A DNA stretch of 64,000 nt from Streptomyces sp. 840.1 (GTDB lineage: Bacteria > Actinomycetota > Actinomycetes > Streptomycetales > Streptomycetaceae): contig NZ_RJUU01000002.1 of NCBI RefSeq assembly GCF_003751445.1, positions 868,001 through 932,000 of the forward strand, given 5' to 3'. This document shows positions 1 to 64,000 of this stretch, in pieces. Both the position numbers and the translations under genes were made by a program. The notes beneath the pieces are model-generated. The model saw nothing but the letters and a program-made list of their open reading frames with translations. It made no database searches and was not told the DNA's origin. Position 1 is the first letter of the stretch. The number at the start of each line of letters is the position of its first letter.

Positions 1-88
1 CCGTTACACCGAGGCCGCGACCTACGGGGAAGCGATGAAGACCCTGGACGCGATCGACAAGTCGCTCGCTCCGCTGCTGAACCGGTGA
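1..88 (+). CDS. C-terminal end of a siderophore ABC transporter binding protein (partial)
   Basis: Only the last 28 codons are present, running in from the left edge in frame 2 and ending at TGA 86-88. The peptide ends ...AMKTLDAIDKSLAPLLNR, an amphipathic helix of the sort that closes FecB/FepB-type iron-siderophore binding proteins. The stop overlaps the GTG start of the first permease (GTGA at 85-88), so it is translationally coupled to the FecCD permeases. The family call rests mainly on that position: binding protein, two permeases and ATPase is the standard order of siderophore uptake operons. A lipoprotein signal would lie outside the window and cannot be seen. Confidence 0.7.
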   Translation, partial: RYTEAATYGEAMKTLDAIDKSLAPLLNR

Positions 89-1110
89 CCGTCGCGGGCC
101 GCGCGTTCCGGGCGGCGGCAACCGGGCGGGCCGCGCCACAGATCGCCCTGCTCGCCGGCGGACTGGTCCTGCTGGCGGCGGTCGCCGTGCTCAGCATGGG
201 CCTCGGGGCCCGTCACGTCCCGCCCACCGAAGTCGTGCGGGCACTCCTGGACTTCCGGGGCGCCGACGACGACCACGTCATCGTCCGGGACATCCGGGCG
301 CCGCGCGCGCTGCTGGCCGTCGCCGTGGGCGCCGCGCTCGCGGTGGCCGGCGCGCTGATCCAGACGCTGGCCCGCAACCCGCTGGCCGAGCCCGGCATCC
401 TCGGGGTCACCGCAGGCGCCGGGTTCGCCGTCACCGTCGGCTCGGCGCTCGGACTGGCCACCGGCCAGGCGGGCGAGCTCGGCTTCGCGGTCACCGGCTC
501 CGTACTCGCGACACTGCTGGTCGCCGCCGTCGGACAGAGCTCACCGCTGCGCCTCGTGCTCACCGGCGTCGCCCTGACCGCGGTACTGGGCGGCATCGCC
601 CTGGGCATGCGGCTGATGCTCCCGGACACCTTCGACAGCTACCGGTTCTGGTCCGTCGGATCGCTCGCGGGCCGCGAACAGGCCCCGCTGGCAGTGCCGT
701 TGACCGCCATCGGGGTGTCCCTGCTCGGCGCGCTGCTGCTGAGCCGGGCGCTCAACGCGCTGGCGCTCGGGGAGAGTGTGGCGCACACCCTGGGCGCCGG
801 CGTGGGCCGGGTACGGGCCGCGGCCCTCGTGCTGATCACCGTGCTCAGCGGGGCGGCGACCGCGGTGGCCGGGCCCATCCTCTTCGTCGGGCTGATCGTG
901 CCGCACCTGGTCCGCAGGCCGGCGGGCGGCTCGGTGCCCTGGCTGATCCTCTACACGATGGTGCTGGGCCCGGTTCTCCTGCTGGTCGCCGACGTCTGCG
1001 CCCGGGTCCTGCTGCCGACCGGCGAGGTGCCGGTGGCCATCGTCACCGCTTTCCTCGGCGGACCCATGCTGATCTGGGCCGTTCGCCGCCACGGGGCGGG
1101 GGCGCTGTGA
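85..1110 (+). CDS. FecCD-family siderophore ABC transporter permease (first of two)
   Basis: Inner-membrane permease that carries iron-siderophore from its binding protein into the cytoplasm. At 341 residues it has the usual family length, with multiple hydrophobic segments. It carries the hallmark stretch around residues 70-110 (DIRAPRALLAVAVGAALAVAG, then QTLARNPLAEPGILGVTAGA) and the coupling-helix region near residues 250-280 (AGPILFVGLIVPHLVRR). The GTG start sits inside the stop of the upstream gene and its own stop overlaps the next start, so the transport genes form one coupled operon. With the NRPS downstream, the likely cargo is the cluster's own ferri-siderophore. Confidence 0.93.
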   Translation: MTVAGRAFRAAATGRAAPQIALLAGGLVLLAAVAVLSMGLGARHVPPTEVVRALLDFRGADDDHVIVRDIRAPRALLAVAVGAALAVAGALIQTLARNPLAEPGILGVTAGAGFAVTVGSALGLATGQAGELGFAVTGSVLATLLVAAVGQSSPLRLVLTGVALTAVLGGIALGMRLMLPDTFDSYRFWSVGSLAGREQAPLAVPLTAIGVSLLGALLLSRALNALALGESVAHTLGAGVGRVRAAALVLITVLSGAATAVAGPILFVGLIVPHLVRRPAGGSVPWLILYTMVLGPVLLLVADVCARVLLPTGEVPVAIVTAFLGGPMLIWAVRRHGAGAL

Positions 1111-2102
1111 ACGCGCTCGGGCTGAGGACCGAACGCCGCACGGTGGTACTCGTCGCTGTGATGGCGGCCCTGATGCTCGCCCTCGGCCTGCTCGGGCTCT
1201 GCTACGGGGCGTCATGGTCTTCCCCGGGCAAGGTGTTCGCGGTGCTCAGCGGGGCGGACCACTCCGTGGTCATCCGGGACTGGCGGCTGCCGCGGGTACT
1301 GGCCGGGCTGGTGTTCGGCGCCGCCCTCGGAGTCGCGGGGGCGATCTTCCAGAACCTCACCCGCAACCCGATGGGCAGCCCGGACGTGATCGGCCTCGAC
1401 GCCGGTGCCTACACCGGCGCGCTGGTCGCCATGACCGTGCTGTCCGGCACATCCGCGCAACTGGCCACCGGCTCGGTGCTCGGCGGACTGCTCGTCGCGG
1501 CCGCCATCTACCTGCTCTCGCTGCGCAGCGGCTTCTCCGGGCTGCGGCTGGTGGTCATCGGTATCGCGTTCAACGCCATGGTGACCGCGATCAACTCGTG
1601 GATCGTGCTGCGCGCCGAACTGGAGGTGGCGATCGCCGCCGTCGGCTGGAGCGCCGGTTCTCTCAACGGCGTGGGCTGGCCCGACCTGGGGATCCCGTTC
1701 ACGGTGATCGCCGTGCTGCTGGCCCTGATGGCGGCCTGGTCGCACTCCATGCACCAGGCCTCGCTCGGCGACGCGATCGCCGTGACCACCGGAGTCGGCC
1801 TCGGCCGGCTGCGGCTGCTGATGGTGCTGGTGGGCGTCGGCTGCACCGCCACGGTGACCGCCGTGGCCGGCCCGATCGCCTTCATCGCCCTGGCCGCCCC
1901 GCAGATCGGCCGCCGGCTCGCGGGCGCTGCCGGCATACCGCTGCTCCCGGCCGCCCTGACCGGGGCGGTCCTGCTCCAGGGCGCCGACCTGATCGCCCAG
2001 ATGCTGCTGGCGCCCGTCGCGCTGCCCGTCGGCGTGGTGAGCACCGCGATCGGCGGCTGCTATCTGATCTGGCTGCTGACCAAGGAGGTGAGGCGCGCGT
2101 GA
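1107..2102 (+). CDS. FecCD-family siderophore ABC transporter permease (second)
   Basis: Second membrane subunit, 331 residues, paralogous to the previous gene and expected to pair with it as a heterodimer. Family motifs include RDWRLPRVLAGLVFGAALGVAG (residues about 50-72), then QNLTRNPMGSPDVIGLDAGA, and near the C-terminus AGPIAFIALAAPQIGRR. It starts at GTG 1107 within the GTGA overlap of the preceding stop, and ends in a second GTGA overlap with the ATPase gene. No separate ribosome-binding site is needed or evident. The two permeases are clearly diverged from each other, as is normal for FepD/FepG-type pairs. Confidence 0.93.
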   Translation: MNALGLRTERRTVVLVAVMAALMLALGLLGLCYGASWSSPGKVFAVLSGADHSVVIRDWRLPRVLAGLVFGAALGVAGAIFQNLTRNPMGSPDVIGLDAGAYTGALVAMTVLSGTSAQLATGSVLGGLLVAAAIYLLSLRSGFSGLRLVVIGIAFNAMVTAINSWIVLRAELEVAIAAVGWSAGSLNGVGWPDLGIPFTVIAVLLALMAAWSHSMHQASLGDAIAVTTGVGLGRLRLLMVLVGVGCTATVTAVAGPIAFIALAAPQIGRRLAGAAGIPLLPAALTGAVLLQGADLIAQMLLAPVALPVGVVSTAIGGCYLIWLLTKEVRRA

Positions 2103-2884
2103 CCGCACGCCTGAAAGCGCGGGAGATCACCCTGCGCTACGGAGAACGCGTCGTGTCCACACGGCTGAGCCTAGACATCCCCGACGGCGCGTTCACCGCC
2201 ATCGTCGGCCCCAACGCCTGCGGTAAGTCGACCCTGTTGAGCGCGCTGGTGCGGCTGCTGCGCCCCGACTCGGGGCAGGTGGAACTCGACGGCCGCGACG
2301 TCGGCGGCTACGCGACCAAGGCCCTGGCCAGAGAGCTCGGCTTCCTGCCGCAGGACCCCCTGGCACCCGACGACATCAAGGTCCGCCGGCTGGTGGGGCG
2401 AGGCAGGTTCCCGCACCAGTCGATGCTGGCCCTGTGGTCCGCCGAGGACGAGGCCGCCGTCACCGGGGCGATGGCCGCCGCCGGCGTCGAGGACCTGCAC
2501 GACCGCCCCGTGCAGGAGCTTTCCGGCGGACAGCGCCAACGGGTCTGGATAGCCATGGTGCTCGCCCAGCAGACGTCCTGCCTGCTGCTCGACGAACCGA
2601 CGTCGTTCCTCGACATCACCCACCAGTACCAGCTGCTCGGACTGCTCGCCAGGCTGCGCGACGAGGGCCGCACGGTGGTCGCCGTCCTGCACGACATCAA
2701 CCAGGCCTGCCGGTTCGCCGACCACCTGGTCGCCATGAAGGACGGCCGGGTGGTCGCCGAGGGCGTCCCCGGGGACATCGTGGACGCCGGGCTGATCAAG
2801 GACGTGTTCGACCTGCCGAGCGTCATCGTCCCCGACCCCGTGACCGGCACGCCGATGGTCGTACCCACACTTCAAGGAGAGTAA
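2099..2884 (+). CDS. Siderophore ABC transporter ATP-binding protein (FepC-type)
   Basis: Cytoplasmic ATPase of the uptake system, 261 residues. Walker A is [11 protein letters not shown] (about residue 37), the Q-loop region is [21 protein letters not shown], the ABC signature is [13 protein letters not shown], Walker B is [11 protein letters not shown], and the switch histidine lies in VLHDINQA. The spacing [10 protein letters not shown] after the Q-loop is typical of FepC/FecE ATPases. I place the start at GTG 2099, overlapping the permease stop, because the protein then begins just before the first beta strand ([12 protein letters not shown]). The frame stays open far upstream, but that part is a shadow of the permease gene. 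Confidence 0.94.
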
Positions 2885-2885
2885 G

Positions 2886-5800
2886 TTGAGCACCGCAAGC
2901 GCGCCCTCGGACGGCCTTCTCGCCCTGACCGGCGCCCAGTCGGGAATCTGGAACGCGCAGCGCCTGGAGCCCGAATCGCCGTACTACGTGGTCGGCGACG
3001 TGGTGGAGATATCCGGCACCGGGCCGGTCGACGCGGACGCGCTGGCCGAGGCGGTCCGCGCCACCACCGAGGAGGCCGAGACCCTGCGGCTGCGGGTGTA
3101 CGACACCCCGGACGGGCCGCGCCAGGCGGTGAGCGCGGAACCCGTGGCGCTGCCCGAGGTGGTCGACGTCAGCGGCGCGGCCGATCCCGCCGCCGCGGCC
3201 CAGGAGCTCGTCGAGGCCGAGCGGGCGCGGGCGGGCGAGGCATGCCGGGGGATGGTGGACCGGGTGCTCTACGCACGTACCGTCATCAGGCTGTCCGAGC
3301 ACGAGGTCTGGTACACCCAGCTCGGCCACCATCTCGTCTTCGACGGCTACACCGCCGCGATGCTCGCCCGGCGCACCGCCGTCCGCTACACCGCCCTGGT
3401 GCGCGGGACGGAGCCGTCCAGGTCGACGTTCGGCAGGTTCGCGGACCTCGTGGCCGCCGACCGGGCCTACCGGGAGAGCGACCGGTTCACGGAGGACCGC
3501 GCGTACTGGGTCGAGCGGTTCACCCCGCTGCCCGAACTCGACGACGCCCACGGGGCCTCGGCCCCGGCGCCCGCCGGTGCAGGGCCCGTCCGGACGCTGA
3601 CCGCCCGCGCCGTCGTCGCCCCCGAGGAGACCGCCCGGCTGCGCGCCTTCGCCGGCCGGGAGGGCGTCGCCTGGGGCGAGGCGCTGATCGCCTGCTACGC
3701 CGCCTTCCTGCACCGCATGCTCGGCCGCACCGACCTGGTGTTCGCGCTGCCGCTGATGTGCCGGGCCGGCTCGGCCGAGCTGCGCACCCCCGCCATGTCC
3801 GTCAACGTACTGCCGCTACGGGTCGCCGTGCGGGGCGGAGACGGACTGGGGGAGCTGAGCCGCCGGGTCGCCGCCGCCATGCGCGAGATGCGGGAGCACC
3901 AGCGCTACCGGGGCGAGGACCTGCCCAGGGACCTCGGAGCACCCGGCGCGGGCGCGCTGCTGCACGGACGCGGAATCAACCTCAAGGCCTTCGACCTGGC
4001 GCTCGACTTCGCCGGGGCCGGCGGCGCGATGCGCAACGTCGCGGGCGGACCGCCGGAGGACATGGGCCTGAGCGTCCTGCCGACCCGGGACGGCGGGCTG
4101 CTGCTCGGCTTCGAGGTCGACGCCCGCTCCAGGGACCGGGCCGCCGTCGACGCCCTGCTGTCCGGGCTCCTCGCCCTGCTCTCGGGGCTGACCGACGGAC
4201 AGCCCGTCGGCCGGATCGCCCTGACCGGCGACGCGGACCGGCTGCCCGGCCAGTGGTGCCCGCCCGCCCTGCCCGGCACCCCGCCGGACCTGCCGGCCGC
4301 GTTTGCCGCGATGACCGCCGCCGGCCCCGGGCGGACCGTCCTGGTCTGCGGTGAGGACCGGCTGACCGCCGCGGACCTGGCCGGCCGGGTGCACCGGGTG
4401 GCCCGAGCGCTGCGGGCCCGCGGGATCGGCCCCGACGACGTGGTGGCACTCGCGCTGCCCCGCTCGGCCGACTCGGTGGTCGCCCTGCTGGCCGTACTGG
4501 ACGCGGGCGCCGCGTTCCTGCCGCTGGACGCCGCACACCCGCCCGAGCGGCTGCGCGACCTGATCGAGGACACCCGCCCCGCCCTGGTGCTGACCGCCGG
4601 CGCGACCGAAGGACTGCCGTGGGAGACCCTGCTCGACGAGGCGGCCCGGCTCTCCGGCACCCCCCTGACGGCCGGTGAACTGGCCGGACCCCGCCACCCC
4701 GAGCACCTCGCCTACGTCATCCACACCTCCGGCTCGACCGGACGTCCCAAGGGCGTACTCGGCCGGGCCGGCGGACTGGCCTCGCTGCTGCACCACCAGC
4801 GCTCCACCGTCGTGGCCGAGGCAGAGCGCGCCGCCGGCAGGCAACTGCGCGTCGCGCACATCTACTCGTTCGCCTTCGACTCCGCCTTCGACCACTTGGT
4901 GTGGCTGCTGTGCGGGCACCAACTGCACGTCTACGACACCGAGACCGCCCGCGACGCCGAGGCGCTGCTCGCCGCCTGCGCCCACGACGGCATCGACGTC
5001 GTGGACACCACCCCGTCGATGGCCGCACCGCTGATCGAGGCCGGGCTGCTGGACCTGAGCCCCACGCTCCTGGTCCTCGGCGGCGAGGCCACCGCGCGCG
5101 CACTGTGGCGACGCGTCACCGAATCCGGCGTCACCGCACGCAACATCTACGGGCCGACCGAGGCCACCGTGGACAGCACCACCGCACGGATCGAGGGCGA
5201 CGAGCCGACGATCGGCCACCCGCTCGCCGGCACCCGGACCTACGTCCTGGACAGCGCGCTGCAGCCGGTCCCGCACGGCACGGCGGGCGAGCTCTACCTG
5301 GCCGGTCCGCACCTCGCACGCGGCTACCTCGGCATGTCCGGGGCGACCGCCGAACGCTTCGTGGCCGACCCGTTCGGCGCCCCAGGCGCACGCATGTACC
5401 GCACCGGCGACCTCGCCCGGTGGGTGCCCGGCCGGGGCCTGGAGTACCGGGGCCGGGGCGACGGACAGGTCAAGATCCGCGGCCACCGGGTGGAGACCGG
5501 CGAGGTGGAGGCGGCGCTCGCCGCACTGCCCGGGGTCACCGCGGCAGCCGCCGGAGTGCGCTCGTCCCGGCTGACCGGCTACATCGTCTCCGACACGCTC
5601 ACCCCGGACGCGGCCCGTGCCCACCTGGCCGAACGGCTCCCCGAGCACATGGTGCCCGCGGCGGTCGTGGTGCTGGACCGGCTGCCGGTCACCCCCAACG
5701 GCAAGCTCGACCGCGCCGCCCTGCCCGCGCCCGTGCTGCCCGGCGGCGGGGGCCGCGAACCCCGCACCGAACCCGAGCGCCTGCTGTGCGCGGTCCTCGC

Positions 5801-8800
5801 CGAGGTGCTGGACGTCGAACGCGTCCGCGTGGACGACGACTTCTTCGCCCTCGGCGGCGACAGCATCACCGCGATCACCGTCAGCAGCCGGCTGCGGGCG
5901 GCGGGCCTCGTGCTGCGCCCCCGGGACCTGCTGGCCCGCCGCACCTTCGCCGCGCTGGCGGCCGCGGCCGAACCGGTGACCCGAGCGCCCGAGGAGGCGG
6001 ACGACCCGGTCGGTCCGGTGCCCGCGCCGCCGATCGTGCGCGGCCTGCTCGACCCGCACCCCGACACCGCCACCGTCGCCGGATACGCCCAGTGGACCGC
6101 ACTGCACGTCGACGAACTCGCCCGCCACGACCTGGTCACCGGCGTACAGGCCGTGCTCGACCACCACGACGCACTGCGCCTGCGGGTCGCCGAAGGACTG
6201 GAGATCCTCCCGCGCGGCACGGTCCGGCCCGTCGTCCACGAGGTGCGGGGCCAGGACGTGACCGCGCTGGCGGAGCGGCTGGCGGCCGAACTCGACCCGG
6301 GCTCCGGCGACCTGCTGCGGGCGGCCCTGCTGCGTACCGGCGAGGACACCCCGGACCGGCTGGTCGTCGTCGTGCACCACCTCGCCATGGACGGCGTCTC
6401 CTGGCGCATCCTGCTCCCCGACCTGCACACGGCTTGCACCGGCGGCGCCCTCGAACCCGTCGGGTCGTCCTGGCGGCGGCACGCCGCACTCCTCGCCGAG
6501 CAGGGCGAATCCGGCGCGCGGCGCGGCGAACTCGACCACTGGCGCACCGCGCTCGCCTCCGCGACCCGGCTCGGCACCCGGCCGCTGGACCCCGCCAGGG
6601 ACACCGTCTCCACCGCCCACCGCTCGGTCACCGTCGCCTCCGCCGAGGCCACCGAGGCGCTCCTGACCACGCTGCCAGCCGCCTACCGCGCCGGTGTCGA
6701 CGAGGTGCTGCTCGCCGCACTCGTGCTCGCCCTGCGCGGCTGGGGCGTGCGGGACGACGCGCTGACCGTCTCGATGGAGGGCCACGGCCGAGAACACCTC
6801 GACCTGGCCCGCACGGTCGGCTGGTTCACCAGCGAGTACCCGGTGCGCGTCCCCGCGTCCGACGACGTCGGTCAGGCCCTGCGCGCAGCCAAGGAGGCCC
6901 GCCGCGGCGTCCCCGACAGCGGCGTCGGCTACGGCGTCCTGCGCCACCTCGACCCGGAGGCCGGCCCCGCGCTGGCCGCCACCCCGCCACCGGACGTCCT
7001 GCTGAACTACCTCGGCAGGTTCACCCCGTTGGCCGCCACCGGCTGGCGCCTGCCGGAGCGCGACGCCTTCTCGGTGACCGAGCCCGGAGCCAAGGCCCTG
7101 GAACAGATCCTGGCCCTCAACTGCTTCGTCCACGAGGAGCCCGCGCCCCGGCTCGCCGTCGAGTGGACCGCCGCGACCGGAGTGCTCGGCGCCGCCGCCG
7201 TGACGGCCCTCCAGGAGTCCTGGGCCGCCGCCCTGGACGCGCTGGCCGCGCACGCGCTGCACACCGGGAGCGGGCTCACCCCGTCCGACCTCCCACTCGT
7301 CGGCCTCGACCAGCCCGCGATCGACGCCCTCGAACGCACCGGCCCCATCGCCGACATGCTGCCCGCCACCCCGCTCCAGGTCGGGCTCTCCTTCCATACC
7401 CTGGTCCGCGACGAGCAGGACACCGACGTCTACGTCGTCCAGGCCGTCACCACCCTGGCCGGCGAACTGGACCCCGGCCGGATGGCCGAGGCCGCCCGCG
7501 AACTGCTGCGCCGCCACCCCGCCCTGCGGGTGTACCTGGGCACCGCCGGGGACGACGTGGTCCAGGTCATCCCCGCCGAAGTCGCCCTGGAATGGCGGCA
7601 GGACGACCGGTTCCCCGAAGCAGCCCGCGCCGATCTGGAGCGCCCCTTCGACCCGGCCACGCCGCCGCTGATCCGCTTCCTGCTCTCCCGCGTCGGGCCC
7701 GCCGAGCACAAGCTGGTGATCACCAACCACCACGCCCTGCTGGACGGCTGGTCGATGCCGCTGGTCGGCCGCACCCTGCTCGCCCTCTACGCCGAACTGA
7801 GCGGCGGCCCCGCCGCACCGGCCTCCCCACCCCTGTCCGAGTACTTCCGCTGGCTGGCCGGCCGCGACCGGGAAGCGTCACTCGCCGCCTGGCGGGACGC
7901 GCTGGCCGGCGTGGACGGCGCGACGAGGCTGGCCCCCGCCGGCGTCGAGTCCGGCGTCGAGCGGCCCGGCCGCGAAACCGTCGCGCTGGGCGCCGAATTC
8001 AGCGACCGGCTCCGCGCGTTCGCCCGCGACCGGGGCGTCACCCTGACGACCGTGCTCCAGACGGCGTGGGGCCTGCTGCTGGGCCGGCTCACCGGCCGAC
8101 GCGACGTCGTGTTCGGCTGCCCGGTCTCCGGGCGGCCCGCCGAGGTCGACGGCGTCGAGTCGATGATCGGCCAGCTCGGCACCACGATCCCGGTACGCGT
8201 CCGGCACACCCAGGACCAGACTGCGGCCGCCCTGATGGCCCAGGTACACGCCGAGAGCGTCGCCCTGGCCGAGCACCACCACGTGGGACTGCCCGGCATC
8301 CAGCGAGCCCTGGGCGTTGGAGAACTGTTCGACACGATGCTCGTCATGGAGAACTTCCCGCTCTCCAGCCGCAAGCGCACCCCGCTCACCCCCGGCCTCG
8401 ACCTCGCCGGCGTGGACATCACCGACGCCACCCACTACGCCCTCACCGTCATCGTGATCCCGGACGAGGAGATCACCATCGGCCTCGGCTACCAGCCGCG
8501 CGCCTTCACCGCGCAGACCGTGCGCGACTACGGCCGCTGGCTGCGCAACCTCCTGACCGAGATCGTCGCCGACCCGGCACGCCCCGCACTCCGCCTCCCC
8601 GTGCTCGACGCCGACGAGCGGGCACAGATGCTGCGCACCGGCGCCGACGCCGTACCCGTCAGGCAACGAGGCCACTGGCTCGAGGAGTTCGCCGGCTGGG
8701 TGCGGCGCAGGCCCGCCGCCGAGGCGCTGGTCTGCCGCGACCGCAGCCTGAGCTACGAGGAACTGGACCGGCAGGCCAACCGCCTGGCGCGGGCACTGAT

Positions 8801-11800
8801 CGCACACGGGGTACGGCCCCAGGACCCCGTCGCCGTCCTGCTCGGACGCGACATCGAGATGACCGTCGCACTCTTCGGCGTGGCCAAGGCCGGTGCCGTG
8901 TACGTACCGATGGACGAGAGCTACCCGCGCGAGCGGCTGGCTCACATGTTCGACGACATGGCCCCGGCGGCCGTCGTGACCACCGGCGCCGCACTGCCCG
9001 TCGACCGCGACGTCCCGGTCCTGCGCCTGGACGACCCGGCCACCCTCGCGTCCGTCCCCGGCACCGACCCGGCCGAGGCCCGCGCCCGGCTCACCGAGGA
9101 CGCCCTCGCTTACGTCATCTACACCTCCGGAACCACCGGACGTCCCAAGGGTGTCGGCGTCACCCACCGTGGCGTACCCGACCTGATCGCCCTCCAGGAG
9201 GACGTCGTCGGCGTCACCGAGCACGACCGCTACCTGCACTTCGCCTCGACCGGCTTCGACGTCGCGTTCTGGCAGACCATGGTGCCGCTGCTCTCCGGCG
9301 GCACGTCCGTGATCGCCCCCGAAGAGGTACGGGTCCCCGGCGACGAGCTGCTCGACTACATCACCGAGCACCGGGTCACCGGAGTGAACCTGCTGCCGTC
9401 GTTCCTGGCCGCGATGCCCGATGACCGCACGGTCGGCCCCGACGTCTTCTTCGTCGTCGGCGCCGAACGCCTCGATCCCGAGCTGGCGCGACGCTGGGGC
9501 GAGGGCCGCCGGGCGCTGTTCAACGCCTACGGTCCGACCGAGGTCACCATCAACTCCGTGACCTGGCAGTACGACCCGGACGACACCGGACCGCTGCCGA
9601 TCGGCCGCCCCGACCCCAACGTCCGTGCCTACGTTCTCGACGGCGGACTCCAGCCGGCCGGCACCGGCGTGACGGGTGAGCTCTACCTCGCCGGGCCGAG
9701 CCTGGCCCGCGGCTACCTCGGCCGCCCCGGCCTGACCGCCGCCGCGTTCGTCGCAGACCCGTTCGGCCCGCCCGGCGAACGCATGTACCGCACCGGCGAC
9801 CTGGTGCGGTGGCGGCCGGACGGACAGCTGGTGTTCCTGGGCCGCGCCGACCACCAGATCAAGATCCGAGGCTTCCGAGTCGAACTGGGCGAGATCGAGT
9901 CCACCCTGACCGGCCACCCCGACGTGCGCGCCTGCGCCGTCATCGTCCGCGAGGGCAGGCTCGTCGGCTACGTCATCCCCACCGACGACGCCGACCTCGA
10001 TACCGCGCAGGTTCGTGCGTACCTGGCCCGGGAACTGCCCGACCACATGGTGCCGACCGCCCTCGTGCCGCTCGACCGGCTGCCGCTGAGCCCCAGCGGC
10101 AAGCTCGACTCCGCGGCACTGCCGGCCCCCGGGACCGGTGCGGCCGCCCGGCGCGAACCCGCGACCCGGGCCGAAGCCATCCTGCTCGGCGTGTTCCGCG
10201 ACGTCCTCGGCACCGATGACATCGGCCCCGACGACGACTTCTTCGCCATCGGCGGGGACAGCATCGTCTCGCTGCAAGTGGTCTCGCGGGCCCGCCGCCA
10301 GGGACTCGGCCTGACCGCCAAGGACGTGTTCGAGGGGGAGACGGTCGCCGGGATCGCGGAGCGCGCCGCCGCCCTCGATGCCGGACAGGCCCCCACGACC
10401 GGCGATGCCCCGCTGACCCCGGTCATGCGCGACCTGCTGCGCCGGGCAGGAACGGCGGCCGACGGATTCTGCCAGTGGGTCGAGGTCTGCGTCCCGCCGG
10501 GCGGCGACGAGACGGCCTGGCGTTCCGTGCTCGACGCGCTGCTGACCCGCCACGACGTACTGCGGGCCCACCTGTCCGGCGACACGCTGCACATCCCGCC
10601 GGCCGGCGCGGTGACCGCCGCCGACGTACTCACCCGCGTACCGGCCTCCGGCGACCTGCGCGCCCCGGCCGACAACGCGATCGCCGCGGCCCGAGAGGCG
10701 ATGGACCCGCGCACCGGTCCGCTGCTGCGCGCGGTGTGGCTGGACGCCGGACCCGGCCGGCCGGGCCGCCTCCTCCTGATCGCCCATCACCTGATCGTCG
10801 ACGGAGTGTCCTGGCGCATCCTGCTGGACGACCTGGAGCACGTCCACTCCGGCGGGACGCCGACCCGGCACGGCCAGTCCTTCCTCGGCTGGGCGCGATC
10901 ACTGCGCGAGGCGGACCGGAGCGCCGAACTCCCGCACTGGCGGCGGATGGCCGCCACCCCGGCGCTCACCCGCACCCTCGACCCCGCCCGCGACACCGTG
11001 GCCACCGCGAGGCACCACGAGATCCGGCTCGACGCCGAACCGACCCGCGCCCTGATCACCACCCTGCCGGCCGCCCACCGCACCACGCCGGACGCCGTAC
11101 TGCTGACGGCGCTCGCCCAGGCCGTACGGGACTGGCGCGGCACACCGGAGGTACTGGTCGCGCTGGAGAGCCACGGCCGGCCACGGCACGTCGACCTCTC
11201 CCAGACCGTCGGCTGGTTCACCGCCATCCACCCCGTCAGGCTCGAAGCGGGCGACGACGTGAAGGCCGTCAGGGAGCGGCTGCGCGCCCAGGGCGACGGC
11301 CTCGGCCACTCCATCCTCACCTCGGCGGGCCTGCTGGACCCCGTGGAACCGGAGATCGCCTGGAACTACCTCGGCCGCTACCCCGGCGCCCCGGACCGGG
11401 AGACGCCCTGGCAGGCACCCCCGGACGCCGGCCCGCTCGGCTCCAACGGCTCCGACGCGATGCCCCTGCCGTACAGCCTGATGGTCAACGCCCTGGTACG
11501 CGACGACGCGCTCGGGATCCGGATCACCTGGCCGTCCGCGCTGTTCACCGACGCCGAGGCCGAGGAACTGGCCGGGCACCTCAGGGCCGCGCTCCTGCGC
11601 CTCGCGGCCGCCTCCGGGAGCGACGCACTTGACGACGGCCGCCCGGCCGCCGACATGCAGCCACTGACCCCGTTGCAGGAGGTGATGCTGCGGCACTCGC
11701 GCACCGAGCGGCCCGACCCGTACACCGTCCAGTCGTCGTTCTCCCTCGCCGGCCCGCTCGACCTCGACGCCCTGCGCGCCGCGGGCTCCGATCTGCTGGA

Positions 11801-12866
11801 ACGCCATCCGAACCTCGCCGCCGTGTTCCCCGCCGACCTGGCGGTGATCCCGCAGTCGCCCCGGCCGGACTTCCGGGTGTCCGACGGACCCGTGGACGAG
11901 GTGCTGGCGGCCGACCTCGCCGAACCGTTCGACCTCGCCCGCGGCCCGCTCCTGCGGCTCACCGTGATCCGGCGCGGACCCGAACGCGCCGACCTGGTCC
12001 TGACCAGCCATCACGTACTCTCCGACGGCTGGTCGGCCCCGCGCATCCTCACCGAACTCTTCGCCCTGTACTCGGCGAGGGTGCGCGGCACGGCCCCGGA
12101 GCTGCCGGCCCCCGTCCCGTTCGCCGGCTACCTGCGCTGGTGCGCCGAGCACGAGCCCGGCCTCGACGCCTGGGCGGCCGAACTCGAAGGCCTGCCCGAG
12201 GGCGACTACCTGGACGGCGGACAGCCGGGCCCGGCCTGGCAGGAACCCGAGGTCATCGAGTTCGACGCGGAGCTGGTGGCCGGTCTCACCCGGCTCGCCG
12301 CCCGGCGTGGACTCACCCCGAACACGCTGGTCCAGGGCGCCTGGGCGGTACTGCTCGCCCGCCGCTCCGGTCGCGCGGACGTCTGCTTCGGCGCGATGGT
12401 GTCCTGCCGCCCGCCGGAGCTGGAGGGCGTCGAGGAGATCATCGGGCTGCTGGCCAACACCGTGCCGGTACGCGCCCGGCTCGACGGCACCCTCGCGCAG
12501 ACGCTCACCCGGCTGCAGTCCCGGCAGCGGGCGCTGATCGAGCACCACCACGTACCCCTGTCCGACCTGGAACGGCTGACCGGCCGGCGCAGGCTGTTCG
12601 ACAGCATGGTGGTGTTCGAGAACTACCCCGTCGACCCGGACCGCCTCCGCGAACCCGCCCCCGGGCTCACCGTCGTCGGAACCCGCTTCCGCGAGGCCAC
12701 CCACCACCCGGTGACCCTGACCGTCATGCCGGACGGCGACGGCTGGACCGGAGTGCTCGCCCGCCGGATCACCGCCCCCGGACTCGCGGCGGAACTGCTC
12801 GACCTGCTCCGCGGCATGGAGGAGCACCTCGACGACGACGTGCTCGGCCTTCTGGCGGGCCGATGA
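2886..12866 (+). CDS. Siderophore NRPS, domain order C-A-T-E-C-A-T-E-C
   Basis: A 3,326-residue two-module peptide synthetase. The start is TTG 2886, five bases after AAGGAGA. Domains: C1 (about 10-450, HHLVFDG at 148-154), A1 (470-960, [14 protein letters not shown] from 610), T1 (Ser993 in LGGDSI), E1 (1020-1465, HHLAMDG from 1164), C2 (1480-1920, HHALLDG from 1615), A2 (1930-2420, [14 protein letters not shown] from 2076), T2 (Ser2459 in IGGDSI), E2 (2480-2900, HHLIVDG from 2634) and C3 (2910-3326, HHVLSDG from 3042). C1 matches EntF-type C domains along its length (HQRY, NVLPL and NLKAFD segments), suggesting an aryl or other acyl donor. Both modules epimerise. There is no thioesterase, so C3 must hand on or release the chain in trans. 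By manual alignment the A1 pocket reads DSDDVGIVD (basic-residue-like) and A2 DVWNVGAIN (uncertain). Confidence 0.95.
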
Positions 12867-14278
12867 GCGCGAACGCCGCACCGCCGCAAGAGCGGGCCGA
12901 CCGGGAACTGCTGCGGATCGCCTTCATCCTGGTGCTCGGCACCTTCATGGCGACCCTGGACGCCACGATCGTCAGCGTCGGAATCGAGCGTCTCACCGAC
13001 GAGTTCGACGTGTCCGTCGCCGGGATCCAGTGGGTCACCACCGCCTACCTGCTGGCCGTGGTCGCCGCCGTGCCCGCGTCCGGCTGGCTGGCCGACCGGT
13101 TCGGCGGCAGGCGGACGTGGCTCGCCGCCGTGGTCGTCTTCCTGCTCGGCTCGGTGCTCTGCGCGTCGGCCTGGTCGGTGACCAGTCTGATCGTGTTCCG
13201 GGTGATCCAGGGCCTCGGCGGCGGCCTGCTGCCCGCGACCGGGCAGGCGCTGCTGGCCCGCGTCGCGGGCCCCGGCCGTACCGGGCGGGTGATCAGCGTC
13301 GTCGCGGTCGTCCCGCTGCTGTCACCGGTGTTCGGCCCGCTGGCGGGTGGCTCGATCCTCTCCGTGGCGCCCTGGCCGTGGCTGTTCCTGGTCAACCTGC
13401 CGATCGGTCTGACCGCCGCCCTGCTGGCCCGCCGCTACGTGCCGGCGGCGCCCCCGGCCAACCGGCGGACTCCGTTCGACCTGCGCGGGGCCCTGCTGCT
13501 CTCACCCGGCCTGGCCGTGCTGGTGTTCGGCCTCACCGAGGTCGCCCACGGCCGCGCCGTCCCCGCCACCGCCGGTGCCTGCGCGGGGCTGGCGATGCTC
13601 GCCGCGTTCACCGTGCACGGCCTGCGGACCCGCCGCACACCCCTGATCGACCCCCGCCTCTTCACCAGACCCCCCTTCGGCGCCGCCGCCGTCGCCCTGC
13701 TCGTCCTGGGTGCGTCGGTGTTCGGCACGATGTTCCTGCTCCCGCTCTACTTCCAGACCGGCCGAGGTATGTCGGCCTGGGCGGCCGGACTACTCCTCGC
13801 GCCACAGGGACTCGGGGCGGCGGCCGGATCGGTCCTGGTCACCCGCACCATCACCAAGGTCGCCCCCAGGACCCTGGTGGTCACCGGCATCGTGCTGATC
13901 CTCGCCGGCACCGCCCCCTTCACCCAGCTCCACCACGGCCTCCCGGACGCGGCGGTCGCCGCAACCCTCGCGGTCCGCGGTTTCGGCATGGCCATGGTCG
14001 GCGCACCCGTGATGAACATCGTCTACAGCCGCATCGAACCCGAACACCTCCCACGCGCCTCCGGCGCGCTCAACCTGCTCAACACGGTCGGCGGCTCGAT
14101 CGGCACCGCCGCCCTCGCGGTGGTCCTGCAGAACCGCCTCTCCGCCCGGGGCCCCGACATCCCCGCCGCGTTCGCCGACACCTTCTGGTGGGTCCTCGGC
14201 TGCTGCCTGTTCGCGGCGGCGGGTGCGACGAGACTGCCCGGGACGGGGGTCAGGAGGGGGGCTCCGGAGAAGTCCTGA
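12863..14278 (+). CDS. MFS exporter, DHA2/EmrB-like, probably siderophore efflux
   Basis: A 471-residue membrane transporter of the major facilitator superfamily. The N-terminus has [16 protein letters not shown] (motif of DHA2 multidrug/metabolite exporters) and [14 protein letters not shown] (motif A). Later segments are strongly hydrophobic, consistent with 12-14 helices. ATG 12863 overlaps the NRPS stop, so it is the last gene of the siderophore operon. Its position points to export of the finished siderophore, as with EntS-type exporters. Its last 29 bases overlap the convergent small gene on the other strand. Confidence 0.9.
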
Positions 14279-14732
14279 GGCCGCTGTCCGGCACCGAGGC
14301 GGCCGGATCCCGGATGTGGAGGGTGAGTCCGGTGATGTGTCCCGACTGAATCACCGGGCCCTCGTGCACACCACCGGTGATGCTGTTGTGAACGGTGACC
14401 GGGCCCGGCCCGGCGGTGTCCGTGATCCGCTGAAGCGAGGCCAGCAGTTCGCCCAGATCGTTCCCGGTGACGGCGCCGGTCCGCAGCAGCTCGTGCAGGC
14501 GGATGTGCCACTGGGCGGTGATCTCCCGGGTGGCCCGCGCGCGGTCGCGGGCGTCGGCTGCGAGCAGTGTGGCCCGTCCGGCGTCCAGCTCCGCGACCGG
14601 GGCACCGTCCGACGAGCCGCGTGCGACGAGCCGGCCGACGAGCTGACGCGCCTGCGCCCAGGCGTCGGTGACCATGAGCGAGACCAGGGTGGTTGCTCCC
14701 GCGGCGGCGAGAGCGGCCGGCTCAGCGGTCAT
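14250..14732 (-). CDS. Small protein with C-terminal RHIM-like (BASS-type) motif; last gene of TIR operon
   Basis: A 160-residue protein of unknown biochemical function. Residues 1-105 are predicted largely helical and alanine/arginine rich (TTLVSLMVTDAWAQARQLV at the start). Residues 116-135 read NSITGGVHEGPVIQSGHITG. This glycine-rich pattern with a central V-I-Q-S-G matches my memory of the bacterial amyloid signalling sequences (BASS) found in actinobacterial NLR-type proteins, which resemble the RHIM of animal necroptosis proteins. ATG 14732 overlaps the stop of the upstream membrane-protein gene by 11 bases, so it is the distal gene of the five-gene operon. A related motif sits in the TIR protein encoded first after the regulator. 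Function as a motif-bearing adaptor or receptor is inference. Confidence 0.8.
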   Translation of the reverse strand: MTAEPAALAAAGATTLVSLMVTDAWAQARQLVGRLVARGSSDGAPVAELDAGRATLLAADARDRARATREITAQWHIRLHELLRTGAVTGNDLGELLASLQRITDTAGPGPVTVHNSITGGVHEGPVIQSGHITGLTLHIRDPAASVPDSGLRTSPEPPS

Positions 14733-15834
14733 CGTTCTCCTCCCGAGGCCGTGCCGTGAACGTCGTACCGGCCCCGCCGTCGGGGGAGTCCGGGGCCGGG
14801 TCCGTAGCGTCCGGTGTGAACGTAGCCTGCGGGCCGAATCGGCTCAGCACCTCGTCAGCCGTCTCGTGCTGATCCTGAGTCCGGATGACTTCGGCCATCT
14901 GTTTCGCCAGGATCGCCCGACGGGGATCCCCGTCGGGAAAGTCCAGCGCGTTCAGCCCGTCCGCGAGAAGGTCCGCGGCCGTCGGCGGCGCTTCGAAGGG
15001 AGCGCTCCGCCCCTCCAGCAACTCCCGGAACTCCGCGTCCCCGCGCTGCCCGGGAATCAGATCGCGCAGCCGGTCAGGGACGTCGGTGTCGTTGGCCGCG
15101 GACGCGAGCCGGGCAAGAAGGCCAAGGTCGGCCACGGTCTTCTCCACATGATCATCGTTCTTGGCGAGCCACCACACCACCGCACTGCCGGTGTCCTTGA
15201 GCACGTCCTCACCCAAGTACTTGCGCTTGCTCTGTTCGTACTTGCGCTGGTGCTCCCAGACCGCCTTGTCCTTGCGCACTCCGGCGAGTCTGTCCAGGCG
15301 CTCCTGGTCGTGCTCGTGCAGGGTGAGCGTCACGTTCTCCGCCATCGCCTGGAGGTGTCCGGTGCTGTCCGGACGCATCCGGCTGAGCGCACCGCTCAGC
15401 TCGTGCTGCACGAGCGACACCCGGCCGGGCTCGCGCCACTCGGTGATCCCACGGGCCCGGTCCAGCACCGCTTCGACCGCGAGGCCCGCCGGGTTGAGCA
15501 CGGGATCGTCGTCGGATGTGTCGAAGGGGTACCAGCGAACGGTCGCTGAGATCAGGAAGTCGTAATCTGGCCAGTGACTGGGCAGGGCAATACGGCTGAC
15601 ATGGTGTTCCCTGCGCTCGACAGGAGCCGCGGTGAGCTGCTCCTCGAACGTGATCCGCGTGGGCCCGCGACGGCGCGCGGCGATCCTGAAGGCCGCGGCC
15701 GGCGCGGCGCCGAGGACCACGGCCAGGACCGGCCACGCCCACGGCGGCCACCGCTCCGTGAGACCCAGAATGGTCAGCAGCAGCCCGCACAGAACGGTGA
15801 GGAAGACAGTCGTCGTCCTGCATCCGGTTGTCAT
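14722..15834 (-). CDS. Membrane-anchored protein of unknown function in TIR operon
   Basis: A 370-residue protein I do not recognise. Two hydrophobic segments lie at the N-terminus (about residues 8-24 and 31-50), separated by ERWPPW, then a basic RIAARRRG stretch, so most of the protein is probably cytoplasmic. The soluble part has a beta-rich section (residues 60-110), a long helical charged region around residues 165-215 (HDQERLDRLAGVRKDKAVWE), and an acidic/proline-rich tail. The layout faintly recalls membrane-tethered SPFH-like proteins, but I cannot support that call. ATG 15834 overlaps the stop of the P-loop gene (ATGA). The context suggests a membrane anchor or target for the TIR system. 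Confidence 0.8.
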   Translation of the reverse strand: MTTGCRTTTVFLTVLCGLLLTILGLTERWPPWAWPVLAVVLGAAPAAAFRIAARRRGPTRITFEEQLTAAPVERREHHVSRIALPSHWPDYDFLISATVRWYPFDTSDDDPVLNPAGLAVEAVLDRARGITEWREPGRVSLVQHELSGALSRMRPDSTGHLQAMAENVTLTLHEHDQERLDRLAGVRKDKAVWEHQRKYEQSKRKYLGEDVLKDTGSAVVWWLAKNDDHVEKTVADLGLLARLASAANDTDVPDRLRDLIPGQRGDAEFRELLEGRSAPFEAPPTAADLLADGLNALDFPDGDPRRAILAKQMAEVIRTQDQHETADEVLSRFGPQATFTPDATDPAPDSPDGGAGTTFTARPREENDDR

Positions 15835-17831
15835 GATTCGGTCTCCCTCGCAGATTCCGCCTGCGGCGGTGTGGTCGGCCGGCCGAGGCCCTGCGCCGCA
15901 CAGATCTTCTGGAACAGCAGGTCAGTGGTCTCCGCGGCGCACGCGGATCCGAAGGGGGCGGTGCATTCGGCATCGCGGGCGCTCGCGTACAACGCGGCGA
16001 AAGCCGCGCCCCGGCGGCTGCCGCACCGGTCGGCCGCGTCGACGAGGACATCGAGCAGGATGCCACCGAGGCGGTCGCCGACGGCCGCCGTGTGCAGCCA
16101 GCGTCGGGCCTGCGACTGCCAGCCGCTCGGTGGCAGATCTCCCAGTACGTCCCGCCAACAGGCCGTCAAGGCGCCCCGCACGGCGCTCTCCTCGACCAAC
16201 GCGCGCCCGTTGTCGTACGGGTCGGTGAGCGGCCCCGGGGCGCAAACCGACAGGAAGATGTCGAGCTCCGCCGGTGAGAGTGCTGGGCCCGCGAGCCGGT
16301 TCAGTAACCGTCGGCGCAGTCGGTGGCTCGTGTCCACCAGCTCGCACAGCGCCCGGAGCGCATGCGTGGTGTCGGGCTCGCGGCGGGCCAGGTAGTAGAG
16401 GCGGAGCAGGGCCTGGTCGGGATGGCTCGACGCGATGACATCGGCGCACACCTGGACGAGCACTTGGGCGAACTTCCCCCGGAGCCGTCTGTTGGCGCAC
16501 CATTGATAGACCCTTTCGCGGAAGTGCCTGCCGTGCGCGGGATCGTTCAGGCCGCAGGTGAGCGCCTGCACGGCCGCCTCCAGCCCGGCGCGGCTCGCGC
16601 TGGTGGAGCTCCACTCCTCGGCGAGGGATGCCAGCTCCTCCCCGTGCGCCGTCCGCAGATACTGTCCGGCCAGCTGGGTCACCATCCCGTCGCGGAGTCC
16701 CCGGGTGACGTGTGTTCCGTCCAGGTCCACGCTGTGCGCGGTCCAGACGCCCAGATGCTGCCGCAGGTCCGGCATGTGGTCCCAGAAGTGGGTGCGGACC
16801 GCGGAGTCGTAGTCCAGTTCCGTGAACCGGACATGCCCGTCAGGTCCGGTCTCCGCGGATATCTCCGTCAGACGTTCGGCGAGGTCCCTGCGCTGGAGCA
16901 GCGGGACTTCCTCGGGCGGGGACCCGGTAACGCCCAGCAGAAGCTGGGTCGCGCGGTGGATGACGTCGGCGTGTGCGCCGTGGAGCATGGCCACGGTGAT
17001 CAGGAGGGCCCGCTGAGGGCTCTCCCGCAGACGTGCGACGAGAACGGCGACATCGTTTCGCCGGTCGGCCCGTGACCTGAGCGCGGTCGCGCACCACTGC
17101 GGGAATCCGTCGCCTGCCCGCGTTGCCCCGCGGGCCCGGCGGACAAGGTCGGCGAAGTCCGCGATCTCCCGCATCGGCCTGCGCTCGCGGAGGAAATCGT
17201 CCACGGTGGGATCGGGCCGCAGATACTGCTCGCACGGCAGACCGTGCATCCGCAGGTGCCGCCGGAAGACGTTCACGCCGGGTGGGTCATCGATCACGAC
17301 CCGGTTGCGCTGGAGGTCGGATTCCAGGACGCCGCCGTGCGGCATGACGACCACGAGACGCGCCTGCTGATCGTGCACGGCTTTACGCAGAGCGGGGAGT
17401 CCGGACCGCGCCGCAGCCCATCGAGCGGCGTCGGACGCCGACAGATCCAGCAGTAATCGGTCGCCGGATCCGACCAGACCCGGGTCCGTGAGGGACAGCT
17501 CGCCCTCCTCGCCCGGCAGGAGCTCACGGAAGACGCCGGAGTCGCGATGAGACTCGCGCAGGAGCACCCGGGCCGCGGAGGTCCGGCCGCTTCCGGGCAA
17601 GCCGTCCAGGATCACCGTGCCGGTATCGGCCAGTTCGGCACGGGCCGCGCCCATGCCGCTCGGGGCGACCAGCACTCGACGCAGCCATGTGAGCTGGTCG
17701 TCGGCGATCCGGCGGAAGGACGGCCGGCCCGGATCCCCCAGATCAGGACCGACGGTGACGTACATGTTGCCGCTGCCGGTGTGCATGGGGCCCTGTGCGC
17801 CCTCGACCCGTGTGCTGCTGCGCTCGCTCAC
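15831..17831 (-). CDS. P-loop protein with altered Walker A, TIR-operon component
   Basis: A 666-residue protein. Near the N-terminus (residues 11-26) is GAQGPMHTGSGNMYVT, a glycine/HTG motif that recurs in the TIR protein encoded just upstream. A P-loop follows at residues 77-84 (GLPGSGRT), where the usual lysine is arginine. The later strands DRLLLDLSAS and RLVVVMPHGG do not give a normal acidic Walker B, so nucleotide hydrolysis is doubtful. The remaining 450 residues are helical and arginine rich with no domain I recognise, possibly a helical-repeat sensor. The GTG start overlaps the TIR stop (GTGA) and the stop overlaps the next start (ATGA). A sensor or scaffold role is inference from position and motif sharing. 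Confidence 0.85.
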   Translation of the reverse strand: MSERSSTRVEGAQGPMHTGSGNMYVTVGPDLGDPGRPSFRRIADDQLTWLRRVLVAPSGMGAARAELADTGTVILDGLPGSGRTSAARVLLRESHRDSGVFRELLPGEEGELSLTDPGLVGSGDRLLLDLSASDAARWAAARSGLPALRKAVHDQQARLVVVMPHGGVLESDLQRNRVVIDDPPGVNVFRRHLRMHGLPCEQYLRPDPTVDDFLRERRPMREIADFADLVRRARGATRAGDGFPQWCATALRSRADRRNDVAVLVARLRESPQRALLITVAMLHGAHADVIHRATQLLLGVTGSPPEEVPLLQRRDLAERLTEISAETGPDGHVRFTELDYDSAVRTHFWDHMPDLRQHLGVWTAHSVDLDGTHVTRGLRDGMVTQLAGQYLRTAHGEELASLAEEWSSTSASRAGLEAAVQALTCGLNDPAHGRHFRERVYQWCANRRLRGKFAQVLVQVCADVIASSHPDQALLRLYYLARREPDTTHALRALCELVDTSHRLRRRLLNRLAGPALSPAELDIFLSVCAPGPLTDPYDNGRALVEESAVRGALTACWRDVLGDLPPSGWQSQARRWLHTAAVGDRLGGILLDVLVDAADRCGSRRGAAFAALYASARDAECTAPFGSACAAETTDLLFQKICAAQGLGRPTTPPQAESARETES

Positions 17832-18583
17832 CGAACGTCGTCCTCGCGCCGGTCCGGTTCGCCGAAGCGGTGCTGGATGCCGCCGTGCTGGTCGCCTTCG
17901 AAGTACGTCATCCCGTTGCCGGAGAAGTGCCGTCCGCCCGAGTCGTGGCGGGAGTTCTGGTAGATGTCGCCGTGACCCGTGTGGACCGGTCCGCCCGCGC
18001 CTTTGACGACGGTGTTGCCGACGTCTCCGGTGAAGTCGCGGCTCTGGACGGCCGTTCCGCTCACGTCCCCGACCGTGTTCACCACGGAGTCGGGAACGAG
18101 CGAGGCGGCGTCGTCCAGGTCCAGGTCGTGCAGTCCGGGGACCATGTCGGCCACCACATCACCGAGACGTTTCAGCCCGGCCCCGGTGTCCTGTGTACTG
18201 AACGCGATGGACTGGAGGTCTGCGAGCCGGGCCAGTTCGCCGGGCAGGTCCTTCTTGCTGAGCCGGTCCGTCTTGCGGCCGTCCAGTACGGGAACGACCG
18301 GAAGCTCACGGGCGAACGCCTCGACGAGCTCCCGGCGCACCCAGTCCTGCGGATCGCGCAGCCGCTCGCGGAAGTTCGTCCAGTCGGGGCCGATGACCGC
18401 CAGGAGTACGCTGCTGCGCCGCAGGCCGTTCAGCAGGTCGTCGGGGTAGGGCCGACCGGGTGCGACGGACTTCGAGGCCCGGAAGATCCGTCCGCTTCCG
18501 AAGCGGCGCGAGAGCTCCTGGTCGATCAGGGCGGCGGTCTTCTCGCCGTCCCCCGTGCGGTAGTTGATGAAGACGTCGGTCAT
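17828..18583 (-). CDS. TIR-domain protein with RHIM-like and HTG motif tail
   Basis: A 251-residue protein. Residues 1-155 form a TIR domain: MTDVFINYRTGDGEKTA at the first strand, IFRASKSVAPGRPYPD, LLAVIGPDW, then DWVRRELVEAF, whose glutamate at about residue 85 lies where TIR NADases keep the catalytic Glu. The tail is low-complexity and glycine rich. Residues 171-186 (VGDVSGTAVQSRDFTG) resemble a BASS/RHIM-type motif, and 196-210 (AGGPVHTGHGDIYQN) match the N-terminal motif of the P-loop protein. I chose ATG 18583 because it begins directly at the TIR fold and follows GAGAGG by a suitable gap. NAD cleavage on assembly is the expected activity of such TIRs, but is inferred. Confidence 0.9.
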   Translation of the reverse strand: MTDVFINYRTGDGEKTAALIDQELSRRFGSGRIFRASKSVAPGRPYPDDLLNGLRRSSVLLAVIGPDWTNFRERLRDPQDWVRRELVEAFARELPVVPVLDGRKTDRLSKKDLPGELARLADLQSIAFSTQDTGAGLKRLGDVVADMVPGLHDLDLDDAASLVPDSVVNTVGDVSGTAVQSRDFTGDVGNTVVKGAGGPVHTGHGDIYQNSRHDSGGRHFSGNGMTYFEGDQHGGIQHRFGEPDRREDDVR

Positions 18584-18597
18584 GACGATGCCTCTCT

Positions 18598-19908
18598 TCA
18601 AGAAGTGGGAAGGCGTGACAACGTGCCGAGCCGGGGGCCCAGCCGGCGCACCGATGCGTGATCGGAGTGGCGGGCCAGTACGCGGGCGAGGCGGTGGAGG
18701 TCGATCGTGATGGTCGCGGAACGGATGGTCGCCACCCCGTCCAGCAGGGGTGCCGTCAACGCACAGGCGTGGTCGATCTCGCCGTTCGACGCGTAGGCGA
18801 GTGCCCTGCGGACGCCGTACCGTGCCTGGGTACGCAGCGCGTCGCCGGAGACCAGGGAGAGCTGCCGGTCGAGCTCCTCGGCAGCCTGGCCGGGCCGGCC
18901 GAGGTCGACCAGGCACCAGCCGGTGACCATTCCGACTGAATCGGGCAGATGCATGCTGCCGATCACCGTCGCGTCGGGGCTGCCCTCGTCAGCGGCGAGC
19001 AGCGCACGGGCGCGGTCCAGCGCACGCAGACAGGCCCGGTGGTCACCCGCAAGCGCGTGCCCCTGCGCTTCCCGCTGCGCAGCCAGTCCGCGGATCCGCG
19101 GTGGCAGCGTGCCGCTCTGGGCCCGCCGGGCCAGGGCCACCGTCTGCTCGGCGTTGTCCTGGTACAGCGTGATCAACGCCCTGCGGACCAGCGCGTAGCC
19201 TGCCAGCGCCGGGTCACCGCCGGCGGCCGCGAGGTCCACCGCGCGCTGCGTCCACCACAGCGCCGCCTGTTCGTCTCCCGACTCCTGGGCGAGCCAGCCG
19301 ATGTACTCGGCGTATCGCGAGGCGAGTTCAAGCAGCTCGCGGCGGGTGGTGCCGTCGGAGTGCGCGGACAGTTCCCGCAACGTGTGGGTCTGTGCGATCA
19401 GAGCGGGCAGCAGGAATCCGGGCTGGACGCTCTGGCCCAGTCGCCGGTAGTGCGTGAACAGCGAGCGGGACGCCTCCAGCATTCCGATGCCCGCGGCCGG
19501 GGTGGCCGGGCCCTGGCCACCAAGACCCAGCCGCATCAACGAGGCGGCGCCCGCGCCCACGACCTGTCGCCGCCCCAAGGGCCGGAACTGGCCCCTGCCT
19601 TCCGGTGACAGCTGCATGATCCAATCCTCCTCATCGACTTCTCCTGGCACGGCGTCGACCGGTGTGCCGGCAACGGCTGGGGTGCCGAGGGCGTTCAGCG
19701 CGCCGTCGGCCTTCAGAGCGGCGTCGCACAGCCGGACGAGATCGCGGCTGGGCGGCTTGATGCCTCGTTCGACCTTGCTCAGCTGAGCCTTGCTGTAGTG
19801 AACGGCGGCAGACATTGCTGTGAGGCTGAGTCCGGCGTCCAGGCGACGCCTCCTCAGCTCCTCACCGAACTCGGTGGACGGCTGGGGCACGGGAACCTCC
19901 ATAACCAT
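18598..19908 (-). CDS. XRE-family regulator with TPR-like C-terminus; first gene of TIR operon
   Basis: A 436-residue DNA-binding protein. An XRE helix-turn-helix spans residues 12-68 (EELRRRRLDAGLSLTAMSAAV, then SKAQLSKVERGIKPPS). The rest is helical with alanine-rich repeats of the TPR-like kind (WTQRAVDLAAAGGDPALAGY, and ALDRARALLAADEG), as is common in large Streptomyces XRE proteins. The start may be ATG 19908 or ATG 19902. The stop is only 14 bases before the TIR start, so the regulator heads the operon and probably controls it. A 7-4-7 palindrome about 80 bases upstream of the start is a candidate binding site. Confidence 0.88.
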   Translation of the reverse strand: MVMEVPVPQPSTEFGEELRRRRLDAGLSLTAMSAAVHYSKAQLSKVERGIKPPSRDLVRLCDAALKADGALNALGTPAVAGTPVDAVPGEVDEEDWIMQLSPEGRGQFRPLGRRQVVGAGAASLMRLGLGGQGPATPAAGIGMLEASRSLFTHYRRLGQSVQPGFLLPALIAQTHTLRELSAHSDGTTRRELLELASRYAEYIGWLAQESGDEQAALWWTQRAVDLAAAGGDPALAGYALVRRALITLYQDNAEQTVALARRAQSGTLPPRIRGLAAQREAQGHALAGDHRACLRALDRARALLAADEGSPDATVIGSMHLPDSVGMVTGWCLVDLGRPGQAAEELDRQLSLVSGDALRTQARYGVRRALAYASNGEIDHACALTAPLLDGVATIRSATITIDLHRLARVLARHSDHASVRRLGPRLGTLSRLPTS

Positions 19909-19988
19909 CCGTCCAGGCGAAGGGCCCGCACGAAAGAGTGCGGCAATCCCCGCCCGGCGGACAAGGCGATCGGTGCTGTTTCCCGTTT

Positions 19989-20006
19989 CATCTCCCCATG
20001 GAGATG
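19989..20006. promoter_or_regulatory. Palindrome upstream of the XRE-TIR operon
   Basis: CATCTCC (19989-19995), four bases CCAT, GGAGATG (20000-20006): a perfect 7-bp inverted repeat in the 227-base gap between the divergent XRE and HEAT-like genes. Its place about 80 bases before the XRE start suggests an operator for that regulator. No clear -35/-10 pair was found for the operon. Confidence 0.45.
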
Positions 20007-20135
20007 CGATGTCTCACCGCGAGCGGCCGGTTCGGCCAATGACCGCTGGAACGTTCGCTGTATGTCCTGATTCCGCTGTGCTCCGGGTGAGCTCCGCTCC
20101 GGACCCGCCCCGGCAGCCACCAGTAGCACCCGCAC

Positions 20136-21356
20136 ATGCGAACCATAGAGATGCTGGTGCCGTCCGCCGGCAATGCCGACACCGTCGGCCTGCTTGCGCT
20201 CGACGCCGGCGAGCTCACCCGGTACGTGGCCGATCCCGCATACCCGTGGTGGCGGCGCAGGTCCTGCGTTCTCGCGCTCGCCGGGCGGGTGCCGGAGCGG
20301 TACGCGGCCGAGTTGATCGCGCGCGTGCAGGACCCGGACGATGTGGCCGAGGTGCGCATCGCGCTTCTCGACCTGCTCGCGGGCCGGGCGGCGGAGCTGC
20401 TTCCCTGGCTGAAGCACGAGGACCGCCGCAATGAGCGTTCGTACGCCATGCCCGAGGCGATCCTCAAAGCGCGTGGTCTGTTCGGTGACCGGTCGGCCGC
20501 GCCCGAGCTGGTGACGCTGGCGGCCTCTCCGTGGCCGCACCGGCGGACAGCGGGCGAGGCCACGATGGACGCGCTGGTCACGCGGTACGGCGCTGAGGAG
20601 ATCCTCGCCGATACCGGTGTCGAGCGGCCCGAGGCCCGAGCGTTTCGTGTCCGGATGCGGCATCGCGCGGGAGCGGACGTGACCGACGCGCTGGCGGACC
20701 GCGATCGCGGCGTCGCGTACCTGGCCCAGTCGCTCCTGACGGATCCGGTACGGCTCCGCGATTACCTCGGCGATGCGCCGACGACGGATGCCGCGCTCTG
20801 GGCCGCGTACGCGCTGCACCGCCTCACCGGTGACGCGGCCGAGACCCGGGCCGTGTACGAGACCCTGGGGCGCCCCAGGGTCGAGGTGGACGGCCTGGAC
20901 GAGGAACTCCGCAGCGCGATCCTGCACGAGTACGCGAGTCGTTGCGAACGGGGAAGCGATCCCCGCTGGCGCGTCGAGGCGCTGTGCACCGAGCCGCCGT
21001 CACCCGTCGCTCAGGACGGACAACTCCACCGAGCGACAGCGGCGTTGAAGGAGGCGGGGCTCGCGCCGGAACCCCCTGTGCCGTGCGGCGAACACCACCA
21101 CCAGGGCGGTGGGTCCTACCACGTGATCGAGTGCGGCGAGGGCCGGCTGTGCGTCAGCACCCTCGGGCGGTTCGCCACCGGCGACGGCACGGACGACGGC
21201 ATCGGTCTCGCCGCACGCGCTGCCCTCGAATCGGCCGGCTTCCGCTGGATCGACGGAACCACCGGCGCGATCCGGGTCACCGGCCTCTGCGTCTACTACT
21301 TCGGCGAGCGTGAACCCGTCAGCGTCGACACCCTGTTGTTCTACTGGCAGGACTGA
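20136..21356 (+). CDS. HEAT-repeat-like protein with Cys/His-rich C-terminal segment
   Basis: A 406-residue soluble protein of unknown role. Residues 20-290 are helical with short repeated units (ALAGRVPERYAAELIARVQD, then WLKHEDRRNERSYAMPEAIL, then YLAQSLLTDPVRLRDYLGD) in the style of HEAT/armadillo proteins. The C-terminal 90 residues look like a separate beta-rich domain opening with PCGEHHHQGGGSYHVIECGE, where three adjacent histidines and two cysteines might bind a metal. The ATG at 20136 is preceded by TAGCAC six bases away and no Shine-Dalgarno, which could mean a leaderless message. It is divergent from the TIR operon with no evidence it belongs to it. Confidence 0.82.
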   Translation: MRTIEMLVPSAGNADTVGLLALDAGELTRYVADPAYPWWRRRSCVLALAGRVPERYAAELIARVQDPDDVAEVRIALLDLLAGRAAELLPWLKHEDRRNERSYAMPEAILKARGLFGDRSAAPELVTLAASPWPHRRTAGEATMDALVTRYGAEEILADTGVERPEARAFRVRMRHRAGADVTDALADRDRGVAYLAQSLLTDPVRLRDYLGDAPTTDAALWAAYALHRLTGDAAETRAVYETLGRPRVEVDGLDEELRSAILHEYASRCERGSDPRWRVEALCTEPPSPVAQDGQLHRATAALKEAGLAPEPPVPCGEHHHQGGGSYHVIECGEGRLCVSTLGRFATGDGTDDGIGLAARAALESAGFRWIDGTTGAIRVTGLCVYYFGEREPVSVDTLLFYWQD

Positions 21357-21711
21357 GGGCCGTCCGGGCGGCTGCAGCCAACGCCCCGTCCGCCGGGTGA
21401 GGAGTCGTTCGCGACATTGGGTAAGTCTTTGCCCATGGCCGGAATGAGTTGCTCCGCCACGCCCCGGCCCCTGCGGTGCGGGAACGTCCCGTGACGCCAC
21501 GCTGCCGCGCGGTGCGGGGACCGGCCGAAACCGTTCGGTGGCGGGCCTCAGCGGTGTTACGGCCACGTTGACCGTATGCAATGACGCGACGCACTCTCGT
21601 TACGTAACTGCGCAGTACATCTAGTTCGGCCGGGAGTGGCGCAGGCCTCGAATCCGCTGTTCAACTGTGGTTCCCGGGCCCCGGTCGACGACAGCACGCA
21701 GGAGGTAGCGC
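21357..21711. other. Intergenic region upstream of asnB
   Basis: 355 bases without a convincing gene. It contains the palindrome GTTACGTAAC at 21599-21608 and a TTGACC hexamer at 21569-21574, either of which could belong to the asnB promoter. An AGGAGG ribosome-binding site lies at 21700-21705. No terminator for the upstream gene stood out. Confidence 0.5.
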
Positions 21712-23553
21712 ATGTGTGGCATCACCGGCTGGGTCTCCTTCGAACGCGATTTGCACAGTGAGACCGCCACCCTGGACGCGATGACGGAGACGATGTCCTG
21801 CCGCGGTCCCGACGACTGCGGTACGTGGATCAACGGCCCGGCCGCCCTCGGGCACCGTCGGCTGGCCATCATCGACCTGCCCGGCGGGCGCCAGCCGATG
21901 ACGGCCGACACCCCGCAGGGTGCGGTCGCCCTCGTCTACTCCGGGGAGACGTACAACTTCACCGAGCTGCGACGTGAACTGACCGGGCGCGGACACCGGT
22001 TCACCACGGACTCCGACACCGAGGTCGTGCTGCGCGGGTACCTGGAGTGGGGCGAGGCGGTGGCCGAGCGCCTCAACGGCATGTACGCGTTCGCCGTGTG
22101 GGACGGGCGCCACGACAGGCTCGTCATGGTCCGTGACCGGATGGGCATCAAGCCCTTCTACTTCTACGAGACCCCGGACGGCGTCCTGTTCGGCTCCGAG
22201 CCCAAGGCGATCCTGGCCAACCCGCTGGCCCGCGCCCGTGTCGGCCTCGACGGGCTGCGCGAGCTCTTCGCGTTCGTCAAGACCCCCGGCCACGCCGTGT
22301 GGGAGGGGATGAACGAGGTCGAGCCGGGCACCGTCGTCACCGTCGACCGGGGCGGGCTGCGCCGGCACGTCTACTGGCAGCTGGAGACCCGCCCGCACAC
22401 CGACGGCAAGGACGACTCCATCGCCCATGTGCGAGCGCTCCTGGACGACATCGTGCGCCGCCAGATGGTCTCAGACGTGCCGCGCTGCACCCTGCTCTCC
22501 GGCGGCCTCGACTCCTCCGCCATGACGGCGATCGCCGCGCGTCAACTGGCCGAGAACGGCGAGACGGTGCGCAGCTTCGCGGTCGACTTCGTCGGCCAGG
22601 CGGACAACTTCGTCGCCGACGAGCTGCGTACCACCCCGGACACGCCGTACGTGCACGACGTCGCGCGGTCGTCGGGCACCGACCACCGCGACATCGTGCT
22701 GGACTCGCACGCCCTGGCCGACCCCGAGGTGCGGGCCAAGGTGATCCGGGCCCGGGACATCCCGATGGGCTTCGGTGACATGGACGCCTCGCTGTACCTC
22801 CTGTTCCGGTCCATCCGCGAGCACTCGACCGTCGCGCTCTCGGGGGAGTCGGCCGACGAGGTCTTCGGCGGCTATCTGCAGTTCTTCGACGAAGGGGCGA
22901 GGCGCGCCGACACCTTCCCCTGGCTCGTGCGCTTCGCCCAGCACTTCGGGGACGACTCCGATGTGCTGAGGCCCGACCTGACGGCCGCCCTCGACCTCCC
23001 GTCGTACATCAAGGACAGCTACGACACCGCGGTCACCGGCATACAGCGGCTGGACGGCGAGAGCGATTTCGAGTTCAGGATGCGCAAGATCTGCCATCTG
23101 CACCTGACCCGCTTCGTGCGCGTCCTGCTCGACCGGAAGGACCGGGCGAGCATGGCGGTCGGACTCGAAGTGCGCGTGCCCTTCTGCGACCACCGCCTCG
23201 TCGAGTACGTCTACAACACGCCCTGGTCGCTGAAGTCCTTCGACGGCAGGGAGAAGTCCCTGCTCCGCGAGGCCACGGCGGACGTGCTGCCGAAGTCGGT
23301 CTATGACCGGGTCAAGAGCCCCTACCCCTCCACCCAGGACCCCAAGTACGCGCTCGCGTTGCAGGGGCACGCCAAGGATCTCCTGGCTCGGCCGTCGCAC
23401 CCGGTCTTCGACCTCGTCGACCGTGACCGGGTCGCCCGCGCGGCGCAGCACGACGCACCGCAGATCACGCAGGCCTCCCGGCGCGGGCTGGAACGCACCC
23501 TCGACCTGGCGCTGTGGCTCGACCTCTACAAGCCGGACATCTCGCTCTCCTGA
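21712..23553 (+). CDS. asnB: Asparagine synthetase (glutamine-hydrolysing)
   Basis: Converts aspartate, glutamine and ATP to asparagine. At 613 residues it has the class II amidotransferase domain first, with the nucleophile Cys2 (MCGITGW), the GHRRLAIIDL and RDRMGIKPFYF motifs, then the synthetase domain with the pyrophosphate loop LSGGLDSSAM (about residues 262-271). Later SGESADEVFGGY and RVPFCDHRLVEY are conserved in AsnB. ATG 21712 follows AGGAGG by six bases, so the start is secure. It stands alone. Lone AsnB paralogues in actinomycetes can be housekeeping or serve amidation in secondary metabolism; nothing nearby favours the latter. Confidence 0.94.
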   Translation: MCGITGWVSFERDLHSETATLDAMTETMSCRGPDDCGTWINGPAALGHRRLAIIDLPGGRQPMTADTPQGAVALVYSGETYNFTELRRELTGRGHRFTTDSDTEVVLRGYLEWGEAVAERLNGMYAFAVWDGRHDRLVMVRDRMGIKPFYFYETPDGVLFGSEPKAILANPLARARVGLDGLRELFAFVKTPGHAVWEGMNEVEPGTVVTVDRGGLRRHVYWQLETRPHTDGKDDSIAHVRALLDDIVRRQMVSDVPRCTLLSGGLDSSAMTAIAARQLAENGETVRSFAVDFVGQADNFVADELRTTPDTPYVHDVARSSGTDHRDIVLDSHALADPEVRAKVIRARDIPMGFGDMDASLYLLFRSIREHSTVALSGESADEVFGGYLQFFDEGARRADTFPWLVRFAQHFGDDSDVLRPDLTAALDLPSYIKDSYDTAVTGIQRLDGESDFEFRMRKICHLHLTRFVRVLLDRKDRASMAVGLEVRVPFCDHRLVEYVYNTPWSLKSFDGREKSLLREATADVLPKSVYDRVKSPYPSTQDPKYALALQGHAKDLLARPSHPVFDLVDRDRVARAAQHDAPQITQASRRGLERTLDLALWLDLYKPDISLS

Positions 23554-23638
23554 GAGGCCGTGTGCGGCGGCGGGCGGCCGCTGGATATGGTAGCGGGCAG
23601 CTTTCAGGCGCGCACCGGGACCGAAGCCGCCCCCGCCG

Positions 23639-25885
23639 CTACGCCCCGTACCTCTCGGTGCGGCCGCCCAGATCCTCCACGGTGTCGCGCATCGTGCGGA
23701 CCGAGGGAAGCGTCCGCGCCAGATGCAGGGCGGCATCGGCCCCGTCCCGCCCTGCCAGGGGGCGCGCGATCCCGGCCTTCGCCGCCGCGGCCGACACCGC
23801 GGTGAGCGATGCCTCGGCCTGCTCCGCCAACTCCAGCAGCCGCCGGGTCAGGGTCACCGCCGCTTCCACCCGCTCTTCGAAGCTGGGCTCGCCCGGTTCG
23901 GTTTCGCCGGACACCGTCGGCCCGACGCCACCCGGTCCCCCCAGGGCCGGTGCCGTACCCGCTCCGGCCGGTGCCGGCAGGAGCGGGAAGGGCCCGGTCG
24001 CCACGCTTCCGGGCTGGTGCCGCCACGTGTGCAGAGGGAACAGCGCGGTGGCCGGAGCAGTGCCGGCTGAGCCGTTCTGTACCGTGGCCGCACTGCTCGG
24101 GCCCGGCCGGGGAGCGGGGACCTTCGGGCGGCGTTTGCCGGAATCCTTCGGGAACTCCCTGTCGAACCAGGCGGTGGTCATCTCCTCGATCAGCAACGCG
24201 CCGGAACGGCTGACGCGGATGGGCCTGCGGTCACCCTCGTCCATGGCTTTCGCCAGCTCACGCAGCACGGCGACGGCCATGATCCGGTTGCTTCGCAGGG
24301 CGTTGAGATGGTTCTTCACGGTGCGCCGGACGCGCGCCGCCTTGGCGCCGTCGTCGTCGTCCGTCTTCTGGCCGGCCAGCGAGCCCCGGTCGGCGTCGAT
24401 GATGTCGAAGGCAGCCAGCCAGTGGGCCGCACGATAGGCCACGAGTTCCTCGAACGCGTCGTCATCCTTGTCGGCGACGTTGAGCAGTTCCCGGAGCGGG
24501 CGTTCGGAGAAGTGCAGCCCCGCCCGGACGGATCCGGCGTTGAACACCTCGGCGATACGGGGATTCCACGGGGCCGGGTAGCTCTCCGAGGTCAGCGCGG
24601 ACCAGGCGCGGGCACGCCGGTTGATCTCGGGGCTGCTCAGCTGTGAGGGGGGCGACTCGCTGAGTGCGCGGCGGATCAGTAGCTTCTTGTAGGGATCTAC
24701 CGGAAAGAGCTCTCGCAGGATCATCATGGAGCGGAGATCCCGCAGTTCCGAGACCGTTGCGTCCTCAGCGGCGGTGCTCAGTTCGTTGACGGGTGCCAAG
24801 CCCGACAGCACCTGTGATTCCCTCTCGTCGAGAACGCCTTGCGCCACGTACATTCCGAGCACGCTGCGCCCCAGTGCCCGCCCTCGGTCATTGGGCACGA
24901 ACTCCAGTGGCGGATGAACGTGGTCGCGGCGATTGCTCATCTGCACGATGCGATAAAGACGTTCAGGAGTCGGCGTACCGACGACCAGGTGGGCGGTCAC
25001 CACCGCCACATTGGTCGCGCGGATCGCCGTAGCCTCATCATCACCCGAAATCTGGGCGTCAGCCCATTCCTGGTTGAGTCGGTAGGAGAGCTTCTCCAGC
25101 CAGAACTGCGGATCGAAGAATACTTCGTCACCGGGGAGGCCGAGCTTGCTTGCCGGAACCCCGGTAAGGACTTCGGCGGAAGTCAGGCCAAAGATGTCCT
25201 GGCGTCGCTTCGTTCGATTATTGCCTCGAACGGCCATCCAGCCCACGTATTCAGCGGGGTGTTCCGCCACGCCGTCGGCGCCTACCGGTGGCTGCTCAGC
25301 GAGGCAGAAACGTTGAGGGATGTACATGCCGGGTTCTTGCTGGCCGTTGAGGACCAGATCCTCTTTGAGGTCATAAGAACGCAGGCCGTCCCGGCGGTCC
25401 AGTTCGTCAGAAGCCTCTTCTGTGTTGGACGTGAGCCACTGTCGGTTGGGGGGATGACTGAGCAGCGCCGCGTAGGGTTGGTTGTCTTCGTCGGGGCTCT
25501 CATGGGGCCAAGGGTGCACCCTGGTGAGGGAACGTTTGGTGCCGCGGCCGACCGAAGGATCCGCTGTCGAGTGCCAGAGGGAGCTGATCCGCTCGTTGTG
25601 TTCCCACACGATCCCGGCCACTCCGTGCATCTGCACTTCGACCACCAGCATCTCACCCGCATCGGTCCGTACGGTCCGCAGCGCCCCTTCTCTGATGGTG
25701 CGGACGCCGTTGACGTCCGGCTCGCTCAAGGTGTGTTCCGGGTCGACGAGGAAGGCGGCGGCGTTCTGCAGAGCGGAACGAGGCGACTTCACGTGCGGAG
25801 TCGCCAAAGCGGCCTCCACCCAGACATTTTGGCGTTCTATCGAAACAGGAGACCGGAACGGGCCGTTGGTTTGGTGGTCGCTCAT
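23639..25885 (-). CDS. Unknown 748-residue protein with GNNR motif (possible ParB/DndB-like region)
   Basis: I do not recognise this family. Residues 75-100 are beta strands (EMLVVEVQMHGVAGIVWEHN). At 214-231 is VGWMAVRGNNRTKRRQDI, which resembles the substrate loop of ParB/sulfiredoxin-fold or DGQHR/DndB proteins (hydrophobic strand, then G-N-N-R). That comparison is weak. The middle is helical, and the last 150 residues are a proline/alanine/glycine-rich linker and a coiled segment (EERVEAAVTLTRRLLELAEQ). I prefer ATG 25885, six bases after AAGGGG, over the upstream GTG 25900 that overlaps the previous stop. It follows a small coiled-coil gene, and the two likely form one unit. Confidence 0.75.
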   Translation of the reverse strand: MSDHQTNGPFRSPVSIERQNVWVEAALATPHVKSPRSALQNAAAFLVDPEHTLSEPDVNGVRTIREGALRTVRTDAGEMLVVEVQMHGVAGIVWEHNERISSLWHSTADPSVGRGTKRSLTRVHPWPHESPDEDNQPYAALLSHPPNRQWLTSNTEEASDELDRRDGLRSYDLKEDLVLNGQQEPGMYIPQRFCLAEQPPVGADGVAEHPAEYVGWMAVRGNNRTKRRQDIFGLTSAEVLTGVPASKLGLPGDEVFFDPQFWLEKLSYRLNQEWADAQISGDDEATAIRATNVAVVTAHLVVGTPTPERLYRIVQMSNRRDHVHPPLEFVPNDRGRALGRSVLGMYVAQGVLDERESQVLSGLAPVNELSTAAEDATVSELRDLRSMMILRELFPVDPYKKLLIRRALSESPPSQLSSPEINRRARAWSALTSESYPAPWNPRIAEVFNAGSVRAGLHFSERPLRELLNVADKDDDAFEELVAYRAAHWLAAFDIIDADRGSLAGQKTDDDDGAKAARVRRTVKNHLNALRSNRIMAVAVLRELAKAMDEGDRRPIRVSRSGALLIEEMTTAWFDREFPKDSGKRRPKVPAPRPGPSSAATVQNGSAGTAPATALFPLHTWRHQPGSVATGPFPLLPAPAGAGTAPALGGPGGVGPTVSGETEPGEPSFEERVEAAVTLTRRLLELAEQAEASLTAVSAAAAKAGIARPLAGRDGADAALHLARTLPSVRTMRDTVEDLGGRTERYGA

Positions 25886-25896
25886 CACGTACCCCT

Positions 25897-26196
25897 TCAC
25901 TCATCGTCCAACTCGAACAGCTTGGCGAATTGCCTCATGGTTCTCGCCACCACGGTCCAGACCTCGCTGTCGGATCCGTTGAGTGCCTCTCGTGCGGAGA
26001 GCAGGAGGCCAGCCACTCGAACAGCCTGGCCGAGTCCGAAACGGTTCCGATTCCGCAGCTTGGTCAACTCGCCCTCAATTGACTGGAGCTGGCGATGCAC
26101 ATCGAGACTGAGGGCAGGCTCGGGAATGCGTTCGGAACTGGTTTCGGGGCTGGTGTCAGGCTCCGGTGAAGGGTCCGAAGGCGAGTGGACGGACAT
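25897..26196 (-). CDS. Small coiled-coil protein of unknown function
   Basis: A 99-residue protein: a 28-residue disordered acidic/proline-serine N-terminus, then a helical segment with heptad spacing (LDVHRQLQSIEGELTKLRNR) and a C-terminal helical part ending KLFELDDE. It lies directly upstream of the 748-residue gene, whose GTG alternative start overlaps its stop (GTGA), so the two are co-transcribed. AAGGG about ten bases before ATG 26196 serves as ribosome-binding site. It may be a partner or regulator of the larger protein. No catalytic motif is visible. Confidence 0.7.
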   Translation of the reverse strand: MSVHSPSDPSPEPDTSPETSSERIPEPALSLDVHRQLQSIEGELTKLRNRNRFGLGQAVRVAGLLLSAREALNGSDSEVWTVVARTMRQFAKLFELDDE

Positions 26197-26498
26197 CGAG
26201 GTGAACCCTTCGAGCGGCGGCTTGGATTGCCTACCGTGCCACCGTTCAGGGTGAGGGTGTGCGTGATGACCGCATGAAGCGGCAAACTGCTTGGTGTTTG
26301 TCGTATTGAGGGCAAGGGTAAGGCGATGTGGCCGCCTCGTCGATCAAATACGATCAAGAAAGAAAGCAGCTTAGAAAAACGAACGGCCCGTCAGCGGCTA
26401 TCGAGCGCGCGGCCACCGTTCGTTCTGCGGTGCGGGGTGGTGAGGCATGCGAGTTGACATCGTGCGAGTGTGCGTGGTATTGGGCTGAGGAGTGTGGC
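26197..26498. other. AT-richer intergenic region upstream of the unknown operon
   Basis: About 300 bases with no supported gene. The stretch 26335-26385 is clearly richer in A and T than its surroundings and contains, on the minus strand, two TTGATC hexamers ten bases apart. The promoter of the 99/748-residue operon probably lies here. The 3' end of the Fur gene is at the right edge. Confidence 0.5.
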
Positions 26499-26915
26499 TC
26501 ACCCGCCGCCGCAGTCGGGGCACAGCCCCCGGTACGTCACCTCGACCTCGGAGACGGTGAAGCCGAACCGTTCGGAGTCCGGCAGCCCGGCCAGTGGGTC
26601 GGCGTCGGGGTGGACGTCCCGGATGGTGCCGCACGCCGAGCACACCAGGTGCTGGTGCGGGTGATGGGCGTTCGGGTCGTAGCGCCTGGCCCGGCCGTCG
26701 GTACCCACCTCGATCACCTCGCCGAGCGACACCAGTTCGCCGAGGGTGTTGTAGACGGTGGCGCGAGAGATCTCCGGCAGCCGGGCGGCGGCGCGTACGA
26801 GTACCTCGTCCGCCGTGAGGTGGACGTGCTCGCCCGAGAGGACCTCGGCGACCACCCTGCGCTGAGCGGTCATGCGCCAGCCGCGTTCACGGAGCCGTTC
26901 CAGCAGGTCACTCAT
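26499..26915 (-). CDS. Fur/PerR-family regulator, divergent to katG
   Basis: A 138-residue metal-dependent repressor. The winged-helix part includes RGWRMTAQRRVVAEVL and the recognition helix EISRATVYNTLGEL. The dimerisation part has the HHPHQH cluster and two CxxC motifs (CSAC, CPDC) for structural zinc. Divergence from katG and the hinge sequence suggest a peroxide-sensing FurA/CatR-type repressor that controls the catalase-peroxidase and itself. I use ATG 26915 after GGTGGGA, with GTG 26930 as an alternative. The 7-1-7 palindrome 28 bases upstream is a likely autoregulatory site. In many actinomycetes furA and katG run in the same direction, so the divergent arrangement is worth noting. 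Confidence 0.92.
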   Translation of the reverse strand: MSDLLERLRERGWRMTAQRRVVAEVLSGEHVHLTADEVLVRAAARLPEISRATVYNTLGELVSLGEVIEVGTDGRARRYDPNAHHPHQHLVCSACGTIRDVHPDADPLAGLPDSERFGFTVSEVEVTYRGLCPDCGGG

Positions 26916-26942
26916 TCCCACCAGCCTCACTGTGCGTTGTTC

Positions 26943-26957
26943 TACGAATGATTCGTA
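26943..26957. promoter_or_regulatory. 7-1-7 palindrome, candidate Fur/PerR box
   Basis: TACGAAT-G-ATTCGTA is a perfect inverted repeat with the 7-1-7 layout of Fur/PerR boxes. It lies 28 bases upstream of the fur start and 18 bases upstream of the katG -35 hexamer, so one site could control both genes. Confidence 0.75.
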
Positions 26958-26974
26958 CAGACCCGTCTGTCGTA

Positions 26975-27002
26975 TTGACTTGGACTAGGTCCATCGTAGG
27001 AT
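26975..27002 (+). promoter_or_regulatory. katG promoter with operator-like palindrome in its spacer
   Basis: TTGACT (26975-26980) and TAGGAT (26997-27002) are separated by 16 bases, a good housekeeping-sigma promoter. The spacer holds TGGAC-TAG-GTCCA (26981-26993), a second perfect palindrome where a bound repressor would block RNA polymerase. The predicted transcript has a leader of about 270 bases before katG. Confidence 0.75.
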
Positions 27003-27094
27003 CGGTTCCGGCTGACAGCCAAGGGTCAGGTCAACAGCAGGGGAAAATGCGTGTCTTCAGGAGACGGGTGCGCCCACGCCGGCATCCGGACTGT

Positions 27095-27123
27095 GATCGC
27101 CTCGCATCCGAGGCGATCGCCTC
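27095..27123 (+). repeat. Overlapping alternative hairpins in the katG leader
   Basis: GATCGCCTCG (27095-27104), loop CATC, CGAGGCGATC (27109-27118) is a perfect 10-bp stem. GAGGCGATCGCCTC at 27110-27123 is a second perfect palindrome that reuses the right arm, so the two folds exclude each other. No U-run follows, so this is not a simple terminator. Confidence 0.6.
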
Positions 27124-27255
27124 CGGGCTGCGGCGACGCCCAGGCCGCCGTCTCCCTCCGCTCCCTCCCGGTCCGTGATCCCGGCGCCCTCGGTCCCGCC
27201 ACCCTCGATTCCAGTACCCCCCGGATCCACCACCCTCAGTTCCAGAGCAATGTGA

Positions 27256-29508
<2,253 letters not shown>

Positions 29509-29513
29509 TCACA

Positions 29514-29562
29514 GGAACGGGCCGTCGCGGCAGGGGGTTTCCCTGCCGCGACGGCCCGTTCC
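29514..29562. terminator. Bidirectional terminator, katG / GH92
   Basis: A perfect 22-bp stem: left arm 29514-29535 starting GGAACGGGCCGTCG, five-base loop GGTTT, right arm 29541-29562. It sits between the convergent katG and mannosidase genes and probably ends both transcripts. Confidence 0.88.
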
Positions 29563-29573
29563 CGTCGGGTGCG

Positions 29574-32500
29574 TCAGGCCGTGGCCACCGCGAAGACGTG
29601 GATCACACCGCCGTCCGTGGTGGACGGCAGGGTCACGCTCGCGAGCTGCTTGCCCGCCTGGAGCGCGATCGGGGCGGTGGCGAAGATCTCGGTGCCCACC
29701 GGGTCCGTCCCGCCGCCCTGGACGTCGCGGTACGCGGTGTGCACCGCGACCGTGTTGCCGAACGACGGCTTGTCCGCGCCGCCGCCCAGCGTCCAGTCGC
29801 TGAAGCCGATCTCCGCCTGCTGCGTGGTGCCGTCGGTGTACGTCAGCGTCGCCTGCCCGGACGCCGAGCCCTCGGCCGCGCTGCCCAGCAGGCTGAGCTT
29901 CGTGTCGCCGGGGGCGGCGGGAACGTTCACCACCTGCGGTTCGGTGCCGGCCACCTCGATGTTGTCCGGGTCGCCCGCCGCCACCTCGGGCCAGCCGAAG
30001 TCGAAGCCGCCGGACGAGACCTTCCCGCCGGGTGTCGCGCCCGCCGCGGCGAGCGCCTTGGCCGAGTAACTCCAGCCCTCACCGTCGAAGTTGGCCTGCG
30101 GGTTGTCGTCGTCGGCGGAGATGGCGGTGCTGTTGCGGTTCCACAGCATGCCGTTCTTCTCCGCCACGGTCACCGAGGCCGAGGTCTTCGGGAGCTCCTC
30201 ACCTGTGGACGACTTCAGTGTCACCGGGACCGTGTAGTGACCCTCGGCCGTGTCCGCAGCCGCTGACACCTTCAGCGTCGCGCTCACCGAACCGCGGGCC
30301 GGAACGGTGAAATCACCCTCTGCCGGGGTCACGGTGACGCCGGCCGGAGCCTTCGCCGTCCAGTGCACCGTGGTGGCCTTCGTCTCGATGCTCTGCACCT
30401 TGACGGTGGTCTGCGCACTGCTGCTGCCCGGCTCGATCTTCAGCTGCTCGGGGGTGGCGCCGGTGAAGTACTTCAGACCGCCGCCGGGGAAGGACGGCGG
30501 GGCGTCGGCCTTCGCCGCACCCCAGGAGGTGTCCGCCGTGGAGCCGAGGGTGTAGTCCAGCTTCCCGCCGTGGGTGACGAGCGAGGCGGGCACCCACGGC
30601 TTCGTGGAGGTGCGGCCGTTGACCTTCAGCCCGTGGATGTAGGTGTTGTCCGCCGAGGCGGCGGGCGCGTCGACCGTGATCGTCCTGCCGCGCCCGGTGT
30701 GCACCACCGCGTGCGGGAACAGCGGTGCGGTCAGGGTCAGATCGGCCCGGCTGGGGTTCTGCGGGTACATGCCGAGCGCCGAGAAGACGTACCAGGACGA
30801 CATCGTCCCCGCGTCGTCGTTGCCGGGGATGCCGCCGGGGGAGTCGGTCCACAGCTGGTCCAGCTCCGCGCGGACCGTCTCCTGCGTCTTGTACGGGGCG
30901 CCCAGGTAGTCGTACAGGTAAGGGGCGTTGATGTCGGGCTCGTTGGTCGCGTCGTAGCGCGTGTCGTCCTTCGCCGAGAAGTCGAACTTCCCGTCCGGCG
31001 TGCGGAAGAAGGCGTCGAGGCGCTTCACCGCCTGGTCGTCACCGCCCATCGCGCCGGCCAGGCCGGCCACGTCCGAGTACACCATCCAGGTGTAGCGCGC
31101 GCTGGACCCCTCGACGAAGCCGCTGCCGGTGCCCGGCGTGAAGGTGCCCGCCCAGGTGCCGTCCGCCTTCCGGTCGCGTATGTAGCCGCCCTGCGGGGTG
31201 GCGTTGGCGTCGAACACGTTGGTCCAGTTCCCCGAGCGGTCCAGGAACCTCTTCGCGTCGGCTGTCCGGCCGGTCTGGCGGGACAGCTCGGACAGTCCGT
31301 AGTCGGCCGCCGCGTCCTCCAGCGTCTCGGCCGCGCCGCCCCAGCAGTGGCAGTTGTCCGCCGGTACGTACCCGAGCTCCAGGTACTTGTCGAGCGCGGG
31401 CCGCTGGCCCACGCACTCGACGTTGCAGCCCGAGCTGTCGGAGTCGTTCGCCGTGGGTACCGTCGCGGCCTCGACCAGTGATTTCAGCGCGCCCTTGACG
31501 TCGAAGTCATGGCCGCCGAAGGCGTAGATCCCGGCGAGGGCCGCATCCGAGGGATCACCCGACATCACGCTCGTCTTGCCGTTCTCCAGCAGCCAGCGGT
31601 CCCACTCGCCGCCGCGCTGGCCCGCGTAGTTGAAAAGCGACTGCGCGTAGTCGCTGCCCGCCCGCGGATTGAGCAGCGTCATGAGCTGCACCTGGGCGCG
31701 GTACTGGTCCCAGCCGGAGAACGTGCCGTACTGGGCGTGCTGGCCCTTGGCGAGCCGGTGCGGCTTGCGGTCGGCGCCGAGGTAGCGGCCGTCCACGTCA
31801 TTGGTCAGGGTGGGCTCCAGCATGGAGTGGTAGAGCGCGGTGTAGAAGGTGGTGCGCCGGGCCTCGCTGCCGCCGCCCACCTCGACCGACTTCAGCGCCT
31901 TGTTCCAGGCGGCGGCGGCCTGGGTCCTGACGGAGTCGAAGCTCTTGCGGGGGCCGTTCTCCGCGCGGAGGTTGGCCTCGGCGTTCTGCGCGCTGACGTA
32001 GGAGACGGCGACCTTGGCGCCGGCCTCGGTGGTCCCGTCGGCGAAGGTGACGTACGCGCCGGAGCCCTTGCCCTCGACGGCGTTGCCGGACGAGCTGTAC
32101 CCCGTACCCCCGGAGGCGGAGGTCGAGCCGGGCTCGACCTTGCTGTCGGTCCAGGTGCCGGTCTTCGCGAACGCCTTGTCGAAGTGGGCGGTGAAGTACA
32201 GCGTGTAGAGGTCCTTGCGGTTGTTCGCGCTCTGCGGACCGCAGAAGTTGCCCGCCGTGACGGAGCCCGTCACGGTGCGGGCCGCCTTGTCGATCTTCAC
32301 GGTGGCCCCGGTGCTGCCGCTCTCCGAGTTGGAGGTACGGAACAGCATGCTGGCGGGCTTGTCCGCGGGAAAGCCGAACTTCCCCGAACCGGTCCGGGCG
32401 GTGGTGGTGAGCGCCGCCGAAGCACCGCTCGCCAGGCCGACCTTGTAGTAGCCGGGCGATGCGCTCTCGTCGGCGTGCGAGAAGCTCGCGGCGTACTTCG

Positions 32501-32924
32501 CGTCGGTGGTGTCCGCGCTGGGCGAGGAGTCGACGTCACCCACGTACGGCATGATCGGGATGTCGCCGTTTGCGCCCGAGCAGCCGACGCCGTTGAGATG
32601 CGTGAGGCTGAAGCCGCGGATCTTCGTCGCGTCGTACTGGTAGCCGCCGGGAGCGGGGGTCGAGACCTGCTTGCCCCTGGAGTTCTGCGGACTCCAGGCC
32701 AGCATGCCGAACGGCTGCACCGCGCCCGGATAGGTGTTGCCCGCGTTGGACGTGCCGATCAGCGGATTGACGTACGACACGGGATTCTTGACGGTGCCGT
32801 GGGGGGAGGCCGCGGAGGCGGGGGAGGCCGTGGCGGCCAATCCCAGCGCGGCCATGGCGGTCACCGCGACGGAGCTGATGATTCCGATCCCGGTGCGCGC
32901 CCGGTGGTTGTGCGTGTCTGACAC
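29574..32924 (-). CDS. Secreted GH92 alpha-mannosidase
   Basis: A 1,116-residue exported glycosidase. A signal peptide occupies roughly the first 38 residues (RTGIGIISSVAVTAMAALGL, then SPASAAS). GH92 features follow: VNPLIGTSNAGNTYPGAVQP at the mature N-terminus, FSLTHLNGVGCSG, RTTFYTALYHSMLEPT, GTFSGWDQYRAQ, and near the end of the catalytic part PGNDDAGTMSSWYVFSALG. The last 300 residues add an NEW3-type beta domain (KAPAGVTVTPAEGDFTVPA) and a further beta-sandwich. GH92 enzymes are calcium-dependent exo-mannosidases acting on alpha-linked mannans or N-glycans. I chose GTG 32924 because AAGGGCAGGA precedes it; TTG 32957 is an unlikely alternative. Confidence 0.93.
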   Translation of the reverse strand: MSDTHNHRARTGIGIISSVAVTAMAALGLAATASPASAASPHGTVKNPVSYVNPLIGTSNAGNTYPGAVQPFGMLAWSPQNSRGKQVSTPAPGGYQYDATKIRGFSLTHLNGVGCSGANGDIPIMPYVGDVDSSPSADTTDAKYAASFSHADESASPGYYKVGLASGASAALTTTARTGSGKFGFPADKPASMLFRTSNSESGSTGATVKIDKAARTVTGSVTAGNFCGPQSANNRKDLYTLYFTAHFDKAFAKTGTWTDSKVEPGSTSASGGTGYSSSGNAVEGKGSGAYVTFADGTTEAGAKVAVSYVSAQNAEANLRAENGPRKSFDSVRTQAAAAWNKALKSVEVGGGSEARRTTFYTALYHSMLEPTLTNDVDGRYLGADRKPHRLAKGQHAQYGTFSGWDQYRAQVQLMTLLNPRAGSDYAQSLFNYAGQRGGEWDRWLLENGKTSVMSGDPSDAALAGIYAFGGHDFDVKGALKSLVEAATVPTANDSDSSGCNVECVGQRPALDKYLELGYVPADNCHCWGGAAETLEDAAADYGLSELSRQTGRTADAKRFLDRSGNWTNVFDANATPQGGYIRDRKADGTWAGTFTPGTGSGFVEGSSARYTWMVYSDVAGLAGAMGGDDQAVKRLDAFFRTPDGKFDFSAKDDTRYDATNEPDINAPYLYDYLGAPYKTQETVRAELDQLWTDSPGGIPGNDDAGTMSSWYVFSALGMYPQNPSRADLTLTAPLFPHAVVHTGRGRTITVDAPAASADNTYIHGLKVNGRTSTKPWVPASLVTHGGKLDYTLGSTADTSWGAAKADAPPSFPGGGLKYFTGATPEQLKIEPGSSSAQTTVKVQSIETKATTVHWTAKAPAGVTVTPAEGDFTVPARGSVSATLKVSAAADTAEGHYTVPVTLKSSTGEELPKTSASVTVAEKNGMLWNRNSTAISADDDNPQANFDGEGWSYSAKALAAAGATPGGKVSSGGFDFGWPEVAAGDPDNIEVAGTEPQVVNVPAAPGDTKLSLLGSAAEGSASGQATLTYTDGTTQQAEIGFSDWTLGGGADKPSFGNTVAVHTAYRDVQGGGTDPVGTEIFATAPIALQAGKQLASVTLPSTTDGGVIHVFAVATA

Positions 32925-33159
32925 CGTTCCTGCCCTTCGTGTATGACGAACGGTCAACGCGGCGGGAGCAGGTGCGCCGTGACCACTCCGCGACGGCGGC
33001 CGCCCCCGACAACGTTGTCAACGACGTGAGGATGCTCCTCCTGCCACTCCGGGGTGTCAAGGATTCACGGAATCCCGCAGTCCGGACCGGGCGGGGGCGG
33101 GGGAGGGGCAGTCGGACGAAACCTCGCATATCTCGCGGGCGGTCCGGGGAACGGCGAAG

Positions 33160-33190
33160 GGCGTGCCGCGTACGGACAGCGGCACGCCCC
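33160..33190 (-). terminator. Terminator after terB
   Basis: GGGCGTGCCG (33160-33169) and CGGCACGCCC (33181-33190) form a perfect 10-bp stem with an 11-base loop, 15 bases after the terB stop and before the mannosidase on the same strand. Confidence 0.75.
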
Positions 33191-33204
33191 GGGGTGTCGC
33201 GGGA

Positions 33205-33660
33205 CTACAGGTCGAACTCGGCCGGTGCGATGCCGGCGGCGAAGCAGGCCTCGCGGACCACGGCGCGCTCGGTGCTGTCGAAGTTGCCGTCGGCGCCGCC
33301 GATGACGATGCCGATCTGGATGACCGCGCGCGCCTCGGTGGGCTTCTTGCCGACCTTGCCGACGGTCTGGAGGAGGCTGACCTTCCCGAAGTCGAAATCG
33401 GAGATCAGCTGCTGGCAGTAGTCGTTGAACCGGCGCTGCAGATCCTCGGCGGGAAAGTTCCGCAGTACCTCGTTCCCCGCGATCAGCGAGGCCACCCGCT
33501 GCCGCTCGACGGGGTCGATGGAGCCGTCGGCCGCGGCCACGAGGGCGCACACGGCCATGCTCGCGTCGCGGAAGGCTCCGCTCTTCAGGTCGTTCTTCTT
33601 GGCGTTGAGCTGCGTCTGCATCGTCGATGCCGATTCCTTGACGCGGTCCCACAGTGCCAT
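33205..33660 (-). CDS. terB: TerB-family tellurite/stress resistance protein
   Basis: A 151-residue cytoplasmic protein with the TerB helical fold: MALWDRVKESASTMQTQL, then DASMAVCALVAAADGSIDPVE and the matching second half IVIGGADGNFDSTERAVVREA, each with the acidic metal-binding pattern D-G-x-[IF]-D. TerB proteins accompany TerD-family calcium-binding proteins at the membrane in tellurite-resistance and general envelope stress modules. It is downstream of two terD-type genes in the same direction with short gaps, forming a three-gene operon that ends in a hairpin. Confidence 0.93.
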   Translation of the reverse strand: MALWDRVKESASTMQTQLNAKKNDLKSGAFRDASMAVCALVAAADGSIDPVERQRVASLIAGNEVLRNFPAEDLQRRFNDYCQQLISDFDFGKVSLLQTVGKVGKKPTEARAVIQIGIVIGGADGNFDSTERAVVREACFAAGIAPAEFDL

Positions 33661-33735
33661 TCGAATTACTCCAGGGTCGGTCGAAGTGATGAGTGCCGGC
33701 CGGTGCGCGAGGGCGCGTGAGCCGACGGGCAGGCC

Positions 33736-34317
33736 CTACAGATGCGCGGCGACGGCCGGCATCAGGTCCTGGAAGGTGCGCCCCTGGGCCGCGCTGCCGA
33801 TGGCCGTCATCTGCCATCCGGTGCCGGACCGCTGGACCTTGGCCATGATCTGCGCGGTGTGGCGTCCGCCGCCGGTCAGCGTGTACCGCGCCAGTTCCTG
33901 CCCCGTGGTCTCGTCGACCAGCCGGCAGAAGGCGTTGTCGACCTCCTCGAAGGTCTGGCCCGTGAACGAGTTCACCGTGAAGACGATCTGGTCGACGTGG
34001 GCCGGGACGCGCTGCAGGTCGACGACGATCGACTCGTCGTCACCACCCTCGCCGGCGCCGCCGACCCGGTTGTCGCCGTTGTGCCGGACCGAACCGTCGT
34101 CGCTGGTCAGGTGCTGGAAGAAGACGACGTCCTGCGGGGCCGCGCCCGCGAAGAGGACGGCGGAGGCGTCGAGGTCGATCTCACGGGCGGCCAGCCGGGC
34201 GAGAAACCCCCTGCGGGGTGCGGACTTCCAGCCCAGGCCCATGCGTACGACGGTGAGTTCCCCGCCGCCCGTCTTGGTGAGGCTGATCTGCTGGCCCTTG
34301 GTCAGGTTGACGGTCAT
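33736..34317 (-). CDS. TerD/TerZ-family protein
   Basis: A 193-residue calcium-binding beta-sandwich protein. Family signatures are MTVNLTKGQQISLTKTGGGE, the DLDASAVLFAG segment, FFQHLTSDDGSVRHNGDNRVG, the acidic GGDDESIVVDLQRVP, and IVFTVNSFTGQTFEEV. The insert KSAPRRGFLARLAAREI before DLDAS resembles TerZ/TerA-like members rather than the short TerD form. It is the middle gene of the ter operon, between terD and terB. It probably binds calcium through the paired acidic loops and acts in envelope stress resistance. No enzymatic activity is implied. Confidence 0.92.
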   Translation of the reverse strand: MTVNLTKGQQISLTKTGGGELTVVRMGLGWKSAPRRGFLARLAAREIDLDASAVLFAGAAPQDVVFFQHLTSDDGSVRHNGDNRVGGAGEGGDDESIVVDLQRVPAHVDQIVFTVNSFTGQTFEEVDNAFCRLVDETTGQELARYTLTGGGRHTAQIMAKVQRSGTGWQMTAIGSAAQGRTFQDLMPAVAAHL

Positions 34318-34363
34318 GGCTCCACTCTCGGCAGGGGGCGGTACGACGGTGACCCGGAGCGGG

Positions 34364-34939
34364 TCAGAGGCTGACGCCGAAGTCGGCGACGATTCCGCTG
34401 AGTCCGGCGGCGTAGCCCTGTCCGACGGCGCGGAACTTCCACTCGGCGCCGTTGCGGTACAGCTCGCCGAAGACCATGGCGGTCTCCGTGGAGGCGTCCT
34501 CGCTCAGGTCGTAGCGGGCGATCTCGGCGCCGCCCGCCTGGTTGACCACGCGGATGTAGGCGTTGCGGACCTGGCCGAAGCTCTGGCCGCGTCCCTCCGC
34601 GTCGTGGATCGAGACGGGGAAGACGATCTTGGCGACCTCGGCCGGCACGGCAGCGAGATCGACCTTGACGATCTCGTCGTCGCCCTCGCCCTCGCCCGTG
34701 AGGTTGTCGCCGGTGTGCTCGACCGAACCGTCGGGGCTCTTCAGGTTGTTGTAGAAGACGAAGTTGTCGTTCGAACCGACCTTCCCGGCCTCGTCGCACA
34801 GCAGCGCGCTGGCGTCCAGGTCGTAGTCCGTGCCGGTGGTCGTGCGGACGTCCCAGCCGAGGCCGACGAGGACCGCGGTGAGTCCGGGGGCCTCCTTGGT
34901 CAGCGAGACGTTTCCACCCTTGGAGAGGCTCACGCCCAT
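34364..34939 (-). CDS. terD: TerD-family protein
   Basis: A 191-residue member with the canonical sequence: [76 protein letters not shown], and [19 protein letters not shown]. Acidic D/E pairs form the two calcium sites. The frame runs open well beyond the real start; ATG 34939 is chosen because it gives the invariant MGVSLSKG N-terminus and normal length. It is the first gene of terD-terZ-like-terB. The BlaI-like palindrome at 35019-35034 lies 80 bases upstream, between it and the divergent blaI-type regulator. Confidence 0.94.
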
Positions 34940-35018
34940 GGTTTTCTCCCTCTGCGCATCGCGCCGCGCATCGTTGCGACCGCGCGTGATCGCGCGGACG
35001 CCGAGTGGCAGCACCTGA

Positions 35019-35034
35019 AATCTACAGCACTGTA
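35019..35034. promoter_or_regulatory. Palindrome between terD and blaI-type gene
   Basis: TCTACAG-CA-CTGTAGA is a perfect 7-bp inverted repeat. It contains the CTACA/TGTAG half-sites typical of actinobacterial BlaI/MecI operators, so the adjacent BlaI protein could control itself and perhaps the divergent ter operon. Confidence 0.6.
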
Positions 35035-35161
35035 GAGTTTGTGTGGCGGGTACGGCCGCGGTCTCCGCCGGGCCCACGGGACGTCCGGGCGGCTGGGTAG
35101 GATGCCCCGGCGCCCGGCAGCCGGACGAGCGGCCGGGCGGAGTTACGAAAGGGGCCGCGTC

Positions 35162-35593
35162 GTGGGCGGAGAGAAGGCAGGCCGTCCGCAGGAGCCGCGG
35201 GCCCGCCGGCGTGGCCAGGGCGAACTGGAGACCCAGGTGCTGGCCGTACTGGGCGGGGCGAGCGAACCCGTCACCGCCGCCTGGGTACAGGAGCGCCTCG
35301 ACGGCGGACTCTCGTACAGCACGGTCATCACCATCCTGACCCGGCTGCTCGGCAAGCAGGCGGTCACCCGTACGGGTTCGGGCCGCCCGGTGCTGTGGCA
35401 GTCGACGGCGAACGGGGCCGGTCTCACCGCGTTCCGGATGCGCCGGCTGCTCGACCAGCGCGACGACCGGGACGCCGTGCTGTCCAGCTTCGTGTCCGCG
35501 CTGTCGCCGGACGACGAGGACCTGCTGAGGTCGCTGCTCGGCGAGAGCGGCTCCGGCCCCGCCGGGCGGGCCACGGACGAGCCGGAGAGTTGA
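35162..35593 (+). CDS. BlaI/MecI-family transcriptional repressor
   Basis: A 143-residue winged-helix regulator. The body matches Bla[56 protein letters not shown] (recognition helix S-Y-S-T-V), then a C-terminal dimerisation helix and [20 protein letters not shown] 35162 is selected because GAAAGGGG ends seven bases before it; the frame is open farther upstream without a ribosome site. The stop is four bases before an M56 peptidase, the usual sensor-protease partner that inactivates BlaI-type repressors. Confidence 0.93.
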
Positions 35594-35596
35594 CCG

Positions 35597-36529
35597 ATGG
35601 GTGTCTTCGTCTGTCTGCCCCTGATCCTGCCCCTCACGGCGCTGCCCATCGCACGCCTGGCGGAGCAGCATCTGCATCCGCGAAGTGCCGCCCGTCTGCT
35701 CGCGACCATCGCCGTGATCCTGGCCTCGTGCAGCACGCTCTGCCTCGGTCTTCTGGCGGTGGTCGGCACGGCCCAGCTGCCCGGCAACCCGCTGCCCGAC
35801 GGCTGGTCCGACGACGAGGTCAGGAAGGCCGTTCCGCACGACAGGTTCGTCGGCAAGACGGCGATCGCCGCGCTCGTGGCCGTGGCCGCGGGCTGCGCCT
35901 CCGTAGTCCGGCGCCACTACCGCTTCCGCTCCCGTGCGCACCGCACGCTGGCCGGGCTGTCGACGACGGCCGAGCTCGCGGTGCTGCCCGACGGCGTGCC
36001 GTACGCCTACGCCCTGCCCGGCTCGCCCGGCAGGATCATGGTCTCCTCCGCGATGCTCGACTGCCTGACGGAGGCCGAGCAGCGGGCACTCCTCGCCCAT
36101 GAACGGGCCCATCTCGCGGGCCGCCACCACCGCCTGCTGCTCGCCGTCCAGCTGGCGGGCTGCGCGAACCCGCTGCTGCGGCCGCTGCGCGCGGCCATCA
36201 CGTACAGCACGGAGCGCTGGGCGGACGAGGAGGCGGCCGTCACCACCGGGGACCGGCGGCTCACCGCCCGCACGGTCGGCAAGGCGGCGATCATCTCGCA
36301 CCGGGCCGCCACCGAGACCGTCCCGGCCTTCGCCGCAGCCGGCCCCGTACCCCGGCGGGTCGCCGCACTGCTGGGGCCGGTCCCGCCGGAGCAGGGCTGG
36401 CCGCCGATCCACACCCCGACCGGGATCGCCGCGTACGTCGCCGCGGTGGGAACGGCCCTGTCCACCGGGTCCTCGCTGAACGCGGCCTTCGCGCTCTTCG
36501 TCGCGCTCGAAGCGGCGACGCCGCTGTAG
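35597..36529 (+). CDS. M56-family membrane metallopeptidase (BlaR1-like)
   Basis: A 310-residue integral membrane protease. It has hydrophobic segments near the N-terminus ([41 protein letters not shown]) and around residue 95. The zinc motif HERAH (in [17 protein letters not shown], about residue 170) is followed by the third-ligand region TERWADEEA. Two C-terminal hydrophobic helices follow. There is no penicillin-binding sensor domain, as in most actinobacterial M56 proteins. It is paired with the BlaI-type gene four bases upstream, so its likely role is signal-dependent cleavage of that repressor. The signal is unknown. Confidence 0.9.
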
Positions 36530-36687
36530 GACCCGGCCGCGCCGGGTGCCGGCAACTCCGTGCGGGGGCTCGGCTCGGGCACGTCCTTGTCGATTTGCGC
36601 CGCCATCCGTTACGGGAATCATGGAACGCGGAGTGCTCGCTCGGGGACTGCGCCCCCGGTACGGGGCGTCCACACACTGGAGTGCAC

Positions 36688-37665
36688 ATGACGCAGGTTC
36701 CGCCGCCCGTCACCCCGTTCCTCGAGCCGGCCGCGAAGGAGCTGGCCGAGGCCACCGACCCGCACCCCCGGATCTACGAGGTCCCGCCGGAGCAGGGCCG
36801 CGAGATCCTCGCCGGCCTGCAGAGCGGTGAGGGGGTGGACCGGCCCGAGGTCGACGAGGAGTGGGTCGACGTCGACGCGGGTGAGTGGGGCACGGTGCGT
36901 ACCCGTGTCATCCGCCCCAGGGGCGCCACCGGGCCACTGCCCGTGGTGGTCTACATCCACGGAGCCGGGTGGGTGTTCGGTGACGACAGGACCCACGACC
37001 GCCTCTTCCGCGAGCTGGTCGTCGGAGCGAACGCGGTCGGCGTGTTCCCGGTGTACGACCGTGCGCCGGAGGCGAAGTACCCCACGCAGGTCGAGCAGAA
37101 CTACGCCGTGGGGCAGTGGGTGCGCAAGAACGGCGCCGGCCACGGCATGGACACCTCGCGCGTGGCGGTGACCGGGGAGTCGGTCGGCGGGTGCATGTCC
37201 GCCGTCTTCGCGCTGATGAACAAGGAGCGCGAGAACGGCCTCGACCTGAAGGCCCAGGTCCTGCTCTACCCGGTCACCGACGCCGACTTCGACACGCCTT
37301 CCTACCACCAGTTCGCGGAGGGCTACTACCTCACCCGCGACGGCATGAAGTGGTTCTGGGACGCCTACACCAACGACCCCGCCGAGCGTGTCCAGCACTA
37401 CGCCTCACCCCTGCGGTCGAGCCTGGACCAGCTCAGAGGCCTGCCCACCACCCTGGTCATCACCGACGAGGCCGACGTCCTGCGCGACGAGGGCGAGAGG
37501 TACGCCGACAGGCTCCGCGAGGCCGGAGTCGACGTGACCTCCGTCCGCGTCGCGGGCATGGTCCACGACTTCCTTCTCCTGGACAGCCTGCGCGACACCC
37601 GCGCCGCGAACGTCGCTCGCAGACTCGCCGTCGACGCCCTGCGCACCGCCCTGCACGACGGCTGA
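36688..37665 (+). CDS. Alpha/beta hydrolase, HSL-type esterase
   Basis: A 325-residue carboxylesterase of the hormone-sensitive-lipase family. The oxyanion motif is HGAGWVFG (the usual HGGG with an alanine), the nucleophile elbow is GESVGG, the acidic residue lies in [12 protein letters not shown], and the catalytic His is in [21 protein letters not shown] replaces the common YRLAPE motif. ATG 36688 follows GGAG. The protein is probably cytoplasmic, since no signal peptide is visible. Substrates are likely short-chain acyl esters. It is followed by a hairpin and faces the HelD-type helicase gene. Confidence 0.92.
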
Positions 37666-37673
37666 TCCCCACC

Positions 37674-37706
37674 GGGCTCCTGGCCGGCGTCTCATGCCAG
37701 GAGCCC
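37674..37706. terminator. Bidirectional terminator, esterase / helicase
   Basis: GGGCTCCTGGC (37674-37684) and GCCAGGAGCCC (37696-37706) form a perfect 11-bp stem with an 11-base loop between two convergent stops. Confidence 0.85.
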
Positions 37707-37718
37707 CCACGGGCGCCG

Positions 37719-39953
37719 TCAGCGCAGGGTCTCGGGCAGCTTCTCGCGATGGATGATGCCCAGGCGCTGGGTGGCGCGGGTCAGCGCCACGTACAGATCG
37801 CTGGTCCCGTACCGGCCGGGCTCCACGACCAGTACATGGTCGAATTCGAGCCCCTTCGCCTGCCGGGGTTCGAGCAGCACCACCGGGCGGGTCAGGTCGG
37901 GCTCGGCGCCGGCCGTGACGCCGTCCAGCGGCGCCGCGATCTCCGCGTGGAGGGCGGCAGGCGCGATCACCGCGAGGCGGCCCTCCTCGGGCGTCAGCTC
38001 GGAGACCGCCCGCGCCACCGCGCCCGCCAGGTCCTCGCCGGCGTCCCGGATCCACGGCACCTCGCCGGTGGACCGCACCGAACCCGGCGGCTCGAAGGAG
38101 GGGTCCTCGGCCCGTACCACCCGGGCCGCCAGCTCCATGATCTCGGCGGGCGTACGGTAGTTGACCCTGAGCGTCGTGTGCTCGAAGCGGTCGCCCACGT
38201 AGGGCTGCAGGATCTTCTCCCACGAGCCGACGCCCGCCTCCTCGGAGGTCTGCGCGGGGTCGCCGACCAGGGTCATCGCACGGGTCGGGGAGCGGCGCAT
38301 CAGCAGCCGCCACGCCATCGGTGAGAGCTCCTGCGCCTCGTCGACGATGATGTGCCCGAAGGCCCAGGTCCGGTCGGCGGCGGCGCGCTCCGCCGCGCTG
38401 CGGTGATCGGCCTCCTCCTGCCGGTCCGCCATCCGTTCGGCGTCGATGATGTCGTGCGCGGCGAGCACCTCGGACTCCTCGTCCTCGAACTCGTACGACT
38501 CCGAGCCCCTCGACAGCTCCAGGACGCCTTGTGCGTAAGCGATCCGCTCCTGGCGTTCTGCCTCGGCGGCCGCGCGCTCCGCGCTGTCGTCGACCCCCAG
38601 GAGTTCCGCCACCTCGTCCAGCAGCGGGACGTCGGCGGGCGTCCACGCCCCTTCGCCGGGCGCACGCCGGACGGCCGCGGCGTCCGCGTCCGGTACGTAG
38701 ACGGGCTCGGCCAGATAGTCGCTGAGGAACCCCTCCGGGGTGAGCGGCGGCCACAGCTCGTCGACCGCGGAGTGCACCTCCTTGCTGACGGCCACGTTCC
38801 TGCCGAGCTGGGCGATGTCGTCGGGGCCCAGGAAGTTGGGCCCGCCGTGCGGGTCGGCGCCGATGCGCTCGGTGAGCTGCGCGGTGAGCGCGTCGATGAT
38901 CCGGAAGGCGAAGTGGGGGCGGGCGAGGTTGTGGGGCAGCCGGGTTTCGCGGGCCGCCTGCCGGGCCTCGTAGGCGATCTCCCAGTCCAGGACGAGATCG
39001 CCGTCGTCGTGCCGGATGACCAGCGGGGCGCCCGGCTCGGGCAGCTGCTGCCGGTCGCGGACGGCGAGGGCGAGTGCCTCGGCCATCGCCGCGCCGCCCT
39101 TGACGGCGGCGGCGCGGGAAGTGTCGGTGCCGTCGGCATGGACCCCGGGGAAGAGCTCGGCCTGGGTGGCGAGCAGGACGCCGGTCTCGCCGAGCGCGGG
39201 CAGCACCTCGCCGATGTAGCGCAGGAAGGCCGGGTTCGGGCCCACGATCAGGACCGCGCGCTTGGCGAGCAGTTCCCGGTGCTCGTACAGCAGATACGCC
39301 GCGCGGTGCAGGGCCACCGCCGTCTTTCCGGTGCCGGGCCCGCCCTCGACGACGAGGACGCCGCGGTGCGGGGCGCGGATGATGCGGTCCTGTTCGGCCT
39401 GGATGGTCCGCACGATGTCGCTCATGCGGCCGGTGCGGGCGGAGTTCACGGCGGCGAGCAGCACGGCGTCGCCGCTCGGATCCTCGAAGCCGGTGCGCTC
39501 CCGGTCCCCGACGTCGAGGATCTCGTCGTGCAGCTCCGTGACGGCTCGGCCCTCGGTGGTGATGTGCCGGCGCCGGCGCAGCCCCATCGTCGTGTGACCC
39601 GTGGCGAGGTAGAACGGGCGGGCCACCGGTGCGCGCCAGTCGATCAGCAGCGGTGTGTGCGCGGTGTCGTCCTCGCGGATTCCGATCCGGCCGATGTGGT
39701 GGGCCGCGCCGGTGGCGAGGTCGATGCGGCCGAAACACAGCGAGCCGTCCACGGAGTTCAGGGCCGCCAGCAGGCCCGAGCGTTCGGCGACAAGCACGTC
39801 GCGCTCGTGACGGGCCTGCAGACCCGTACCGACCGGGGTCAGCGCGTCCTGGACGTGCTGGGCGGTCGTGCCGCGCAGCGCATCGACGCGGTCGTAGAGC
39901 CGGTCGATGAATTCCTGCTCCTTCTGCAATTCGGAGCTTTCCCGAGTTGACAA
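37719..39953 (-). CDS. HelD/HelR-type UvrD-like helicase acting on RNA polymerase
   Basis: A 744-residue superfamily 1 ATPase. The N-terminal coiled arm is SSELQKEQEFIDRLYDRVDA. Walker A is GGPGTGKTAVALHRAAYLLY, Walker B is IIVDEAQELSPMAW, followed by LVGDPAQTSEEAG, LRVNYRTPAEIMELA, KGLEFDHVLVVEP and LYVALTRATQRLG. This set and the RIGIREDDTAHTPLLIDWRAPVARPFY segment are typical of HelD, which recycles stalled RNA polymerase. Streptomyces HelR relatives also displace rifamycins. I use TTG 39953, five bases after AGGGAG; GTG 40028 would add 25 residues overlapping the predicted leader hairpin. It is transcribed from a promoter region containing a 40-bp palindrome. Confidence 0.9.
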   Translation of the reverse strand: MSTRESSELQKEQEFIDRLYDRVDALRGTTAQHVQDALTPVGTGLQARHERDVLVAERSGLLAALNSVDGSLCFGRIDLATGAAHHIGRIGIREDDTAHTPLLIDWRAPVARPFYLATGHTTMGLRRRRHITTEGRAVTELHDEILDVGDRERTGFEDPSGDAVLLAAVNSARTGRMSDIVRTIQAEQDRIIRAPHRGVLVVEGGPGTGKTAVALHRAAYLLYEHRELLAKRAVLIVGPNPAFLRYIGEVLPALGETGVLLATQAELFPGVHADGTDTSRAAAVKGGAAMAEALALAVRDRQQLPEPGAPLVIRHDDGDLVLDWEIAYEARQAARETRLPHNLARPHFAFRIIDALTAQLTERIGADPHGGPNFLGPDDIAQLGRNVAVSKEVHSAVDELWPPLTPEGFLSDYLAEPVYVPDADAAAVRRAPGEGAWTPADVPLLDEVAELLGVDDSAERAAAEAERQERIAYAQGVLELSRGSESYEFEDEESEVLAAHDIIDAERMADRQEEADHRSAAERAAADRTWAFGHIIVDEAQELSPMAWRLLMRRSPTRAMTLVGDPAQTSEEAGVGSWEKILQPYVGDRFEHTTLRVNYRTPAEIMELAARVVRAEDPSFEPPGSVRSTGEVPWIRDAGEDLAGAVARAVSELTPEEGRLAVIAPAALHAEIAAPLDGVTAGAEPDLTRPVVLLEPRQAKGLEFDHVLVVEPGRYGTSDLYVALTRATQRLGIIHREKLPETLR

Positions 39954-39988
39954 AATGGCTCCCTGCCGGATATGGTTTTGCTTAGTGG

Positions 39989-40006
39989 CCCCCAGTGAGG
40001 GGCCTT
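39989..40006. repeat. GC hairpin in the helD leader
   Basis: GGCCCC (39989-39994), six-base loop, GGGGCC (40001-40006). On + it is followed by TTTT and looks like an intrinsic terminator. On - it lies in the presumed helicase leader, upstream of the TTG start. Which strand uses it is unclear. Confidence 0.5.
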
Positions 40007-40040
40007 TTCTGTGGGCGCACAGAAACACTCAATATACCTG

Positions 40041-40080
40041 GGAAAATCCCCGGTCCGCAATTGCGGGCCGGGGATTTTCC
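40041..40080. promoter_or_regulatory. 40-bp near-perfect palindrome at the divergent helD/GNAT promoter region
   Basis: The arms 40041-40060 and 40061-40080 are reverse complements except for one position. The outer part is GGAAAATCCCCGG / CCGGGGATTTTCC and the centre CCGCAATTGCGG-like. A TATATT on the minus strand at 40036-40031 could be the helD -10, which would put the palindrome over its -35 region as an operator. Confidence 0.55.
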
Positions 40081-40162
40081 GTTCCGTGGGACGTGCCGTG
40101 ACGTGCCCCGGGACGGTCGGCCGCCCGGCCTGCGGGGCGCGGCGCTGGTTAGGCTGCTCGTC

Positions 40163-40738
40163 ATGAACACGGCTTCGACCGGCGGCAGAACGTGTGAGCC
40201 CGCCATCCTGGACGCGGCGGACCTGGCGTCCGACGCGGAGCGTGGGCCCCGGTTCGCGGCATCGGCCCACCGCATCGTGGCGGACCTCGTCCGGGACGGC
40301 GCCGCGCTGGGCTGGGTCGACCCTCCCGCGCCCGATGAGGTGGCGGACCTCCTCGACGGGGTAATCGCCGCGACGCGGGTGGGCGATGCCGCCCTGCGCG
40401 CCGTGTACATGGACCGAAGCCTGGTCGGGCTGGGCTACTGGACGCGCTATACGCGGCCCACTCACCGCCCGCACGCGGATCTGGAGAAGGTCGCGGTGGC
40501 CGCCGCCGTCCACGGCCGGGGTATCGGCCGGGCGCTGACCGCCGCGCTGGTCGCCGATGCCAGGAAGGCGGGGATCGAGGTCCTCACCCTGGACGCCCGG
40601 GGCGACAACAGCGGTGCCCTGCACCTCTACCGCTCTCTCGGCTTCACCGAGTACGGGCGCCTGCCCGGCTTCGTCGCCGTCGGTGAACGCCGCTACGACA
40701 AGGTCTTCTGCATGCTGGACTTCCGCCAGGAGGCGTGA
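40163..40738 (+). CDS. GNAT-family N-acetyltransferase
   Basis: A 191-residue acetyl-CoA-dependent acyltransferase. The core motif A is LEKVAVAAAVHGRGIGRALTAALVADARKAG, with the R-G-x-G-R acetyl-CoA loop, followed by LTLDARGDNSGALHLYRSLGFTEYGRLPGF (motif B, including the Tyr and ALHLYRSLGF). The N-terminal 60 residues are less conserved. The substrate cannot be told from sequence. ATG 40163 is preceded by TAGGCT at 40150-40155 with a seven-base gap and no Shine-Dalgarno, which is the pattern of a leaderless message. It is divergent from the helicase. Confidence 0.88.
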   Translation: MNTASTGGRTCEPAILDAADLASDAERGPRFAASAHRIVADLVRDGAALGWVDPPAPDEVADLLDGVIAATRVGDAALRAVYMDRSLVGLGYWTRYTRPTHRPHADLEKVAVAAAVHGRGIGRALTAALVADARKAGIEVLTLDARGDNSGALHLYRSLGFTEYGRLPGFVAVGERRYDKVFCMLDFRQEA

Positions 40739-40783
40739 CGCGCGCGGGCGGAGGACCCGTCGGCCCAGCCGGGCGGAAGCCAG

Positions 40784-40826
40784 GTGTCAATCAGGGTTGA
40801 CACAATTCATTGTGTCAACCTACATT
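40784..40826 (+). promoter_or_regulatory. DUF998 promoter with three repressor-type half-sites
   Basis: GTGTCAA (40784-40790), TTGACAC (40797-40803) and GTGTCAA (40812-40818) alternate in orientation. The last two form the perfect 11-2-11 repeat GTTGACACAAT-TC-ATTGTGTCAAC. TTGACA also serves as -35 (40797-40802), with TACATT (40821-40826) as -10 after 18 bases. Any protein bound here would cover the promoter. Confidence 0.65.
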
Positions 40827-40832
40827 GACGGG

Positions 40833-41444
40833 ATGGGGAATCAAGTCCTGCTCGTCTGCGGAATGGCCGCCGGCCCTCTCTTCACCGTCGCGTACCTGCT
40901 GGAAGGCGCCGGCCGCGTGGGCTACAGACCGCGCCGCCATCCCGTCAGCTCGCTCACCCTCGGCCCTGCCGGGTGGGCACAGACCGTCAACTTCCTCTTC
41001 GCGGGCGGGCTGTCGCTGGCCTTCGCTGTGGCTCTGTGGCGTGTCGGGCCCTTCGAGTGGGGCGCCCTGCTGGTCGGCGCGTGGGCGGTCGGTCTGCTGG
41101 GAGCAGGCGCCTTCCGGACGGATCCGGTGAGCGGCTACCCGCCCGGCACGCCTGATCGGCTCCGGCGTCACACCCGCGCGGGGGCTCTGCATGACCTGTT
41201 CTCCTCCATCGGCTTCCTGGCCCTCGCTGCCGCCTGCTTCGTATACGCCCCGTCCGGCCCGCCCGGCTGGGCCGTCTGCTCGATCGCCTGCGGTGTCCTC
41301 TTCGTGGCGACGATGGCCCTGGCCAGTGCCGCGTTCGATCAGCGGCAACGCTGGGTCGACATCGGCGGACTGCTTCAGCGCATCTCGCTGACCATCGGCT
41401 GGGCCTGGCAGCTACTGCTCGCCGTGCGCATCCTGAACACCTGA
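40833..41444 (+). CDS. DUF998-family membrane protein
   Basis: A 203-residue integral membrane protein with about six hydrophobic helices (MGNQVLLVCGMAAGPLFTVA; TVNFLFAGGLSLAFAVALW; LLVGAWAVGLLGAGAF; FSSIGFLALAAACFVYA; CSIACGVLFVATMALAS; SLTIGWAWQLLLAVRI). The loop FRTDPVSGYPPGTP between helices 3 and 4 is characteristic of DUF998. Function is unknown; members occur next to TetR-type regulators. ATG 40833 sits six bases after the predicted -10, so transcription probably starts at the start codon itself. An in-frame GTG at 40812 lies inside the operator and is unlikely to be used. No regulator gene is adjacent. Confidence 0.87.
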   Translation: MGNQVLLVCGMAAGPLFTVAYLLEGAGRVGYRPRRHPVSSLTLGPAGWAQTVNFLFAGGLSLAFAVALWRVGPFEWGALLVGAWAVGLLGAGAFRTDPVSGYPPGTPDRLRRHTRAGALHDLFSSIGFLALAAACFVYAPSGPPGWAVCSIACGVLFVATMALASAAFDQRQRWVDIGGLLQRISLTIGWAWQLLLAVRILNT

Positions 41445-41584
41445 GCAGGCGGGCAAATCCAGGCAGCGGGAGGCCGCGTGTCACGCGAGCCGGAGATCAT
41501 TCACGGGACAGCCCTTAGGCTGCCAACCGTCGCCGTCGCCTTCGCGCGGCGCCCGTCCCCGTCACCGATCCAGGAGCGCGCAAG

Positions 41585-42145
41585 ATGTCCGACCCCGCCC
41601 GGCAGTACCCGTACCCCGACGCGTTCCGGCCGGACGACGCGCCTGCTCCGCACGCGCTGCTCGCACCACTGACCGGGTTCCTGGGCACCTGGACCGGGCA
41701 GGGCCGCGGTGAATACCCGACGCTCGCCCAGGAGTTCCGGTACGCGCAGGAGGTGACGTTCAGTCATGACGGGCGCCCCTTCCTCCACTACGAGGCGCGC
41801 GCCTGGCTGCTCGACGCGGACGACGCCCCGCTGCGGCCCTCGGCGCGGGAGAGCGGCTGGTGGCGGATGCAGCCGGACGGGCGTGTGGAGGCGCTGATCA
41901 CTCAGCCCACCGGTGTCGCGGAGATCCTGACGGGCAGTGCTGCGGACGGCGTGGCCGACCTGGCCACCCATCGGGTCGCCCTCGCGCCCACCGCCAAGGA
42001 GGTCAGCGCCACACGCCGCCGTTACACGCTGACGGCCGACGGCACGCTCGAATTCGTCCACGACCTCGCGGCTGTCGGCCAGCCGCTCCAGCACCACCTT
42101 TCCGCGCTTCTGCGACGCGAGGGGAGCCGGAACCTCTCGCTTTGA
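41585..42145 (+). CDS. Nitrobindin-like beta-barrel protein
   Basis: A 186-residue protein of the FABP-like nitrobindin/THAP4-C family. The signature [13 protein letters not shown] (G-x-W-x-G-x-G) lies at residues 34-46, followed by strands [25 protein letters not shown], then [21 protein letters not shown]. Nitrobindins bind ferric haem in a barrel and handle nitric oxide or peroxynitrite. A proximal histidine is expected near the C-terminus, and [18 protein letters not shown] offers candidates. TTAGGCT at 41514-41520 may be part of the promoter. It stands alone. Confidence 0.86.
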
Positions 42146-42156
42146 CCGGGTCGGAT

Positions 42157-42191
42157 CTGCCGTCTGCCGTCTGCCGTCTGCCGTTCGCCGT
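42157..42191. repeat. CTGCCGT tandem repeat
   Basis: Four perfect head-to-tail copies of CTGCCGT (42157-42184) and one degenerate copy TCGCCGT (42185-42191), starting 11 bases after the nitrobindin-like stop. It is probably a slippage-prone microsatellite, and its copy number may vary between strains. Confidence 0.85.
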
Positions 42192-42241
42192 CGTGTGGGG
42201 CGGCGGTCGCCCGTCATCGTCCCGGCCGGCCGTGCCCGCGC

Positions 42242-42507
42242 TCATGCGCTGGACGGCACGTTCCGCAGCCGGGCCGCGAACGCCCGCGGATGCGTGGTGT
42301 TGCCGTTGACGGTGCGGCCGGGTCGGGCGCCACGACCAGCGCGAGCTGCCCCGGGGTTGCCGAGCGCGGCGGGCCGGAGCCGCGGACCTCGTAGTGGAGC
42401 GTGGCGCCGTCGGTGTCGAGGAAATCAGGTTCTCCCGGTCGCAGTGGCGGGCGGCGCCCGGAGCGTCGGCCGATGCCCCACACCGTAGTGCATCTATTTA
42501 GATGCAT
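42242..42507 (-). pseudogene. Remnant of an alpha/beta hydrolase gene
   Basis: Only two ends of a hydrolase seem to survive. From 42507 the minus strand reads ...LDTDGATLHYEVRGSGPP, the usual first strand and HG-approach of an alpha/beta hydrolase. In another frame the last part reads NGNTTHPRAFAARLRNVPSS and stops at 42242-42244, which looks like a hydrolase C-terminus. The nucleophile elbow and most of the fold are missing, and the frame changes between the parts. A deletion plus frameshift is the simplest reading. An unrelated small gene cannot be excluded. Confidence 0.5.
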
Positions 42508-42867
42508 CTGTGGAGATGGATTAGAGGCGACGCCGAGCCGGGGTGGCGGGTCGTCACCTCCAGTGAAATGTCCTGATTGAGTGATTAATCGGAATCGTCG
42601 TTAATCGCCCACCGAAGACGCTTTTCTGTGGCTCAAAGGGTATGGAGATTGAGCAAATCACCCTTTTCGGGCGCAGTGGTCAGCATCACCTTCCCGGCCC
42701 GTGACGCGGTGCGTCCGGCTTCGGTTCCCTGTCGTGCCAAGAAAGTTGACTTGGCTTCGGGGATCTGATTCTGAGCATTTCCTTGAATTGATCTTGCGAA
42801 TCAATTGCGATCAAGAATTCAGGGCTTGTTCCGCCCGACGCTTTTCGCTTACGGTCACCGTCAATCC
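42508..42867. other. AT-richer region upstream of the riboswitch
   Basis: About 360 bases with no supported gene and lower GC than the surroundings. It contains GCCAAG-8-CTTGGC at 42737-42756 overlapping a TTGACT hexamer (42747-42752). This presumably holds the promoter for the riboswitch-controlled LysM gene, but I could not fix a -10. Confidence 0.5.
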
Positions 42868-43040
42868 GGATGGAACGCCGAATCCTGCCGCCGTCCGGGA
42901 ACCCGACCACTCACGTACGGCAGGAGCGGGGGACCCAGGTTTGCCGCCGGTCCGGTATCCGGAGCGGCTAGGGGTTAAGTCGCCATCACGTGCGGCCGGA
43001 CATCTCCAGTCCGAACCCGACAGCTCACCTCGCAGGCGGC
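42868..43040 (+). promoter_or_regulatory. c-di-AMP (ydaO/yuaA) riboswitch
   Basis: The leader carries the conserved blocks of the ydaO class in order: CGCCGAATCCTGCCG, GGCAGGAGCGGGGGACCCA, GGGGTTAAGTCG, then CCGAACCCGACAGCTCACCT and CGCAGGC. These match what I recall of leaders of Streptomyces cell-wall hydrolase genes such as rpfA. The ribosome-binding site GGAGAGG of the LysM gene follows at once. In this class c-di-AMP binding usually lowers expression of the downstream gene. The exact ends are approximate. Confidence 0.93.
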
Positions 43041-43056
43041 GGAGAGGAAATGCGCC

Positions 43057-43974
43057 ATGCCCATCATGGGTAACCACCGTCGTTCCAAGTCCACCTCCCT
43101 GACCCGCGGTTTCATCGCCGTGAGCACGGGCGGAGTCGTTCTCGCGCTCCCCCTGATCATGTCCGGGTCCGCTTCTGCCGCACCGGCGCACCCGGTCGTC
43201 GCAGAAAAGTCGGCGACCTCGACCGCCTTTGCTGCCAAGGGAATTGCTGCCCACAAGGCCGAGTCCGCCACCTATTCCGTGGTCTCCGGTGATTCGCTTT
43301 CCAAGATCGCCCGGGGTCATTCCCTCAGCGGTGGCTGGGAGCGGCTCTACCAGGACAACCGGAGTGTGGTCGGCGGAAACCCCGATCTGATTCACCCGGG
43401 CCTCAAGCTGACCATTGGCGCCAAGTCCGCAGCCGCCCCGCACAAGGCCGCGCCGACCGCCGATTCGAAGGCAAAGGCCGCGTCCGAGGCAAAGTCCGCG
43501 GCCGACGCGCAGTCGTCCGACCGGTCCGAGAGTGCCGACCGCGCCGACCGTTCCCAGCGGACGGTCACGCCTGTGGCGGAGAAGACCGCCGCCACCGAGA
43601 CCGTCGCCACCGAGACCGCGGCCACCACTCCCGCACAGGGCGCGACCGCGTACACCGACGACCTCGACGGCTGGATCAAGGAGTCGCTGGCCGTGATGGC
43701 CCAGCACGGCATCCCCGGCAGCTACGACAGCATCCACCGCAACATCATCCGCGAGTCCTCCGGCAACCCGCAGATCGTCAACAACTGGGACTCGAACGCG
43801 GTCGCCGGCACGCCCTCCAAGGGCCTGCTCCAGGTGATCCAGCCCACCTTCGAGGCCTACCACGTGGCCGGTACGTCGATGGACATCCTCGACCCGGTCG
43901 CCAACATCACCGCCGCGTGCAACTACGCCGCGGCCACCTACGGCTCGATCGACAACGTCTTCGGCGCCTACTGA
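43057..43974 (+). CDS. Secreted LysM / transglycosylase-like cell-wall protein
   Basis: A 305-residue exported peptidoglycan-active protein. The signal peptide covers roughly residues 15-48 (GFIAVSTGGVVLALPLIMSG, then SASAAPA). A LysM domain follows (YSVVSGDSLSKIARGHSLSG, then LIHPGLKLTIG), next a low-complexity Ala/Lys/Thr linker (residues 127-195), and a C-terminal lysozyme-like SLT domain with HRNIIRESSGNPQIVNNWDS (catalytic Glu in RESSGN) and GTPSKGLLQVIQPTF. ATG 43057 is nine bases after GGAGAGG. The c-di-AMP riboswitch in its leader ties it to wall remodelling during growth, germination or osmotic change. Confidence 0.94.
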   Translation: MPIMGNHRRSKSTSLTRGFIAVSTGGVVLALPLIMSGSASAAPAHPVVAEKSATSTAFAAKGIAAHKAESATYSVVSGDSLSKIARGHSLSGGWERLYQDNRSVVGGNPDLIHPGLKLTIGAKSAAAPHKAAPTADSKAKAASEAKSAADAQSSDRSESADRADRSQRTVTPVAEKTAATETVATETAATTPAQGATAYTDDLDGWIKESLAVMAQHGIPGSYDSIHRNIIRESSGNPQIVNNWDSNAVAGTPSKGLLQVIQPTFEAYHVAGTSMDILDPVANITAACNYAAATYGSIDNVFGAY

Positions 43975-44011
43975 CATACCCCGGCCCCCACCTTCGGGAG
44001 GAGCCGGGCGC

Positions 44012-44049
44012 AGGGGTGGGAGGGAGCCACGTGGCTCCCTCCCACCCCT
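44012..44049 (+). terminator. Terminator after the LysM gene
   Basis: A perfect 38-bp palindrome: AGGGGTGGGAGGGAGCCAC (44012-44030) followed directly by its reverse complement (44031-44049), then TTTCG. It is a strong intrinsic terminator 38 bases after the stop. Confidence 0.85.
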
Positions 44050-44169
44050 TTCGCGTGCCGTACAACCCTTGCGGCCCACAGGCGGTCGAACGGGACGCGG
44101 GGAAGGCAACGGGCCCTTCCCCGCGTCCCCCCGGACTCGCCCGGTCATCCTTGAACCGAGGAGCCGCTC

Positions 44170-45660
44170 GTGCGCACCAACCGCTCGGCCGCCGTTGTCG
44201 CGGCCGCCTGTCTCCTGACGGCGGTGGCCGGCATCGCTGCCCCCGCCGCCCACGCCGGTACTCCCGGCGGAACGCACGCGAACGACCGCAACAGCGATTT
44301 CGACGGCGACGGCTACGACGACGTGCTCACCGGCGCGCCGGGCGGCACCGTCGGCGGGAAGAAGGGCGCGGGGTACGTCACCGTGCAGTACGGCTCGCCC
44401 ACCGGCACCGGAACGGCCCGCGCGGCCGTCCTCAGCCAGAACACCGCCGGTGTACCGGGGGCCGCCGAGGCGGGCGACGGCTTCGGCCGGGCCCTCGCCA
44501 CCGGCGACCTCGACGGGGACGGCTACGACGACGCGGTCGTCGGCGTACCCGGTGAGGACGTCGAGCCGGTGACCGACGCGGGCGGCGCCGTCGTGCTGTG
44601 GGGCTCCGCGAAGGGGCTCACGGGCGCGGCGGGCGACTGGCTGCAGGCCGACGCTCCCACGGCCGGTGCCAGGTTCGCCGGCGCCCTCGCGGCGGCCCAC
44701 TTCAGCCCCGACATCCCCGGCGACCAGCTCGCCGTGACCGACCACGACGACCTCACGCTCTACCAGTACGACGCGGCCGCGCGCCGGGCATCCGCACCCC
44801 CGCCGCCCCTCTCCCACCAGCGGCTCCCCGGCACGCCGGGCCGCCCGATCCTGCCGGGGGCGATGACCACCGGCGACTACGACGGCAACGGCCTCGCCGA
44901 CCTCGTCGTCTCCGGAGTCACCGGGGGCGACGAACCGGGGTACGGCTGGTCCGCGCTCTTCCTGGCCGAGGTCCAGGGCCTGCGCTACGACCGGGACCTG
45001 CGTGGCGGCCCGGCCGTCGCGTCCGGTGACATCAACGGCGACGGCTACGACGACCTGGTCACCGGGGAGCCCAGCAGCCCGGACGACGGCGGCGAATTCG
45101 TGAACGGCGGCGTGGTCGGCGTGTACTACGGCAGCGCCGGCGACGGCCCGGTCGGCGCCGAGGGTCCCGGCACACCGCCGGTGTGGTGGACCCAGGACAC
45201 CGCCGGTGTCCCCGGCACGGACGAGCGCGGTGACAACTGGGGCGCGGACCTCTCGGTGGCGGACACCGACGGCGACGGATACGCGGACGTGGCGATCGGC
45301 GCCCCGGGCGAGGACATCGGCGCGGTCGCGGACGCCGGAGCGGTCTGGGTGCTGCGCGGCGCGGCCGACGGGCTGACCGCCGCCGCCGCGGCCTCCTGGG
45401 ACCAGGACTCGGGGAACGTGCCGGGCGTCCCCGAGAAGGGGGACCGCTGGGGCGGCCAGGTCCGGCTGTCCGATCCGGACAAGGACGGCCGCTCCGGTCT
45501 GCTCGCCGCGGCGCCCGGCGAGGACGCCGGCAACGGCGTCGTCTGGGTGCTGCCGGCCGGCCCCGGCGGGGTCACCGCCGCCGGCTCGTGGACGTACGAC
45601 GGCGGATCACTCGGCGGCCCGGCGGCCGGCGCCGCGTTCGGGGCCGCGATCGACGAGTAG
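44170..45660 (+). CDS. Secreted FG-GAP/integrin-alpha-repeat protein
   Basis: A 496-residue exported protein with a signal peptide (SAAVVAAACLLTAVAGIAAP, cleavage after AHA) and a seven-bladed beta-propeller built from FG-GAP repeats. Calcium loops are visible in most blades: DFDGDGYDDVLTGAPGG, DLDGDGYDDAVVGVPGED, DYDGNGLADLVVSG, DINGDGYDDLVTGEP, DTDGDGYADVAIGAPGED and the weaker DPDKDGRSGLLAAAPGED. No catalytic domain is attached, so a binding or surface role is likely. GTG 44170 follows GAGGAG. Such proteins are frequent and of unknown function in Streptomyces. Confidence 0.9.
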   Translation: MRTNRSAAVVAAACLLTAVAGIAAPAAHAGTPGGTHANDRNSDFDGDGYDDVLTGAPGGTVGGKKGAGYVTVQYGSPTGTGTARAAVLSQNTAGVPGAAEAGDGFGRALATGDLDGDGYDDAVVGVPGEDVEPVTDAGGAVVLWGSAKGLTGAAGDWLQADAPTAGARFAGALAAAHFSPDIPGDQLAVTDHDDLTLYQYDAAARRASAPPPPLSHQRLPGTPGRPILPGAMTTGDYDGNGLADLVVSGVTGGDEPGYGWSALFLAEVQGLRYDRDLRGGPAVASGDINGDGYDDLVTGEPSSPDDGGEFVNGGVVGVYYGSAGDGPVGAEGPGTPPVWWTQDTAGVPGTDERGDNWGADLSVADTDGDGYADVAIGAPGEDIGAVADAGAVWVLRGAADGLTAAAAASWDQDSGNVPGVPEKGDRWGGQVRLSDPDKDGRSGLLAAAPGEDAGNGVVWVLPAGPGGVTAAGSWTYDGGSLGGPAAGAAFGAAIDE

Positions 45661-45762
45661 CGGCGGGTGCGGCGGGCGGTCCTGACACGGGCCGGGGCCG
45701 CCCCGCAAGCCGGTGCGCGATGGCACTATGAACCTTTCATCCCGCGCGCTACCCTCCGCCGC

Positions 45763-46842
45763 ATGATTTCCACGGTGGTCTGGGGAACCGGCAATGTCGG
45801 CCGCGCGGCCATCCGCGCCGTCGAGGCCCATCCGGCCCTGAAACTGGCGCACGTGCTTGTTCACGATCCCGGCAAGGTGGGCCGCGACGCGGGCGACCTC
45901 GCCGGGACCGGCCGCGATCTGGGCGTCGCGGCGACCGACGACATCGACGCGGTGCTGGCCACCGCTCCCGGCGCGGTGGTGTACGCGGCGTCCGGGGACA
46001 TCCGCCCCGACGAGGCGCTCGCCGACATCGTCAGGGCCGTCCGGACCGGGGCGGTGGTCGTCACCCCGGCCCTGTACGCGCTCTACGACCAGCGGGGCGC
46101 CCCGCCCGAGCTGCGCGACCCGGTCCTGGCCGCCGTCGCGGACGGCGGCGGCTCACTGTTCGTCTCCGGGGTCGACCCCGGCTGGGGCAACGACGTACTG
46201 CCCCTGCTGATCAGCGGACTCGGCAGCACGATCGACGCGATCCGCTGCCAGGAGATCTTCGACTACTCCACCTACGACCAGCCCGAAGCGGTCCGCGACC
46301 TGATCGGCATGGGCCACCCGATGGAGTACGAACCGCTGATGCTCGCGGCCTCCGTCCCGACCATGGTGTGGGGCGGGCAGATACGGCTGATGGCCAGGGC
46401 GCTGGGCGTGGAGCTCGACGACATCCGCGAGACCATGGCCCGGCGGCCGCTGGAGAGCGCGGTCACCACCCGCACCATGGGCGGCTTCGAGGCGGGCACC
46501 CAGGGCGCGGTGCGGTTCGAGGTACAGGGCATCGTCGAGGGCGAGCCCCGCATCGTCATCGAGCACATCACCCGGATCCACCCGTCCTGCGCCCCGGACT
46601 GGCCGTCGCCGCCCGACGGCGCCGGTGCCCACCGCGTGATCATCGAGGGCCGCCCGCGCATCGAGGTCACCGTCGAGGCCGGCGACGAGGACGAGAACCG
46701 CTCGGCGGGCGGCAACGCCACCGCGGTCGGCCGGCTCGTGAACGCCATCGACTGGCTGGTGGACGCGGAACCCGGGCTCTACGACGCGCTCGACGTCCCC
46801 CTGCGCCCCGCAACCGGCAGACTCGGAAGGAAGCAGCCATGA
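45763..46842 (+). CDS. DapB-N-like NAD(P)-dependent oxidoreductase
   Basis: A 359-residue enzyme with an N-terminal Rossmann fold (VVWGTGNVGRAAIRAVEAHP, the GTGNVG dinucleotide loop) related to dihydrodipicolinate reductases and amine dehydrogenases. The later parts (GVDPGWGNDVLPLLISGLGS; EIFDYSTYDQPE; GVELDDIRETMARRPLE) are typical of a large actinobacterial family annotated as NAD(P)H-dependent amine dehydrogenase-like. The substrate is unknown. TACCCT lies seven bases before ATG 45763 and there is no Shine-Dalgarno, suggesting a leaderless transcript. Its stop overlaps the start of the AhpD-like gene, so the two are coupled. Confidence 0.87.
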   Translation: MISTVVWGTGNVGRAAIRAVEAHPALKLAHVLVHDPGKVGRDAGDLAGTGRDLGVAATDDIDAVLATAPGAVVYAASGDIRPDEALADIVRAVRTGAVVVTPALYALYDQRGAPPELRDPVLAAVADGGGSLFVSGVDPGWGNDVLPLLISGLGSTIDAIRCQEIFDYSTYDQPEAVRDLIGMGHPMEYEPLMLAASVPTMVWGGQIRLMARALGVELDDIRETMARRPLESAVTTRTMGGFEAGTQGAVRFEVQGIVEGEPRIVIEHITRIHPSCAPDWPSPPDGAGAHRVIIEGRPRIEVTVEAGDEDENRSAGGNATAVGRLVNAIDWLVDAEPGLYDALDVPLRPATGRLGRKQP

Positions 46843-47318
46843 TCATCGACATCCCCGAGGGCCAGGAGCCGATCGGATACGTGTGGGGGGACATGGTCCC
46901 CGGCATCGGGATGGCCGCCGCGAACTTCTCCCTTTCGGTGTACCAGCACACCACGCTGGGCCTGCGGGAGTTCGAGGCGGCCCGGCTGCGGATCGCCCAG
47001 ATCAACGGGTGCCTGTTCTGCCTGGACTGGCGCACCGAACGGGACGGCGAAAAGGTCGAGGAGGAGTTCGCCGACGCGGTGGACGAATGGCGCACCGCCG
47101 GGTCCTTCGACGACCGGACCCGGCTGGCCGCCGAGTACGCCGAGCGGTACGCCCTGGACCACCACGGTCTGGACGAGGAGTTCTGGACCCGGATGACCGC
47201 GCACTACAGCCAGCGCGAGATCGTCGAGCTGAGCATGAGCATCGGCTCCTGGCTGGCGTTCGGCCGGCTCAACCACGTACTGGGTCTCGACGCCGTGTGC
47301 GTGCTGCCCGGCCACTGA
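46839..47318 (+). CDS. AhpD-like carboxymuconolactone decarboxylase-family protein
   Basis: A 159-residue helical protein with the AhpD core: LREFEAARLRIAQINGCLFCLDWR, where the C-x-x-C pair (CLFC) and the preceding Arg/Ile pattern match peroxidase-type CMD proteins, then FWTRMTAHYSQREIVELSMSIGSWLAFGRLNHVLGLD. The redox CxxC suggests peroxidase or disulfide-reductase activity rather than lactone decarboxylation. ATG 46839 overlaps the previous stop (ATGA). Together with the DapB-like enzyme it forms a two-gene unit facing the cholesterol oxidase gene. Confidence 0.9.
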   Translation: MIIDIPEGQEPIGYVWGDMVPGIGMAAANFSLSVYQHTTLGLREFEAARLRIAQINGCLFCLDWRTERDGEKVEEEFADAVDEWRTAGSFDDRTRLAAEYAERYALDHHGLDEEFWTRMTAHYSQREIVELSMSIGSWLAFGRLNHVLGLDAVCVLPGH

Positions 47319-47323
47319 GCCGG

Positions 47324-47362
47324 ACGCCCCGGGCCCGTCCCTTCCGCCCGTGCCCGGGGCGT
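47324..47362. terminator. Probable terminator between AhpD-like and cholesterol oxidase genes
   Basis: ACGCCCCGGGC (47324-47334) and GCCCGGGGCGT (47352-47362) form a perfect 11-bp stem with a 17-base loop between convergent genes. The long loop lowers confidence. Confidence 0.6.
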
Positions 47363-47432
47363 ACCCAGGAGGAGAGCCGCCATGCCCGTCTCCTCCTGGC
47401 CTGCCTGCCGTGCCTGCCGTGTCGGGCCGGTG

Positions 47433-49127
<1,695 letters not shown>

Positions 49128-49269
49128 TCAAGAAGTCACTACATACCTGCGGGTAATTTCCCGGGGTTCGGACCCTTCGCGGCCTGCGGCGGCCCTCTCC
49201 GTCCCCGGGTGCGGCGCCCGGGTATCGCGTGGATGCTGGGTATGCCGGCGTTCCATGAGGAGGACAGTC

Positions 49270-49458
49270 ATGAGCATGCTCGACAAGATCAAGGACCTGA
49301 TCAAGGGGCATCCGGACCAGGCCCGCCAGGGAGTCGAGAAGGGCGGCGACCTCGCCGACCAGAAGACGCATGGCAAGTACAGCGGCCAGGTCGACTCCGC
49401 CCAGCAGAAGCTAAATGACCAGCTCGGTGACAAGCGGCCGCCCGCCGACGGCAGGTAG
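49270..49458 (+). CDS. Small antitoxin-like protein (MT0933/Rv0909-type)
   Basis: A 62-residue charged helical protein: MSMLDKIKDLIKGHPDQARQ, then GVEKGGDLADQKTHGKYSGQ and the tail. The pattern of an N-terminal amphipathic helix, KGGD and D-x-x-T-x-G-K-Y matches the small proteins annotated as MT0933-like antitoxins in actinobacteria. No toxin gene is adjacent, and many members behave as stress-induced orphans. ATG 49270 is five bases after GAGGAGGA. It is divergent from choA and convergent with another tiny gene across a long palindrome. Confidence 0.85.
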   Translation: MSMLDKIKDLIKGHPDQARQGVEKGGDLADQKTHGKYSGQVDSAQQKLNDQLGDKRPPADGR

Positions 49459-49478
49459 GTGAGGGGCGCACGTCCCCG

Positions 49479-49532
49479 CAGTCCGACGGAGCGGCAGTCG
49501 CCATCGATGGCGACTGCCGCTCCGTCGGACTG
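49479..49532. terminator. Bidirectional terminator, 54-bp perfect palindrome
   Basis: The 27-base arms (49479-49505 and 49506-49532) are exact reverse complements with centre ATCGAT. The left arm begins CAGTCCGACGGAGCGGCAG. It lies between two convergent small genes and should stop both transcripts. Confidence 0.85.
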
Positions 49533-49568
49533 TGTGTGGGGGGTGAAGTCCGGTCGTCGGTCGTGCTG

Positions 49569-49739
49569 TCAGTTGTGGCCGAACTTCCGCTCGCGCTTGT
49601 GCGAGACATGCTCCGAGATCGCCTTCACGCCTTCGGGCTCGGGCGCGGTGCTCGTCTGCTCCTTGGGCTCCGCACTCGTGGAGTGCTCATGGCCGCCGCT
49701 GCGGGCGCCACGGTTGTGCCGGCTCTGCTTCTTGCCCAT
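49569..49739 (-). CDS. Small basic protein of unknown function
   Basis: A 56-residue hydrophilic protein, MGKKQSRHNRGARSGGHEHS at the start and ISEHVSHKRERKFGHN at the end, rich in Lys, Arg, His and Glu, with no hydrophobic core and probably disordered. AGGAGG ends nine bases before ATG 49739, and codon use is normal, so I take it as real despite its size. Similar short basic proteins occur near stress genes in Streptomyces. It faces the antitoxin-like gene. Confidence 0.75.
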   Translation of the reverse strand: MGKKQSRHNRGARSGGHEHSTSAEPKEQTSTAPEPEGVKAISEHVSHKRERKFGHN

Positions 49740-49914
49740 GATCGTGCCTCCTGTGCGGATGTCGGACGATGGGCCGCCTTTCGGGCTCGCATACAAGTGT
49801 AAAGGGTGCATTTCTGCCCGTAAGGGTCTCGCTCCGCCTCGCTGCCTGCTCTCGGCTCCTTCTCCGCCCGACGTGGAAGTGCGGAGCACGGCCGCCCGGG
49901 AGCATGCTGGGGGT

Positions 49915-52431
49915 GTGACCTGGTACGGCGCGGCCCGGGGTGCTCCGCTCAGCGAGGGTGCCGGAGTGCCCGGGAGACTCAAGGACGGCCGGGCGCCGGA
50001 CGAACTGTCCCTGGTGCTCGCCCAGGCCGTCGTGAACGGGGTCGAGGCCGTAGGCGGACAGGCGGGCGGCGTCTACCTGCGCTCCCTCACACCGGGACTG
50101 TTGCGGCTGGCGGTACTGGCCGGGCTGCCGGGGCCGCTCTTCCGCCCCTGGTGGCGCATGCATGTGAACCGCCCCTTCCCGGTGGCCGACGCCTTCATCA
50201 CCGGCCGGGCCGTCCACCTCGCCGACCCCGAGGAGGCCATGCGCCGCTACCCGCAGTTGATGGCGGGCCTGCCGTTCCCGTTCGGCTCCCTGTACGTGCC
50301 GGTCTTCAGCGCGGGTGAACCGGTCGGGGTCCTCACGGTGCTGCGCCCGGCGACCCCCGGCAGACCGGTGGGAACCGCCGAACGGCGCAGGCTGGCCGGG
50401 GTCGCCGAACGGCTGGGCGGCGCACTCACGGAGCTGGCGGCAACCGGAGTGAAACCGCGGTGGGACGAGGAACCGCTGCCCGTCCAGCTGCCCGCCGGCA
50501 GCTCGCCGCCCGTACGGATCGGCCGGTTCGACTGGGACCTGGCCAGCGGTGCCGTCGGCGCCGACGACGAACTGTGCGCGATCCTCGGCACCGAGCCCGC
50601 CGAGTTCCCCGGCACGATCGACGCGCTGGCCGCCCGGCTGGCTCCGGAGGACGTCTACGGACTGTGGGCCCTGGCCCGCCAGGCGGCAGGGTCGGGCGGC
50701 CCCGTCGTACGCAGGATGCGGCTGCGCGGCCCCGACGGCCGCTCGCACCTCCTGGAGGTCTCGGGCCGCCGGGACGCCCAGGCCGGAAACGGGGCGGCGA
50801 GCCATCTGACCGGCTTCCTGGTCGACCTCGGTATCGGCCCGGTCGTCCCCGAGGCGGCCGACCGGCTGCCGAGGGGGATCTTCTCGCTGGACCGCTTCGG
50901 CCGGATCACCTACCTCAACGACCTGGCCGAGCAGCTCCTCGGCCACGCCAGGTCCGAGCTGGTGGGGCGGGTGCTCTGGGAAGTCCTCCCGTGGTTCGCC
51001 AACCCCGCGTACGAGGACCACTACCGGTCCGCGATGATCGCCGACGACCCGGTCCACTTCCTCGCCCGGCGCAACCCGCCTCCCTGGCTCGCGATCTCCC
51101 TCTACCCGGGCCACGAAGGGCTGACCGCCGTACTCACCCCCACCGAGGAGCCCTCCTACGCGCCGGGTTCCGTCTCCTCGCCGGGGCTGGGACTCGGTTC
51201 GCCCGCCGACCGCTCCGCCGCGCTCTACCGGCCGGTCGCGCTGGCCATCGCGCTGACCGAGGCCGTCACCGCCCGGCAGGTGTCCGCGGTGGTCACCGAG
51301 GAACTGCTGCCCGCGTTCGGCGGCAGACAGCTCGCGATCTACCTGCTCAAGGAGGGCCGCCTCTACCTGGAGTGGGAGACCGGCTTCCCCAAGGGCTTCC
51401 TGGACGGGTTCGACGGCGTCGGCCTGGACGCCCGGATTCCCGGAGTGGAGACGCTCACCTCCGGCCGCCCGATCTTCTTCGAGTCCATGCAGCACCTGGG
51501 CGCCGCCTACCCCGGCATCCCCATGGACGCGGATGTCGGCGCCCGCGCCTTCCTGCCGCTGATCGCCTCAGGACAGCACGTCGGCTCCTGCATCCTCGGC
51601 TTCGACCAGCCGCGCGGCTTCAGCCCCGAGGAGCGCACGATCCTGACCGCGCTGGCCGGCCTCATCGCCCAGGCGCTGCAACGGGCCCAGCGCTACGACA
51701 CCGAGGCCGCCCTCGCCCGCGGACTCCAGGACGTCCTGCTTCCGCACCGGCTGCCCGTTGTCGACGGGGTCGACACCGCGGGCCGCTACCTCGCCGGCAC
51801 CCAGGGCATGGACGTCGGCGGCGACTGGTACGACGTCATCGAGACGGGCGACCGGCTGGCCCTGGTCATCGGGGACGTCCAGGGACACGGTGTCGCCGCC
51901 GCCGCGACCATGGGACAACTGCGCAGCGCCGTAAGGGCCTTCGCGCTCAGCGGGTTCGATCCGCAGGAGGTGATGAGCGGCACCAACCGGCTCCTCATCG
52001 ACCTCGATCCCGGCCAGTTCGCCAGCTGCTGCTACATCGTCCTGGACCCGGCCACCGGGATCGCGCACGCCGTGCGGGCCGGACATCCGCAGCCCGTCCT
52101 GCGCCGCCCGGACGGCACGGTCGAGGTCATGGACGTGTCGGGCGGGATCGTCCTGGGAGTCTCACCCGACGCCACCTACCCCGTGAGCGAACTGCGCCTG
52201 GCCCAGGGCGAGATGCTCGCCCTGTACACCGACGGCATGGTCGAGCAGTCCGGAACGGACATCGACGTCGGCATCGAACGGCTGCGCCGCATCATCGCCG
52301 ACTTCGGCCCGGCCCCGCTGGCCGACATGGCGGACCACGTGATCGCAACTGCCAGGCAGGCCCCGGACCGGCCCGACGACATCGCCCTGCTGCTCGCCGC
52401 CCGTTGGAACGACACGGACCGGTCCCCCTGA
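49915..52431 (+). CDS. PP2C/SpoIIE serine phosphatase with GAF-PAS-PAS-GAF sensor array
   Basis: An 838-residue signalling protein. An N-terminal GAF-like domain (residues 20-175; SLVLAQAVVNGVEAVGGQAGG) precedes a PAS-like region (190-300), a clearer PAS (310-410; GIFSLDRFGRITYLNDLAEQ), a second GAF (440-600; ALTEAVTARQVSAVVTEELL) and a C-terminal SpoIIE phosphatase (LQDVLLPHRLP, GGDWYDVIE, VIGDVQGHGVAAAATMG, LYTDGMVEQ, PDDIALLLA) with the metal-binding aspartates. Such proteins dephosphorylate anti-anti-sigma factors in partner-switching pathways. The start is uncertain: I use GTG 49915, with GTG 49879 in frame. No anti-sigma genes adjoin it. Confidence 0.9.
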   Translation: MTWYGAARGAPLSEGAGVPGRLKDGRAPDELSLVLAQAVVNGVEAVGGQAGGVYLRSLTPGLLRLAVLAGLPGPLFRPWWRMHVNRPFPVADAFITGRAVHLADPEEAMRRYPQLMAGLPFPFGSLYVPVFSAGEPVGVLTVLRPATPGRPVGTAERRRLAGVAERLGGALTELAATGVKPRWDEEPLPVQLPAGSSPPVRIGRFDWDLASGAVGADDELCAILGTEPAEFPGTIDALAARLAPEDVYGLWALARQAAGSGGPVVRRMRLRGPDGRSHLLEVSGRRDAQAGNGAASHLTGFLVDLGIGPVVPEAADRLPRGIFSLDRFGRITYLNDLAEQLLGHARSELVGRVLWEVLPWFANPAYEDHYRSAMIADDPVHFLARRNPPPWLAISLYPGHEGLTAVLTPTEEPSYAPGSVSSPGLGLGSPADRSAALYRPVALAIALTEAVTARQVSAVVTEELLPAFGGRQLAIYLLKEGRLYLEWETGFPKGFLDGFDGVGLDARIPGVETLTSGRPIFFESMQHLGAAYPGIPMDADVGARAFLPLIASGQHVGSCILGFDQPRGFSPEERTILTALAGLIAQALQRAQRYDTEAALARGLQDVLLPHRLPVVDGVDTAGRYLAGTQGMDVGGDWYDVIETGDRLALVIGDVQGHGVAAAATMGQLRSAVRAFALSGFDPQEVMSGTNRLLIDLDPGQFASCCYIVLDPATGIAHAVRAGHPQPVLRRPDGTVEVMDVSGGIVLGVSPDATYPVSELRLAQGEMLALYTDGMVEQSGTDIDVGIERLRRIIADFGPAPLADMADHVIATARQAPDRPDDIALLLAARWNDTDRSP

Positions 52432-52438
52432 GCCGGCC

Positions 52439-53761
52439 TCAGCGCCGTCGTGCGTTCGGGGCGGGAACGAGACGTACCGCGGTGTTGAGCACGTGGTCGA
52501 TCACATCGCGCGAGGGGTTGTCCGTCAGATTGCTGAGCAGCCGGGCCAGCGTGTTGAGCAGGAACGGCGAGCCCATCACGTACCGGTTCAGGACGGGCTG
52601 GAACCCCGAGCGGCTGAAGACGAGATCGGCGGCCGTGTTGCCGAGCCGGTAGTAGCGCCCCCAGCGCCGGTTCATCTCGACCGGGTAGTGGTGGAGCGCC
52701 CGCTCCCGCCGGGGCCCCGCAGGCATGGCCAGTGCCAGTGCGACGCTCTCGGCGGCGACCTCCCCGGCCTCCAGCGCCTGCCCGATGCCCTCACCGTTCC
52801 ACGGGCTGATCATGCCGCCGGAGTCGCCGACGAGGAGGAGGCCCCGGGTGTACAGCGGATGACGGTTGAGGCCCAGCGGGAGCGCGGCGCTGCGGACGGG
52901 CCCCTCGGCGTTCTCCTCCCGCAGCCCCCACTCGGACGGCGTACGGGCCAGCCACTGGTCCATGGTCGCCCGCAGGTCCGGCTTGCCGTGGCGGCGGTGG
53001 GGGATCGCGCCGAGTCCCACGTTGACGCGCCCGTCACCCATCGGGAAGATCCAGCCGTACCCCGGCAGGAAGCGGTCGCTCCTGGGGAAGCGGAGGTCGG
53101 CCCAGAGCTCCAGGTACTCCTCCCGGGAACGCTCGGGGCTGCGGTAGTAGCGGCGGGCCGCCGTGGCGATCTGGCGCCTGGTGTCCCGTTGCAGCCCCAT
53201 CGCGAGGGCCAGCCGGGCGGAGGCGCCGTCGGCGGCGATGACGACCGGGGCCCGGTGCACCACCGGGTCACCCTTCCCGGACACCGCGCTCACGCCGGTG
53301 ATCCGGCCGGCCCGGTCGGTCACCGGCTCCGTCACCTTCACGCCCGTGCGCAGCCGGGCCCCGGCGGCGACGGCGTGGCCGGCCAGGATGTCGTCGAAGT
53401 CGTGGCGGCTGCGGGTCAGACCGAAGTCGGGGTAGCCGCCCAGCGCGGGCCAGTCGATCCGCACCTGCCGGTCCCCGGTCACCCAGCGCATCCCGCGCGA
53501 CCGCGTCCAGCCCGGTGCGTCGATGTCGACGCCCATCCGGATCAGCTGGTGCACCGCACGCGGCGTGAGGCCGTCCCCGCACACCTTCTCCCGGGGGAAG
53601 TCGGACTTCTCCAGCAGCAGCACGTCCACGCCCGCCCTGGCGAGGTGGAAGGCGGCGGACGAGCCGGCCGGGCCCGCCCCCACCACGATCACCTGGGCCT
53701 CCTCGGACCCGCCGGGGGACTGTTCGTCGGCCGGGGACTGGTCTGCACGCGCTTCCCGCAT
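52439..53761 (-). CDS. Geranylgeranyl-reductase-family FAD oxidoreductase
   Basis: A 440-residue flavoprotein. The N-terminal nucleotide loop is VIVVGAGPAGSSAAFHLARA, followed by EKSDFPREKVCGDGLTPRAV (the KxCGxG signature of geranylgeranyl reductases), LTRSRHDFDDILAGHAV, VIAADGASARLALAMG, and the second FAD motif LLLVGDSGGMISPWNGEGIG. These enzymes reduce double bonds of polyprenyl chains such as menaquinone or lipid precursors. ATG 53761 follows AAAGGG and gives a short charged leader before the fold. It is convergent with the phosphatase gene, seven bases between stops. Confidence 0.92.
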   Translation of the reverse strand: MREARADQSPADEQSPGGSEEAQVIVVGAGPAGSSAAFHLARAGVDVLLLEKSDFPREKVCGDGLTPRAVHQLIRMGVDIDAPGWTRSRGMRWVTGDRQVRIDWPALGGYPDFGLTRSRHDFDDILAGHAVAAGARLRTGVKVTEPVTDRAGRITGVSAVSGKGDPVVHRAPVVIAADGASARLALAMGLQRDTRRQIATAARRYYRSPERSREEYLELWADLRFPRSDRFLPGYGWIFPMGDGRVNVGLGAIPHRRHGKPDLRATMDQWLARTPSEWGLREENAEGPVRSAALPLGLNRHPLYTRGLLLVGDSGGMISPWNGEGIGQALEAGEVAAESVALALAMPAGPRRERALHHYPVEMNRRWGRYYRLGNTAADLVFSRSGFQPVLNRYVMGSPFLLNTLARLLSNLTDNPSRDVIDHVLNTAVRLVPAPNARRR

Positions 53762-54044
53762 CGGGAACCCTTTCCTGGGGCGGCCGGAGCCGCCCGGAGA
53801 AGGCGGCCCTGTACACCGACATCCTGCCGGTTCGCGCCGCTCGGCGGCAGGGTGATCACGCGTGCGAGGTGTGTGGGCTTTCGGCCCGTCCGGTGCGCCC
53901 GCCGCCACGCGGACGGGGCCGCACGGTGTGCGGCCCCGGGCGACGAACAGAAGAACGGACGGGTAGTCGGACGGACGGGCAGAGCTGCGGAAGTCCCGGC
54001 GGGTGACCGCCGGGCGAACGGAGGACGGACGGGCGCCGACCGGC

Positions 54045-54140
54045 TCAGTACGGCAGCGGACGCCCGGACGGAGTGCGCAGATCCAGCGGCGGCGGCCGCG
54101 ACGGAAGCTGGGGACGTCTGACAACCCTGATGCGGCCCAC
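54045..54140 (-). CDS. Candidate 31-residue Pro/Arg-rich peptide gene
   Basis: A short open frame in a 475-base gap. GTG 54140 follows a perfect AGGAGG (54154-54149) by eight bases and ends at TGA 54047-54045. The peptide begins MGRIRVVRRPQLPSRPPP and ends GRPLPY. It is strongly basic and has ten prolines, resembling in composition a proline-rich antimicrobial or leader peptide. Third-position GC (about three quarters) is lower than in neighbours. There are no RiPP enzymes nearby. An in-frame GTG at 54149 overlaps the SD. It may be a real small protein or chance. Confidence 0.45.
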   Translation of the reverse strand: MGRIRVVRRPQLPSRPPPLDLRTPSGRPLPY

Positions 54141-54236
54141 TGCCACCACCTCCTGTCGGTCACCCGACCTATGCCCGGCGGTGCGCCGTTCACACCCCCG
54201 GGGGCCCGTGATCGCGTTCCGTGACCGGCGCCGGCC

Positions 54237-54722
54237 CTACTCCGGTGGTCGGTGGCCCGCGTCGGCGAGCAGCCGCTCGATCCGGTCGAAGCGCTCGTGC
54301 AGCAGCTGGGCGGTCTCCTCGCGGACATGACGCGCGGTCTGCTCCGCCGAGGCGGCGAGCCGGTGACGGCGCTCGCGTTCATGCCCCACGAACCAGGTGG
54401 CGAGTGCCGCCGTGACCATTCCGTACGTGGTGATGCCCACGCCCATCACCACGACGGCGACGATCCGGCCCCACAGCGTCACCGGGTAGAAGTCGCCGTA
54501 CCCGACGGTCGTCGCGGTCTCCGCGGACCACCACAGCGCCCGGGGATAGCTGGTGATGGTGGCGCGCCCGGCGTGCTGTTCCGCCACGAGCACCGCCCAG
54601 GAGCCGGCGAGCACGGTCAGGGCGAGGACCACCGTCGCCCCACCCACCGCCTTCAGATGGAGCGAACGGCCTTCCCGGCCGAGCAGCAGCTCGACCGCCT
54701 TGGTCAGGAACACAGGCACCAT
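54237..54722 (-). CDS. Two-helix potassium channel
   Basis: A 161-residue membrane protein with the potassium selectivity filter TVGYGD (in SAETATTVGYGDFYPVTLWG) between two main transmembrane helices (VVLALTVLAGSWAVLVAEQH; IVAVVVMGVGITTYGMVTAA). A basic segment and a C-terminal coiled coil follow (REETAQLLHERFDRIERLL). This is the KcsA-like 2TM layout. I prefer ATG 54722 (MVPVFLTKAVELL), while GTG 54770 would add 16 disordered residues. The presence of W and R near the filter region matches bacterial Ion_trans_2 channels. Confidence 0.9.
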   Translation of the reverse strand: MVPVFLTKAVELLLGREGRSLHLKAVGGATVVLALTVLAGSWAVLVAEQHAGRATITSYPRALWWSAETATTVGYGDFYPVTLWGRIVAVVVMGVGITTYGMVTAALATWFVGHERERRHRLAASAEQTARHVREETAQLLHERFDRIERLLADAGHRPPE

Positions 54723-54989
54723 TTCCGGATCATGCCCGGCCGCCGCCGGTGCCGGAGCACGGGCGCGCACCGGCGGCGGCCCCCGTCACCCGATCGGAAC
54801 GACCCGCCCGGTCCCGGGCAGGACCCCGGCCCCGCGCTCCGCGTTCCGACCCCGGCAATCCGTGTTAAACCTGGATATGTGGGTGGTACAGGTCGGTTCC
54901 GGGCGTGGTTTCACCGCTCCGCCCGGCGGCCGCGTCGGCATGATGGCGGACGTCCGGGCGGTGAGCGGCGTGCGCCGTCCGGACCGGAC

Positions 54990-57668
54990 GTGAAAGGGCA
55001 CTCGGCCGGCCGGAGACTGCGCGCACTCTACGGCGCTCGCACCGTGGCCGGACAGGTCTTCTTCACGACGCTGGGGATCGTGCTGCTGCTCGTGGCGGCG
55101 GCGGTCATCTCACTGGTGCTCCAGGGCCGACGCGACAGCGCGCACGAGGCCGAGGCCCGTTCGATGAGCGTGGCGCAGTCCTTCGCCAACGCACCGGGCA
55201 CCGCTGCGGCGCTGGACAGCAGGAACCCCACCGCCGTACTGCAACCACAGGCGGAGAGGGTCCGGGAGCGCACCGGGGTGGAGTCCATCGTGGTCGCCGG
55301 GACCAATGGGATCCGCTACACCCACCCCGACCGCGAACTGATCGGCAAGCACATCATCGGCCCGTACAAGGAAGCCCTGGAAGGCCAGGCCTTCACCCGC
55401 ACCTTCACCACGAGCCGCGGCCCCGCGGTCGTCTCGCTGGCCCCTGTCCTGCGGCGCGAGGGAACGGTCGCCGGGCTGGTCTCCGTGGCCATCACGGTCG
55501 AGACCGTGAACGCCGTGGCCGAACCGAGCATCCCCTTCGCCATCGGCACCGCCGTGGGCGCACTGGTCCTCACGACGGGCGCCGCCGCCCTGGTGAGCCG
55601 TCGGCTGGGCCGCCAGACACACGGTCTCGGCGCGGCCGAGATGACCCGGATGTACGAGCACCACGACGCGGTGTTGCACTCGGTCCGCGAGGGCGTCCTC
55701 ATCATCGGCGCCGAACACCGGCTGGTGCTCGCCAACGACGAGGCCCGAAGACTCCTCGGCCTGCCCGCCGACGCGGAGGGACGCGCCGTCACGGAGCTGG
55801 GCCTGGATCCGCGCACCGCCGAACTGCTGGCCTCCGGCCGGGCCGCCACGGACGAGGTGCGGCCGGCCGGGAACCGGCTGCTGGCCATCAACCTCCGCCC
55901 GACGGCCGAACGCGGCGGGCCCCCGGGCGTCGTGGCGACCTTGCGGGACACCACGGAACTGCGGGTCGTCACCGGCAGGGCGGAGACCGTGCGGGAGCGC
56001 CTGACGCTCCTGTACCGCGCCGGTGCCCGGATCGGCACCACCCTCGACGTCACCACGACCGCACGGGAACTCGCGGAGGTCTCCGCCCCCGGATTCGCCG
56101 ACTGCGCGACGGTCGACCTCGCGGACGCGGTGCTGCGCGGCGAGGAACCGGAGACACCCTCCGGCGACGTGATAGACGTACGGCGCACCGCCGTCTCCGG
56201 CACCGGCGAGGACCACCCCCTCTACCCGCTCGGCCGCGTCATCGGGTTCGTGCCCACCGAGGCCGAAGGAATCGGCAGCAGCAGCGGCCACACCTGGCTG
56301 GTGCCCGACCTGACCGCTTCCGAGCAGTGGCGGCAGTCCGACCCGGAGCAGGCCGCGAGAATCCTGGAGTACGGATTCCACTCGCTGCTCTCCGTACCGC
56401 TGCACGCGCGCGGTGTCATCCTCGGCATGGCCAACTTCTGGCGTGCGGAGAACGAGGAGCCCTTCGACGCCGAGGACCTGTCCTTCGCCGAGGAACTGGT
56501 GGCCCGCGCCGCCGTCAGCGTCGACAACGCCCGGCGCTACACCCGCGAGCACGAGATGGCCGTGACCCTGCAGCGCAGCCTGCTCCCGCGCGGGGTTCCC
56601 GAGCAGAACGCGCTGGACGTCGCCTTCCGCTACCTGCCGGCGCAGGCCGGGGTGGGCGGGGACTGGTTCGATGTGATCCCGCTGTCCGGCGCACGGGTCG
56701 CCCTCGTCGTGGGCGACGTCGTCGGGCACGGTCTGCACGCCGCCGCCACCATGGGCCGGCTGCGCACCACGGTGCACAACTTCTCCACGCTGGACCTGCC
56801 GCCCGACGAGCTCCTCGGACACCTCGACGAACTCGTCGCCCGGATCGACCAGGACGAGCAGGCCGACGGCGGCGTCGCGGTCACCGGGGCCACCTGCCTG
56901 TACGCGATCTACGACGCGGTGACCGGGCGCTGCTCGGTGGCCAGGGCAGGCCACCCCGGACCCGCCCTCGTACTGCCCGACGGCACCGTCGAGTTCCCCG
57001 ACATTCCGGCCGGTCTGCCTCTCGGGATCGGCGGGATGCCCTTCGAGACGGTCGAGCTGGACGTGCCCGAGGGAAGCCGGCTGGTCATGTACACGGACGG
57101 TCTGATCGAGCGGCGGGACCAGGACATCGACGAGGGCCTGGAGCAGCTGCGCCAGGCCCTGGCCGACCGCGACCGGACGCCGGAGGAGACCTGCGACGAC
57201 GTCCTGGAGGCCATGCTGCGTACCCGGCCGGGCGACGACGTCGCGCTTCTGGTGGCCCGCACCCGCACCCTGGACCCGGCCCGGCGCGTGCAGTGGGAGG
57301 TGGCACCGGACGCCTCCGCCGTCTCCGGCGTCCGTAAGGAGGCCACCCGGTGGCTCACCGACCAGGGGCTCGACGAGGAGGGTTTCGTCACCGAGCTGAT
57401 CCTCAGCGAGCTGGTCACCAACGCCATCCGCTACGGCTCCGAGCCCATCACCGTGCGTCTGCTGTACGACCGGGCGCTGATCTGCGAGGTGGCGGACTGC
57501 AGCAGCACCTCACCGCATCTGCGCTACGCCGCGACCACCGACGAGGGTGGACGGGGACTGTTCCTCGTCGCCCAGTTCGCGGAGCGCTGGGGCACCAGGT
57601 ACACCGCGCGCGGCAAGGTGATCTGGTCGGAGCAGACGCTCGGTCAGCCGGAACCGCCACCCGGATAG
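54990..57668 (+). CDS. Membrane sensor phosphatase/kinase: Cache-PAS-GAF-SpoIIE-HATPase
   Basis: An 892-residue signalling protein. Transmembrane helix 1 spans residues 20-45 (VFFTTLGIVLLLVAAAVISL). An extracellular Cache-type domain (50-175; SIVVAGTNGIRYTHPDRELIG, as in CitA/DcuS sensors) precedes helix 2 (about 180-205). Then come PAS (225-330; VREGVLIIGAEHRLVLANDE), GAF (345-520), the SpoIIE phosphatase (LQRSLLPRGVP, GGDWFDVIP, VVGDVVGHGLHAAATMG, MYTDGLIERR, DDVALLVAR) and a C-terminal RsbW-like HATPase (ELILSELVTNAIRYG, DEGGRGLFLVAQFAERWG). GTG 54990 is the likely start, though with a weak ribosome site. Opposing phosphatase and kinase modules suggest control of a sigma-factor partner switch by an external ligand. 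Confidence 0.9.
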   Translation: MKGHSAGRRLRALYGARTVAGQVFFTTLGIVLLLVAAAVISLVLQGRRDSAHEAEARSMSVAQSFANAPGTAAALDSRNPTAVLQPQAERVRERTGVESIVVAGTNGIRYTHPDRELIGKHIIGPYKEALEGQAFTRTFTTSRGPAVVSLAPVLRREGTVAGLVSVAITVETVNAVAEPSIPFAIGTAVGALVLTTGAAALVSRRLGRQTHGLGAAEMTRMYEHHDAVLHSVREGVLIIGAEHRLVLANDEARRLLGLPADAEGRAVTELGLDPRTAELLASGRAATDEVRPAGNRLLAINLRPTAERGGPPGVVATLRDTTELRVVTGRAETVRERLTLLYRAGARIGTTLDVTTTARELAEVSAPGFADCATVDLADAVLRGEEPETPSGDVIDVRRTAVSGTGEDHPLYPLGRVIGFVPTEAEGIGSSSGHTWLVPDLTASEQWRQSDPEQAARILEYGFHSLLSVPLHARGVILGMANFWRAENEEPFDAEDLSFAEELVARAAVSVDNARRYTREHEMAVTLQRSLLPRGVPEQNALDVAFRYLPAQAGVGGDWFDVIPLSGARVALVVGDVVGHGLHAAATMGRLRTTVHNFSTLDLPPDELLGHLDELVARIDQDEQADGGVAVTGATCLYAIYDAVTGRCSVARAGHPGPALVLPDGTVEFPDIPAGLPLGIGGMPFETVELDVPEGSRLVMYTDGLIERRDQDIDEGLEQLRQALADRDRTPEETCDDVLEAMLRTRPGDDVALLVARTRTLDPARRVQWEVAPDASAVSGVRKEATRWLTDQGLDEEGFVTELILSELVTNAIRYGSEPITVRLLYDRALICEVADCSSTSPHLRYAATTDEGGRGLFLVAQFAERWGTRYTARGKVIWSEQTLGQPEPPPG

Positions 57669-57686
57669 GCACGCCCCGACGGCGAC

Positions 57687-57717
57687 GCGGGGCCCGGCAG
57701 CAGTTGCCGGGCCCCGC
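57687..57717. terminator. Bidirectional terminator, sensor phosphatase / beta-helix gene
   Basis: GCGGGGCCCGGCA (57687-57699), loop GCAGT, TGCCGGGCCCCGC (57705-57717): a perfect 13-bp stem between convergent stops. Confidence 0.88.
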
Positions 57718-57743
57718 GCCGTCCGTTCACCTCATGAGCGGTG

Positions 57744-59927
<2,184 letters not shown>

Positions 59928-59972
59928 GAGGAAGTCTCCTGAGTCGCGGTACGGGTGCACGACACGAAGTCG

Positions 59973-59984
59973 GAGAGCGCTCTC
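59973..59984. promoter_or_regulatory. LacI-type operator before the beta-helix gene
   Basis: GAGAGCGCTCTC is a perfect 12-bp palindrome with the central GAGCGCTC core of LacI-family operators such as the Streptomyces CebR site, inside a wider CGGAGAG...CTCCG context. It lies in the leader of the minus-strand gene, 46 bases from its ATG. Confidence 0.65.
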
Positions 59985-60344
59985 TCCGACCGATAGGGAT
60001 ACTTCTGCCTCCGTTCCCCGCACGTCAATAGGTGTGCAACACCCGCTTGGCAAGGCGTCATTGAGAACAAGAGTTGATGACGGATATCTCGCGGTTGACC
60101 AGGTTCGGCACGCCTTCGCGGCTTCGGCGCCGCAGATCTGACGCAGCGTCGATTCAGATGATGATGGTGCGTACACATGGAGTGACTGAAGCAGCGCGCG
60201 CCGTTGCCACCGCAACGCGGCGCGGCCCCGAGGCGCATGGGGCGGGGCGGAGGATCTGCGCACCGGAGGCCACCGCGCCTGTTACCGGACATCTTGCCGA
60301 CGACCCGGGGACAGCGGGCGTGAGTGCTCGCTATCCTCCGGGGC

Positions 60345-60404
60345 ATGAGCCGTGAGCATGGCACGCGCGGCGCCCTTGACCAGGCGCGATGGTGGTTGCG
60401 GTGA
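60345..60404 (+). CDS. 19-codon upstream ORF, probably leaderless, coupled to the XRE gene
   Basis: ATG 60345 to TGA 60402-60404 encodes MSREHGTRGALDQARWWLR. TATCCT (60332-60337) is seven bases before the ATG, as expected if transcription begins at the start codon. Its stop overlaps GTG 60401 of the regulator (GTGA). The two consecutive Trp codons near the end could make it a sensing leader. Translation is unproven. Confidence 0.45.
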   Translation: MSREHGTRGALDQARWWLR

Positions 60405-61849
60405 GCGGGGGGACGGGCTCGGCGCCGGCCGGGCCCGGTGGCGCGGAGGCCTGGAGATCCTTCGGGCTCCGGCTGCGCCAGTGGCGGCGGCGGGCCGGGC
60501 TGACGCAGGCTCAGGTGGGTGCCCGCGTCGGCTACGACCACACCGCCATCAGCAAACTCGAACACGGCAGCCGCCGGACGCCGCTTCCCCTGGCACGCAG
60601 GCTGGACGACCTGCTGATGGCGGGCGGCGACCTGCTGGCCGCCTGCGAGGCGGCCGAGGCGCGGGAGGCCGCGTCGGCCACGGGCGGGACGCCCGGCGGT
60701 CCGCCCCCGGCCGCCCCGGTCCGCCGGGGGCCGCTGCCCGGCGAGCCCGCCGGCGGCGCGCTCCTCTCGATGCTGCCACCGGGAACCGCGCTGCCCACCC
60801 GCCTGCCGGCCTACGGTCTGGCCTGCCCGGTGCACGGCCGGAACGGCTGCGCCGTACCCGCGCTGGTCGATGTCGCCGAACTGCACTCCGCCTTCTGCGC
60901 CTTGGGCCCGGATGCCTCTTCCCGCCCCGCGCTGGACACCGAGACCATGCACGCGCTGACCGCACTGCTGGCCGTCTGCCTGCGCGCCGACGAGGAGCGC
61001 GGCTGGCCGGGAGCGACCGCGGTCGTCGAGCGCACACTGCACGCGATGCTGCGGTGGATGGTGCTGCCCTCGGCCCCCTACCAGCAGCAACTCGCCCCAC
61101 TGGCAGCCGAGTACGCGCAGTCGGCCGGCTGTCTGCGGCTGCTGTGGGGACGCAACGGCACCGCGATGGCCTGGCTCGACCGCTCGCTGCTCTGGTCCGC
61201 GATGGCCGGTCATGTGGGGACCGAGGTCGCCGCGCTGAGCGACATGAGCACCCTGGCCCGGCTGGAGGGCGACGGGCCGTCGGCGCTGGCGTACGGCGGA
61301 GCCATCGGACAGGCCGCGGCGGGCCGGCCCTGGGCGGGGGCCCTGAGCGACCTGTACCAGGCACGCGGACACGCGGTCCGGGGGGACGCCGTGCGGACCC
61401 TGAGGCACATCGACCGTGCCTGGTCCCAGCTGGACCGTGTCGAGGAGCGGGACGAGACGGAGGCCCCCTGGCTCTCCGTGGCCTCGGTGCGGCTGCGGGT
61501 GGAGTCGGGCGCGGCCGGTGCGCTGCGCGATCTCGCGGTGGCCACCGGGGACCGCCGGTTCGCCCTGCGCGCGGTCGGGGCGATCGGCACCGCACTCGGA
61601 CTGCTGCCTTCCGGCATGCTCTCGGCCCGGATGCTGTTCCTGGCCCGGATGGCCGACGCCCACGCCTGCGCGGGCGACCTGTCGGCGGCCCAGGCCGTGG
61701 CAGCTCCGGTGCTCGACACCACCGAGGTGACGCCGTCGACCCTGCTCGGCCAGGAACTGCGCGGACTGCACGGCAGGCTGGCGGGCCGTGGCGCCGGACG
61801 CCCCGAGACCGAGGACTTCGTCCGCAGACTGGCCGCGGTGGTCCGCTGA
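60401..61849 (+). CDS. XRE-family regulator with large helical C-terminus
   Basis: About 482 residues. The N-terminal helix-turn-helix (residues 20-72) includes LRLRQWRRRAGLTQAQVGAR, then HTAISKLEHGSRRTPLPLAR. A flexible Gly/Pro/Ala linker follows (residues 88-115). The remaining 360 residues are helical and TPR-like (MAWLDRSLLWSAMAGHVGTE; SALAYGGAIGQAAAGRP), similar in plan to the regulator of the TIR operon but not closely alike. I favour GTG 60401 because it overlaps the stop of a 19-codon leader ORF; ATG 60389 is the alternative. It is followed by a hairpin and a convergent aminopeptidase. Targets are unknown. Confidence 0.85.
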   Translation: MSGGTGSAPAGPGGAEAWRSFGLRLRQWRRRAGLTQAQVGARVGYDHTAISKLEHGSRRTPLPLARRLDDLLMAGGDLLAACEAAEAREAASATGGTPGGPPPAAPVRRGPLPGEPAGGALLSMLPPGTALPTRLPAYGLACPVHGRNGCAVPALVDVAELHSAFCALGPDASSRPALDTETMHALTALLAVCLRADEERGWPGATAVVERTLHAMLRWMVLPSAPYQQQLAPLAAEYAQSAGCLRLLWGRNGTAMAWLDRSLLWSAMAGHVGTEVAALSDMSTLARLEGDGPSALAYGGAIGQAAAGRPWAGALSDLYQARGHAVRGDAVRTLRHIDRAWSQLDRVEERDETEAPWLSVASVRLRVESGAAGALRDLAVATGDRRFALRAVGAIGTALGLLPSGMLSARMLFLARMADAHACAGDLSAAQAVAAPVLDTTEVTPSTLLGQELRGLHGRLAGRGAGRPETEDFVRRLAAVVR

Positions 61850-61930
61850 GCCGTCCGGCCAACGCTGCCGGCCCGGCGCCGGGCCGCGGTCCCTCGCAAC
61901 GCCGGACCGGGGCGGCCCGCCGCAACGCCG

Positions 61931-61961
61931 GGGGCGGGGCGTGTCGTCCACGCCCCGCCCC
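61931..61961. terminator. Bidirectional terminator, XRE / aminopeptidase
   Basis: GGGGCGGGGCGTG (61931-61943), loop TCGTC, CACGCCCCGCCCC (61949-61961): a perfect 13-bp stem between convergent genes. Confidence 0.87.
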
Positions 61962-61978
61962 GGCCCCCCGATCCCGGA

Positions 61979-64000
61979 TCAGCTCACGTCGAGCGCGACG
62001 TCGTCCACGACGAAGCTGGTCTGCAGGTAGGCGTCCTCCTTACTGGTGAACCCCAGCGTGACCGTCTGTCCCGAGGCGGAGCCGACGTCGAAGCTCTGCT
62101 GGACGTACCCGCTGCCCGCGTCGAGATTCGAGTACGTGGCCAGCGTCCGCGTCCCCAGCTTGACGGTGAACGTGTCGTAGGCGCTCGCGTCGGCCGCCGA
62201 CTCGTCGGTGTCGGTGCGCAGGAAGAACGACAGCCTGTAGGTCGAGCAGCCTGCGGGGACGGTCAGTGACTGCGAGGCGCTGTCACTGTGGGTGCTGCCC
62301 CAGCCGCCGAACCAGGCCTGGTAGGCGCCCGTGTGCGCCGGCTTCTCCGACGTCCGGTTGTTGATGACCCCGTCCGTCTGGGTCCATGGCGCCGTGCCGT
62401 TCTCGAAGCCGCCGTTGGCCACGACCTGCCGCGCCTGGCAGTTGCCGCCACCGCCGACGACCAGCGAGTAGGTGGTGGTGTGGGTGGCGGTGCCCGTCGC
62501 GGTCACCGTGAGCGTGTACGTGCCTGCGGTGGCCTGGGCCCCCGCCGACACGGTCATCGTCGAGGACGATCCCGACTGCACGGTCGCCGGGGCGAAGGAG
62601 ACGGTGACCCCGTTCGGCGCGCCGGAGGCGGTCAGGCGGACGCTCTGTCCGGAACCGCTGGTGGTGGCCGTGGACACGGTCGCGGTCGCCGAGGCGCCCG
62701 GCTGCACGTTGCCGGACACCGGGTTCACCGAGACGGAGAAGTCGTCGGCCGGTGCGGTGGTGCCGACCGCCGTCTTCCACACCGTGTAGGCGACACCGTC
62801 GGCGCTGCGGTCGAGCGCGGTCGCGCTGATGTTGGCGGTGGTGTCACACGACTGGTGGTAGCACGGATCGTACGAACGACCTGCCGTTCCGCCCCACTTG
62901 GCGGCCTGGGCCGAGGTCTTCGTGTCGCTCGCGCCGGTCGCGTAGCCCGAGGTGGCGATCCCGCCCTGCTGGAAGGAGTAGTCGTCGGAGCGCCCCTGGC
63001 CCTCGACGTTCTCCTCCGGGGCGAGGCCGAGCGAGGCCCAGTACTCCTTCATCGGGGCCGAGGCGGCCGAGTTGAGGTTGTTGATGAAGTAGCCGCCGTT
63101 GGTGGAGGCGATCATGTCGAAGTTGTAGTACGCGCTGATGGCTGTGCGCTGGGCGGCGGTGAGCTGGCCGACGTAGTACTGGGAGCCCTGCAGGCCCTGT
63201 TCCTCGCCGTTCCACCAGGCGAAGCGGACGTGCTTGGTCATCGTCGGGTTCTGCTGGGCCAGCGCGAGCGCGTTCTCCAGCAGGGTGGCGGAGCCGGAGC
63301 CGTTGTCATTGATCCCGGGTCCGGCGCTGACGCTGTCCAGGTGGGCGCCGAACATCACGGTCCTGTCCGCCGGACCGCCCGGCCAGTCCGCGATGAGGTT
63401 CTTGCCCGCGTAGGTGCAGCTGCCGCAGGTCTGCTCGCTGACGGTGAAACCGGCCGCCTGGAGCTTGCCCTTCACATAGGCGAGCGAAGCGGTGTACCCG
63501 GCGCTGCCGGCCCGGCGGTTGCCGCCGTTCTGCGAGGCGATGGTACTGAGCTGCGAGAGGTGCGCCTGCACATTGGCGACGCTGATGTCGGGCGGCGTGC
63601 CGCCCGGTGTGCCGCCGCCGTTGCTGATGGTCAGCGTGTACTGCGCGGTGTGTTCCTGGGTGCCGGCGCCCTTCACGGTGAGCGTGTAGGTCCCGGGCGC
63701 CGCGGCCGAGGTCGTCGAGACGGTCATGGCCGAGGTCGCGCCCGACTGCACGGCGGACGGGCTGAAGGAGACGGACACCCCGCTCGGCTGACCGGTCGCG
63801 GACAGGTTCACCGTCTGCGCGCTGCCGGAGCTGACGGTCGTCCTGACCGTGGCTGTCACGGAGCTGCCGGGCTTCACCGAGCCGGTGGCCGGGTCCAGCG
63901 ACATGGAGAAGTCGTTGTTGCCGCTCGGGGTGCAGGTCGGGTCACCGCTCTGCGCGGGCACGCTGACGGCGTCCCAGGCCGCCTTCGTCCGGTTGAACAG
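61979..64000 (-). CDS. Secreted M28 aminopeptidase with accessory domains (partial, N-terminus outside)
   Basis: 674 codons are present and the frame is open at the window edge, so the N-terminus and any signal peptide are missing. The catalytic part is an M28 zinc aminopeptidase like Streptomyces aminopeptidase [21 protein letters not shown] (HxD and bridging Asp), [15 protein letters not shown] (catalytic and ligand Glu), FDMIAS and PCYHQSCD. Two similar beta domains flank it ([20 protein letters not shown] before, [20 protein letters not shown] after). A C-terminal carbohydrate-binding-like sandwich follows ([20 protein letters not shown] to the stop). The first visible residues, [15 protein letters not shown], look like the end of yet another domain, possibly a second peptidase. 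Confidence 0.92.

Follow-up and report, generated by a model that had tools for sequence, protein, structure and literature searches.

Gene content and conservation of the operon

Five genes lie on the minus strand at positions 14250..19908 of the window, the 64,000-nucleotide stretch of DNA analyzed here, and encode, in order, an XRE regulator, a TIR protein, a P-loop protein, a membrane protein, and a small protein. An earlier note on this DNA had described such a minus-strand operon, and all five genes are found where it placed them, and with the spacing it gave: 14 bases between the XRE and TIR genes, followed by three overlaps, of 4, 4, and 11 bases. The note had proposed searching genomes for the four-gene block following the XRE gene; our search of genome contigs returned 42 loci, one of which (L073) was left out for a match of 25 residues only, and the XRE, TIR, P-loop, and membrane genes occurred in the same order in all 41 usable loci. 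This conservation bears out the view of the genes as one functional unit, with the amendment that the unit is a four-gene core to which the fifth gene is optional (matched in 33 of 41 loci, the match in L043 being of 40 residues only). The XRE and TIR genes are both truncated in L045, one of the 41. The 4-base overlap of the TIR and P-loop genes is preserved in 49 of 51 rows, two genomes being counted twice, and among fresh loci of the TIR type the TIR, P-loop, and SPFH genes stood together in 20 of 20 strong ones, 18 of which also carried the XRE gene.

Domain architecture of the encoded proteins

The first gene of the operon (18598..19908, minus strand, 436 aa) encodes a TPR-like XRE regulator of the NsdA family, which scored 185.2 bits against a cut-off of 75 with the NCBIfam model NF053720 and also matched HTH_31. 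The TIR gene (17828..18583, minus strand, 251 aa) matched PF13676 over the cut-off (E 1e-7), with the domain spanning residues 4-140 (18164..18574, minus strand), and its closest PDB matches by phmmer were to the TIR domain of the NAD+ hydrolase SARM1 (E 8e-6). Glu85, to which the earlier note had drawn attention, sits within W81-V-R-R-E85 (18329-18343), and this catalytic-type glutamate is conserved: WxxxE was present in 65 of 68 TIR-type rows and missing in L045, which has lost the TIR domain, L061, which was cut short by gene picking, and L118, which has a non-TIR effector. Judged by its sequence, the protein is a TIR fold with a catalytic-type glutamate and a putative NADase.

The P-loop gene (15831..17831, minus strand, 666 aa) encodes a protein whose structural model (pLDDT 84) looks NLR-like, with an nSTAND3-like domain and helical repeats. 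An AAA+/STAND NTPase fold is predicted at residues 38-255 (17067..17720, minus strand) and, from the secondary structure of the model, a helical-repeat (alpha-solenoid) region at residues 340-650 (15882..16814, minus strand), several helical-repeat proteins being among the Foldseek matches; residues 1-36 have a pLDDT below 50 and are predicted to form a disordered tail. Every one of the 64 aligned sequences matched the nSTAND3 family PF20720 with E ≤1 (best 1.3e-6), the window protein itself matching below the cut-off (E 0.0085). NB-ARC was absent among the best 25 of the 29 Pfam families matched by the P-loop relatives, NACHT appeared in only 2 of 64 (best E 0.18), and a search of the window protein to E 10 gave no Sir2 match. 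The Walker A motif, GLPGSGRT (17580..17603, minus strand), is degenerate, its lysine being replaced by Arg83, which is invariant in 64 of 64 aligned P-loop sequences; a pattern search found arginine at this position in 54 of 68 rows, with the other 14 either misread or lacking a recognizable Walker A. What had been called simply a P-loop protein is better described as an NLR-like one whose Walker A is degenerate.

The membrane protein gene (14722..15834, minus strand, 370 aa) encodes a protein with two hydrophobic segments (residues 8-26 and 35-53), called a two-helix membrane protein in the earlier note; a fold search refines this to SPFH-like, with the domain predicted at residues 71-207 (15214..15624, minus strand). 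The prediction is of a stomatin/prohibitin (SPFH) fold, and we claim SPFH/Band-7 as a fold only, since Pfam Band_7 did not match the window protein at any E value to 10 and was absent among the best 25 of the 34 Pfam families matched by 64 members. A phylum-wide search with the SPFH alignment, in which five candidates were scored per genome, found it in 2 of 396 genomes. At L029 an SPFH homologue stands alone, without TIR or P-loop genes.

The optional fifth gene (14250..14732, minus strand, 160 aa) encodes the motif-bearing small protein of the earlier note, now read as a Bell-like domain and a C-terminal motif at residues 116-138 (14319..14387, minus strand) that is conserved in the alignment. 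Its hydrophobic segment at residues 6-24 has a KD mean of 1.45, which falls under the usual transmembrane threshold. Searches with the small protein found it in 77 of 121 genomes, a count that includes matches to the motif part only. Among the neighborhoods of 20 relatives, four were fused to and four lay beside NTPase-TPR proteins, with NB-ARC over the cut-off in six of these eight; seven (L168, L169, L171, L172, L174, L177, and L184) showed no obvious NLR within 400 bases, the neighbors being taken without a Pfam scan, L167 and L170 gave weak motif matches only, and the gene picker returned no small-protein (SML) gene for L166, L183, and L185. A Motif A-like stretch at TIR residues 169-189 (18017..18079, minus strand) belongs to the same general class as the small-protein motif. 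A motif link between the two proteins was considered and rejected: own pairs scored 32.7, against 32.3 for cross pairs and 22.6 for shuffled sequences, only 8 of 32 own pairs exceeded 99% of shuffles, and specificity appeared at no clustering level. Because there is no locus-specific pairing, the idea of a relay from the TIR to the small protein is kept as a general resemblance only.

Paired motifs in the TIR protein and the receptor

The C-terminus of the TIR protein and the N-terminus of the P-loop protein bear a short motif, Motif B, whose two copies match in a locus-specific manner. In the window the copies are GPVHTGHGDIYQ at TIR residues 198-209 (17957..17992, minus strand) and GPMHTGSGNMYV at residues 14-25 of the predicted disordered tail of the P-loop protein (17757..17792, minus strand). 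A pattern for the motif, written only after the sequences had been inspected, occurs in 63 of 68 TIR C-termini and 55 of 68 P-loop N-termini; for each of the two ends, 725 background proteins gave 2 matches. The 13 P-loop N-termini that miss it comprise a VTVTGPG-type variant (L045, L046, L048-L050, L052, and L058), truncations by gene picking (L068 and L069), and loci in which the motif is changed or absent (L021, L108, L111, and L120); the five TIR tails are L021, L045, L061, L111, and L117, of which L045 and L061 are cut short and L117 is a near-miss. L045 has kept its motif, and its TIR domain is gone.

Own-locus alignments of the two motifs averaged 53.0, against 43.3 across loci and 24.9 for shuffled sequences (n=62), and 52 of the 62 own pairs exceeded 99% of shuffles. 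Rows dropped from the motif set were L073, the duplicates L056 and L053 (of L019 and L020), and L029 and L030, which have no TIR/P-loop genes; the test of 62 pairs further left out L111, L045, L061, L068, L069, and L118. With 13 representatives of clusters at 60% TIR identity, own pairs scored 65.2 against 46.2 (sd 2.8), a difference reached in 0 of 20,000 permutations. A fresh set, in which 35 of 40 loci were usable (L224, L225, L226, L229, and L232 were not), gave 65.4 against 49.4 for the TIR loci (0 of 20,000 permutations, n=20) and 54.4 against 42.2 for cyclase-like loci (1 of 20,000, n=15), with permutations uncorrected for relatedness. The own partner was top-scoring in only 10 of these 35 because relatives have motifs in common. 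None of the pairing tests depends on the RHIM-like pattern, on the gene names metK, priA, and ychF, or on the features expected of Bell.

Exchange of the effector in distant relatives

In distant relatives of the P-loop protein the effector at the TIR position is swapped: the position is taken by a cyclase-like protein, once by a Bell-like one, usually with another matching motif. Nine such distant pairs scored 73.6 for own partners against 40.9 (0 of 20,000 permutations), with the own partner on top in seven of nine, or six of nine by a composition-corrected score. L129 was kept out of this test, its picked genes lying 3,520 bases apart, and L118 entered it after an overlong receptor frame had been trimmed by hand by 300 residues; L133 lends no support to motif matching because its top alignment is low-complexity (z 0.1). 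PADLOC assigned eight cyclase-like proteins to no system, Pycsar included, and gave one weak JetA match (E 0.013).

Proposed mechanism and alternative explanations

These results suggest a cell-suicide alarm that works through self-assembling tags, and an immune or cell-death role for the operon is plausible. In the mechanism that we favor, to which we give an even chance, the operon is an NLR-like signaling unit whose parts are connected through paired tags. Sensing would fall to the nSTAND/alpha-solenoid protein, which would form oligomers on detecting a trigger; the motif in its disordered N-terminus would then template the matching motif in the TIR C-terminal tail, and the TIR domains so clustered would cleave NAD+, so that the hyphal compartment would arrest or die. 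For this assembly the SPFH protein may serve as an oligomeric membrane platform, the NsdA-type regulator would set expression of the operon, and the optional Bell-like protein could be a second, membrane-directed effector. Conservation of the operon, locus-specific matching of the motifs, and exchange of the effector are observed, and the folds are predictions; within this scheme we infer motif-motif binding, amyloid-like assembly, NADase activity, and cell death, as well as what the SPFH protein and the Bell-like protein do. Against this reading stand the arginine in place of the canonical Walker A lysine of the receptor, the rows in which the motif pattern is missing, the solitary SPFH homologue at L029, and L045 with its motif but no TIR domain.

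The strongest alternative, possible though short of even odds, is that the motif recruits a nucleotide-signal synthase (TIR or cyclase-like) to the active sensor, so that killing would not come about through NAD+ depletion and the signal would be read by another protein, perhaps the SPFH protein with its two TM segments, as in Thoeris or Pycsar. It draws on the cyclase-like profile, which matches the cyclase 3mr7 (E 4e-4) and was found at the TIR position in all 15 usable distant fresh loci, on L118 and L126, where a cyclase-like effector and a P-loop gene are accompanied by a gene of the SPFH family (161 and 48 bits), and on the production of nucleotide signals by TIR domains noted in excerpts from Kaur et al. 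(PMC7159879). Against it, an SPFH gene was detected in 0 of 20 fresh distant loci, no Pfam cyclase domain was present in seven cyclase-like proteins scanned, and Pfam/NCBIfam-type profile searches recognized no dedicated signal-binding domain in the operon.

Somewhat unlikely is a version of the favored scheme, otherwise unchanged, in which the paired motifs engage in ordinary homotypic docking through short beta-strand or peptide pairing rather than in amyloid templating. The evidence on the motifs is sequence similarity, they are short and glycine-rich, and the model shows a disordered tail on the receptor, all of which would suit docking; their placement and the gene order are those of BASS (bacterial amyloid signalosomes), and BASS3 gives fibrils or foci in the passages available from PMC7885112 and PMC9815663, which speaks for amyloid.

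We consider it unlikely that the operon is a developmental or housekeeping unit, an NsdA-controlled membrane-microdomain module tuning NAD metabolism during differentiation and unrelated to phage. The NsdA-family regulator would fit such a role, as would the location of one operon branch, which nine fetched loci place between metK and priA. It is also favored by the lack of a clear defence-island signal, the comparison being a crude one of 110 flanking proteins (of 219, deduplicated) with 110 controls (of 185), taken from 20 genome stretches picked by hand, excluding proteins below 120 aa, above 700 aa, or cut at an end. In this crude, hand-picked sample 52 PADLOC families at E ≤1e-10 were found in flanks against 6 in controls; among the best 25 of the 52, most were PD-T4-6 models with one member each, and mad2 had three members, GajB two, and RTasHel two. 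The P-loop gene occurs in 30 of 394 class genomes and 12 of 137 genera, and its patchy presence within Streptomyces (matches of at least 150 bits in 53 of 246 genomes) argues against a housekeeping function, as do effector swapping and NLR architecture, both typical of conflict systems.

Least of all do we credit homogenization of the motif copies by local duplication or conversion: the copies are close (164 bases apart) and codon identity is slightly high (of 1142 identical residues, 644 have the same codon, with 559 expected), so that occasional local gene conversion is possible, but the window copies share codons at 5 of 13 identical residues against 6.0 expected, aligned motif blocks have a mean nucleotide identity of 0.61, and matching holds with unrelated effectors, the similarity being mostly at the protein level.

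More broadly, and tentatively, Streptomyces may carry a set of "barcoded" alarm circuits, each combining an nSTAND receptor independent of a canonical P-loop, a private, fast-evolving self-assembly tag, and an exchangeable partner enzyme (TIR, class-III-cyclase-like, or Bell-like). Assembly in the TIR branch would be built on a membrane cage of SPFH and could pass the signal on, via another tag, to a second effector of the Bell-like kind, and several circuits could share one cell free of cross-talk. If this is right, amyloid-type immune wiring reaches beyond the pairing of NB-ARC/NACHT receptors and Bell effectors to receptors of an nSTAND-like kind whose enzymes can be swapped, and it gains a membrane SPFH partner; the tags form a testable code in which a tag swap should redirect signals from one operon to another. 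A search rule suggests itself as well: matching tails of overlapping genes could reveal further receptor-effector pairs with domains that no library recognizes.

Comparison with known systems

For the five operon proteins PADLOC returned no named system, with weak matches only, all to the XRE protein, and among NCBIfam models the regulator alone scored over the cut-off, again without a named system. The literature matches listed held no description of this gene set, nor of a BASS arrangement in which the receptor is nSTAND3-like and an SPFH protein takes part. The earlier note's term "undescribed" therefore stands for the gene set and is withdrawn for the principle of joining TIR and NLR by a motif, which is already in print according to the available part of PMC7889193.

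The class-III-cyclase-like partner of the distant relatives recalls Pycsar, but those proteins pair with an nSTAND-like protein and had no PADLOC Pycsar match. A TIR enzyme as signaling component is shared with Thoeris (ThsA/ThsB) and type III Thoeris, but no ThsA/ThsB or type III model scored over its cut-off in the five operon proteins (ThcB4 of type III: E 0.018, 13.9 bits against a cut-off of 220). The NTP-dependent conflict systems of Kaur et al. (2020, PMC7159879), as they appear in excerpts, resemble the operon in their STAND-like NTPases, TIR effectors, inactive iSTAND components, and modular effectors; the block differs in having no MoxR or vWA family match, and in that paper the terms SPFH and band-7 appear solely among the references. 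Avs5 (AVAST type 5), in the portion of PMC12931631 available, likewise combines an nSTAND3-type NTPase with helical repeats and is linked to NAD+ cleavage, but has its Sir2-like domain within the same protein, whereas here a separate, motif-coupled TIR gene and an SPFH-like protein are present and the receptor begins with a 36-residue disordered tail and no Sir2.

The closest likeness in arrangement is to BASS, in which, according to passages from the literature (Dyrka et al. 2020; via PMC7889193, PMC9815663, PMC8086366, and PMC12261475), an effector gene adjoins or overlaps an NLR gene and a short motif matches between the effector C-terminus and the receptor N-terminus, TIR and NLR joined by a motif being a rarer form (PMC7889193). 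Effector and receptor genes are adjacent and overlapping here as well, with the motif at the same two ends, and the assembly is a putative amyloid. A BASS receptor has a STAND NTPase and repeats; here the fold is that of the model, and nSTAND3 matches all aligned relatives at the permissive threshold and the window protein below the cut-off. Unlike BASS, the receptor is nSTAND3-like with an arginine Walker A, the effector position holds a TIR, cyclase-like, or Bell-like protein, and the block includes an SPFH-like gene as well as a regulator of the NsdA type.

Organization and conservation of the operon

Re-derivation of the gene positions returned exactly the coordinates and spacing that had been claimed for the five-gene operon, which occupies the minus strand between 19908 and 14250 in a genome of 8.84 Mb, its genes separated first by a 14-base gap and then overlapping by 4, 4, and 11 bases. 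It comprises genes for an XRE regulator of the NsdA family, a TIR protein, a P-loop protein, a membrane protein, and a small protein. A scan for the P-loop family in one genome per species (84,980 species) produced 42 loci, one of which, a 25-residue match, was excluded. The XRE, TIR, P-loop, and membrane genes were matched in that order in 41/41 remaining loci, and the small gene was matched in 33/41. The overlap was 4 bases in 49/51 rows for TIR/P-loop and in 44/51 for P-loop/membrane. Some P-loop match occurred in 81/246 Streptomyces genomes (53 with at least 150 bits, among the matches listed) and in 30/394 genomes of the class. The membrane protein was matched in 13/41 genomes, the window's own counted, and 10 of the 12 others held the full block; the exceptions were L030, at a contig end, and L029 (L-numbers denote comparison loci).

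In L029 (9055-10221), the SPFH homologue stands alone, without TIR, P-loop, or XRE genes, and may be a remnant, because the GTPase-type gene nearby, presumably ychF-like, is the same as that near the full operon in L025. In L045:6917-8001, XRE and TIR are reduced to truncated remnants, with the TIR motif tail and downstream genes kept. In more distant loci, the TIR, P-loop, and SPFH genes are still together, and the XRE gene can lie on the opposite strand (L116, L117, L119-L121). One branch of the operon (L021, L022, L023, L105, L198, L199, L201, L203, L205) sits between a SAM synthetase gene and a second gene, which we take to be metK and priA; metK alone adjoins the operon in L024, L030, L197, and L202, loci that are cut off there by the end of the contig or stretch. 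The window's copy is located elsewhere, adjoining an NRPS/MFS cluster.

Forty previously unused loci, 20 strong and 20 distant, were hand-picked from the 246-genome Streptomyces P-loop listing, and 35 were usable. All 20 strong loci had the TIR gene upstream with a 4-base overlap as well as the SPFH gene, and 18/20 had the XRE gene, one miss being a contig end.

Predicted features of the encoded proteins

The P-loop protein model (pLDDT 84) predicts a disordered tail at residues 1-36, an AAA+/STAND domain at residues 38-255, and then a long helical repeat. Pfam nSTAND3 matched the window's protein weakly (E 0.0085, below the cut-off) and, at an E limit of 1, 64/64 aligned sequences, all 64 of which have arginine for the Walker-A lysine. 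In a wider set, a pattern located this arginine in 54/68 rows; the remaining rows lack a clear Walker A or were misread by the pattern.

Two hydrophobic segments are present in the membrane protein, for which an SPFH fold is predicted from a model that is modest overall (pLDDT 71, pTM 0.38; pLDDT 72-92 in the ten-residue blocks from residues 71 to 190). Pfam Band_7 did not match the window's protein, and one source labels a homologue "Band 7".

The small protein's domain or motif was matched in 77/121 Streptomyces genomes. Among 20 neighbourhoods of its relatives, four had the Bell-like domain and motif fused directly onto NB-ARC-TPR proteins (L178-L181), four had an NTPase-TPR protein alongside (L173, L175, L176, L182), and seven had no obvious NLR adjoining; NB-ARC exceeded the cut-off in 6/8 of these fused or adjacent partners. 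PMC7889193 describes the Bell domain as pairing with an NLR. Tests for a link between the motif of TIR and that of the small protein showed no specificity. A weak small-protein-like gene (16.8 bits) lies on the opposite strand upstream of the TIR operon at L113:10698-11207.

A motif shared by the TIR and P-loop tails

Alignments revealed a short motif of the general form G-x-V-H-T-G-x-G-D-I-Y (motif B) in the TIR C-terminal tail that is repeated in the P-loop N-terminal tail. A fixed pattern, composed after the sequences were viewed, found it in 63/68 TIR tails and 55/68 P-loop tails, with both tails positive in 53; the corresponding counts among 725 other proteins from the same regions were 2 and 2. 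Changes tend to occur in both genes together: L025, L112, L114, and L115 have VN-G--[HP]QY forms common to both, and L119 and L121 have the motif doubled in both. Mismatched loci, with a VTVTGPG-type receptor motif and a VHTG-type TIR motif, were L045, L046, L048-L050, L052, and L058. In local alignment (n=62), pairs from one locus scored 53.0, cross pairs 43.3, and shuffled sequences 24.9. After grouping into 42, 25, or 13 clusters, none of 20,000 permutations reached the mean of the own pairs. Identical residues shared a codon in 644/1142 cases versus 559 expected from codon use (101 pairs), and in 5/13 versus 6.0 expected in the window, indicating that it is mainly the protein sequence of the motifs that is held in agreement; some gene conversion between the motifs may have occurred.

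The fresh loci, which include several near relatives and are uncorrected for kinship, gave own scores of 65.4 versus 49.4 permuted (0 of 20,000) in the strong set and 54.4 versus 42.2 (1 of 20,000) in the distant set; the own partner was the single best in 10/35.

Exchange of the effector in distant relatives

Upstream of distant P-loop relatives (37-346 bits with the P-loop model; L130 only 27 bits in the class-wide search), the partner is cyclase-like in L118, L123, L125, L126, L128, L130, L131, and L133 and Bell-like in L135. The label cyclase-like rests on a profile match to 3mr7 (E 4e-4) and invariant Asp and Gly-Asp positions. The tails again match, mostly in sequence quite different from motif B. 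The nine pairs had an own mean of 73.6 versus 40.9 permuted (0 of 20,000), and in 7/9 no other partner scored higher than the own one; the L133 match was low-complexity, and those of L128 and L135 were weak. Among the distant fresh loci, 15/15 usable ones had a cyclase-like partner, and SPFH or XRE genes were found in 0/20. L118 (5161-8411) is a natural hybrid of the TIR and cyclase-like branches, in which the cyclase-like effector replaces TIR while motif B and the P-loop and SPFH genes are the same.

Proposed mechanism and comparison with known systems

The best structure matches of the TIR protein were to SARM1 (E 8e-6), and WxxxE is kept in 65/68 TIR rows. The window's genome has four further TIR-domain regions (L001-L004; G000:C1:562611-574124 and C2:71217-76851) in open frames of 478-1334 aa. 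Our best reading, to which we give an even chance, is that the receptor would template TIR through the paired tags, with the SPFH protein as a platform for assembly and NAD+ cleavage as the end step. Its strongest rival, plausible though short of even, keeps the tags and would make the TIR or cyclase-like protein a signal synthase. A somewhat less likely reading has the tags serve for docking with no amyloid involved, and a developmental role for the operon is less likely again.

The earlier note did not recognize the gene set as a named system, which holds for the set itself: its nSTAND3-like receptor, SPFH and NsdA genes, and effector swap did not appear among the papers listed by the literature searches, whose coverage left out most subscription journals. 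The joining principle is already known, since PMC7889193 mentions TIR and NLR joined by a bacterial amyloid signalosome (BASS) motif.
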